41,684 bases of DNA from Caldimicrobium sp. (lineage in GTDB: Bacteria > Desulfobacterota > Thermodesulfobacteria > Thermodesulfobacteriales > Thermodesulfobacteriaceae). Within the stretch, counting starts at the first letter, position 1; each line of letters opens with the position of its first letter. This document shows positions 1 to 41,684 of this stretch, in pieces. The translations under genes were made by a program, and so were the position numbers. The notes beneath the pieces are model-generated. The model was not told where the DNA came from, searched no databases, and was given only the letters and a program-made list of their open reading frames with translations. Where the stretch lies: positions 1 through 41,684 of the forward strand of contig JANXCE010000020.1 of assembly GCA_025059715.1 (NCBI GenBank). The letters run 5' to 3'.

Positions 1-279
1 GATTTGAGCGTAAGCTAAGAGATCTTGATAGGATTTGTGTTCAAGGAGGATGTAGAGTTGAAGAGGTTTTCCGAGGAGGGGGACTTGGGCGATGAGGTCA
101 GGAAGGAGGCGTTTTTCTTTGGGGAGGGAGATTTGTTCTTCAGGGACCAGAGAGAGTTGAGAGAGGTCTAAGTGGGGAAGGAGGTCCTTTGGTAGAAACT
201 CTTGAAGGAAGGCCTTAAGATTTTCAGGGTCTTTAAGGATTGCCTTAGCGTAGAGGTCATAGGCCTTTGGTTCAGCCAT
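1..279 (-). CDS. Rpn family recombination-promoting nuclease/putative transposase (N-terminal part, cut by window edge)
   Basis: An open minus-strand frame starts at ATG 279-277 and runs off the left edge. The visible 93 residues begin MAEPKAYDLYAK and include LLPDLIAQVPLLG and then LYILLEHKSYQD. A conserved Asp followed by Glu-x-Lys/Gln in a hydrophobic beta strand (here D about 68, LEHKS about 82-86) is the PD-(D/E)XK nuclease signature of the Rpn/YhgA (Transposase_31) family, whose members promote RecA-independent recombination. There is no Shine-Dalgarno before the ATG. A good promoter ends only 6 nt upstream, so a leaderless transcript is possible. The family call rests on the motif and the start region. 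The C-terminal half is not visible. Confidence 0.72.
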   Translation of the reverse strand, partial: MAEPKAYDLYAKAILKDPENLKAFLQEFLPKDLLPHLDLSQLSLVPEEQISLPKEKRLLPDLIAQVPLLGKPLQLYILLEHKSYQDLLAYAQI

Positions 280-724
280 AAAGAGAATATAGAGGAAATC
301 TGTTGAGAAGGCAAGAGATAAAAAGTAGAAAAAGGGGAGTTGATGAAGGGTGTATAAAAGGGGATTCCCTATCAAAGATAGGCTCATCGATTGGGGACCC
401 TTTGAAAGAATCTTTACACTTTAAGGAGCCTATGAGAAACAAAAGAGCAAGAGTTTTGAGTTGATAAGTGGAAGGGTGGTAGATGTAAGAATAGATGAGC
501 ATGTAAAGAGCTTCAGCGAAGGATGATTCTGATACCAGTTTTGCAAAGAGAGGCAAGAGGACTGTTTATGGATGCTATATAAAAATAATTTCTTCCATAG
601 GTTATAGATTGATACACCTGGAAAGGGGCTTGTGATCAGGTAAGCTTCTTTCAAAATCAGTCTTTTTTAATAATAAAACTTTATGTGGGATTTTACTATA
701 TGTGAAAAAAATAACTTGCTATTT
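280..724. other. Gene-poor stretch between the Rpn gene and the TonB receptor
   Basis: About 450 bases separate the two divergent genes. Minus-strand open frames of 94 and 74 codons exist but have low-complexity Leu/Ser/Phe-rich translations, no ribosome-binding site and no recognisable family. I treat them as chance frames or eroded sequence. The part after 660 is very AT-rich and probably holds the receptor's promoter. Confidence 0.5.
286..314 (-). promoter_or_regulatory. Sigma-70-like promoter of the Rpn gene, possibly leaderless
   Basis: On the minus strand, TTGCCT (314-309) and TATATT (291-286) are separated by 17 nt. The -10 box ends 6 nt before the ATG at 279, so transcription would begin at or next to the start codon. 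This is a sequence match only. Confidence 0.4.
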
Positions 725-744
725 AAATTTTAAATTTAAAATTT
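725..744. promoter_or_regulatory. Perfect 20-bp palindrome upstream of the TonB receptor gene (candidate operator)
   Basis: Positions 725-744 read AAATTTTAAA followed by its exact reverse complement. A second, imperfect AATTTTAAATTAAAA block follows at 751-765, giving two similar boxes about 26 bp apart. They lie 40-60 bp before the ATG at 787, where a metal-responsive repressor could block transcription. The pure A/T composition weakens the case, since such palindromes arise by chance in AT-rich spacers. Confidence 0.35.
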
Positions 745-786
745 TATGCTAATTTTAAATTAAAAATATCACCAGGGAGGTGGGCC

Positions 787-2772
787 ATGAGTGATAAATT
801 AAAGGCAGTTATTTTAAGTAAGCTAGGGGTTTTAACATTTTGTGCTTTGGCTGAGGCCAAAGTGACCATTATTCCTGAGGTTGAAGTGGTTGGGGAAGCT
901 ATAGTCAAAGAGAAGTCCGAGGTCTCTATTCGCTCTGAAGCTTTACCAGCCTCGGTTCAGGTTATAACTAAAGAGGAAATAGAAAAGATGCCTATCCGGC
1001 ACTATACTGATATTTTTCGAAAAGTTCCTGGTATGAAAACCATTTATATGGGACAAGGAGAGGTAGGTGATAGACTAGGGACAAGGGGTTTCTGGAATGG
1101 ATATGCAGTTTTTGTAGATGGCATGCCCCTTAACATGGCTCATCATAATCACTTACACGGACTTGCGGATGCTGCGTGGTTAGTTCCAGAAATGATAGAG
1201 AGGATAGAAATCATAAAGGGCCCTTTTTCCGCTCTCTATGGAAACTTTGCTTTAGGTGGTGTAATTAACATAATAACTAAAAAATATGATAAAACCTCTG
1301 CTGTTCGCTCAGAAGTTGGAAGTTTTGGCGCTTTACAGAGTGTAGTTACTTTAACTACTAAAAGATCCGATGTTTCTCCTTTTTTAGTTTATGAAGTTTA
1401 CAAAAAGGATGGATATCGAGACAACTCCGATTTAGAAAGGTATAATTTTTTTAACAAGCTTACTTTTCCGTTCTGGAAAGGAGAGTTATCAATCAGAGTT
1501 AATTATGTTAAACGTGATTGGGGTGCTCCTGGGTATCTTCCGGTTGAGGATCTAAAGAAAGGATTAATAGGCAGAAAGGTTGCGGTGAATAGATCTGATG
1601 ATGGAAATTCTGAATATCTACATGGAGTAATTAATTATGCTCCTAAGGGAGAAGCTGGTTTTCATGGCACCCTATATTTAGCCTATGAAGATTTTAACCG
1701 AGTTGCTACTTTTCCGCCAAGTCCTCAGCGCTGGGAGCATAATAGAAGGACTTTTTATGGTTGGAATTTATTATATAACTATTTGCCTTCTAAGAATTTA
1801 TCTTTTGTCATAGGAACAGATGGCAGATACGACGATGGTATAGCCAGGCGGCATAATACCATCCATAGAGAAATTACCAGCACGATTGAGAACTGGGACA
1901 TAGAGGAGTTAACTTATGGATTATTTACTCAATTACAGTGGAAGCCCATAGAACTTTTGAAGTTTTCAGCGGGGATGAGATATGATGGTTTTGTATTTGA
2001 TGTTAAGAACAAAATCTTGCATCAAAATTCAGGCTCGGGCAATACAGAGATTTTTAGCCCAAAGATTGGAATTGTCTTTTCTCCTTTGAAAGGTTTCAAT
2101 CTTTATGCAAATCGCGGTGCTGGGTTTAGATCTCCTTATGTGAAGGAGATATCTCCTGCAGACAGGATTTATAAGAATTTTAACTTAAAACCTGCTAAAT
2201 TGGAGACATGGGATGTGGGAATTAATGCCTTTCTCTTTGGTAAAGTAGCTTTAGATTTTAACTATTATGAAACTGAAATGGAAAGAGAGATTGTAAGAAT
2301 AGGAACGGAGGTCCAAAATATAGGTCGTAGTGAGAGAAAGGGATATGAGGGGGAAATTAAGTTTTACTTTACAGAAAACTTTATTGTTTTTGCTAACTAT
2401 GCCTTTGTTGATGCAAAGATTGTTCATCCCCCTCAAAACAAAGGTAAAGTTGTAAACATACCTAAAACATACTTTAATACAGGACTTGAATGGACTAAGG
2501 AACTCAATAAGAACAAAAGACTGACTGTAGATGTTTATACTCAGGTCTATGGAAAAACACCCCTCAATTTAGCGGGATCAATAAATAGAGGAAGTTTTGC
2601 CAAATATTATGGAAAAATTCAATACGTAACCCCCAAAATTACCCTTTATGGTGGTGTTATTTATCATCCAGACAAGTATAAATCTGAAGGATACTTTTTG
2701 GTTAATGACATAGTAGTTATTGATCCAAGACCTAAATGGGATCTTAATTTTGGATTTAAATATAGCTTTTAA
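787..2772 (+). CDS. TonB-dependent outer-membrane receptor
   Basis: A 661-residue protein with the layout of a TonB-dependent transporter, which takes up metal chelates, cobalamin or other ligands across the outer membrane using TonB energy. Residues 1-25 form a weak signal peptide ending ALAEA. EVEVVGEAIV (about 32-41) is a plausible TonB box. The plug domain spans about 50-165, with ASVQVITKEEIE, LGTRGFWNGYAVFVDGMP and the typical IERIEIIKGPFSALYGNFALGGVINIITKK-type segment. The rest is an aromatic-rich beta-barrel ending in FGFKYSF, with the terminal Phe needed for BAM insertion. GGGAGGTG precedes the ATG. It is followed after 22 nt by a DUF4198 gene, which points to metal uptake. The substrate cannot be read from sequence. 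Confidence 0.9.
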   Translation: MSDKLKAVILSKLGVLTFCALAEAKVTIIPEVEVVGEAIVKEKSEVSIRSEALPASVQVITKEEIEKMPIRHYTDIFRKVPGMKTIYMGQGEVGDRLGTRGFWNGYAVFVDGMPLNMAHHNHLHGLADAAWLVPEMIERIEIIKGPFSALYGNFALGGVINIITKKYDKTSAVRSEVGSFGALQSVVTLTTKRSDVSPFLVYEVYKKDGYRDNSDLERYNFFNKLTFPFWKGELSIRVNYVKRDWGAPGYLPVEDLKKGLIGRKVAVNRSDDGNSEYLHGVINYAPKGEAGFHGTLYLAYEDFNRVATFPPSPQRWEHNRRTFYGWNLLYNYLPSKNLSFVIGTDGRYDDGIARRHNTIHREITSTIENWDIEELTYGLFTQLQWKPIELLKFSAGMRYDGFVFDVKNKILHQNSGSGNTEIFSPKIGIVFSPLKGFNLYANRGAGFRSPYVKEISPADRIYKNFNLKPAKLETWDVGINAFLFGKVALDFNYYETEMEREIVRIGTEVQNIGRSERKGYEGEIKFYFTENFIVFANYAFVDAKIVHPPQNKGKVVNIPKTYFNTGLEWTKELNKNKRLTVDVYTQVYGKTPLNLAGSINRGSFAKYYGKIQYVTPKITLYGGVIYHPDKYKSEGYFLVNDIVVIDPRPKWDLNFGFKYSF

Positions 2773-2794
2773 GTTTTAGGAGAGGAGGTGCCCC

Positions 2795-3499
2795 ATGAAG
2801 ACAAAGTCTATTGCTTTTTTAAGCATCCTTTTTCTTTTAATCTTAACTTCTATGAGCGTGGCTCATGATTTGTGGTTAGAGAGAAGAGGTGATTTAATTC
2901 TGCTAATTCATGGACACATGGACAAAGCTGACCCCTATGATCCTGAGAGAGTAGTATCGTGGATCCTTTTTGACAAAAAGGGGCATAGGTTAAATATTAA
3001 TCCAATAAAGGGCAATGGCAGTGTCTCCTTTGAAGACAAAGCCGGAAGAATTGGTCTTATAAATATAACTTTTGACAATAAATACTGGGTCAAGACTAAC
3101 GAGGGATGGAAAAATATTGGAAAAAGAGAAGCTCTAAAGGAGGGATTTCAAATTTTAGAATCTGGAAGATCAATGAAATTTGCAAAGTATTTGCAGGGCT
3201 GGCATAGAACCTTTGCAGAACCTCTCCATACAGAAATGGAAATCATACCTCTGAATAATCCCTTTAAGTCAAAGACTTTAAAGATAAAGGTCCTTCACAA
3301 AGGTAAGCCCCTTGCTAATGTGCCCATTTACTTACAAGCCTCTCATGAAGAAAAGCTAAAGACAGATGCCCAAGGTTTAGCGGAGATTGAACTCAGAAAG
3401 GGCTTAAATATTATTAGTTCAAAAACAAGAGTAACCACAGAAGGAGATCCTGATGCAGATAGTATCTACCTAAGAGCTTCTTTAAGTTTTATCAAATAA
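2795..3499 (+). CDS. DUF4198 domain protein (exported, probable metal-uptake partner)
   Basis: A 234-residue exported protein. The signal peptide spans about 1-23 and ends MSVA, so signal peptidase I would leave His24 as the mature N-terminus (HDLWLE). AHD(L/F)WLE after the signal peptide is characteristic of DUF4198 proteins, which are annotated as related to nickel-uptake components and are often found beside TonB receptors. Further His residues (H39, H41, and those in GWHRTF and PLHTEM) could help bind metal. The C-terminal third (about 165-234: LKIKVLHKGKPLANVPI, then TDAQGLAEIEL) looks like a carboxypeptidase-regulatory or Ig-like beta-sandwich. A strong SD (GGAGAGGAGGTG) precedes the ATG, and the gene is probably cotranscribed with the receptor. 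The metal is unknown. Confidence 0.75.
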   Translation: MKTKSIAFLSILFLLILTSMSVAHDLWLERRGDLILLIHGHMDKADPYDPERVVSWILFDKKGHRLNINPIKGNGSVSFEDKAGRIGLINITFDNKYWVKTNEGWKNIGKREALKEGFQILESGRSMKFAKYLQGWHRTFAEPLHTEMEIIPLNNPFKSKTLKIKVLHKGKPLANVPIYLQASHEEKLKTDAQGLAEIELRKGLNIISSKTRVTTEGDPDADSIYLRASLSFIK

Positions 3500-3536
3500 G
3501 AACTTTTAATTTCTATTTCTTCACTAAACTTCAGAA

Positions 3537-3564
3537 CCACCCTCGGTTAGAGAAAGGAGGGTGG
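3537..3564 (+). terminator. Stem-loop downstream of the TonB/DUF4198 operon
   Basis: CCACCCTC (3537-3544) pairs with GAGGGTGG (3557-3564) across a 12-nt loop, 38 nt after the DUF4198 stop codon. The usual T-run is missing directly after the stem because the IS element begins a few bases later at about 3570. The insertion may have separated the hairpin from its T-tract. Confidence 0.5.
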
Positions 3565-3638
3565 GGGGTTGGATCGCCCCTTTTTTTATGGACAAATTAA
3601 ATGTTAGGGTTAATACCTAATACCATAAAAGGGGCATT

Positions 3639-3911
3639 ATGAAAAAGAGTAGATTTACAATTGATCAAATCATCCGTATCCTCTCTGAAGCTGAGTTGCC
3701 GAATAACTCCTTTGCTGCTACCTAAATATTATACGGAGCTTCTGAACAAACTCTTGACAAGCGGAGACAAAAATACAAAGGTCTATCCTCCGAAGAAGCT
3801 AAAAGATTAAAAGCTCTTGAAACTGAAAACTCAAGACTCAAAAAATTGCCAGCATGTAAAGAACTTGAAATACAAACAAAAAACTCTCCTATCCCAAGAC
3901 CCTCTCCCTGA
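3639..3911 (+). pseudogene. IS3 OrfA (helix-turn-helix subunit), broken by an in-frame stop
   Basis: Starts MKKSRFTIDQIIRILSEAEL, the standard IS3 OrfA N-terminus. The frame hits TAA at 3723-3725 after 28 codons and then resumes with a recognisable OrfA sequence (GASEQTLDKRRQKYKGL, then ENSRLKKL, then KELEIQ) up to TGA at 3909-3911. Several positions that are usually aromatic (FYRW in relatives) are changed (LDKR), so more than one point mutation has accumulated. The distal part still contains the slippery heptamer A_AAA_AAC at 3878-3884. SD and promoter are not obvious. Confidence 0.8.
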
Positions 3912-4744
3912 GTTATTTACTTGAGAGATGGTCTATTCCTCCTTCAACTTTCTATTACCAAAAACAAAGGGAAATAAGATCAAAAGATAGAGAAATAGGA
4001 GAAGAGATAAGAGCTTTAGCTTTGAGATATCCCTTTTATGGGTATAAGAAAGTAACCTTTTTATTAAGGGCTAGGGGCTACAGGGTAAATCATAAGAAGG
4101 TATTAAGGTTATGGAGGGAAGAGGGATTCAACAGATGTGTGTTTTTCAAGAGAAGAAGACAGAATAGGGGTAAGAGTAAGGGATTTAGAGGAGTAATGGG
4201 TAGTTGCAAGGGGGAGCTATATGCGGTAGACTTTATTCATGATAGTCTTGAGAATGGGAGAAGATTCAGGGTATTCAACGTGATAGATGCTTATTCGAGG
4301 TATGTATTTCCGGCATTGGTTAATTTTAGTTTGAGTGGGAAGGATGTAGCGGAGCACTTAGAGTGGATATTTAGGGAATATGGAGTTCTGAGGGTGATAA
4401 GGAGGGATGAGGGTCCTGAATTTAAATCTAAAGTCTTTCGTAGAGTGATTGAGAGGTGGGGAATAGAGGAGGAGGTAATACCAGCTGGACAACCTTATAA
4501 CAATGGGCACATAGAGAGTTTCCACAGGGTATTGAGGAGGGAATGTTTGGATAGGGAGGTATTTGAGGATATAGTATCTGCGAGGATGAGGATAAATGGA
4601 TGGATAGAGAGGTATAATAGGGATAGGGTACACTCTTCATTGGGATATGTAGTGCCTGAGGATATTTGGAGGTTAAGGAGTGAGGACAGGGATGAGGTTA
4701 ACAATAGAGGTGTCCAAGAAGGGGGGCCGAAAAACAGACCCTAA
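3869..4744 (+). CDS. IS3-family transposase OrfB (integrase core, DDE)
   Basis: Open from 3869 with no good ATG. It is normally reached by frameshifting at 3878; an internal TTG at 4022 gives a 240-residue product. The HTH_21-like segment (YPFYGYKKVTFLLRARGYRVNHKKVLRLWREEG) is followed by an rve-type catalytic core. Counting from 4022, the catalytic residues are D70 (YAVDFI), D129 (RRDEGPEF) and E165 (NGHIESFH). The last two are exactly 35 residues apart, as in DD(35)E enzymes. The second motif reads RDEG rather than the more common SDNG. OrfB alone is generally not a full transposase, and with OrfA broken the element needs help in trans. Confidence 0.88.
   Translation, partial: NTNKKLSYPKTLSLSYLLERWSIPPSTFYYQKQREIRSKDREIGEEIRALALRYPFYGYKKVTFLLRARGYRVNHKKVLRLWREEGFNRCVFFKRRRQNRGKSKGFRGVMGSCKGELYAVDFIHDSLENGRRFRVFNVIDAYSRYVFPALVNFSLSGKDVAEHLEWIFREYGVLRVIRRDEGPEFKSKVFRRVIERWGIEEEVIPAGQPYNNGHIESFHRVLRRECLDREVFEDIVSARMRINGWIERYNRDRVHSSLGYVVPEDIWRLRSEDRDEVNNRGVQEGGPKNRP
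3878..3884 (+). promoter_or_regulatory. Programmed -1 ribosomal frameshift heptamer A_AAA_AAC
   Basis: In the OrfA frame the codons are ACA AAA AAC, so the heptamer A AAA AAC is in the phase used for -1 slippage. Slipping back one base enters exactly the OrfB frame (AAA AAA CTC), which is open from 3869 to 4744. This is the usual way IS3 elements make the OrfAB transposase. The site is intact although OrfA upstream is not. Confidence 0.7.
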
Positions 4745-4902
4745 CATTTTAGTTGTCCAAAATTTGGGGGCATCCCATTCATACCAACTTTTATTAGATT
4801 TTTAACTTTAAGAAACTGCAAAGGCTATCAAAAATTTTTTAAAGATAAATGAGGTCTTTACCTCAAAAAAAAAAGAAAAAAAACAAAATTAAGGAGGTGC
4901 TT

Positions 4903-6030
4903 ATGCTTTTAAAATTTTTCAGGAGTAAAAAACTTAAACTAAGCTTGTTAAGTTTTGGGCTTTTTATTTTATTATCAATAGGTTCCAAAGTTTACGGGGT
5001 AGAACCATTTCCTTTATCTAATTTTCAAAGCAACGCATCTAACGTAGAAGAAGTTGAATTTTGCAGAGAAATACTACGTAAAGCTCTTCCACTATTTGAA
5101 AAGGACCTTACCATGCTTACGGAAGACGAACGAAACTTTCTTGACTTTGCTTTCTTTTTGTATGATGCTACCTATATATGTTTAGGAAGAATTTTTCCCC
5201 AGATTTTGATTGATTTTAAAGGATTTAATAAGTTGCCAAGTGACAAACTGACCATACTCGTAATGGCTAGAGAAAAAGACGAATTATTAACGAAGGACAC
5301 TTTACCTTTACTCATAAAACACTACCCAACGTGTTCAAACTATAAGACCTTTAAAGAACAGGTAAAATGTATATACGACGAAAGTAGAGGTCTAGCTCAC
5401 GTCAAACCCGTAAATCCCTCTCCGTCAATATATTTTAACTATTTTGCCGTAGCCTTACTAAGCTACAAATTTCCTAACAAAATTCTATTAGTTCAGTATG
5501 AACCCTATTTTGAAGGCATTACCAGAATAACCATAGACAGATTCTTAGACAGACTGAAAAAGTTTAGAAAAAAACCTACAAAACCTATGTGCATTCTCTT
5601 TGAAAACAATGTATTAGAATGTCCACTCTTTAACCTTGAAAAAACTTTTACTCCCGAAGTGGAAAGAATAAACTTCATAAAAAGCATTTTTCCTATAGGA
5701 ATAGCACAAGTGCACGAAAAAAATGTATTTAGTGTAACTATTACGTTAAATCCCGCTAAAATTCCTAAGGAAACAGTTTGCTATCAAGCGTTTTATACTC
5801 CTAACGGAGAACCTGAAAAAGTTGAATTCTTGTATAAAGTAGGTGCAGAGATCGTAGTTAGTAAAGCAGACGGCTTAAAATTAGCAGGAGGACTAGGTAA
5901 ACCTTCGGAAGACCTAAAAAAGTCCTTACGACCTTGTAATTTTAGCCCGTTTTTCTTTTCACTAACGAAGTTGTTTGTGAACTGGATTGGAAAAGAGTTC
6001 TTTAATCCAAACTATCCCAGACTACCTTAA
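4903..6030 (+). CDS. Exported protein of unknown function
   Basis: I choose ATG 4903 because AAGGAGGT lies 5 nt upstream (4891-4898). An in-frame upstream ATG at 4849 would add a Lys-rich stretch encoded by an A-tract and has no SD. The product is 375 residues. Residues 1-32 look like a signal peptide (RSKKLKLSLLSFGLFILLSIGSKVYG). The mature part holds about eight cysteines, with pairs such as TCSNYKTFKEQVKC and MCILFENNVLEC that could form periplasmic disulfides. I recognise no domain. It lies between an IS3 element and a convergent traN remnant, so it may be cargo or an accessory gene of a former conjugative element; that is inference from position only. Confidence 0.7.
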   Translation: MLLKFFRSKKLKLSLLSFGLFILLSIGSKVYGVEPFPLSNFQSNASNVEEVEFCREILRKALPLFEKDLTMLTEDERNFLDFAFFLYDATYICLGRIFPQILIDFKGFNKLPSDKLTILVMAREKDELLTKDTLPLLIKHYPTCSNYKTFKEQVKCIYDESRGLAHVKPVNPSPSIYFNYFAVALLSYKFPNKILLVQYEPYFEGITRITIDRFLDRLKKFRKKPTKPMCILFENNVLECPLFNLEKTFTPEVERINFIKSIFPIGIAQVHEKNVFSVTITLNPAKIPKETVCYQAFYTPNGEPEKVEFLYKVGAEIVVSKADGLKLAGGLGKPSEDLKKSLRPCNFSPFFFSLTKLFVNWIGKEFFNPNYPRLP

Positions 6031-6049
6031 AACTTTAAAGAGCTACGTT

Positions 6050-6095
6050 CTCCCTTTGCGTTGACTTTAGTTCGACGCAAGGGGAGGTTTTTATT
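6050..6095. terminator. Rho-independent terminator
   Basis: CTCCCTTTGCGTTG (6050-6063) pairs with CGACGCAAGGGGAG (6073-6086), with two G-U/T-C irregularities and a 9-nt loop. GTTTTTATTTT follows on the plus strand. It ends transcription of the exported-protein gene. It sits between that gene and the convergent traN remnant but has a T-run only on the plus side. Confidence 0.85.
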
Positions 6096-6458
6096 TTACA
6101 TCATAAAGTTCATCGTATCTTGAAATCTTTGTTGTAGTTGAGGAGCAACATTTTGTCTTAGGTTTCTTTGGATATCTTCAATATATTCAGAAAAATCTAT
6201 TCTACCAAAATCAAGAGACTGAAACTCTTTAGCAGTAAATCCTCTACAATTAGGACTTTTTGCACTTCCCCACCCTCCGTTCGGACCAAAGGTAGTTAAC
6301 TGAGGTCGTCCCTGTTGATGGATGATTCTAGCAAGTTTACTATTGAAACAGCAAAATACTTTAGTCTTTTGAACGCACGTGCCAAGAAGTTTTTTAACGC
6401 ATCTTTCGCCGATATAATGACAATATCCAGAGTCATCAAGAGTAGTGTATGAGACCAT
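6096..6458 (-). pseudogene. traN: C-terminal fragment of conjugative mating-pair stabilisation protein TraN
   Basis: About 120 codons. The stretch YCHYIGERCVKKLLGTCVQK, then KVFCCFNSKLARIIHQQGRPQL, then GWGSAKSPNCRGFTAKEFQSLDFGRIDFSEYI is the conserved Cys-rich C-terminus of TraN, the outer-membrane adhesin of F-type type IV secretion systems. Full-length TraN is several hundred residues longer. Here the frame is closed by a stop just upstream of the first Met, and an integrase-core transposase remnant lies immediately on that side. The first eight or so residues are probably junction sequence. No other tra gene is visible in the window, so this is a relic of a conjugative element. Confidence 0.8.
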
Positions 6459-6502
6459 ATGATTTTAGACTGAGGGGAATTCTCGTAAAATTTATAACAA
6501 AT

Positions 6503-6856
6503 CTACTCCAAGGGCGATACATTCTCAAGACCACTATGTGCCCTCTCCGTATTATACCATATCAAATACCTCATAAGCCCCCTATACTCAATAAACTCCT
6601 CCTCCAATGTCCTGTTAAACCTCTCTACATACCCATTCCCCTCCTTCTTAAGCTCCTTCGCAAATTCCCCTAAAAACTCACTCCCATTATCTGTCTGCAC
6701 ACCCCTTATCTCAAAAAGGAGCTTCCGCCTTAAACTTTCTCCAAAAGTCCCTCCTACTCCTGCTCGATAAATGGCTAAAAGCATAGGCAAATTCAAATCT
6801 CGTAGGGTATCGATCAATACTGAGACCTCTCTTATTTCTCTATTCGGGGTTTCCAC
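6503..6856 (-). pseudogene. Decayed integrase-core (DDE) transposase
   Basis: A minus-strand frame carrying the tail of an rve-type transposase: FEIRGVQTDNGSEFLGEFAKELKK, then NGYVERFNRTLEEEFI, then YLIWYNTERAHSGLENVSPLE. The second catalytic Asp (in TDNGSEF) and the Glu (in VERFNRT) are separated by 21 residues instead of the usual 35, so about 14 residues around the normal YPRSPK-type segment have been lost in frame. A second loss follows EEEFI. The frame ends at TAG where similar proteins usually continue. The N-terminal half with the DNA-binding domain is missing. Family is IS481-like at best. Confidence 0.75.
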
Positions 6857-7442
6857 TCTCTGCTATTTCTAAGCCTTCCTCCTTCCATCCCTGGCCTCTT
6901 AATAATTTCTTTCAGCTGTAAACAAATGCTTTTAGAGGCTTCACTTTAAGGCTCTTACTAAGTAAAAATCCTTGATAAATTAGGTTTGAGATCCCTTTAG
7001 AATCTATACTACCATCTTTCTACATCTTTCTAATGAACCAGAACCACCACTCCTAATTATAGCTAACAGTCAATTTTTCTTGCCTGGACTTAGTATAGGA
7101 GTACCTTAGCATGGGCAAACCTCATACTTTCCTGGAAATTAATTCAGAGGGTCCCTTCAAGGGATCCCCTTTCAAATACCTTTGACTTTGCCATAAAAAT
7201 CATACCTTTCCATAAACAATTGAAAATATATTGTTTAGGGATTGAAAAAGTCATAGCGTATTTGACTGATTTAAATTGTTTCCCTTTTCTAGGGGAAGAT
7301 TTTTCTACGGATATCATTTTTAACCATGGAATTAATGTGCGCCTCTTTAGCACAAGAGCACAAAAGCTTATTTAGAAAGGAATATTTTCAGTTTCTTGAT
7401 TTAAGTCAAGGTTTTTTACAAAAATTAGATTAACTTTTAAAA
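6857..7442. other. Decayed sequence without an intact gene
   Basis: Nearly 600 bases between the transposase remnant and the next operon. A 69-codon minus-strand frame (7144-7353) has no SD and no recognisable family. A near-perfect palindrome (CCCTTCAAGGG core, 7149-7167) lies at its 3' end. The stretch probably holds eroded mobile-element sequence, and the last 60 bases should contain the promoter for the redox operon. Confidence 0.5.
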
Positions 7443-7454
7443 TTGGAGAAAAAA

Positions 7455-8003
7455 ATGAAGTGTCCAGGTCAAGATTGGAGATATTGGAAAGAAGATGTAG
7501 TTTTTGAGGTTTCTTGTCCCTATTGTAAAGAGAGCATAGAATTTTTTAAGGATGATACCATAAGAAAGTGCCCTTCTTGTAAAAAACCTGTTCCAAATCC
7601 TAAAATGGATTTTGGGTGTGCGGTTTATTGCAAGTATGCGGAGGCTTGTTTGGGAGAACTACCTCCTGAACTTATTAAGGCAAAGATGCCTCTCTTTAAA
7701 GGGCGGATACTTGCTTATTTAAAAGGAATGCTCCCTAAGGATTTATACTGTGAAATTGAAAGTAAATCGTATTCCATGGAGGAGTTTCTAAAGAAGAAAC
7801 AGGCCTCCTTAGGAAGGGCTCTTTTAATATTTCTCTTTTATTTTTTGACAGAGGAGAAGCAAAGAGAACTTTGTGAGCAGTGTGGAATACCAGAGGTTTT
7901 ATGGGAGGAGTTAAAGAGGGAGTTAAAGGATATTCCTTTAGGTTTAACCCCAGAAAAATTAAAAGACTACTTAATAGAGAGGGAGGGTTTTAAAAATGGC
8001 TAA
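7455..8003 (+). CDS. Cysteine-rich (zinc-ribbon-like) protein of unknown function
   Basis: I choose ATG 7455 because GGAG lies 6 nt upstream; a TTG 12 nt earlier overlaps that SD. The product is 182 residues. The N-terminal third holds MKCPGQD, CPYC (about 18-21), CPSC (about 36-39) and CAVYCKYAEAC, a metal-binding arrangement that probably carries zinc or an Fe-S cluster. A second half of helices includes a Leu/Phe-rich segment and CEQC. I recall similar CPGQD...CKYAEQCLG proteins next to ferredoxins in anaerobic delta-proteobacteria but know no assigned function. The stop overlaps the start of the ferredoxin gene by 8 nt, so they are translationally linked. Confidence 0.75.
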   Translation: MKCPGQDWRYWKEDVVFEVSCPYCKESIEFFKDDTIRKCPSCKKPVPNPKMDFGCAVYCKYAEACLGELPPELIKAKMPLFKGRILAYLKGMLPKDLYCEIESKSYSMEEFLKKKQASLGRALLIFLFYFLTEEKQRELCEQCGIPEVLWEELKRELKDIPLGLTPEKLKDYLIEREGFKNG

Positions 8004-8739
8004 GGTATTAAGAAAGATAATTGAGATTGACGAAGAGCTTTGTAATGGCTGTGGGCAGTGTGTTTTAGCTTGTCAGGAGGGAGCTTTGGCTATTGTAAAT
8101 GGGAAAGCAAAGCTCCTTGGAGAATTTTTATGTGATGGATTAGGAGCATGTATTGGGGAGTGCCCCACTGGGGCCTTAAAGATAGTGGAAAGGGAAGCAG
8201 AAGAGTTTGATGAAGAGGCTGTGGCAGAGCATTTGAAAAAGTTTAAAGATTCTATGAAAGTAGAAAAAGAAGCAGAGCCTCTTCCCTGCGGATGTCCTTC
8301 AATGGAATTAAGAGAATTGTTAATGAAAGATATGTCTAACGCCCAATCTTTGGAACTTAGCTCTGCCCTTACTCATTGGCCGGTGAAAATAAGACTTGTT
8401 CCAGCTTCTGCCCCCTTTCTCAAAGGAGCAAAACTATTAGTTTGTGCTGACTGTGTGCCAGTTGCCTATCCTAACTTACATACAAAGCTTTTACCAGGGC
8501 ATAAAATACTAATTGGATGTCCCAAATTAGATCCAGTAGAGCTTTATATAGAAAAATTTAAAGAAATCCTGGAAAAAGTCCCCCTTGAAGGGCTTGAAGT
8601 AGCCATTATGGAGGTGCCCTGTTGTAGAGGCCTTATTTATATCTTAAAAGAGGCCATGAAGCTTGCTCAAAGGGAAATCCCTTTGAAAACTTATACCATT
8701 GGCGTAAGGGGTGAGCTTTTAAACATGGAGGTGATTTAA
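7996..8739 (+). CDS. 4Fe-4S ferredoxin-type protein
   Basis: 247 residues. The N-terminal ferredoxin domain has C16-x2-C-x2-C-x3-C26 (CNGCGQCVLACQEGAL) and a second, variant set C46-x5-C52-x3-C56-P. The rest contains more Cys groups (CGCPS, CADC, GCPK, PCCRG) that may bind another cofactor. It probably passes electrons to or from the siroheme protein encoded 4 nt downstream. This family is often seen near hybrid-cluster or sulfite-reductase-like genes in anaerobes (recalled knowledge). Cytoplasmic, with no signal peptide. Confidence 0.8.
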   Translation: MAKVLRKIIEIDEELCNGCGQCVLACQEGALAIVNGKAKLLGEFLCDGLGACIGECPTGALKIVEREAEEFDEEAVAEHLKKFKDSMKVEKEAEPLPCGCPSMELRELLMKDMSNAQSLELSSALTHWPVKIRLVPASAPFLKGAKLLVCADCVPVAYPNLHTKLLPGHKILIGCPKLDPVELYIEKFKEILEKVPLEGLEVAIMEVPCCRGLIYILKEAMKLAQREIPLKTYTIGVRGELLNMEVI

Positions 8740-8743
8740 GGTA

Positions 8744-9535
8744 ATGGACTGGGAGAGAGAAGCGGAAGATTATCTAAAGAGGGTTCCCTTTTTTGTCAGA
8801 GGTAAGGTAAAAAAGGAAGTAGAAAGGTATCTCTCTTCAAAAGGTATAGAAAAGGTAACATTAGCTGACCTTTTAGAGGCCAAACAAGTTCTTGTTGATA
8901 AAATGTCACAGGCAGAAAGGGGTTACGAGGTCTTTGGTTGTTTTGGTATGGATGGTTGTCCCCATGCTCTAACTAGTTCTCAGGAGTTGTTAAAGAAACT
9001 TGAGGAGATTCTTGAGGTGGAGGGTATAATAAATTTTTTAAAAGATAAAGTAAAAGGCCCGCTTAAAGCCCATCACAAGTTCAAGGTAGGTTTAGCGGAG
9101 TGTCCCAATGCCTGTTCCCAAATTCAAATTACCGATTTTTGTCTTCACGGAGTTGTTCTTTTAGAGGTTGATCCTAAGGCTTGCACCTTCTGTGGGGCCT
9201 GTGAGGAAGTGTGTGAGGAAGCTGCTATAACATTAACTGATTATGGGCCCATTATTAAGGAAGAAATCTGTGTGGGATGTGGACATTGTCTGAAAATCTG
9301 TCCTAAAGGAGCTATTAAGGAGACATTTAGAGGCTATAAAGTATACTTAGGAGGGAAGTTGGGAAGGCATCCCCGTTTGGCAACCTTTTTAGGACATGCT
9401 ACTCCTGAAGAAACAATAAAAATATTAAAGGCAGTACTCAAGATTTACAAAAATTTTAATCAAAAAGGGGAAAGACTTGGCACTATAATTGAAAGAATAG
9501 GTTGGGATAAATTCAAAAAAATGGTGAAGGTTTAA
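8744..9535 (+). CDS. Small siroheme reductase-like protein with PCP_red and double ferredoxin domains
   Basis: 263 residues in three parts. Residues 1-50 (EAEDYLKRVPFFVRGKVKKE) match the PCP_red domain first named from light-independent protochlorophyllide reductase. Residues 60-140 carry the siroheme/[4Fe-4S] signature of nitrite/sulfite reductases: C66-x5-C72 (CFGMDGC) and C120-x3-C124 (CPNAC). Residues 145-190 hold two ferredoxin motifs (C147/150/153/157 and C176/179/182/186). It is far shorter than true DsrA/B or NirA and resembles DsrLP/AsrC-like small proteins. It could reduce sulfite or nitrite or serve as an electron-transfer subunit; substrate unproven. Its 3' end overlaps the convergent NlpC gene by 4 nt. 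Confidence 0.8.
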   Translation: MDWEREAEDYLKRVPFFVRGKVKKEVERYLSSKGIEKVTLADLLEAKQVLVDKMSQAERGYEVFGCFGMDGCPHALTSSQELLKKLEEILEVEGIINFLKDKVKGPLKAHHKFKVGLAECPNACSQIQITDFCLHGVVLLEVDPKACTFCGACEEVCEEAAITLTDYGPIIKEEICVGCGHCLKICPKGAIKETFRGYKVYLGGKLGRHPRLATFLGHATPEETIKILKAVLKIYKNFNQKGERLGTIIERIGWDKFKKMVKV

Positions 9536-10770
9536 CTTTTTTTCTCAATAGAATACTCCCTTGGTAAAGCTCCTTTATTTCTTTGGAGGTAATCATGAAA
9601 ATAATCTAAGACCTCACCATTCAAAACTCTTTTTGCTCCTGCATATCTCTTTTTAAAATAGGGATCTTCCAAGGAGTCAATACTAATCCTTTTTCTGGAA
9701 GAGGAGATATGTATGAACCTGTTGTCACCAATATAAATACCTACATGGGAGATACTCTTCCCTCTAGTTCGGAAAAAGACCAGGTCTCCAGGGATAAGCT
9801 CATTTTCCTCAACTGCAACACCCACTTGGAATTGTTGAGCAGAACTGCGTGGTAATTTGATGCCTATCTCTTCAAAGACATATTTGACAAAGGCAGAACA
9901 ATCCAAATAGCCATTTCCAACTCCACCTAACCTGTAACGGGAGTCCGCATAGGCAGTTGATATTTCTATGAACTTTCTCTTCAAAGCCAACTCATCCTCT
10001 TCACTAAGCATAGCCTGAGTGAGAATTCTATTTTTGGCAAGAATATTTTTTTCAAATTTTGTAGGAAGACTATCTTCCCTTGTTTTTAACTCCTTCCCAG
10101 GGCTCTCCAAAACAAAGGTAGTTTCCTCATTTGAGTTACGAACAGGTATCTTTAGTTTTTGGCCTACCGCTATGAGATTGCCCTCTAAACCATTGAGTTT
10201 TTGGATTTCTTCTATTGGCACATTGTATCTAAGAGAGATCCGGTATAAGGTCTCCCCCGGCTGAACTGTGTGATATTTATAATTTAAAGAAGGGGCAACT
10301 TCATATCCATATCTTAGCTCTTCACTTCTTTCTCTGAAATCCTTGGAAGTTTTAACTGGAATTAGGAGTTCCATTCCGATTTTAAGATTTTTTTCTGAAA
10401 CTCTATTTAGGGCTCGAATTTCCTCTAAGGAGACATTGTATTTCTTAGCTATTCGAAAAAGATTTTCTCCCTTGGCTACTACATGAACAGTGTGATCTCT
10501 GGAAAATTGGTTAGCCAAAGTTGTGGTTTCTAAAGAGGTGGCTTTTGGAGCTTGGCGAGAGGATGGAAAATCTCTCTTATTTAGAGATGAAACCTGCTTG
10601 AGAGGTTTCTTTTTCTTTTTATGTTTTGTGTAATGCTGGGTAGTGGTATATTTTTTGGTTTTTTTGGATTTTGGAGACGAAGCCCATGTATAATTACTAA
10701 AACAAATAAAAGTCAATATAAAAATGAAGAAAACAATTTTAAATATATTTTTTTTGCTAATATCCTTCAT
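9532..10770 (-). CDS. LysM-repeat NlpC/P60 peptidoglycan endopeptidase
   Basis: 412 residues. A signal peptide/anchor (about 9-31) is followed by a Lys-rich linker, two LysM domains (about 95-140, HVVAKGENLFRIAKKYNV; about 167-211, HTVQPGETLYRISLRYNV) that bind peptidoglycan glycan chains, and a C-terminal NlpC/P60 domain (about 275-390). The catalytic Cys291 (LDCSAF) and His342 (SHVGIYIG), with His354, are present, so the enzyme should be active. It cuts stem peptides in the periplasm for growth or division. A single-gene unit with its own promoter at 10800-10828, divergent from the Rrf2 regulator. Confidence 0.9.
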   Translation of the reverse strand: MKDISKKNIFKIVFFIFILTFICFSNYTWASSPKSKKTKKYTTTQHYTKHKKKKKPLKQVSSLNKRDFPSSRQAPKATSLETTTLANQFSRDHTVHVVAKGENLFRIAKKYNVSLEEIRALNRVSEKNLKIGMELLIPVKTSKDFRERSEELRYGYEVAPSLNYKYHTVQPGETLYRISLRYNVPIEEIQKLNGLEGNLIAVGQKLKIPVRNSNEETTFVLESPGKELKTREDSLPTKFEKNILAKNRILTQAMLSEEDELALKRKFIEISTAYADSRYRLGGVGNGYLDCSAFVKYVFEEIGIKLPRSSAQQFQVGVAVEENELIPGDLVFFRTRGKSISHVGIYIGDNRFIHISSSRKRISIDSLEDPYFKKRYAGAKRVLNGEVLDYFHDYLQRNKGALPREYSIEKKS

Positions 10771-10799
10771 TTTTGTTTTTTTTCGGTATTTAAAAAAAT

Positions 10800-10828
10800 T
10801 ATATAACCTAAAGTGACAAAAAAGTCAA
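10800..10828 (-). promoter_or_regulatory. Promoter of the LysM/NlpC gene
   Basis: On the minus strand TTGACT (10828-10823) and TATATA (10805-10800) have a 17-nt spacer, a strong sigma-70-type match. The -35 box lies in the left arm of the inverted repeat at 10825-10863. Confidence 0.6.
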
Positions 10829-10863
10829 GAGGTTTTTTAACTTTTTAAAAAAGGGACTCTTGA
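10825..10863. repeat. Inverted repeat between two divergent promoters
   Basis: TCAAGAGGTTTTTTAA (10825-10840) faces TTAAAAAAGGGACTCTTGA (10845-10863), with 15 paired positions and a small bulge. Both outer ends carry a CTCTTGA reading outward, so the -35 boxes of the LysM gene (TTGACT) and of the Rrf2 gene (TTGATA, 10860-10865) are part of the arms. It could be an operator for the adjacent Rrf2 protein or simply a hairpin. Confidence 0.5.
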
Positions 10864-10933
10864 TATTTTCGTAAATTTTATTATCTTTATGGAAAATAAA
10901 AATATATAAAAATATTTTTAAAGGAGGGAAAAG

Positions 10934-11389
10934 ATGTTTAGACTTTCCACTAAGGGTAGATATGCAGTTAGGGCAATGTATGAGATAGCGAAAGCCTATC
11001 CGGAGGGGGTTACTCTGGATGAGATCTCTGAAAAACAGAAAATTTCTCGTGTTTATTTGGCTCAAATTTTAAATCGCTTAAGACAGGCTCGCTTAATTAG
11101 ATCATCACGGGGTCCTGGAGGAGGTTATGTGCTAAGAAAGCCTCCGGAGGAGATTAGTCTCTATGACATACTGGAACCCTTAGAAGGCCCTATATGTATT
11201 GCTTCTTGTATAGATCCGTCGGAGGGGTGTGATGAGGTAGACGAGTGCGTTGCCTATCCAATTTGGAAGAAATTAGCTCACTATATTGAATGTATTCTTA
11301 GGAACGTAAAATTAGGTGATCTGACTAAAACCATGAATAATCAGGAAAAGGAAAAGTATGCGGAGAGCGTAACTTTAAAGTGCTTTTGA
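10934..11389 (+). CDS. Rrf2-family transcriptional regulator (IscR-like)
   Basis: 151 residues. The winged-helix domain spans about 1-80 (MFRLSTKGRYAVRAMYEIA, then SRVYLAQILNRLRQARLIRS, then GPGGGYVLRKP), the hallmark of Rrf2/IscR. Cysteines at 88, 92, 99 and 105 resemble the cluster ligands C92/C98/C104 of IscR, so it probably senses Fe-S status, redox or NO through an Fe-S cluster. AAAGGAGGG precedes the ATG. It is followed after 9 nt by a fumarase beta-type Fe-S hydro-lyase gene, itself an oxygen-labile enzyme class, which fits regulation by Fe-S supply. No isc genes are next to it. Confidence 0.88.
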   Translation: MFRLSTKGRYAVRAMYEIAKAYPEGVTLDEISEKQKISRVYLAQILNRLRQARLIRSSRGPGGGYVLRKPPEEISLYDILEPLEGPICIASCIDPSEGCDEVDECVAYPIWKKLAHYIECILRNVKLGDLTKTMNNQEKEKYAESVTLKCF

Positions 11390-11398
11390 GGTGGATAG

Positions 11399-11956
11399 GT
11401 GAAAGGGCTTTTGATGGCAAAAAGGAGACTCCTTTTTCCCCTTGAAGACCGTAGCTTAATTAGTGATCTTAGAGCAGGAGATTTGATAAATATTGATGGT
11501 TGGATACTCTGTGCCAGAGATGCCACTCACAGGAAAATCCTAAAGAGTATACAAGAGGGGTGTTTCCACCTCGACTTGAAAAACCAACTTATTTACTATG
11601 TAGGCCCAACTCCTGCCCCCCCAGGAAAGATCATCGGTTCCTGTGGTCCTACCACTGCAAAGAGAATGGATGAATATCTAGAGGAATTCCTAAAGCATGG
11701 AATAATAGCCACTATGGGTAAAGGAAAAAGATCCTTGTCAATTAGAGATTTACATCGTAAGTATCAGGCAATATATCTTATTACCTTTGGTGGAGCTGGT
11801 GCTTACCTTTCTCAATTTGTAAAAAAAGTAGAAATTATTGCTTGGCAGGACCTGGGTCCAGAGGCCCTCTTTAGAATACAAGTAAAGGATTTTCCTGCTA
11901 TTGTAGGAATTGATACTTTGGGGCAAGATTTTTATGAGCTCTCCTCCGCAGTTTGA
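11399..11956 (+). CDS. Fe-S-dependent hydro-lyase beta subunit (class I fumarase/tartrate dehydratase type)
   Basis: 185 residues matching the C-terminal (beta) domain of class I fumarases: LRAGDLINIDGWILCARDATHRKIL, then VGPTPAPPGKIIGSCGPTTAKRMD, then MGKG, then TFGGAGAYLSQFVKK, then LGPEALFRIQVKDFPAIVGIDTLG. In two-subunit fumarases this part works with an alpha subunit that holds the [4Fe-4S] cluster and converts fumarate to malate. No alpha gene is in the window. I use GTG 11399 because GAGGTGG precedes it; an ATG 15 nt later is possible. Its last 25 nt overlap the convergent tautomerase gene. Confidence 0.85.
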   Translation: MKGLLMAKRRLLFPLEDRSLISDLRAGDLINIDGWILCARDATHRKILKSIQEGCFHLDLKNQLIYYVGPTPAPPGKIIGSCGPTTAKRMDEYLEEFLKHGIIATMGKGKRSLSIRDLHRKYQAIYLITFGGAGAYLSQFVKKVEIIAWQDLGPEALFRIQVKDFPAIVGIDTLGQDFYELSSAV

Positions 11957-12120
11957 CCTCCCTGCGCAAAATTATATTTTTCAATGTCTTCAAAGATAAT
12001 AATTACCGCGTTAGGAGGTATCTGAAGATTTTTAACAAGGCATGCGGTAATTTCCTGAGCTATCTTCTTTTTTGTTTCCCTATCTCTTCCTGCAAAAAGG
12101 CCTATTTTAACTATAGGCAT
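11932..12120 (-). CDS. 4-oxalocrotonate tautomerase family protein
   Basis: 62 residues starting MPIVKIGLFAGRDRETKKKIAQEIT, with Pro right after the initiator Met. Pro1 is the catalytic base of this family, and the length is typical. Family members form hexamers and move protons between keto and enol forms of small acids. The natural substrate here is unknown, since no aromatic-degradation genes are nearby. GGGGGTGAGG precedes the ATG. It is the last gene of the thioesterase/tolB minus-strand run and overlaps the fumarase-type gene on the other strand. Confidence 0.82.
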   Translation of the reverse strand: MPIVKIGLFAGRDRETKKKIAQEITACLVKNLQIPPNAVIIIFEDIEKYNFAQGGQTAEESS

Positions 12121-12131
12121 ATCCTCACCCC

Positions 12132-12557
12132 CTAATCTGTTAATACAGGTTTATCAAAACAATAAACTGTGCCCTCAAAGAAGGCAACTTTCTCTTTGGT
12201 ATCTTCTTTAAAAATATGTATGTGATAGGTGGCCAAAGTTTTTCCCTTACTATACTCTTCAGCCCTGGCTATGAGTTTATCACCAAGTTTAGCAGATTTA
12301 AGATAAGTGATTGAGGCTTTTATGCCGAGAGCTAAGGTTCCATAAGAGTTAGAGGCGAGAGCAAAGGCTAAGTCCGCCAAGGTAAAGAGAACGCCTCCAT
12401 GACACACCCCTGCCGCATTTAAGTGATATTCTTTTACCTCCATGGATACTTCCGCATAGCCTTCTCCATAAGCATTAATCTCTGCGGATAAAAAATTAAA
12501 AAGTCTATCCCTCTGAAAGATATACTCCTTTACTCTCTCGGTTAGTGAAATTTTCAT
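12132..12557 (-). CDS. PaaI-type hotdog-fold thioesterase
   Basis: 141 residues. AAGVCHGGVLFTLADLAFALASNSYG (about 49-74) is the PaaI/hotdog active-site region with the HGG motif, followed by ITYLKSAKLGDKLIARAEEYSKGKTLATYHIHIF. Such enzymes cleave acyl-CoA thioesters, often phenylacetyl- or hydroxyphenylacetyl-CoA. The substrate is not predictable here. It lies 8 nt downstream of tolB, in the same operon. Confidence 0.85.
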   Translation of the reverse strand: MKISLTERVKEYIFQRDRLFNFLSAEINAYGEGYAEVSMEVKEYHLNAAGVCHGGVLFTLADLAFALASNSYGTLALGIKASITYLKSAKLGDKLIARAEEYSKGKTLATYHIHIFKEDTKEKVAFFEGTVYCFDKPVLTD

Positions 12558-12565
12558 AGTTCAAA

Positions 12566-13786
12566 TTAGAAGATCTTCCCCCAGTCTGGAAAATAAACAG
12601 AACCAAAGGGGAGATAATTATGCACTATTAGGGAGTCTAGGTGAAGAAGATATAAGCCCTTACTTCCCTGACCCTTACCAGCAAATATTAGATAGTCTCC
12701 AGTAGGAGAGGGAGCAGGATCATTCAAAGAGTAGGGAAGACTTAGTCTTTTCTTTTCACCAGTTTGAAGGTTATAGAGAATCAATTCATTCTTTCCTGCT
12801 CTTTGAGATAGATAAATGAGATTGCCCTTGGGTAGAAAGCGAGGCGAAGTATTATAGGAACCTTCAAAGGATATACGATTAATCCTTTTAGTTTCTATAT
12901 GTAAAAGATAAATCTGGGGTTTACCGCTTCTGTCTCCTACAAAAGCAATCCATTTTCCATCTGCGCTTATACTTCCTGCTTGATGGACCCCTTTTCCACT
13001 TGTTAACGCTTTAAGTTCTTCTCTCTCTAAATTGAAGAGATAGATATGAATTTCTCCCTCTCTACCCAAGGTGAGTATAAGTTCTCTCTCGTTAGGTAAC
13101 CATATGGGGGCTGAACTAAGCCCTGCAATCTTAAATTTTTTTACTTCATTAGTAGATAGGGTAAGGATTTCTAAGTAGTAGTCCTTTCCATCAAAGGCTA
13201 TATAAGCAATCTTTTTGCTACTCGGTGAGAACTTCGGAAAGAGAATTAGCTCTGAGGAACGCAGTTTTCGAAGATTTTTCTTTGAAAAATCCATAATAAA
13301 AAGATGATCACCAGCAGTGTCTCTTTTGACAAAAGTTATACGAGTAGCACTAACTCCCTGATAGGGAGAGATATCCCTAATAATCTGATCAACAATACCA
13401 TAGGCAAGTAATTCCGCAGAGGTTGCCTCTATCTTATACTTTTTAAGAGCCCTATTTTCGAGTGTATCTAATAATTCTCCTGTTAGACTATATTTCCCAT
13501 CCCTCCTCTCCACTTTACCCTTTAAATAGTATTCTTTACTTTTGAACCCCGGCAAAGGTGGCTCCTCTAAAGCCACACAAAATAAATGTAAGTTCAATAC
13601 ATTTCTTATCAGACTTGAAATTTCACCCTTAGGGTCTCCCTCCAAGTTTGGAATCCGAACTACGGTTTTGGTATAAGCCTGAGGAGTAACGGTGATGATG
13701 GTAGGTTCCGTTTGAGCAAAGACTACATTGCTTAAAAGAAAACACAGAAATAATAACTGCTTGGATAATGATTGTTTAAAGGACAT
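12566..13786 (-). CDS. tolB: TolB, Tol-Pal system beta-propeller protein
   Basis: 406 residues: a signal peptide (1-24, LLFLCFLLSNVVFA), an N-terminal TolB domain (about 30-150) and a C-terminal six-bladed propeller made of repeated segments such as LILFPKFSPSSKKIAYI, SAPIWLPNERELILT, HQAGSISADGKWIAFVGD and TSPRFLPKGNLIYLSQR. TolB acts in the periplasm with Pal and TolA to keep the outer membrane constricted and stable. Unusually, no tolQ/R/A or pal gene is beside it. Its start overlaps the 3' end of the citrate-synthase-like gene by 11 nt, suggesting coupled translation. Confidence 0.88.
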   Translation of the reverse strand: MSFKQSLSKQLLFLCFLLSNVVFAQTEPTIITVTPQAYTKTVVRIPNLEGDPKGEISSLIRNVLNLHLFCVALEEPPLPGFKSKEYYLKGKVERRDGKYSLTGELLDTLENRALKKYKIEATSAELLAYGIVDQIIRDISPYQGVSATRITFVKRDTAGDHLFIMDFSKKNLRKLRSSELILFPKFSPSSKKIAYIAFDGKDYYLEILTLSTNEVKKFKIAGLSSAPIWLPNERELILTLGREGEIHIYLFNLEREELKALTSGKGVHQAGSISADGKWIAFVGDRSGKPQIYLLHIETKRINRISFEGSYNTSPRFLPKGNLIYLSQRAGKNELILYNLQTGEKKRLSLPYSLNDPAPSPTGDYLIFAGKGQGSKGLYLLHLDSLIVHNYLPFGSVYFPDWGKIF

Positions 13787-15575
13787 CTTGACTTTCCATT
13801 TTTACTAAGTCCTCAAAGCGAATATCCATACCTAAGATACCAAGAATTTCGTCTTCCTGGTTTCTTATAGGAGCAGAGACTGTAATACAGAGCTTATCTG
13901 TAATTTTAGAAGTATAAAAGGGAGATACATAGGGTTTTCCCTTTTTAAGGGGGTTTAAAAACCAATCTCTGGTTTCAAAGGTAGAACTTGCTAAAAGTTC
14001 CTCAAATTTCCTTTTATACTCTAAATCGTCAGTAAGTCCAAGGAGGGGTTTTCCTTCAACATCCACGATATAAATGAATTGCACGTAGGGATGCTCGGCG
14101 AGAAAGCGCTTTAAAATAGGTTTGGCCTTATCTACGTCAAGACTTCTTATTTCATCATCTAAGACTAAATCTTCAATAAATTGGGTGAGTAGTCGTGCTG
14201 CAAAATTTCTCAGATGATCCAATTCTGACTCAAAAAGTTCAGGAAGATATTTCCGAGTAAGCGCCAGCATCTCTTCATTTGAGATTGAGGTTACTCTACC
14301 CTTTTCATATAATTCTAAAATTTTTTTGTAAATTTTAACCACTCCAGGATGTCTCTTGTCAATGGCTTTATCTCCTGTTAGATGAAAATGGGTATTGATC
14401 CAGTAGGCAACTCCTGCTGTGCCACTTTTATCAGTAATAACAATTTGGATAGGCCTTTTTAGAATTCTCTTAGAATCAAAGGAATTATAAATTTCTTCGT
14501 TTTTTATCAAGCCATCGATGTGGATTCCAGCTCTGGTAGCGTTGAAATCATCACCTACAAAGGGTTGACGAGAAGGAATTTTTTCATGCAGAACCTCTCT
14601 GTAATAATCAGCTATCTCAGTTATAATTGTTGTGTCCATACCATCGGCACTTCCCTTGAGGGAAATGTATTCGAAAACCATAGCTTCCAAGGGAGTATTG
14701 CCCGTTCTTTCTCCAATACCAAGTAAAGAAGTATTCACATAGGCACAACCATATAACCAAGCATAAGTGGCATTTATCACTGCCCTATAGTAGTCGTTAT
14801 GGCCATGCCACTCTAAGAGCTCCCCTGGAACTCCAGCCTCCTCTATTAATGCTCTCACTAATTTGGGCACACTAATAGGTAAAACTGCTTCAGGATAGGG
14901 CACTGCTACACCTAGCGTATCACAAAGCCTAATTATAATATCAATTCCACTTTCTTCCCTTAATTTCATTAATTCTTGCGCAAAAGGAATTACAAAACCA
15001 TAAATATCCGCTCGAGTGATATCTTCGAAGTGGCACCTTGGGCGTATGCCATAAGATAGGGCTTCTTTGACCACGGTCAAATAATCCTCTAAGGCCTGCT
15101 TTCGGGTTTTTTTAAGCTTCAGATAAATGTGATAATCGGAACAGGAAGTAAGTATACCTGTTTCCTTAAGCTCCATATCTTTAACCAGTTTTACATCTTC
15201 CTTGTTGGCTCTTATCCAACCGGTGATCTCAGGATAAGTATAATTAAGGGCTAAACATCTCTCCAAAGCCTCTCTATCCTTAGGTGTATATAAAAAAAAC
15301 TCTGTTTTTCTGATTATTCCCTTGGGGCCACTGAGACGATGTAGGAGTTGATAAAGGGTTTCTATTTGCTGAGGTGTATAGGGTGTTCGAGCCTGTTGTC
15401 CATCGCGAAAAGTAGTATCAGTTATAAATATTTTCTCTGGTAGTTGAGGAGGTATGTATTTTCCGTCAAAATAAACTTGTGGTGGTTCTATATAGGGAAA
15501 TAACTCCTTGTAAAGTTCAGGTTCCGCTCGCTCTACAAGGGGATAACTATTCTTCAATTTTTTCCATCTTAGCAT
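13776..15575 (-). CDS. Re-type citrate synthase-like enzyme (isopropylmalate/homocitrate synthase superfamily) with C-terminal Cache-like domain
   Basis: I use ATG 15575, which has AAGGAGG 5 nt upstream; an in-frame ATG 48 nt earlier has no SD. 599 residues. The HMGL-like TIM barrel (about 47-330) has TDTTFRDGQQAR (52-62), SDYHI, CHFEDITRADIYGF and the metal-binding WHGHND (256-261). These, with GPKGIIRKTEFF and LLGIGERTGN, match the Re-citrate synthase group known from Clostridium kluyveri and sulfate reducers, which makes citrate from oxaloacetate and acetyl-CoA. Homocitrate/isopropylmalate synthase remains possible. Residues about 485-590 (VQFIYIVDVEGKPLL, then DWFLNPLKKGKPYVSPFYTS, then ITVSAPI, then LGILGMDI) look like a PDC/Cache ligand-sensing domain, usual in chemoreceptors, and replace the LeuA regulatory domain. 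Confidence 0.75.
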   Translation of the reverse strand: MLRWKKLKNSYPLVERAEPELYKELFPYIEPPQVYFDGKYIPPQLPEKIFITDTTFRDGQQARTPYTPQQIETLYQLLHRLSGPKGIIRKTEFFLYTPKDREALERCLALNYTYPEITGWIRANKEDVKLVKDMELKETGILTSCSDYHIYLKLKKTRKQALEDYLTVVKEALSYGIRPRCHFEDITRADIYGFVIPFAQELMKLREESGIDIIIRLCDTLGVAVPYPEAVLPISVPKLVRALIEEAGVPGELLEWHGHNDYYRAVINATYAWLYGCAYVNTSLLGIGERTGNTPLEAMVFEYISLKGSADGMDTTIITEIADYYREVLHEKIPSRQPFVGDDFNATRAGIHIDGLIKNEEIYNSFDSKRILKRPIQIVITDKSGTAGVAYWINTHFHLTGDKAIDKRHPGVVKIYKKILELYEKGRVTSISNEEMLALTRKYLPELFESELDHLRNFAARLLTQFIEDLVLDDEIRSLDVDKAKPILKRFLAEHPYVQFIYIVDVEGKPLLGLTDDLEYKRKFEELLASSTFETRDWFLNPLKKGKPYVSPFYTSKITDKLCITVSAPIRNQEDEILGILGMDIRFEDLVKMESQDVL

Positions 15576-15635
15576 AACACCCTCCTTCCTGATAAAATTA
15601 ACTCTTGGGATAAATATTGTCAAGAAATATTAGAT

Positions 15636-17030
15636 CTAAATTAATGCCCTTTGCTGTATGTAGGCTCTCACCTCATTTGAGTCCGCTTCTAAGACTTCGT
15701 ATCTTTGGGGTTTCCTCGTTAGGGATTCAATCTCTGGAGGCAAGGTAAAGGATCTTCCAAGGGCTTGAGATACTGTTTCAGGAAATTTGGCTGGATGAGC
15801 GGTGGCAAGACATATTAAGGGAATATTCTTTTCTTTAAAGGTGAGGCCTGCCTTAACTCCTACCGCTGTATGGGGATCTAATATGTAGCCAGTTTTTTCA
15901 TAGAAATCTCTGATAGTTTCCAAGGTCTCTCTCTGGCTAACCGCACGGGCAAGAAAGTCCCTCTGAACAATTTTGACTTCCTCTTCAGAAAAGGACAGTC
16001 TCTTTTTTTCTTGAAACTCTTGCATGGCTTTTGCAGTTTTCTCGGAGTCCTCTCCTAATAGATAATAGAGATATCTTTCGAAGTTGCTGGCTACTTGAAT
16101 ATCCATGGCAGGAGAAATGGTTGGAATGACTCGTCCTACAGAATAATCGCCTTTGTTAACAAAGCGTGCTAATATGTCATTTTCATTAGTGGCCAGAATT
16201 AATCTTTCAATACCTGTGCCCAGCATTCTTTTAGCTATAAAGCCCGCAAAGATGTCCCCAAAATTTCCTGTAGGTACTGAAAATCGGACCTCTCTTTTTT
16301 TCTCAAGTTCACTCACCCTGAAATAAGTATATATATAATAGACAATTTGGGCTAATATACGAGCAAAATTAATAGAGTTTACAGCAGTAAGTTTGTAGGT
16401 CTTCTTGAAAGTATGATCCATAAAGAGTTCCTTTACAATCCTCTGACAATCATCAAAGGAACCTTCAATAGCTAAGTTATGAACATTTGGATCAAGAACG
16501 GTAGTCATCATCAAAGCTTGTATGGAAGATACTCTGTTATGGGGATACAATATGAATATAGCTATATTTTCCTTACTCTTTACCGCATGAATTGCTGATG
16601 CTCCTGTATCACCTGATGTAGCTCCCAAAATATTTATTTTTTCTCCTGTGTTTGTTAAAAGATATTCAAAAAGATTTCCTAAAAATTGAAGGGCAATATC
16701 CTTAAAAGCGAAGGTAGGACCGTGAAATAGCTCCAAGATATAGATGTCGCCCACTTTAACTACAGGAGCGATTTCTTTATGTCTAAAAACTTGATAACTT
16801 TTTTCAAGTATTTTCTTTAAATCATCAGGGTGAAGCTCTGGGGCATAGAGTTTAATTATCTCCCAAGCAAGATTGACATAGTCTAATTTGCTCCAACTTT
16901 TTATAACCTCCGAAGAAAGCACAGGAATAGTCTCTGGTATGATTAGTCCACCATCAGGTGCTAATCCCTCAAAGACTGTTTCGGTAAAGGTAAATTTAAA
17001 ATTCTTACTGCGAGTGCTAAAGTAATACAT
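15636..17030 (-). CDS. thrC: Threonine synthase
   Basis: 464 residues, the long class of threonine synthase. It turns O-phosphohomoserine into threonine with PLP. The N-terminal MYYFSTR, LAPDGGL and YVNLAWEI are typical. Lys110 in HGPTFAFKDIALQFLG binds PLP, and GATSGDTGASAIHA holds the phosphate. The C-terminal part has PTGNFGDIFAGFIAKRM, then LATNENDIL, then LDPHTAVGVKAG. GGAGGCTCA precedes the ATG. It is 60 nt upstream of the citrate-synthase-like gene and 8 nt downstream of the small coiled-coil gene. Confidence 0.93.
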   Translation of the reverse strand: MYYFSTRSKNFKFTFTETVFEGLAPDGGLIIPETIPVLSSEVIKSWSKLDYVNLAWEIIKLYAPELHPDDLKKILEKSYQVFRHKEIAPVVKVGDIYILELFHGPTFAFKDIALQFLGNLFEYLLTNTGEKINILGATSGDTGASAIHAVKSKENIAIFILYPHNRVSSIQALMMTTVLDPNVHNLAIEGSFDDCQRIVKELFMDHTFKKTYKLTAVNSINFARILAQIVYYIYTYFRVSELEKKREVRFSVPTGNFGDIFAGFIAKRMLGTGIERLILATNENDILARFVNKGDYSVGRVIPTISPAMDIQVASNFERYLYYLLGEDSEKTAKAMQEFQEKKRLSFSEEEVKIVQRDFLARAVSQRETLETIRDFYEKTGYILDPHTAVGVKAGLTFKEKNIPLICLATAHPAKFPETVSQALGRSFTLPPEIESLTRKPQRYEVLEADSNEVRAYIQQRALI

Positions 17031-17038
17031 TGAGCCTC

Positions 17039-17257
17039 CTAATAGCCCTTTGTCTTGAGAACTTCTAAACGGTTTTTCATCTTATCAAGATAAAGTCTTA
17101 GATCACTCTTAAGCTCCTCTAAGGTTTTATGCTGTTTTTGATAGAGCTTTTGTAGTTCAGCATACCAAAACTCTATCGTTTCTCTCTCCCTCTGAGCCAA
17201 CTCCCTTTGGACCTTTTCTCTTATTTTTTGCAAAAGCTTGGGATCAAATCCTTCCAT
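17039..17257 (-). CDS. Small coiled-coil protein, unknown
   Basis: 72 residues, almost entirely charged and helical (LLQKIREKVQRELAQRERET, then ELQKLYQKQHKTLEELKSDLRLYLDKM). Leu at heptad-like spacing suggests a short coiled coil. There is no signal peptide. AGGAG is 7 nt before the ATG. Tight packing between the MBL-fold gene (10 nt upstream) and thrC (8 nt downstream) supports it as a real gene. No family recognised. Confidence 0.7.
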   Translation of the reverse strand: MEGFDPKLLQKIREKVQRELAQRERETIEFWYAELQKLYQKQHKTLEELKSDLRLYLDKMKNRLEVLKTKGY

Positions 17258-17267
17258 ATTTAATCTC

Positions 17268-18026
17268 CTAAATTTCTATAGTTTGAAGATCTTCCGCTAT
17301 TATTATTTCACCTTGAAAAGAAGTTCTTAAAGGATCTATTTCAGGGTTTTCACTGTGGGGATAAAAATGGCTTAAAAGTATTTTCTTGGGGTTGGCCTTT
17401 GTCGCTAATTCTTTAATTTCCTTAGGCCCAAGGTGAATTGGCACATAGTAATCTTTAGAATTAGAGCACTCTAAAATTACTAAATCCCCCCTCTTTGCAA
17501 GCTCAACGAGATTTTCACTCCAACCAGTATCACCAGAATATATAAGACTTTTCCCTTGGTATTCAAGTCTTATAGCTAAAGATTCTGGATTATGATTCAC
17601 TCCTGCGGTGATAAATTTAAACTGTTTTAGTTCAAGGCTGTATAAATCGAGAGTCGGAATAAGTATCAGATGGAGTAAATTCTCAGGAGGCTTAACCCAG
17701 TGGCCAAAGGCTTCCAGAAGTCCTTGATAAAAATTTTTAAAACTTTCATGAGCTATCAAATAGACGGGATCTCTCCGCTGATAACCCAGATGGTATCGGG
17801 AAGCGAAGAAAAAGGGGATTATATCGGTTATGTGATCGGGATGAAAATGGGAAATAAAGATGGCAGAAATATCCTCTAACCTAAGACCAGTTTTAAGCAA
17901 TTGATATAGACTTCCTGGCCCAAGGTCTAATAATAAGTGAAAATCTCCTATAGAAACGAGATAACAGGGGGCTCTTCTACTAAGAGTTAGCCAACCAGTT
18001 CCAGATCCGAGAACGGTTAATTTCAC
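17268..18026 (-). CDS. MBL-fold metallohydrolase (RNase Z-like)
   Basis: 252 residues. The metallo-beta-lactamase fold carries the metal motif HFHPDH (H60, H62, D64, H65), GSGTGW near the N-terminus, YSGDTGWSENL (Asp ligand) and LLSHFYPHSE near the C-terminus. The arrangement resembles RNase Z/ElaC and related phosphodiesterases, but the tRNA-binding exosite arm is not evident, so I do not call it rnz. The start is GTG, overlapping the TPR gene's stop as GTGA (4 nt), so translation is coupled. Confidence 0.82.
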   Translation of the reverse strand: MKLTVLGSGTGWLTLSRRAPCYLVSIGDFHLLLDLGPGSLYQLLKTGLRLEDISAIFISHFHPDHITDIIPFFFASRYHLGYQRRDPVYLIAHESFKNFYQGLLEAFGHWVKPPENLLHLILIPTLDLYSLELKQFKFITAGVNHNPESLAIRLEYQGKSLIYSGDTGWSENLVELAKRGDLVILECSNSKDYYVPIHLGPKEIKELATKANPKKILLSHFYPHSENPEIDPLRTSFQGEIIIAEDLQTIEI

Positions 18027-19528
18027 GAAGGCAACCCAAACTCTTCTTTAAGTTTATTAAAAGCTTCTGGAGAGAGGTTTTTTTCAGCCTCTTTAAGTAA
18101 AACTGAGCAAGCTTCCCTCTCTTTACCAAAGTATAAATAAAGCCACGCTAAAAAAAATAAAGAGTAGCCATCGCGTTCTTGCAAAGTTAATATCTCTTTT
18201 AGAAGCTCCATGGCTTTCACATAATCTCCTTTGAGAAAGGCACATTTTCCTAAGTAAATTTTATCCTCTCTTGTGGGCAGGGAAACCTCTTGTAGTATGG
18301 CTTCTATCTCTTGGATTCTATTTTCCTCCCAAAGAAAATCCATCAATTTCCTCCGAAAAAGGGGTTCCTCTTTATTCAACAGGTAAGCTTTGTAGAGATG
18401 AAATTCCCCTCTTTCTTTATCTCCGAGATCCAGATAGATGATACCTAAGTTATAGTGAATTCTGGGATCTTCCTCTAAACATCCGCAAAGTTTACTTTTT
18501 AGGCTTCTCTCTGCTTCTTTAAGTTCTCCAAGGGCATAATATATTGATGCCTCGCTCAGAGTTAGCTCTAAAGATTGTAAAGTATAGGGTTTTGCTTTTT
18601 TATAAAGTTCTAAGGCTTTTCCAAGATCTTCCCATTCATAATACAGATCCGCAAGCACATGTAAGGTGAAGGGATCAAGAAAGTGGATTTTTTTATTGGC
18701 TCTTTGGGCGTGACTGAGGCTTGCATAGGCTAACACAAAGGGATGAATTTCTCCATACAATTCTTCTTGAAGTTTAGCTGAATTTAGGACTCCCCAGGTT
18801 TGGGAAGTTCTTTCTAAATACCTTTGAAGGATTTTCTCGTTCTTAGCCTCTACAAGGTAATAGGAGCCCTTTTGCTTATAGATTTTGACCCTATCCTTAA
18901 GAGAAGGAGGTTTATTCAAAGGTTCAGAACCTACAAGGAGAAAGACCCCCTGATTTTTAAGGGTTTCCATCCAGGTGTGAATTTCAGAGGAACTCATAAG
19001 TTCCCAGATATCCTTTAGCTCTCCGAGAGCCCGAGGAGTTAACCTACTAAAACCTAAGGCCTTGGTCTGCTTGATATCTTTTTTTAAGGTTTCAACGTCC
19101 AAAGGAAAAGATAATGGCTTATAGCAGGAATTAAACCTAAGACCTCTCTTCCAAAGAGTTATATACAAAGCGGTTATCTCTCCAAAATGTAGAGGATAAA
19201 AATAAAGCCCCTCATCTATATTAAAAAAACAAAAATCCTTTGGTGGTTCTCCTTCAAAAGTGAAAAGATAACCTCCAATGGGTTCACCTAAGGAGAGAAG
19301 ACTCTCTAAAAGTTCTTTTTTATAGAACCCGTTGGTGTAATTTTCGATAATAAATCTTTCCAAAAGGAGTAAAGCCTCTCTTTGGGAGTTTTTTTTTGAC
19401 AATATCTCTAAGGTATTTTCCGAAAAGGGTTTTAGATCCTCCGGAAAAAGGAGATTAAAGTTTATAGAGAGATATGTCCTTACTAAGGGGAGAAGTTTTT
19501 CTGCTTTAGGTGGAGAGGTTAAGCTCAT
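18023..19528 (-). CDS. Tetratricopeptide-repeat protein, unknown
   Basis: 501 residues. The first half (1-250) matches nothing I know. The second half (about 285-490) is a run of TPR-like helix pairs: VLADLYYEWEDLGKALELYKKA, ASIYYALGELKEAERSLK, NLGIIYLDLGDKERGEFHLYKAY, KCAFLKGDYVKAMELL, LFFLAWLYLYFGKEREA. No signal peptide or membrane segment, so it is probably a cytoplasmic scaffold. Its start lies 23 nt inside selA and its stop overlaps the MBL gene, an arrangement that implies coupled translation with SelA. Confidence 0.78.
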   Translation of the reverse strand: MSLTSPPKAEKLLPLVRTYLSINFNLLFPEDLKPFSENTLEILSKKNSQREALLLLERFIIENYTNGFYKKELLESLLSLGEPIGGYLFTFEGEPPKDFCFFNIDEGLYFYPLHFGEITALYITLWKRGLRFNSCYKPLSFPLDVETLKKDIKQTKALGFSRLTPRALGELKDIWELMSSSEIHTWMETLKNQGVFLLVGSEPLNKPPSLKDRVKIYKQKGSYYLVEAKNEKILQRYLERTSQTWGVLNSAKLQEELYGEIHPFVLAYASLSHAQRANKKIHFLDPFTLHVLADLYYEWEDLGKALELYKKAKPYTLQSLELTLSEASIYYALGELKEAERSLKSKLCGCLEEDPRIHYNLGIIYLDLGDKERGEFHLYKAYLLNKEEPLFRRKLMDFLWEENRIQEIEAILQEVSLPTREDKIYLGKCAFLKGDYVKAMELLKEILTLQERDGYSLFFLAWLYLYFGKEREACSVLLKEAEKNLSPEAFNKLKEEFGLPS

Positions 19529-20885
19529 TTTTGAGATTTAAGAAGGCTTTTTTAATTTCTAAGAGATCTTCATCAAAGAGACAGCGCACATCCAGTACCA
19601 AGAAATCTTCCATTATAATTCCGATTATAGCTGGGTCTCCTTGACGCAATTTTTCTATAAGTTTCTGAGAGGGAATTCCCTCGATTTTGATGGCCACCCC
19701 GTAGGATGGAATATCCAAAAGGGGTAGGGATCCGCCTCCTGTTTTGGCCGTAGTTTTAATGAGGGTCACCTTCAGCTTAGAGCTTATGTTTCTTAGTAGT
19801 TTCAGGAGTTTTTGAGCTCTTTTCTTTACCTTTGAAGGTGGAGTTAGCATCATTCGCAGCACTGGTATTGCCTGGACTGCCAAACTTTCATCTCGGTATA
19901 GCATTAAAGTAGCCTCCAAGGCAGCTAAAGTGAGCTTATCTATTCTGAGTGCCCTATTAAGAGGGTTTTTTTTGATTTTTTCAAGGAATTCCTTCTTTCC
20001 CAAGATGATTCCAGCCTGTGGCCCCCCTAAAAGTTTATCACCAGAGAAGGTAACTACATCAACTCCAGCCTGAAGACTTTCCTGCACCGTAGGTTCCTTA
20101 GCAAGACCATATTTAGAAAAGTCTATAAGAGAACCACTTCCCAGATCTTCCATAACTGGAATTCCCTTTCTCTTCCCAAGGGCTACCAACTCTTCAATGC
20201 TGACCTCTTCAGTAAAACCCACAATGGCATAATTGCTCTTGTGAACTTTTAATAGAAGTGCAGTGTTTTCGTTAATTGTTTTTTCATAGTCAGAAAGATG
20301 AGTTTTATTAGTTGTTCCCACTTCTTTTAGAATACACCCAGCCCAACTCATGACCTCTGGTATGCGAAAGGACCCCCCAATTTCCACTAATTCTCCCCGA
20401 GATACTACAACCTCTCGACCTCGGGCAAGGGTATTTAGAGCAATTAGCACCGCGCCTGCATTGTTATTAACCACCAAAGCCCCCTCTGAACCGGTAAGTT
20501 CCACAAGGAGTTCCTCCACATGGGAGTATCTACTACCCCTTTTTCCCGTTAACAGGTCAAACTCTAAATTTGAATATCTGAGGGCAATCTCTGTAAGTTG
20601 AGAAATGACCTCTTTGGCAAGAGGGGCCCTTCCAAGATTAGTGTGAACGATGACTCCCGTGCCGTTTATTACTCTTCTAAGAGATGGCTTGGTATAATCT
20701 TCAAAGGCTTTTTTAAGTAAATTCTCAATATTGGTATCTGTAAAAACTTCAAATTCTCCTTTTTGTTTAGCTTCTCTTAGGATTTGAGCTACCTTCCTTG
20801 CAGGAATAGTAAAATACGAAAAAGGCATATGAGGATAAAGTTTGGCCAGATGTTCCTTTAACTCATGAACTGAGGGAATTCTCAT
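19506..20885 (-). CDS. selA: L-seryl-tRNA(Sec) selenium transferase
   Basis: 459 residues, close to the usual 460. SelA converts Ser-tRNA(Sec) to Sec-tRNA(Sec) using selenophosphate and PLP. Visible motifs: RRVINGTGVIVHTNLGRAPL (71-90), the glycine-rich SNLEFDLLTGKRGSR, NNNAGAVLI, and Lys284 in SGDKLLGGPQAG, the PLP lysine. Its presence implies that the organism makes selenoproteins. selB, selD and the tRNA(Sec) gene are not in the window. The ATG follows the aminotransferase stop by 1 nt. Confidence 0.94.
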   Translation of the reverse strand: MRIPSVHELKEHLAKLYPHMPFSYFTIPARKVAQILREAKQKGEFEVFTDTNIENLLKKAFEDYTKPSLRRVINGTGVIVHTNLGRAPLAKEVISQLTEIALRYSNLEFDLLTGKRGSRYSHVEELLVELTGSEGALVVNNNAGAVLIALNTLARGREVVVSRGELVEIGGSFRIPEVMSWAGCILKEVGTTNKTHLSDYEKTINENTALLLKVHKSNYAIVGFTEEVSIEELVALGKRKGIPVMEDLGSGSLIDFSKYGLAKEPTVQESLQAGVDVVTFSGDKLLGGPQAGIILGKKEFLEKIKKNPLNRALRIDKLTLAALEATLMLYRDESLAVQAIPVLRMMLTPPSKVKKRAQKLLKLLRNISSKLKVTLIKTTAKTGGGSLPLLDIPSYGVAIKIEGIPSQKLIEKLRQGDPAIIGIIMEDFLVLDVRCLFDEDLLEIKKAFLNLKNELNLST

Positions 20886-20886
20886 T

Positions 20887-22092
20887 TTAAGAAAGGGTTC
20901 TTTTTACAAACCTCTCTATTCGATGTAGGGCCTCTTCTAGTATGGATTCCTCTGGTAAGAAGATGATCCTAAAATGATTGGTTCCTGGTTTTTGGCCAAA
21001 GCCACTCCCATGCACAACTACTACTCCCTCTTCCATGATTAATCTCTTCACAAATTCAAGATCACTTAACCCAGGGATATCAAATCTGGGAAAGGCATAA
21101 AAGGCACCTTGAGGCTTAATACAGGAGATAGCCGGAATGTCGTTTAATCCCTGAACCACCAAGTCTCTTCTTCTCTTAAGCAAAGGAAGCACCTCTTTTA
21201 AATATTGATTGGTGTTGTTCAGGGCAACAGGTATAGCATACTGAAGAGGGTGAGGAGCACAAAGTCTTGCCCTTGCAAGTTTATGGATGGCCTCTATTAA
21301 ATCTTCTAAGAGTTCTTCTGGGCCAGAAACTATTCCCCAGCCAATCCTCCACCCTGGAGCAAAATAACACTTTGATAAACCATTGAAGGTAATTACTGGC
21401 ACATCTTGAGTCAAAGACCCTATAGAGACATGCTCTAAGTCTTCCTCTAATATAAATTGGTCATAAATTTCATCGGAGAGAATTACTAACTGATGCCTCA
21501 TAGCAAGTTCCACAATTTCTTGTAGAACTCTTCTACTATAAATGGAGCCTGTGGGATTATTGGGGTTTATTATAACTATAGCTTTGGTTTTTTCATCAAT
21601 AGCTTTTTCAATACTTGTAATATCGGGTTCCCAATTTTTTTGTTCATCCAGATAGTAAAATCTTGGTTCAATTCCTAATTTGGATACAATAGCCTGATAA
21701 AGGGGATAACAGGGACAGGGAAGGAGGATATTTTCTCCAGGGTCAAGTAGAGAGGCGATAGCAAATTCTATTGCCTCACTTGCTCCCTGAGTTATAAAGA
21801 TATCTACAGGCTTAATTCCTTTTTTTAGAGCATAGTGCCTGATTGCGGAAATTGCCTCTTCAACTCCTATGGAGTCAGAGTAGGAATTTTGGTTTTGCCG
21901 CATAGCTTTGTAAGCTGCTTCAATGAGAGGCTCCGGAGTGGTAAACCCATATTTTACCGGATCTCCAATATTCAGATAAATAAGCTCTTTTCCCGAGTGA
22001 AGGGCTTTTTTAGAGGTTTCTACGATATCTCTAATGGCATACTCAACATTAAGTGTCCTATTAGCTGGCTTAATTTTTTTATTAAAAATCAT
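20887..22092 (-). CDS. Class I/II aminotransferase (probable alanine aminotransferase type)
   Basis: I use ATG 22092 (GGGAG 10 nt upstream). The frame is open further upstream, but the Lys/Phe-rich extension is unlike the family. 401 residues beginning MIFNKKIKPANRTLNVEYAIRDIV. Fold-type I PLP motifs: TQGASEAIEFAIASLLDPGENIL, INPNNPTGSIYS (NPNNPTG), ILSDEIYDQFI, TFNGLSKCYFAPGWRIGW (Lys in the SK pair binds PLP) and FRIIFLPEESIL. The N-terminus resembles glutamate-pyruvate aminotransferases of anaerobes and archaea; aspartate or aromatic specificity cannot be excluded. First gene of a run that continues into selA. Divergent from speD. Confidence 0.85.
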   Translation of the reverse strand: MIFNKKIKPANRTLNVEYAIRDIVETSKKALHSGKELIYLNIGDPVKYGFTTPEPLIEAAYKAMRQNQNSYSDSIGVEEAISAIRHYALKKGIKPVDIFITQGASEAIEFAIASLLDPGENILLPCPCYPLYQAIVSKLGIEPRFYYLDEQKNWEPDITSIEKAIDEKTKAIVIINPNNPTGSIYSRRVLQEIVELAMRHQLVILSDEIYDQFILEEDLEHVSIGSLTQDVPVITFNGLSKCYFAPGWRIGWGIVSGPEELLEDLIEAIHKLARARLCAPHPLQYAIPVALNNTNQYLKEVLPLLKRRRDLVVQGLNDIPAISCIKPQGAFYAFPRFDIPGLSDLEFVKRLIMEEGVVVVHGSGFGQKPGTNHFRIIFLPEESILEEALHRIERFVKRTLS

Positions 22093-22221
22093 AACTTTTT
22101 TCTCCCGTGAATTTTCAAATAGGATTTTATAAGAATATCTTACAAATATCTTCCTAATATTCCTATAAAAATCTCCCTTTGTCAAGATCTTTATATAGCA
22201 AAATAACTTCAAGTTTCTCAT

Positions 22222-22779
22222 GATTGTGTCTCAGTTATGGTTAAGTTATTTTAGGTTGGAAAATGTTCTAACTTCTGAACACTTTATGTAACTATTTCAA
22301 ATACCCCCTTATCCTAAGTTGGGAAGGGCCCTTCTAAGTATTCTTACGTATTAGATTGCGCTCCTTTTTTGAGACACTGCATTATCCATCTCCTTACGAA
22401 GCAGAAGTATCTAATGATTCTCTTGTGGCTTACGAAAAAATAGGAAATCTCTGAACAAAGGATCTATCTCAAATTCAAATGTTATCTCTCAGCAAAGCCC
22501 ATTCTCCTTAAGGCTTATCTTTTAGGACTATCCTTATATTTGAAAGGATAATAAGTAATCCCTTTTAAAAGGAGGTGGGCTTTTAAAGAGGAGGGGCATA
22601 GTGGAACTCCAAGAAGGTTTTTTAGGCTATAGCGAAAGGAGAATTTTTAAACTATAAAATATTTAAGATAGGGCATCTGGATAAGAGGAGAAGTTAATTT
22701 TTTTGTAGGGTAGGGGCAGATTTGAATAAAATTTGATTAACTTAGGAGCAAAAGGGAATTTCAACTATTTTCGAAGCTC
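22222..22779. other. Long intergenic region between the aminotransferase and speD
   Basis: Some 560 bases without a convincing gene. Seen: an inverted repeat TATCCTT...AAGGATA near 22540-22560, a 12-bp palindrome CCTTTTAAAAGG (22561-22572), and a GAGGAGGGG site before a GTG that opens an 18-codon frame (22611-22667, ELQEGFLGYSERRIFKL). That could be a fossil or a tiny peptide, but there is nothing to prove it. No tRNA or rRNA signature. Confidence 0.45.
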
Positions 22780-22807
22780 TTGACAAATAAAATTTATGAT
22801 ATATGTT
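22780..22807 (+). promoter_or_regulatory. Promoter of speD
   Basis: A consensus -35 TTGACA (22780-22785) and -10 TATGTT (22802-22807) are separated by 16 nt. Transcription would begin near 22813, at the start of the structured leader. Confidence 0.55.
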
Positions 22808-22810
22808 ATA

Positions 22811-22851
22811 CCCCGTCCCAGGGGGACGAATCGTTTAGGGGGTGGGGAAAG
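22811..22851 (+). promoter_or_regulatory. speD leader with two mutually exclusive RNA pairings around the ribosome-binding site
   Basis: Strand CCCCGTCCC (22811-22819) can pair over nine consecutive positions with 22839-22847, the G-rich Shine-Dalgarno block (seven G-C and two G-U pairs). The same strand's CGTCCC (22814-22819) can instead form a tight hairpin with GGGACG (22823-22828), loop AGG, which leaves the SD free. The start codon is at 22852. This is the arrangement expected of a translational on/off switch. The leader is too short to match any riboswitch I know. Confidence 0.5.
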
Positions 22852-23298
22852 ATGAAAAACCTTGAAAAAATGGAATACGGTTTTGGTCAGCATCTTATTA
22901 TTGATGGATATGGAGCCAATTATGAAAAACTCACGGATCTTGATTTTATTTTTAATTTTTTGAATAAATATCCTGAAGACATAGAGATGACTAAAATTAT
23001 GCCCCCGTATGTATTTAAGTATTTTGCTCCAGATCCGGCGGATTGGGGAATTTCTGGCTTCGTGATTATTGCAGAGAGCCACATAAGCATTCACACTTTT
23101 CCCGAAAAACGCTATCTCAGTATAGATATCTTTTCTTGCAAACCCTTTAATGTAGATAAAGCCATTCAGGATATTACAGAAATGTTTGAAATCCAAAAGA
23201 GTGAAATTAGACTTCTTGACAGAGGCTTAGAATTTCCCCGCTCTATTAGGGCGGTAGAAAATTATATGCGTTTTGAGAGAAGAAACCTTCTCCTTTAA
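22852..23298 (+). CDS. speD: S-adenosylmethionine decarboxylase proenzyme
   Basis: I use ATG 22852 (148 residues); the frame is open upstream but that part overlaps the promoter and leader hairpins. It makes decarboxylated SAM, the aminopropyl donor for spermidine and longer polyamines. The proenzyme cuts itself before Ser76 in IIAESHISIHTFPE to form the pyruvoyl cofactor; the ESH site, nearby His81 and Cys96 (IFSCKP) are present. The small class 1B form usually lacks the N-terminal YGFGQHLIIDGYGAN extension, which suggests the slightly longer bacterial variant. Followed 2 nt later by an agmatinase gene. Confidence 0.93.
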   Translation: MKNLEKMEYGFGQHLIIDGYGANYEKLTDLDFIFNFLNKYPEDIEMTKIMPPYVFKYFAPDPADWGISGFVIIAESHISIHTFPEKRYLSIDIFSCKPFNVDKAIQDITEMFEIQKSEIRLLDRGLEFPRSIRAVENYMRFERRNLLL

Positions 23299-23300
23299 CA

Positions 23301-24173
23301 ATGAAGCTTTCCTTTTTGGGGCTACCTGATCATCCTAATGCTCGGGTAGCCCTCATACCTATTCCCTATGAACAAAGCACAACTTGGCTCAAGGGAACAG
23401 CTCAAGCTCCAATTGAAATCCTCAAAGTTAGTCCCTATTTAGAGTTCTTTGATGAAGAAACAAAGCTTTCACCCCATAAAGAATTAGGTTTTGTTACCTA
23501 TCCTGTTGAGGAATATCCCTTAGATATAGAAAAGGCACTTTTAGAGGTTGAGAAAAAGACAGATTTAGCCATAACATCTGGCTATCTTCCCATACTTCTT
23601 GGGGGAGAACATACTATAACACTTGGTGCTATTAGGGCATTTAAAAAACACTGTCCCACTCTTAAGGTGTTACATTTAGATGCCCATCTTGATTTTAGAA
23701 AGGAGTATTTGGGGAGCAATTTAAATCATGCAACGGTTATGAGGCATGTGTATGATCAGGGGCACTCTCTACTAAGTGTGGGGATAAGAGCTCTTTCGGA
23801 AGAAGAATATGAAGAGGCTAAAAAAGAGGGTTTGGAGATAGTCTTTGCTAAGGACTTACATACTGATTTTAAAAGGGCTCTTCAAAAGATAAAAAGCTTT
23901 ATCAAGAAGGGACCTGTTTATATTTCAATGGATGTGGATGTTATGGATCCCTCTATTGCACCAGGAGTGGGAACTCCTGAGCCCGGAGGTCTTAATTGGA
24001 CGCAATTGTTAGAAATTTTGAAAGCTGTAGCCAAAGCACATATAGTAGGTATGGATATTGTAGAAACTAAGCCTCTACCCCATTATCCCTTTACCGAGTT
24101 TTTAGTGGGCAGAATTATACTTAAGTTCTCCGCCTATTTAGCTCAAACGCTCAAAAATGAGTTCAAAGAATGA
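23301..24173 (+). CDS. speB: Agmatinase-family ureohydrolase
   Basis: 290 residues with all Mn-binding motifs of the arginase/agmatinase family: GGEHTITLGA, HLDAHLDFR, SMDVDVMDPSIAPGVGTPEPGG and the closing Glu in VGMDIVETKP. It removes urea from agmatine to give putrescine or, in some thermophiles, from N1-aminopropylagmatine to give spermidine directly. Its place right behind speD, with no speE in view, leaves both options open. The ATG follows the speD stop codon by 2 nt. Confidence 0.88.
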   Translation: MKLSFLGLPDHPNARVALIPIPYEQSTTWLKGTAQAPIEILKVSPYLEFFDEETKLSPHKELGFVTYPVEEYPLDIEKALLEVEKKTDLAITSGYLPILLGGEHTITLGAIRAFKKHCPTLKVLHLDAHLDFRKEYLGSNLNHATVMRHVYDQGHSLLSVGIRALSEEEYEEAKKEGLEIVFAKDLHTDFKRALQKIKSFIKKGPVYISMDVDVMDPSIAPGVGTPEPGGLNWTQLLEILKAVAKAHIVGMDIVETKPLPHYPFTEFLVGRIILKFSAYLAQTLKNEFKE

Positions 24174-24757
24174 GTTTGTATCATAGGCTGGCTAAGCTCC
24201 TCTTTGAAGCTTCTCTTCTAAAGAGAATAGAGAGAACGGGATATAATTATTTGGGGACAGGCAAAGAAAATGTGGCTTCCCACTCGTATGGAGTAGTCTT
24301 TTGTAGTTATCTTCTTAGCAAAAGATATGCAGGAAAAGTTGATGAAAGTAAAGTTCTAAGAATGGCTCTACTTCATGATTTTGTCGAAGCAAGAACTGGA
24401 GATTTCAATGCGGTAAATAAACTATATAATAAAACTGATGAAAAAAAAGCTCTTAAAGAGGCCTTTGGAGATCTTTTTTTTGCAGAAGAAGTGTTTACAT
24501 TATATGAAGAATATCGAGATAATAAAACTTTAGAGGCTAAGATAGTTCATGATGCGGATGTGTTAGATTTGATAGTTCAGTTAAAAGAACAAAGGGATCT
24601 TAATAATCCCTTTGCGGAGCGCTGGATAAACTATGCAAAAAAAAGGCTTTCCCTTGAGGAAGCTAAAGCTCTGGCCGAGGCTATAATAGAAACTGAATGG
24701 TGCTCCTGGTGGTTGGAAAGGTTAATTAAAGAAGCTGATGACAAAGACTCCCTATAA
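24170..24757 (+). CDS. HD-domain hydrolase (YfbR/HDDC2-like 5'-nucleotidase)
   Basis: 195 residues. The metal-binding HD series is visible: H38 (NVASHSYGVV), H69-D70 (ALLHDFVEARTGD) and a later Asp in IVHDADVLDL. This spacing matches YfbR/HDDC2-type deoxynucleoside monophosphate phosphatases. The start overlaps the speB stop by 4 nt (ATGA) and the end overlaps the next gene by 20 nt, so it belongs to the speD operon. Confidence 0.82.
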   Translation: MSLYHRLAKLLFEASLLKRIERTGYNYLGTGKENVASHSYGVVFCSYLLSKRYAGKVDESKVLRMALLHDFVEARTGDFNAVNKLYNKTDEKKALKEAFGDLFFAEEVFTLYEEYRDNKTLEAKIVHDADVLDLIVQLKEQRDLNNPFAERWINYAKKRLSLEEAKALAEAIIETEWCSWWLERLIKEADDKDSL

Positions 24758-25736
24758 AAAATGTGTCCATTGTGGCAAGTGTCTCTCAAGTTGTCCAAGC
24801 TATCGCTTTTTTCTAAAGGAGAGTTTTTCCCCACGGGGAAGAAATTTACTTATTGCTAAGAACATAGATTCTTACAGCTTTAATTATTGTCTACTCTGTG
24901 AGAGATGTTCTAAAGTGTGTCCTCAAGGTATAAGTTTTCCAGAGTCCTATATTAAGGCTAAATTTTCTAAAGGATCCTTTGTATTGCATCCTTCAGATTC
25001 CCTGATTTTTTTAAAAGTATTACCCTTTAATCAAATACAGATAAGGGAATTGGATGAAAAAAAATTAAGTCCCTATTTCAAAGAGGGAGATTTTTATGTC
25101 TATCTTTCCTGTGGCCTAAAACATCTTTATCCAGAGGCCTTAGAACTAACCCTATCTAAAATTAGACATAGTCCCATGAAACCGCATATTCCTGAGGGTC
25201 AGGGATGTTGTGGCATCGTGTTTTTAGGTTTGGGTGCTAAGGAAGTGGTCAAAAATTATGCTAAAAAACTTTTAACCCTGTTTAGTGAGAAAAAAACTCT
25301 TCTAACCTTTTGTGCCACCTGTCTTTGGATGATAAAAAGAGTTTACCCTCAGCTCTTTGATGTTGAACAGGAAAAAGCAGCCTTTGAAGACTTAGCTAAT
25401 AGGACCTATTTTGTTATTGAGTTTCTGAGAAAAATGGATTACAGCCTGAACTTAAAAGAAAAGGATGATATTCTTTACCATCTTCCCTGCCATCTTGACT
25501 TTTCTCTGACTTCAGAGCTAAATTTGTTGAAGGGAAGGATTGAGGACTTTTGTTGTGGTTCCGCTAAGCTTACGCTATGGTTGCGCGGGTTTCAAAGAGA
25601 ATTTTCCAAACATTGGAGGAGGCGCACATTAGATAAGGAAGTTCTTGCTACGGCTTGCACAGGCTGTTACTTAAATTTTTCCTCTCAACTTCGCTATCCA
25701 CCAAAGGTTAAACATTGGTTGGAACTCTGGGTATGA
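24738..25736 (+). CDS. Fe-S oxidoreductase with two 4Fe-4S and CCG motifs (GlcF/HdrD-like)
   Basis: 332 residues. Two ferredoxin motifs stand at the N-terminus (CVHCGKCLSSCP, about 9-20; CLLCERCSKVCP, about 52-63). Two cysteine-rich CCG-type regions follow: QGCCGIVFLG with FCATC, and EDFCCGSAK with ACTGCYLNF. The layout resembles GlcF, LutA and HdrD, subunits that move electrons from hydroxyacid or heterodisulfide substrates. No flavin partner gene lies beside it. Its stop overlaps the ATG of the radical SAM gene. Function not further defined. Confidence 0.8.
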   Translation: MTKTPYKKCVHCGKCLSSCPSYRFFLKESFSPRGRNLLIAKNIDSYSFNYCLLCERCSKVCPQGISFPESYIKAKFSKGSFVLHPSDSLIFLKVLPFNQIQIRELDEKKLSPYFKEGDFYVYLSCGLKHLYPEALELTLSKIRHSPMKPHIPEGQGCCGIVFLGLGAKEVVKNYAKKLLTLFSEKKTLLTFCATCLWMIKRVYPQLFDVEQEKAAFEDLANRTYFVIEFLRKMDYSLNLKEKDDILYHLPCHLDFSLTSELNLLKGRIEDFCCGSAKLTLWLRGFQREFSKHWRRRTLDKEVLATACTGCYLNFSSQLRYPPKVKHWLELWV

Positions 25737-26659
25737 AAAGCTATCCCTCATATCTAAGATTGTTAGAGGAAGGAGAGCTTGAAAAAAGGGTGACTGCACT
25801 ATATGAAAGAATGAGCCCCTGTCGTCTATGTCCCCATGAGTGTAAAGTTGACAGACTGAGAGGCGAAAAAGGTTTTTGTAAGATTGGATCTAAGCCCATT
25901 GTGTCAAGTTATGGTCCCCATTTTGGAGAGGAAAGACCTTTGGTTGGGACCAACGGGTCAGGCACTATTTTCTTTACTTTTTGTAATATGGCTTGTGTAT
26001 ATTGTCAGAATTGGGAAATTAGCCATTTGGGTGAAGGTGATGAAATAGAGGTGGAAGACTTAGCTAAGATAATGTTAATATTACAGGTTTGGGGCTGTCA
26101 TAATATTAATTTGGTTACCCCAACTCATCAGATTGCCCTTATTGTTGAGGCCATTAAAATTGCCGCCGAAAAGGGCTTGTCTTTGCCTATTGTTTATAAT
26201 TGTGGGGGTTATGAATCAGTAGAAACCCTTAAACTTTTAGAAGGTATTGTTGATATATATATGCCTGATATAAAATATATGGATGAAAGTATTGCTTTAA
26301 AACTTTCTAAGGTTAAACACTATCCAAAGATAGTCAGAGAAGCTGTGAAGGAAATGCATCGCCAAGTAGGTGATTTGGTGATTGAAGGAGGCATTGCTAA
26401 GAAGGGATTAATTGTTAGACATCTTATCTTGCCGGAAGACCTTTCCCAAACCGAAGAGGTAATTAAATTTATTGCCGAAGAAATCTCCAAAGAGACTTAC
26501 TTTAATCTTATGGATCAGTATAGACCCTGTGGAGATGCTTGGAAATATCCGCCCTTAGACAGAAAAATAACCCGAGAAGAATGGAATAGGGCTTTAAGCC
26601 TGGCAATAAAATATGGTCTTAAAAGGCTTGACGATAGAAGAGCTCGCTTCTGGGACTAA
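25733..26659 (+). CDS. Radical SAM protein (PflA-like family)
   Basis: I use ATG 25733, which overlaps the previous stop as ATGA; an in-frame start 18 nt earlier is less likely. 308 residues. The radical SAM motif C84-x3-C88-x2-C91 reads CNMACVYC. A second Cys group near the N-terminus (C30, C33, C37, C49 in CRLCPHECKVDRLRGEKGFC) is typical of the PflA-related group often annotated as pyruvate formate-lyase activating enzyme-like or AmmeMemoRadiSam-related. Also seen: LVTPTHQIALIVEAI and YNCGGYESVETL. No PFL-type glycyl radical enzyme is near, so the substrate is open. Confidence 0.85.
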   Translation: MKSYPSYLRLLEEGELEKRVTALYERMSPCRLCPHECKVDRLRGEKGFCKIGSKPIVSSYGPHFGEERPLVGTNGSGTIFFTFCNMACVYCQNWEISHLGEGDEIEVEDLAKIMLILQVWGCHNINLVTPTHQIALIVEAIKIAAEKGLSLPIVYNCGGYESVETLKLLEGIVDIYMPDIKYMDESIALKLSKVKHYPKIVREAVKEMHRQVGDLVIEGGIAKKGLIVRHLILPEDLSQTEEVIKFIAEEISKETYFNLMDQYRPCGDAWKYPPLDRKITREEWNRALSLAIKYGLKRLDDRRARFWD

Positions 26660-27290
26660 TTTTTTTGCTATAGGTGATATTCACGGATGTCTCTTTGCTT
26701 TGGAGAGGCTTCTTGAACTCTTACCTATAGATTGGGGAAAGGACTATGTGATATTTCTTGGGGATTATATAGATCGGGGTCCTGACTCCCGAAGGGTTTT
26801 GGAGTTGTTGATTGAGCTAAAAGAGAAATATCCGGAGAGAGTTTACCCCATAAAAGGTAATCATGAGTGGCTTTTTGAAAGATATCTAAGGGGCTTGGAT
26901 GTAGAGGTGTTTCTATATAATGGAGGTGGAGAAACTTTACGTAATTATTATGAAGGAGGAAGCTTAAAAATCCCTCCAAGCCACCTTGAGTTTCTGCGTG
27001 CTCTACCTCTCTACGTGGAGACCAAAGACTACCTTTTTGTGCACGGAGGAATAAATCCTGAAAAGCCCCTTGATGAACAGGAGGAAGAGGATCTTCTTTG
27101 GATAAGGGGTCTTTTTTATTATCATAGTGGCAAATTTGAAAAGACTATTATTTTTGGACATACACCCTTTCCTGAGGTTTTACTCCTTGAGGATAGGATT
27201 GGCTTAGATACAGGGTGTGTTTACGGAGGAAAACTCTCTGCTATAAAGTTACCTGAAAGGGAGATTTTTCAAGTTTCCTGTAGGAGGTGA
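26613..27290 (+). CDS. Serine/threonine-type metallophosphatase
   Basis: 225 residues, PPP family: GDIHG (21-25), GDYIDRG (50-56), GNHE (82-85) and later VHGGINP and FGHTPF motifs, which bind the two metals. Family members dephosphorylate phosphoserine/threonine proteins or diadenosine tetraphosphate (PrpA, ApaH-like). The listed start overlaps the radical SAM gene by 47 nt and has no clear SD. A TTG at 26628 would fit the usual short N-terminus better, so the true start is uncertain. Confidence 0.85.
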   Translation: MVLKGLTIEELASGTNFFAIGDIHGCLFALERLLELLPIDWGKDYVIFLGDYIDRGPDSRRVLELLIELKEKYPERVYPIKGNHEWLFERYLRGLDVEVFLYNGGGETLRNYYEGGSLKIPPSHLEFLRALPLYVETKDYLFVHGGINPEKPLDEQEEEDLLWIRGLFYYHSGKFEKTIIFGHTPFPEVLLLEDRIGLDTGCVYGGKLSAIKLPEREIFQVSCRR

Positions 27291-27295
27291 TGAGA

Positions 27296-27781
27296 ATGTC
27301 AGAAGAACAAAAAAGACCTTCCTGGAGAGAGATCGACAAGCTAAAGGATGCAAGTGGCTTGGCTAAATTACGAAGAAAAATGGAAAAAAGAGAGGGTTCT
27401 TCTCCCAAGGAAGAAAAGAAGATGAAAGAAAGATATCTTAAGGAGTTAGAGAAACTCTTTAATAAAAACAATTCTGAAAGAGAAGAGTTGCTTATGAAAC
27501 TTCATCAAGCGGTAGGTAAAAAAGAATTTAAAAAACTTCTTTATATGTTTTATGAGAAATATGGTTTGCCTGAAGGAGGACGGGATCTCATCCTTTTTTT
27601 GGAAAGCAATGAAAGAGAACTCATGCTCAAAACCATAGAAAAGATAAGGGAGATCTTCCCCCAATTAACGCTCTTAGAACGAGAAGCGCTTTTAGCTAAG
27701 TTAAAAACTATTCCTCTATCTACAAAGGATGAAATCTTAGCCTATAAAGTTGAAAAGCTTTTACGGGATATTAGGACTTAA
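27296..27781 (+). CDS. Conserved-looking helical protein of unknown function
   Basis: I use ATG 27296, placed 8 nt after AGGAGG (27282-27287); earlier GTG/ATG codons overlap that SD. 161 residues, highly charged. The N-terminus MSEEQKRPSWREIDKLKD and a basic stretch LAKLRRKMEKREG precede helices with no cysteines and no signal peptide. The PSWREID N-terminal block recalls short proteins beside xer genes in delta-proteobacteria (memory only). The stop codon overlaps the next ATG by 1 nt, so it is translationally tied to the recombinase gene. Confidence 0.7.
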   Translation: MSEEQKRPSWREIDKLKDASGLAKLRRKMEKREGSSPKEEKKMKERYLKELEKLFNKNNSEREELLMKLHQAVGKKEFKKLLYMFYEKYGLPEGGRDLILFLESNERELMLKTIEKIREIFPQLTLLEREALLAKLKTIPLSTKDEILAYKVEKLLRDIRT

Positions 27782-28668
27782 TGGAAGAACTATTAAAGGA
27801 GTTCTTAGTTTATCTAAATAGTCAAAAAAATTATTCTCTAAACACTTTAAGAGCCTATGCTTCAGATTTAGAGGATTTTTTATCCTATTTAACGAAAAAT
27901 GCTCTTAACATTGAAGGTCTCTCTTACGAGATTATTAGAGACTATCTAATGGACCTTAAGGATAGAGGTTTTAATCCCTTTTCAATCGCCAGGAGACTTT
28001 CTACTCTTAGGAACTTTTTGCTTTTTCTATACGAGGAAAAGGGTTATTCTGTGGATTATTTGACCTTTCTTGAAAGTCCCAAACTTCCCAAGAGACTTCC
28101 AAAGATTTTAACTCTGGAAGAGGTTGAGAGGTTATTACAGGCCCCTGATTTAAGTCACCCCATAGGATTTAGAGATAGGACTATGTTAGAGCTTCTATAT
28201 GCAACTGGCCTTAGAATTTCAGAGTTAGTGAATCTCAAACTAGAGAACCTTCAGCTTTCCATCGGGTTTATTAGAGTCTTAGGAAAGGGTAATAAGGAGC
28301 GGATTATTCCCTTAGGGGAGATAGCTTTAGAATTTTTGGTTAAATTTTTGGAGGAGGTTAGACCTCTTTTTTTAAGTTCTAAAAGCAGGAACTTTGTGTT
28401 TTTGAACCGTAGAGGGTTTCCCCTGACCCGGCAAAGATGTTGGCAGATAATTAAAGAGTATGCTAAAAAAGCAGGCCTTGATGAAGGTAAAATTTCTCCC
28501 CATGTGCTTCGCCATTCCTTTGCCACTCATCTGCTTGAAGGAGGAGCAGATTTAAGGGCTCTCCAAATAATGTTGGGACACAGTAGCCTCATAACTACCC
28601 AAATCTATACTCACCTCGATTTTGTCAGTCTAAAAAGAGCCTATGATAAATTTCATCCCCGAGCCTAA
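27781..28668 (+). CDS. xerD: XerC/XerD-type tyrosine recombinase
   Basis: 295 residues, the normal Xer length. N-terminal SAM-like DNA-binding domain (about 1-100, NYSLNTLRAYASDLEDFLSYL), catalytic domain with R145, K169, H241, R244, H267 and nucleophile Y276 (SPHVLRHSFATHL, LGHSS, YTHLD). Resolves chromosome dimers at dif. XerC and XerD cannot be told apart from one copy, so the symbol is provisional. It lies in a housekeeping operon and not beside an integrated element, so it is more likely the host enzyme than a phage integrase. Confidence 0.87.
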   Translation: MEELLKEFLVYLNSQKNYSLNTLRAYASDLEDFLSYLTKNALNIEGLSYEIIRDYLMDLKDRGFNPFSIARRLSTLRNFLLFLYEEKGYSVDYLTFLESPKLPKRLPKILTLEEVERLLQAPDLSHPIGFRDRTMLELLYATGLRISELVNLKLENLQLSIGFIRVLGKGNKERIIPLGEIALEFLVKFLEEVRPLFLSSKSRNFVFLNRRGFPLTRQRCWQIIKEYAKKAGLDEGKISPHVLRHSFATHLLEGGADLRALQIMLGHSSLITTQIYTHLDFVSLKRAYDKFHPRA

Positions 28669-28670
28669 GA

Positions 28671-29927
28671 GTGAAGGTCCTAAATTATTCTTGGTCTGAT
28701 TTTATCGAGGGGCTCAAAGTTCCTTCGGTGGTCTTTGAGTTTTTGAATAGGGCTAAGGTATGGGCAACTAAAATGGGACAATTTCTCTATCTCGCGGGAG
28801 GACCAGTGCGGGATGTCCTATTGGGGAGACAAACTCAGGATATAGATTTAGTCTTGGAAGGAAGCTGGGAGAGCCTGCTCTCCACTCTTTCAAAAGAAAT
28901 AGAATTTAAGATAATCTCTAAATCTCAGTTTTTAACCTACAAATTATCTCTAAACAGCCTTTATGTTTTAGATTTGGTAACTGCAAGAAAAGAATTCTAT
29001 CCTTCTCCTGCCAGTTTACCAGTGGTGGCCAGAGGAAGTTTTATAGAGGATATACATCGGCGAGATTTCACTATTAATGCCCTAATTTATGGGCTAACAC
29101 CGCCCTATGAGGATAAGATTTTGGATTTAGTTGAGGGTTTGTCGGATTTAAAAAAGGGCCTAATTAGGCCCCTTCATCAAAATTCCTTTATAGATGATCC
29201 TACCAGAGCATTTAGAGGTGTAAGATATAAAGTAAGGTTTAATTTTAGTTATACTGAAGAGTTTAATAAAGCTCTGGAATTAGCAGCGAAAATTTCCTCC
29301 TTCAAAAAACTCTCTCCCTCAAGATTGGCTCAAGAATTAAAACTTTTTTTTACTAAGGAAGCTATGGAAGCCTTGCCCACATTGTTGAGAGATCTTCAGA
29401 ATCTCAGGCTTTTACAAAGGGTGGGCCTAAAAGAAAGACGCATAAAGAGTTCTGATTTTAATCTTCTAAGGAAAGCCAAAGAAGAGTTAGACTCTAAGAA
29501 TTTTGAAAAATTTGTAAGGCTCTTTTTAGTAGAGCTTGAGGAGACAACATTGAAAAGACTTGCCTTCTCAGATAGGGAAAGAGCACTGATTTTAAAGTGG
29601 GCACAATTTCTAAGGGAGGTTGAATCTTCCTTGCAGGATTTAAGTATTTTAGAAAGAGTAGAACTTTTGGAGAAAATACCTCCCTTTCTTCTTTTCCGTT
29701 TAGGGCTGGAGGAGAAATGGGAAGATACCATAGAACTTTTTTGGGACCACTGGAGAAAGGTAAAGCCTGCTGTAACGGGAGAAGAGCTCAAAGCCCTGGG
29801 TATAAAGGAGGGTAAAGTGATAGGAAGTATATTAAAAAGATTAAGGCAAGAAAAATTAGAGGGACGATTAACTACTATAGAGGAAGAAAGGGCATTCGTT
29901 AGAAACTTGATTTTTCCTAAATCCTAA
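28671..29927 (+). CDS. cca: tRNA nucleotidyltransferase / poly(A) polymerase family protein
   Basis: 418 residues from GTG 28671, 2 nt after the xer stop. Class II nucleotidyltransferase head: LAGGPVRDVLLGR (GGxVRD) and the catalytic DID in TQDIDLVLEG, then RGSFIEDIHRRDFTINAL and NSFIDDPTRAFRGVRYKVRF, which bind the incoming nucleotide. It adds CCA (or only CC or A) to tRNA 3' ends. Some deep-branching thermophiles split the task between two enzymes; which type this is cannot be told here. The C-terminal part is helical and not recognisable. Confidence 0.87.
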   Translation: MKVLNYSWSDFIEGLKVPSVVFEFLNRAKVWATKMGQFLYLAGGPVRDVLLGRQTQDIDLVLEGSWESLLSTLSKEIEFKIISKSQFLTYKLSLNSLYVLDLVTARKEFYPSPASLPVVARGSFIEDIHRRDFTINALIYGLTPPYEDKILDLVEGLSDLKKGLIRPLHQNSFIDDPTRAFRGVRYKVRFNFSYTEEFNKALELAAKISSFKKLSPSRLAQELKLFFTKEAMEALPTLLRDLQNLRLLQRVGLKERRIKSSDFNLLRKAKEELDSKNFEKFVRLFLVELEETTLKRLAFSDRERALILKWAQFLREVESSLQDLSILERVELLEKIPPFLLFRLGLEEKWEDTIELFWDHWRKVKPAVTGEELKALGIKEGKVIGSILKRLRQEKLEGRLTTIEEERAFVRNLIFPKS

Positions 29928-29964
29928 TTTAAATTACTAAAATAATTTCATTGAGGAGTTTTCT

Positions 29965-31605
29965 ATGGAAAACTTTGAAGAAATTTTAAATACTTTTATT
30001 AATGAACATACCTATAAAGTGGGAGATATTGTGGAGGGGGTCCTTGTAAAATTGAGTAAAGACTTTGCTTTTGTAGATCTGGGCACCAAGAGGGAAGCCC
30101 TTTTACCAATAGAAGAGCTTAAGGACCTTGAAGGCAAAATTCTTTTCAATATAGGAGATACCGTTAAGGCTCAAATAGTTAAAAATCTCTCCGCTGAGGG
30201 ACAATTTCTATTGTCAGTTAAAAAGATACTAGAAGATGAGGCATGGGAGGAGATAGAAAAAGCCTTCAATGAGAAAAAGCCTCTGGAAGTAAATATAACT
30301 AAAGCGATTAAAGGTGGTTTTGAAGTTACTTATAAAGGATTACTTACTGGATTTTTACCCCAATCTCAAGTTGGCAAAGAAGTAAAGGATGAATTGCCTG
30401 TGAAATTACCTGTTTTAATTATAAATCTCAATCAGAGATCCTTTGTAGTATCTCATAGGGCTTATCAACAAAGAGAAAGAGAATTCAAGGAAAAAGCTCT
30501 AATTCAAAAGATAGAGACTGATGGTATCTTAGAGGGGAAGGTAAAGACTACGGTGAAAGGTGGTTTTCTACTTGAGTTTGATGGCGTGCTTACTGGTTTT
30601 CTACCGCTATCAGAACTCACTCGAAGGAGATTGAAACCAGAGGAGATATATTTAAAAGAGGGTGATTCCTTAAAGGTTAAAGTTTTAGAGTGGGATCCTC
30701 AAAGGAAAAAACTTAAGGTTAGTCACAGGGTTTTAGAGCCAGATCCTTGGGAGGGTATAGAGTTAAGATATAGTTTTGAGCAAAGAGTAAAGGGGAAAGT
30801 AGTGAAGATTGAGAATTTTGGAGCCTTTGTAGAGCTTGAGCCAGGGCTTGAAGGGTTACTACCAGCAAGTGAAATCTCATGGAAAAAGGGCCTTAAGCCT
30901 AAGGATATATTACAAGAAGGTGATCTTATTGAGGCAGTAGTTACCGATTTAAAGCCTAAAGAAAGAAGATTGATTTTGAGTTTGAAAAGATTAGAGGAAA
31001 ATCCCTGGGATGTAGTTGCTAAAACCTTAAAAGTTGGAGATATCATTGAAGCACCTATTAAAACCATTACGGATTTTGGACTTTTTGTGGAGGTTAGAGA
31101 GGGAGTAGATGGATTTATTCATATATCTCAGATAGATTGGGATAGGGTGAATGATCTTCGGGGCCAATTCAAAGAGGGTGAGGAAGTTAGAGCTCAGGTT
31201 TTGGAGCTCGATCCCCAAAAGAGAAAGTTAGTATTAAGCCTAAAGACATTGAAACCCGATCCATGGAAGGAATTTTCTTCTCATTATAAACTTGGGGATG
31301 TGGTAACTGCGGAGATAAAGAGGGAAGTTCCAGGTAGGGGTTATGTGGTAAAAATTACCGAAGGGGTTAAAGGATTTTTACCAATGAGCGAGCTGGGAGA
31401 AATTAGAAAAAGGGAGGTCTCCGAGGGACAAACCATTAAGGGAAAGATCATTTTATTAGATGTTGAGCAGAGGAAGTTATGGATATCTGAAAAGGCCTAT
31501 CTTATGGAGGAAGAAAAAAGGGAGGTAGAGGAGTATCAAAAAACCAGTTCGAAAAAAACTTCCAAACGACTACTAAAAATTCATATGGAAGGTAACTCTT
31601 TATGA
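29965..31605 (+). CDS. rpsA: 30S ribosomal protein S1
   Basis: 546 residues composed of six S1 (OB-fold) repeats, roughly at 17-85, 100-165, 185-255, 265-345, 350-430 and 440-510. The pattern GxVxxxxxFGAFVxxxxGxxGLLPxSE is clear in repeats 4 (VVKIENFGAFVELEPGLEGLLPASEISW) and 5 (TITDFGLFVEVREGVDGFIHISQIDW). S1 helps the 30S subunit bind mRNA with weak or structured leaders. GAGGAG is 7 nt before the ATG. Followed by sppA and an IHF-like domain, an order known from delta-proteobacteria. A lysine-rich tail closes the protein. Confidence 0.93.
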   Translation: MENFEEILNTFINEHTYKVGDIVEGVLVKLSKDFAFVDLGTKREALLPIEELKDLEGKILFNIGDTVKAQIVKNLSAEGQFLLSVKKILEDEAWEEIEKAFNEKKPLEVNITKAIKGGFEVTYKGLLTGFLPQSQVGKEVKDELPVKLPVLIINLNQRSFVVSHRAYQQREREFKEKALIQKIETDGILEGKVKTTVKGGFLLEFDGVLTGFLPLSELTRRRLKPEEIYLKEGDSLKVKVLEWDPQRKKLKVSHRVLEPDPWEGIELRYSFEQRVKGKVVKIENFGAFVELEPGLEGLLPASEISWKKGLKPKDILQEGDLIEAVVTDLKPKERRLILSLKRLEENPWDVVAKTLKVGDIIEAPIKTITDFGLFVEVREGVDGFIHISQIDWDRVNDLRGQFKEGEEVRAQVLELDPQKRKLVLSLKTLKPDPWKEFSSHYKLGDVVTAEIKREVPGRGYVVKITEGVKGFLPMSELGEIRKREVSEGQTIKGKIILLDVEQRKLWISEKAYLMEEEKREVEEYQKTSSKKTSKRLLKIHMEGNSL

Positions 31606-32477
31606 AAAGACCTTGGCTTGTCTATGGGCTGGCCTTTGTTGGAGGATTAGTAGTCTTTATAGTGATGTTGAGTGTCTTTTTGTCCCTTCTGTTTGATGTA
31701 AAAGACAAGGGATTGGGAAGACCTAAGATTGGCATACTTGAAGTTAAAGGAATAATCTTAGATTCGGAAACCTATCTATCTTCTATAAAGGAATTGAAGG
31801 AGAGAAGGGATATAAAAGCTGTAGTGGTGAGAATCGATTCTCCTGGTGGTGCAGTTGGTCCAGTCCAAGAGATTTTTGAGGAGCTGAAGATTTTGAGGCA
31901 GAGCAAACCCTTAGTGGTTTCCATGGGAGGAGTTTCTGCCTCAGGAGGGTTATATATTGCCCTGGTAGGACAGCGTATCTTTGCCAATCCGGGCACTATA
32001 ACGGGAAGTATTGGGGTGATGATTCAGCTTCCTAATTTAGAGAAATTAATGGAAAAGATAGGAATCTCTACCGAGGTCATAAAAAGTGGGCAATACAAGG
32101 ACACAGGCTCCAGCTTCAGAAAACTCTCTAAAGAAGAAAGAAGATATCTTCAAGAAAAGGTGGATTCATTACATTATCAGTTTATAAAGGCCATTGCAGA
32201 GGAGAGAAAAATTGATTTAGAAAAGGTGAAAAAAATAGCAGATGGACGGATTTATACCGGAGAAGAAGCGCTAAAACTGGGTTTAGTTGACGAATTAGGC
32301 AATCTCCATCGAGCTATTGAATGGGCTCAACAGCTTTCTAAGCTTACCAAAGTAGAGCTTCTCTATTTCCCCCCTAAAAGGGGTTTATTAAGTAGGCTAA
32401 TGGAGGAGAGGCTCTCTATAGGGAGTTCTTTTTTAGACCATCTAAATCTCAGGGCTTTCTATCTCTATCAAAGATAA
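31602..32477 (+). CDS. sppA: Signal peptide peptidase SppA
   Basis: 291 residues, the short single-domain type. One membrane anchor (about 7-30) leads to a periplasmic S49 protease domain: VVRIDSPGGAVGPVQEI, then VVSMGGVSASGGLYIAL with the nucleophile Ser, and the general-base Lys in KSGQYKDTGSSFRKLSKEE. It degrades leftover signal peptides. Translation is coupled with rpsA through ATGA (4-nt overlap). Confidence 0.92.
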   Translation: MKRPWLVYGLAFVGGLVVFIVMLSVFLSLLFDVKDKGLGRPKIGILEVKGIILDSETYLSSIKELKERRDIKAVVVRIDSPGGAVGPVQEIFEELKILRQSKPLVVSMGGVSASGGLYIALVGQRIFANPGTITGSIGVMIQLPNLEKLMEKIGISTEVIKSGQYKDTGSSFRKLSKEERRYLQEKVDSLHYQFIKAIAEERKIDLEKVKKIADGRIYTGEEALKLGLVDELGNLHRAIEWAQQLSKLTKVELLYFPPKRGLLSRLMEERLSIGSSFLDHLNLRAFYLYQR

Positions 32478-32480
32478 TTC

Positions 32481-33674
32481 ATGACCAAAAGAGAGTTAAC
32501 GGAGAGATTACGGAAGCGATTCATAGAGCTTGAGGCTAAGGATCTGGATTTTATTATTGATCAATTCTTTGAGATATTGGGATTTGCTCTAAAGAGGGGA
32601 TTATCCATTGAATTAAGAGACTTTGGAGTCTTTAAGTTATCCCAAACTCGATCCTATTTTTTTAAGAACCCTAAGACCCAGCAGAGGTATTATCTAAAAG
32701 GTAAAGTAAAGGCGGTTTTTCAATTAGGTAAAAGCTTTAAAGAAAGACTTAATCAAAGTTTTTTAGCCTCCCTTGATTTAGGAACTCAAAGTTTCCGATT
32801 ACTTCTTGGAAAGTATTTTAAGAATGAACCACTCTTTTTAAAAAGTTTCAGAGAAAATGTTCGTTTAGGAGAGGGTGTGGTGGAAAGTGGGCTTATCTCT
32901 CCCTCTGCCCAAGAGAGGGCTTTAGAGGTTTTAAGAAATTTTAAAAAAATTATGGAAGATTTTGAGGTCTCAGAATACTTTGCTGTGGGAACAGCAGTAT
33001 TTAGAAGAGCCAAAAATGCAAGGGAATTTCAAAAAAGAATTGAAGAAGAATTAGGTCTTAAGGTGGAGATCCTTTCTTCTGAAGAGGAGGCCAAATTAAT
33101 CTTAGAGGGTATTTTCTTGGGTTTACGGAAGTTAGGTTTGAATTTGAAAGAGTTTTTGATTGTTGATGTGGGAGGAGGATCCACCGAGTTTGTTTATATC
33201 AAAGATGGAGTGCCCCAGTTTACTAAAAGTCTGGAGTTAGGCGTTGTGTTATTAAGAGATTTTTTTAAATTTCGTTATCCCATGACCAAAAAAATGCTTA
33301 CTTCCTTAAGGAGTTATGTAGGAGACCAGTTATTAGGTCTTCCTCCGGCGACCTTTGAGAAAATTATAGTTACTGGGGGTTCAGCAAGTTTGTTGGGTAG
33401 TTTAGATTTAAAATTAGCAAGATATGACTTCGAAGCGCTTCATGGTCATAGGATTACTCCGGATCGAATTGAGAATCTTATAACTAAGATAAGCGAAGCT
33501 ACTTTGCCCAGAATAAGAAGACTCAGGGGCATGGAAGAGGGAAGAGAAGATCTTGCCTTACCGGGGTTAATAATTTACTCTGAGATATTGAAATATTTTC
33601 AAGGAAAGGAATTAATCCTAAGCGAATATGGGATCTTAGAAGGCATCTTTACTTTCTATAGCAAAAGGTTATAA
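32481..33674 (+). CDS. IHF/HU-like DNA-binding domain fused to Ppx/GppA exopolyphosphatase
   Basis: 397 residues in one uninterrupted frame with two domains. Residues 1-91 form a full HU/IHF fold: MTKRELTERLRKRF, LSIELRDFGVFKL and the beta-arm FFKNPKTQQRYYLKGKVKAVFQLGKSFKERLN, with Pro64 at the DNA-intercalating tip. Residues 94-397 are a Ppx/GppA domain of the ASKHA superfamily: ASLDLGTQSFRLLLG, AVGTAVFRRAKN, VDVGGGSTEF, ELGVVLLRDFF, IVTGGSASLLG. Ppx/GppA hydrolyse polyphosphate or pppGpp. In related genomes rpsA-sppA is followed by a separate ihfB, so the IHF gene has apparently been joined to the ppx gene here. The ATG is 3 nt after the sppA stop. Confidence 0.85.
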   Translation: MTKRELTERLRKRFIELEAKDLDFIIDQFFEILGFALKRGLSIELRDFGVFKLSQTRSYFFKNPKTQQRYYLKGKVKAVFQLGKSFKERLNQSFLASLDLGTQSFRLLLGKYFKNEPLFLKSFRENVRLGEGVVESGLISPSAQERALEVLRNFKKIMEDFEVSEYFAVGTAVFRRAKNAREFQKRIEEELGLKVEILSSEEEAKLILEGIFLGLRKLGLNLKEFLIVDVGGGSTEFVYIKDGVPQFTKSLELGVVLLRDFFKFRYPMTKKMLTSLRSYVGDQLLGLPPATFEKIIVTGGSASLLGSLDLKLARYDFEALHGHRITPDRIENLITKISEATLPRIRRLRGMEEGREDLALPGLIIYSEILKYFQGKELILSEYGILEGIFTFYSKRL

Positions 33675-33698
33675 TAATGTCAAACTATTTACCTTTAG

Positions 33699-35177
<1,479 letters not shown>

Positions 35178-36383
35178 ATGGCCTATTTCGAATGGAAAGG
35201 AAAAGCAATAACCGGTGAGATTCGCTCTGGAGTATTAGAAGCTCCTAACCCTCAAGTTGTAGAGGTATATCTCCGAAGGCTAAACATTATTCCTATTAAA
35301 ATTCAACCTAAAAAAGAACAGGCCTTTCCCTTTAAACTTAAGAGAGTCTCTGAAAGGGAGTTAGCCCTTTTTACTCGCCAATTTGCCACTATGCTTGAGG
35401 CTGGGCTTCCAATTATTAGAGGTTTAGAAACCTTAGCTATGCAACAAAAAAATGATTACTTTAAAGAAATAATAACTGATATTCGCAAAAGGGTTGAAGG
35501 AGGGAGTTCCCTAAGCGAATCCCTGGCAATTTATCCCAAAATCTTTAATAATTTGTATGTGCAAATGGTTAGATCAGGGGAAGCTTCAGGAAATTTAGAT
35601 ATAGTGCTAAAGAGGTTAGCTATATATTTAGAAAAGATTGTAGCCCTTAAATCTAAGATTAAACATGCTATGATCTATCCATCGGTTATTGTGTTGGTTA
35701 CAATCGTAGTGCTTTCTGTTTTGATGATCTACGTTATTCCCAAATTTGCAGAACTTTTTCGCGAGGCTGGGCAGAGTTTACCCTTACCTACTCAGATTTT
35801 AATTAGTATAAGTCAAAATTTCAAATATTTCTTCGTTCTCTTTGTTCTCTCATTAGTTTTATCCATCATGGGGGTAAAATACTACCGTCGAGGTGATAGA
35901 GGGAAATATAATACAGATAGATTTTTGTTATTTCTTCCTCTTTTTGGAAGCCTTTTCCACAAAGCAGCTCTCTCCCGCATTGCAAGAACCTTAGCTAATT
36001 TAATCGGTGCTGGGGTGCCCTTATTGCAGGCTCTTGCCATTGCAGGAGAAACCTCAGGAAATAAAGTCTTAGAAAAGGCTATAGAAGAAATAAAAATCAA
36101 TGTGTCTGTAGGTCACACCCTTGCAGATCCCATGTTTTATACCGGTGTCTTTCCCTATATGGTCATAGAGATGGTTAGAATTGGAGAAATGTCAGGAAAT
36201 CTTGAAGAGATGTTGACTAAAGTGGCTGATTTTTACGAAGAGGAAATTGACCGAACCGTTCAAACCCTCTCCACTTTGATTGAACCAATTCTATTGATAT
36301 TCTTGGGTGTAATTATAGGGGGAGTTTTAATAGCCTTGTATTTACCAATATTTCAGCTTGGTGGCGTGGTGGGTGGAGGTTAA
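35178..36383 (+). CDS. Type II secretion / type IV pilus inner-membrane protein (GspF/PilC)
   Basis: 401 residues with two T2SSF domains (about 65-190 and 270-390) and three hydrophobic segments (about 165-190, 215-240 and 370-395). Motifs: FTRQFATMLEAGLPIIRGLETL, VEGGSSLSESL, FPKIFNNLYVQMVRSGEASGNLD and the second-copy LARTLANLIGAGVPLLQALAIAGETSGN, MVIEMVRIGEMSGNLEEML. It forms the inner-membrane platform on which the assembly ATPase acts. The ATG follows the guaB stop directly. No ATPase, pilin or secretin gene is adjacent, so the rest of the machine must lie elsewhere. Confidence 0.9.
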   Translation: MAYFEWKGKAITGEIRSGVLEAPNPQVVEVYLRRLNIIPIKIQPKKEQAFPFKLKRVSERELALFTRQFATMLEAGLPIIRGLETLAMQQKNDYFKEIITDIRKRVEGGSSLSESLAIYPKIFNNLYVQMVRSGEASGNLDIVLKRLAIYLEKIVALKSKIKHAMIYPSVIVLVTIVVLSVLMIYVIPKFAELFREAGQSLPLPTQILISISQNFKYFFVLFVLSLVLSIMGVKYYRRGDRGKYNTDRFLLFLPLFGSLFHKAALSRIARTLANLIGAGVPLLQALAIAGETSGNKVLEKAIEEIKINVSVGHTLADPMFYTGVFPYMVIEMVRIGEMSGNLEEMLTKVADFYEEEIDRTVQTLSTLIEPILLIFLGVIIGGVLIALYLPIFQLGGVVGGG

Positions 36384-36553
36384 GATGCCTTTTTCTTACA
36401 AGTTCTCTTTGTTCCACACCTTTCTGTTACTTCGGTAGATTTAGTCCCTTCTTCTTTAATCATCGTGTCTATTTCGCCACAACTTGGGCACTTTTTGGGT
36501 TTGCACCTGGTCTCCTTGGTAGAACCACACTTTGAACATTTCCAGAGCGCCAT
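36380..36553 (-). CDS. RCKP-type rubredoxin-like small protein
   Basis: 57 codons encoding MALWKCSKCGSTKETRCKPKKCPSCG followed by a polar tail with two more Cys (about C46, C52). CxxC (6-9), the RCKP motif (16-19) and CxxC (22-25) match the small RCKP-type rubredoxin-like domain family and should bind one Fe or Zn. GGGGAGGT lies 5 nt before the ATG and a good promoter is upstream, so this is a true gene despite its size. It overlaps the convergent pilC end by 3 nt. Confidence 0.8.
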   Translation of the reverse strand: MALWKCSKCGSTKETRCKPKKCPSCGEIDTMIKEEGTKSTEVTERCGTKRTCKKKAS

Positions 36554-36590
36554 TTCCAACCTCCCCTATAAGTAGTTTTTTGGAAATTAA

Positions 36591-36619
36591 AATATAACTT
36601 AAAAATTAATAAATTTCAA
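36591..36619 (-). promoter_or_regulatory. Promoter of the RCKP-type small gene
   Basis: On the minus strand TTGAAA (36619-36614) and TATATT (36596-36591) with a 17-nt spacer, 38 nt upstream of the ATG. Confidence 0.5.
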
Positions 36620-36642
36620 GAAATAATCACTTAGTTTTGAAG

Positions 36643-37077
36643 TTATTTGATTTTGTCTCTACATAGAAAATGCTGGTAATTTTTCTGGCAAAATTTTCTA
36701 ATTTCCTCTGAAAGAATTCCTTTTACTTTTAATTCCCCTTGTTTTATGTTTTGCCATTGTAGACAGTAATTATTCTCTGGCTGAAACTGAGTACAAAAAG
36801 TAAAAATACTAATTTTGGTATTTTTTTTACATTGAGGATTTTGAGGATTTGCTTGGCAAAAGTTTTTAATCTCATCAAAGATGATACTTTCCAGTTCTAA
36901 ACGTTTTTGGGTAATTTCTCTCCATTGCTGACAGTGGGGATTTTGTGGTTCAACTTTTGAGCAGTAAAAATTAATTTCTGTATCGGTTCTAAAGGGTTTT
37001 TTTACTCTTTCTCCGTAAATAATATCAGTAAAAATAAGATAGTAAATTACTAATCCTACAAGAATGGATAGAAACAT
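36643..37077 (-). CDS. Membrane-anchored protein with a duplicated four-cysteine repeat, unknown
   Basis: 144 residues. Residues 1-20 are hydrophobic (signal or anchor, FLSILVGLVIYYLIFTDIIYG), so the rest is periplasmic. Eight cysteines are the only ones: C39, C49, C74, C83 and C95, C105, C130, C139. The second set lies exactly 56 residues after the first, member by member (C-x9-C then C-x8-C each time). The repeats also share CxxxxxPxNxxCxQWxxI and EEIxxFCQxN. This looks like an internal duplication of a disulfide-linked helical module. There is no good SD before the ATG. No family recognised. Confidence 0.65.
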   Translation of the reverse strand: MFLSILVGLVIYYLIFTDIIYGERVKKPFRTDTEINFYCSKVEPQNPHCQQWREITQKRLELESIIFDEIKNFCQANPQNPQCKKNTKISIFTFCTQFQPENNYCLQWQNIKQGELKVKGILSEEIRKFCQKNYQHFLCRDKIK

Positions 37078-37169
37078 TTTTAAAGGTAACTATCAAAATA
37101 TATACCACATATTGTATTTTACATTGAATTGTTTTATGGTCAGAACAATCAAAGAGAACAACAAAAATG

Positions 37170-39053
37170 TCAGGAATTTTTTACTAAATTGACGAATTTT
37201 TCCGTTATATACTCTTCACAGAGTCCATATTTTTGTTTTAAAGATTGGAGATCTCCTTGTTCAATAAATTTATCAGGGAGAGCAATTTTAGCAAAGGCTG
37301 TTTTCAGGTTAGCTTCCAGGATAGTTTCTGCTATAGCTGAACCAAGGCCTCCCTCGGTTGTATTCTCCTCCACAACAAGGACTCTACCAGTTTTTCGAGT
37401 AAATTCTAAAATTAATTCTTTATCCAGAGGTTTGAGAAATCTTACATTAATTACCGCCACATTTAATCCTTTTTTCTCTAAGCTTTTAGCACTATGAAGA
37501 GCAGGATAAACCATAGAACCAATAGCAAAAATTACTCCATCCCCTCCGTCTTTAAGCACTTCTCCCTTACCTACGGGGATAAAACGAAAGTTCCAATCAA
37601 GGCTAACTCCAACACCTGCACCTCTGGGGTATCTAATAGCACTGGCTCGGTCGTATCTTAGGGCACTATACAAAAGATGTTGTAATTCATTTTCATCTTT
37701 GGGGGCACAAACAATTAGCCCTGGGACTGCTCTGAGATAAGTAAGATCAAAGATACCATGATGAGTGGGCCCATCTTCTCCAACTAATCCTGCCCTGTCT
37801 ATAGCAAAAATTACTTTAGCTTTATTTAAGGCTACATCATGAATAATTTGGTCATAGGCTCTCTGTAAAAAGGTGGAGTAAATGGCACATACTGGAATGA
37901 AGCCCTCCAGAGCTAATCCTGCTGCAAAGGTAACCGCATGTTGTTCACAGATACCAACATCAAAGAATCTCTCAGGGAATCTCTCCGCAAACTCCTTTAG
38001 TCCTGTGCCTGTTTTCATAGCGGCGGTTATAGCTACGAGTCTCGGTTCTATTTCAGCCAGGCGAACAATTGTCTTTCCAAAGATCTCAGTATAAGAGAGA
38101 GGTTCATTGGGTGATTTAAGGGGTTTTCCCTTTGTAATATCAAAGGGGCCCACACCATGAAAGGTCTCAGGATCTGCTTCCGCAGGAGGATACCCTTTAC
38201 CTTTTTTGGTAATCACATGAAAAAGAATTGGGCCCGACATCCTTTTAAGGTTTTGCAGTAAATCGATTAAATTTTCTAAATCGTGTCCATCTACGGGGCC
38301 AACATATTCAAAATTTAATGCGGTAAATAGAGCTCCTGGCGTTACCGCCATTTTAAAAAGATCTTCCCCCTTTTTAAGAAGGTGAAGTAGATTTTCTCCT
38401 CCTGGTAGTTTAGGCATTAATTTTTCCAATTCTTTACGGAGAAAGCGAGCTAAATTACCAGTCATTCTCTTTGATACAAAGGTGGAAAGAGCTCCTACAT
38501 TTGGAGAGATAGACATTTCATTGTCATTTAAAATGATTAAAAGATCCTCCTTTAAATAACCCGCATTATTTAGGGCTTCAAAGGCCATACCTGCAGTAAT
38601 TGAGCCATCTCCAATAACTACTACAATCTTGCCCGGCTCCCCTTTGAGTCTCTTAGCCACAGACATTCCTAAACCTGCAGATATAGAAGTGCTACTATGA
38701 CCTGTGTTAAGTATATCATGGGGGCTTTCCTCTCTTTTAGGAAAACCTGCAATCCCCCCATAGGTTCTCAGTGTCTTAAAGGCCTCTCGTCTTCCGGTAA
38801 TTATCTTGTGAGTATAGCATTGGTGACCTACATCCCAAATTATGTAATCCTTAGGTGTATCAAAAACATAGTGTAGAGCAAGGGTTAGTTCAACTACCCC
38901 TAAATTAGGTGCAAGATGCCCTCCATGGCGAGAGACTACCTCAAGTATATAAGAGCGAATTTCCTCTGCTAAAAGCTTTAATTGGGAAATCTTTAATTTC
39001 TTTAAATCTTGGGGGGAGTCGACTTTATGGAGAATCTTAGTCTTTAACTCCAT
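37170..39053 (-). CDS. dxs: 1-deoxy-D-xylulose-5-phosphate synthase
   Basis: 627 residues, the family's usual length. Condenses pyruvate and glyceraldehyde 3-phosphate with thiamine diphosphate to start the MEP isoprenoid pathway. Motifs: SRHGGHLAPNLGVVELTLALHYVF, WDVGHQCYTHKI, GHSSTSISAGLGM, VVVIGDGSITAGMAFEALNNAGY and LNDNEMSISPNVGALS (the GDG...N thiamine diphosphate site), and DRAGLVGEDGPTHHGIFDL near the C-terminal domain. It follows ispA by 2 nt, the last gene of the xseA-xseB-ispA-dxs operon. Confidence 0.96.
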   Translation of the reverse strand: MELKTKILHKVDSPQDLKKLKISQLKLLAEEIRSYILEVVSRHGGHLAPNLGVVELTLALHYVFDTPKDYIIWDVGHQCYTHKIITGRREAFKTLRTYGGIAGFPKREESPHDILNTGHSSTSISAGLGMSVAKRLKGEPGKIVVVIGDGSITAGMAFEALNNAGYLKEDLLIILNDNEMSISPNVGALSTFVSKRMTGNLARFLRKELEKLMPKLPGGENLLHLLKKGEDLFKMAVTPGALFTALNFEYVGPVDGHDLENLIDLLQNLKRMSGPILFHVITKKGKGYPPAEADPETFHGVGPFDITKGKPLKSPNEPLSYTEIFGKTIVRLAEIEPRLVAITAAMKTGTGLKEFAERFPERFFDVGICEQHAVTFAAGLALEGFIPVCAIYSTFLQRAYDQIIHDVALNKAKVIFAIDRAGLVGEDGPTHHGIFDLTYLRAVPGLIVCAPKDENELQHLLYSALRYDRASAIRYPRGAGVGVSLDWNFRFIPVGKGEVLKDGGDGVIFAIGSMVYPALHSAKSLEKKGLNVAVINVRFLKPLDKELILEFTRKTGRVLVVEENTTEGGLGSAIAETILEANLKTAFAKIALPDKFIEQGDLQSLKQKYGLCEEYITEKFVNLVKNS

Positions 39054-39055
39054 CT

Positions 39056-39958
39056 CTAATTAATCCTTTTTAAGAGATATAGAGTTAGATCTTTTAATAT
39101 TTTAGCCCTGACTCCTAAGGGTTCTAAGATAGATAAAGCCTCATAAGCGGTCCTTTCTGCAATTAATTTGGTTTTTTCTATACCTAATAAAGAGGGATAG
39201 GTTAATTTTTTTCTTTTCAAATCAGACTTGATAGGTTTCCCTAAGGTTTTTTCATCTCCAATGATATCTAGGAGATCATCTATAATTTGAAAGGTTAGAC
39301 CGAGGTTTCTGCCAAATTTTGAAAGGAGTTTTATTTCTCGTGGAGGAGCGGAGGCAAGGATTGCTCCACTAACCAGCGAGGCCTCTATAAAGGCAACTGT
39401 CTTATGGTTATGTATCCACTGTAATTTTTTTAAACTTCCTCTTTTCCCCTCTGCTAAGAGATCTGCCATTTGACCTGCTACCATGCCTTTAAGCCCCACT
39501 GCTTGGGCAACCTTGTGTATTGCCCTTAGAAGATTTAAGTGAGATACCTTATTTAGCAAGATTGAATGGGTGAATAATTCAAAGGCAAGCGTTAGAAGGC
39601 CATCTCCGGCTAAAATAGCGGTTGCCTCGTCAAAGGCCTTGTGACAGGCAGGTTTACCTCTACGAAAATCATCATCATCCATGGCAGGAAGATCATCGTG
39701 AATCAAAGAATAGGTATGTATACACTCAATACCACAGGCAAAGGGCAATATATCCTCTGAATTACCTTGATAAAGCTCGTAACCAAGCAGACAAAGAATA
39801 GGGCGAATGCGTTTTCCTCCAGCTTTAAGGCTATAAAGGGAGGCTTCAAGGACCCTTTTTCCATATCCCCCGCCTTGGGGGAAGTATCTCTCAATGCCCT
39901 TTTCTATTAAAGCCCTCTTCTCCTCGAGAAACTCGCTAATCTCTAAGTTATCTCCCAT
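39056..39958 (-). CDS. ispA: Polyprenyl (farnesyl/geranylgeranyl) diphosphate synthase
   Basis: 300 residues. Aspartate-rich motif 1 is HDDLPAMDDDDFRRGKPACHKAFDEATAILAGD and motif 2 FQIIDDLLDIIGDEKTLGKP, both of which bind Mg-diphosphate. KAGGKRIRPIL near the N-terminus contacts the homoallylic substrate. It extends DMAPP with IPP. The length suits FPP or GGPP synthases; chain length cannot be fixed. It overlaps xseB by 11 nt and feeds from the pathway opened by dxs. Confidence 0.93.
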   Translation of the reverse strand: MGDNLEISEFLEEKRALIEKGIERYFPQGGGYGKRVLEASLYSLKAGGKRIRPILCLLGYELYQGNSEDILPFACGIECIHTYSLIHDDLPAMDDDDFRRGKPACHKAFDEATAILAGDGLLTLAFELFTHSILLNKVSHLNLLRAIHKVAQAVGLKGMVAGQMADLLAEGKRGSLKKLQWIHNHKTVAFIEASLVSGAILASAPPREIKLLSKFGRNLGLTFQIIDDLLDIIGDEKTLGKPIKSDLKRKKLTYPSLLGIEKTKLIAERTAYEALSILEPLGVRAKILKDLTLYLLKRIN

Positions 39959-40205
39959 TTTTCAGTATCTCTTTGGCTTTATCTAAACTCTCTAAAATAA
40001 AGCCTTCTCTTCCCCTTAAAATAACCTCTACCCTTGTTTTAGCCTCTTTAAGCCTTTGTTCACAAATTTGTATAAGAAGTAACCCTTCCTCAAAGAGCCT
40101 AATAGCATTCTCTAAATCAAGTTCTCTCTGATCAAGGATTTTAAGGATCTCCTCAAGCCGTGCTAATGCCTTCTCAAAGGATAGCTCTTTAATTTCCTTT
40201 GTCAT
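39948..40205 (-). CDS. xseB: Exodeoxyribonuclease VII small subunit
   Basis: 85 residues. SFEKALARLEEILKILDQRELDLENAIRLFEEGLLLIQICEQRLKEAKTRVE is the helical hairpin typical of XseB, which joins several copies to one XseA. The enzyme degrades single-stranded DNA to acid-soluble fragments. The start overlaps xseA by 4 nt. Confidence 0.93.
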   Translation of the reverse strand: MTKEIKELSFEKALARLEEILKILDQRELDLENAIRLFEEGLLLIQICEQRLKEAKTRVEVILRGREGFILESLDKAKEILKNGR

Positions 40206-41503
40206 TTTTCCTTTTTCTCAATTTTAGCTAAGAGTCTCCCTTCATGGAGGATAATTTCTACCATGGAGCCTTCTCGAATATCGTCAACAGATTTTATAAT
40301 CCTTCCCTCTGGATAGCTTTTTACAATACTATAGCCTCTTTTAAGGATGCTGTAAGGAGAAAGAGAAAAAAGTAACATTTTAAGATGGCTAAGCTTTTCT
40401 TCCTTTGCTTGAATCATGTAAAGGGGATTGAGAGCATGGAGTGATTTCTTTAGTTGGATGAGTTTGTTTTCTTTAAGATGTAATTTTTGAGAAACTCTCT
40501 GAAAGAATAGAAGCCTAAAGTCCTTTAATTTTTGTTCAAGCAGATGTATTTCGCGGAAGGGATTTTTCTCCTTTAAGGAGAGATGGAGATCTTTAAGTTT
40601 TTTCTCTTTTCTTGAGAAAGAAAGTTCCAGAAGTTGTAGTAATTTTCTCTTTAAAAAGGATATACGGTTTAGGATTTCTTCCTTAGAGGGGAGGATTTCC
40701 TGGGCTGCAGCAGATGGAGTTGAGCACCTCTTGTCCGCAACAAGATCACACAGGGTTAGATCAATTTCGTGTCCTACCGCGGAGACTACTGGAATTTTAG
40801 ATTCCCTAATACCAAGGATGATCTCTTCTGTGTAGAAGGGTGCAAGATCCTCAAGGGAGCCTCCCCCTCTGGTTATCACTATTAAGTCCAAATCAGGAAA
40901 GTAATCATTTAAATCCCTGAGAGCCTGAAGGATCTCTATATGTGCTCCCTCTCCCTGAACCTTCACAGGATAGATCAGTATTTGGACATCCCATCTATTT
41001 TCGCTTATCTTAAGAAAGTCTTGAAGGGCTGCACCAAAAAGTGAAGTAATTAAAGCGATTTTCTGGGGATAGGGAGGAATTTCTCTTTTTAAATTAGGAT
41101 CAAAGAGATGTTTATATTTTTCAAGAAGGTAATTTTTTTTAAGATGAAGAAGGCCAATTCCAAGAGGTTCTAATTTTTTAACAATAAAATAGATATTCCC
41201 GGAACGAGAAAAGTAGGTGAGCTTCCCAAAGCCCAGTATCTTTATGCCATCTCTTAGACATTCGCAAGTTATTTCGTGTCTATGCTCTTTAAATAAAATA
41301 GCTCTCAGGGTTGCCTCCTCCTCCCTTAGATTGAAAAAGATATCACCTGTTTGACTAAACTTTAGATTGGAAATTTCACCTTCAAGCCAAAGGTAAGTAA
41401 ACCTTTGATCTAAAAGACCTTTAATTTGTTGAGAGATTTCTTTGACCGTGTAATAAAACTTTTCGGCCTTAGGTTCATACTCTAAGGTTCTTTCCAACTC
41501 CAT
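40202..41503 (-). CDS. xseA: Exodeoxyribonuclease VII large subunit
   Basis: 433 residues. An N-terminal OB fold (about 18-115: YTVKEISQQIKGLLDQRFTYLWLEGEISNLK, then GDIFFNLREEEATLRAILFK) is followed by the nuclease domain with VITRGGGSLEDLAPF and PVVSAVGHEIDLTLCDLVADKRCSTPSAAA, then a long coiled-coil and a C-terminal GYSIVKSYPEGRIIKSVDDI segment. Length matches the family. First gene of the operon. The ATG has no clear SD; a TATATT box 8 nt upstream allows a leaderless or very short leader. Confidence 0.94.
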   Translation of the reverse strand: MELERTLEYEPKAEKFYYTVKEISQQIKGLLDQRFTYLWLEGEISNLKFSQTGDIFFNLREEEATLRAILFKEHRHEITCECLRDGIKILGFGKLTYFSRSGNIYFIVKKLEPLGIGLLHLKKNYLLEKYKHLFDPNLKREIPPYPQKIALITSLFGAALQDFLKISENRWDVQILIYPVKVQGEGAHIEILQALRDLNDYFPDLDLIVITRGGGSLEDLAPFYTEEIILGIRESKIPVVSAVGHEIDLTLCDLVADKRCSTPSAAAQEILPSKEEILNRISFLKRKLLQLLELSFSRKEKKLKDLHLSLKEKNPFREIHLLEQKLKDFRLLFFQRVSQKLHLKENKLIQLKKSLHALNPLYMIQAKEEKLSHLKMLLFSLSPYSILKRGYSIVKSYPEGRIIKSVDDIREGSMVEIILHEGRLLAKIEKKEK

Positions 41504-41684
41504 GCTTTTAAAATATAGAGATTTTTTTAAAAAAATAAAGAAGTAGTCAATCTTTTCGAGGTTATCTTATTGTTTTCCCCCTCCCCCCTGCATAAGTTCA
41601 AGGTATTTTTAGCTTCTCACTAACACCTTCTCCCATCAAAGACTTAGAAATGCTGCAAAGACTTGAAGCAATCAAAGATGCATC
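41504..41684. other. Right-end spacer with a possible gene fragment
   Basis: Upstream of xseA lies an A/T-rich promoter zone and a pyrimidine run (CCCCCTCCCCCC near 41579-41589). The last 85 bases are open in the plus frame (ending with LEMLQRLEAIKDA) and in one minus frame (ending at a stop at 41600-41598). Either could be the edge of a gene, but the fragment is too short to decide. Confidence 0.3.

Follow-up and report, generated by a model that had tools for sequence, protein, structure and literature searches.

One gene for an IHF-beta-type HU domain and a Ppx/GppA phosphatase

We analyzed a stretch of 41,684 nucleotides (the window) from Caldimicrobium sp. and found that one gene between sppA and guaB encodes two domains that belong to different families. 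The reading frame starts with an ATG at 32481, ends with a TAA at 33672-33674, and has 397 codons and no internal stops. The genes and features at the locus, and what each assignment is based on, are as follows.

29965..31605, + strand: rpsA-like gene for an S1-repeat protein (PF00575, five stretches; synteny)
31602..32477, + strand: sppA, signal peptide peptidase (PF01343, E 2.4e-53; synteny)
32481..33674, + strand: ihfB::ppx/gppA fusion gene, 397 aa (single ORF, PF00216 plus PF02541, conservation)
32481..32753, + strand: IHF-beta-type HU domain, aa 1-91 (PF00216, IHF beta models, PDB match)
32610..32618, + strand: E44-x-R46, IHF-beta DNA-contact signature (invariance in 30 fusions)
32667..32672, + strand: N63-P64, arm tip with the intercalating proline (invariance in 30 fusions)
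32754..32762, + strand: junction of about 3 residues (aa 92-94) that links the last HU helix to phosphatase strand 1 (model)
32763..33650, + strand: Ppx/GppA phosphatase domain, aa 95-390 (PF02541, 1t6d alignment, structure matches)
32775..32798, + strand: phosphate loop 1, DLGTQSFR, aa 99-106 (Q103 and R106 invariant)
33087..33089, + strand: E203, predicted catalytic base (aligned with A. aeolicus E119; invariant)
33165..33188, + strand: phosphate loop 2, DVGGGSTE, with D229, G231, S234 and E236 (all four invariant)
33528..33551, + strand: GMEEGRED motif including R355 (counterpart of A. aeolicus R267; invariant)
33699..35177, + strand: guaB, IMP dehydrogenase (PF00478, E 5.8e-167; synteny)

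Each half of the product scored above the gathering cut-off of its own Pfam family. PF00216 (Bac_DNA_binding) matched residues 1-91 over profile positions 1-90 of 90 (E 1.4e-14; 54.6 bits against a cut-off of 22.4), and this half has the HU fold of the HU/IHF family. PF02541 (Ppx-GppA) matched residues 122-390 (E 3.5e-54; 184.6 bits against 27), and this half has the two-lobe fold and the catalytic Glu-Asp-Gly-Ser-Glu set of the Ppx/GppA family. In a phmmer comparison to the PDB, IHF aligned to residues 1-92 (E about 1e-10) and the Ppx/GppA of Aquifex aeolicus, 1t6d, aligned to residues 95-390 (E 2.5e-35). The top NCBIfam models were IHF beta for the first half and the exopolyphosphatase model TIGR03706 for the second, with scores under the curated cut-offs in both cases. 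None of the NCBIfam models covered both halves.

The predicted structure agreed with this division. An AlphaFold model of the whole chain, built from a 43-row alignment, had a pLDDT of 93.5, a pTM of 0.84 and no low-confidence linker. The HU helix at residues 84-91 is followed by a phosphatase strand at 94-100, leaving almost no linker. Residues 84-397 superimposed on Ppx/GppA structures with Z of 30-40 (Foldseek and VIA-align); the top value reached 40 over 309 residues, and the A. aeolicus Ppx/GppA chains gave about 32-34 over about 300 residues. Modelled by itself, the HU part had a pLDDT of 93.1. Its PDB matches were IHF and HU over residues 1-92. The best was IHF beta, 8flj_F, and the top six included 1ihf_B and 1ouz_B, the latter from an IHF-DNA structure with betaE44A.

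An earlier note, made from the sequence, had described one 397-codon frame joining a complete HU/IHF fold to a complete Ppx/GppA domain, with the intercalating Pro64 arm and the phosphate-binding motifs retained. The frame and both domains stand, and N63-P64 and the loop residues Q103, R106, D229, G231, S234 and E236 proved invariant. The word complete holds for the phosphatase in that both lobes of the catalytic core of ~300 aa are present (the 'exo_poly_only' type), but not for domains III-IV of the E. coli enzymes, which are absent. We conclude that 32481-33674 is a genuine fusion of an IHF-beta-type HU gene to a Ppx/GppA gene.

Distribution and origin of the fusion

We searched 41 genomes around the window, 36 of them from the same order (counting the window's own). 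The fusion was found in 34 of the 36 sampled genomes of the Thermodesulfobacteriales, an order of thermophilic sulfur bacteria, so the domain pair that the earlier note had proposed to look for elsewhere is widespread in the order. The named genera that have it are Caldimicrobium, Thermodesulfobacterium, Thermosulfurimonas and Thermodesulfatator. Most of the 34 genes were full length and in frame; one was truncated by the end of its contig (G033), and another was frameshifted (G014, the MAG HyVt-483). Compared with L049, there is a 1-base gap in the frameshifted gene (L063:6001-7127), and the frame is lost near codon 213-218; this is either an assembly error or a recent mutation.

That frameshift inside the gene demonstrates that such errors occur, and a sequencing or assembly artefact could in principle have joined two separate genes. 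We give this explanation essentially no weight, since conservation already refutes it: 30 homologues, several of them from genomes assembled as one complete contig, read through the junction without a change of frame, including the region around 32750-32780 where the earlier note had called for a check of the frame. These 30 fusion rows (alignment A1) are 38-70% identical to the window protein. In 28 of the 30 there is no Met within residues 83-106, so no ATG is evident from which the phosphatase half could start separately. Omega was 0.07-0.29 in both halves for the two closest pairs (dS 0.05-0.29); more distant pairs, with dS near or above 1, are less reliable, and values with saturated dS were disregarded.

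The fusion was absent from two genomes of the order, G008 and G023. guaB was likewise not found in either, in a search run without a separate positive control. The fusion locus is therefore probably missing from both assemblies, and we rejected a real loss of the fusion as less likely than an assembly gap. When 395 genomes from the phylum were sampled, the full-length matches among those listed were all from this order, and the other matches listed began no earlier than profile position 71.

The gene order rpsA-sppA-fusion-guaB was kept nearly everywhere in the order where contigs were long enough, in agreement with the placement beside guaB given previously. The window's own assembly contains a second complete xerD-cca-rpsA-sppA-fusion-guaB-pilC cluster (L087; G000:C16:8000-19000). 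It is 45-87% identical to the window cluster gene by gene, and 53% for the fusion. This cluster is probably from a co-binned relative. We rejected a duplicate gene or paralogue because of these identities and a bin contamination of 4.8%.

Outside the order, ihfB and ppx are separate genes in the outgroup genomes of the phylum. In 16 of 30 outgroup genomes the gene after sppA is a stand-alone ihfB, which bears out the suggestion that the fusion derives from an sppA-linked ihfB. sppA was followed directly by ppx in 3 of the 30, and ppx was followed by guaB at 14 of 20 outgroup ppx loci. In one genome (G073) the order is rpsA-sppA-ihfB-ppx; here ihfB and ppx each have their own start and stop codons and lie 20 nt apart. 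In a tree of the phosphatase domain, one change sufficed to explain the fusion (support 82), as it did in the larger of two trees of the HU domain (support 96/82). In the larger HU tree the fused domain groups next to the stand-alone ihfB of syntenic loci, a placement based on few alignment columns; the first HU tree did not show the position of the fused domain relative to IHF beta. Given the separate genes outside the order and the neighboring genes in G073, the simplest account of these sequences is that two adjacent genes of one operon fused once, at the base of the order.

Other arrangements were seen as well. In L147, L148 and L150, sppA is followed directly by ppx with no ihfB between them (guaB follows ppx in L147 and L150); ihfB was either lost or moved from these clusters. 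In Geobacteraceae (L070:5349-6924 and L074), a stand-alone ihfB precedes ppx by about 335 nt, in another gene context that does not include sppA.

Identity and likely activities of the two halves

The HU half resembles IHF beta at the residues that contact DNA. E44, R46, N63 and P64 were invariant in all 30 fusions, and N63-P64 was invariant in every row of alignment A3, stand-alone IHF beta included. Arg46 of IHF beta inserts in the minor groove of DNA (PMC8421141). With IHF beta (IhfB/Hip; PF00216, NF001222, TIGR00988) the fusion shares the HU fold, E44, R46, the intercalating N63-P64, the 'FKxGKxLKERLN' tail and the place in the operon after rpsA-sppA. In contrast to stand-alone IhfB, which has about 94 aa, the domain here forms the N-terminal part of an enzyme of 397 aa, and it scores 50-60 bits, far below the equivalog cut-offs (60.4 against 115 for NF001222; 50.7 against 119.95 for TIGR00988). 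The stand-alone ihfB of L070 was also below the NF001222 cut-off, at 100.4 against 115.

We compared the fusion to the other HU-family proteins of these organisms. Among the matches listed, the paralogues examined in 16 Thermodesulfobacteriaceae genomes typed as HU or as IHF-alpha-like, with residues at positions 44 and 46 that differ from those of the fusion. No E-x-R motif was seen among the listed stand-alone HU-family proteins of the 16 genomes. A stand-alone gene typed as IHF-alpha was present in the genomes examined, where IHF-alpha denotes the best-scoring model, at scores below the curated cut-offs. Two genomes from other families of the order, G025 (L097:2417-2710) and G031 (L145), each have an extra stand-alone HU-family protein with E-x-R beside the fusion, so the fusion is not everywhere the sole candidate for a beta subunit. 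Because IHF-alpha and HU are kept and other IHF-beta-type genes are absent apart from these two exceptions, we infer that the fusion is most likely the IHF beta subunit of these genomes and, in most of them, the only clear one among the matches listed.

The phosphatase half has a conserved active site. E203, D229, G231, S234 and E236 were invariant in 30 of 30 fusions. By motif and alignments they match E126, D149, G151, S154 and E156 of the Pseudomonas aeruginosa Ppx (paPpx), in which E126 is essential and mutants in the other four residues lose activity (PMC4631893). In addition, R106 and R355 align with R22 and R267 of the A. aeolicus Ppx/GppA, and both are invariant in the 30 fusions. Kristensen et al. 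2008 reportedly found that R22 and R267 contact guanosine.

The fusion shares with the A. aeolicus enzyme (1t6c/1t6d/2j4r; PF02541; TIGR03706) the two-lobe fold, the catalytic residues and these arginines, and with short Ppx/GppA proteins the ppx-guaB order found in other Desulfobacterota. It differs from them in having an N-terminal DNA-binding domain in place of a start of its own, and a Gln instead of an Asn in phosphate loop 1. With E. coli GppA and Ppx it shares the catalytic core and, likely, the chemistry. In contrast, those enzymes have no HU domain and do have C-terminal domains III-IV. In many Desulfobacterota (L184, L185, L187-L191, L194, L195), guaB is preceded, immediately or almost so, by a ppx/gppA gene, possibly reflecting a general link of the enzyme to GTP and pppGpp.

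The Gln in loop 1 (Gln103) was invariant in the 30 fusions, and most stand-alone relatives have Asn. We had considered Gln103 as a mark specific to the fusion, and dropped it because the stand-alone proteins L184, L185 and L189 also have Gln; its presence in near relatives indicates that it is older than the fusion. The replacement in every fusion, together with the movement of about 22 degrees between the lobes of this fold in A. aeolicus (PMC4631893), would fit a phosphatase half that mainly senses pppGpp or another nucleotide, with slow or no hydrolysis, and tunes IHF. We regard such a sensor as improbable: the five residues essential for catalysis in paPpx are all invariant, and Gln103 predates the fusion.

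Ppx/GppA phosphatases in other bacteria break down stress-signal nucleotides or polyphosphate. PPK1 was not found in any of the 41 genomes (41/41), including all sampled genomes of the order, and PPK2 had no match over the cut-off in the 41 genomes searched. RelA/SpoT was present in 40 of 41; the exception is one incomplete genome. The earlier note had allowed either polyphosphate or pppGpp as the substrate; this gene content favors pppGpp. PPK1 is rare throughout the phylum (24 of 247 genomes), so genomes with the fusion do not stand out by lacking it, and enzymes other than PPK1 and PPK2 could make polyphosphate. Membership in the family does not fix the substrate: in Mycobacterium tuberculosis, Rv0496 acts as an exopolyphosphatase, and pppGpp is hydrolysed by neither Rv0496 nor Rv1026 (PMC3411833).

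It is conceivable, if unlikely, that the fusion is an exopolyphosphatase of the nucleoid that trims polyphosphate on DNA-associated proteins and undoes polyphosphate chromatin silencing of the Hfq type. In its favor, TIGR03706 is the top NCBIfam model of the enzyme half, there are exopolyphosphatases among short Ppx cores (PMC3411833), and in E. coli polyphosphate acts together with Hfq, a nucleoid protein (PMC10954037). Against this, the TIGR03706 score is below its curated cut-off (221.5 against 307 bits), and no sampled genome of the order had PPK1 or a PPK2 match over the cut-off.

Possible roles of a phosphatase-bearing IHF

We propose, at about even chances, that the IHF beta of the Thermodesulfobacteriales is one chain with a Ppx/GppA-type phosphatase, has IHF-alpha as its partner, and converts pppGpp to ppGpp on the nucleoid. 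The HU half would pair with IHF-alpha, and the heterodimer would bend DNA and so place the phosphatase on the nucleoid. There the enzyme would hydrolyse pppGpp to ppGpp, as GppA does, rather than polyphosphate; this step is suggested by the presence of Rel/SpoT, the absence of PPK1 and PPK2, and the position of the gene before guaB.

The two halves could have been joined for equal expression, each working as before with no effect on the other. The ancestral genes were already neighbors within one operon, and each half keeps its own conserved residues. However, almost no linker (about 3 residues) separates the halves, and the gene was never re-split in the order, which is suggestive but not decisive, and very different copy numbers would be expected for IHF beta and a phosphatase. 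We consider an uncoupled fusion of this kind rather unlikely.

The short junction makes allosteric coupling between the halves possible. Opening and closing of the lobes on nucleotide binding might affect the contact between IHF and DNA, or the reverse, and this step is more tentative than those above. It is possible, with a likelihood well short of even, that IHF is gated by the alarmone: every IHF heterodimer in the order would have an attached phosphatase that either binds pppGpp or cleaves it, and the stringent state would be read or erased on the nucleoid. We also considered an anti-phage role for the fusion and set it aside, as there was no PADLOC match.

Both domains are from known families, and it is their combined architecture that is new. 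We found no description of an HU/IHF and Ppx/GppA pair in the open-access literature; architecture databases may list the pair without comment. HU-HIG proteins (PF18291; HU fused to a wHTH, an Ig or a Gly-rich motif) similarly have an HU domain within a larger chain, but no enzyme of nucleotide or phosphate metabolism is among their named partners, and the fusion scored below the PF18291 cut-off.

Nucleoid-associated proteins and the enzymes of (p)ppGpp and polyphosphate metabolism are normally separate. A join of IHF beta to Ppx/GppA that is found across an order and has a single origin, with IHF-alpha left free, suggests a benefit of co-location. The finding also prompts one to ask which role Ppx/GppA enzymes have in Desulfobacterota without PPK1. 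The protein is compact and probably heat stable, and two recombinant proteins would suffice for a direct test of whether chromosome architecture is linked to the stringent response. If IHF in this order is in fact gated by the alarmone, then a core architectural protein would directly read or erase the state of the stringent response.
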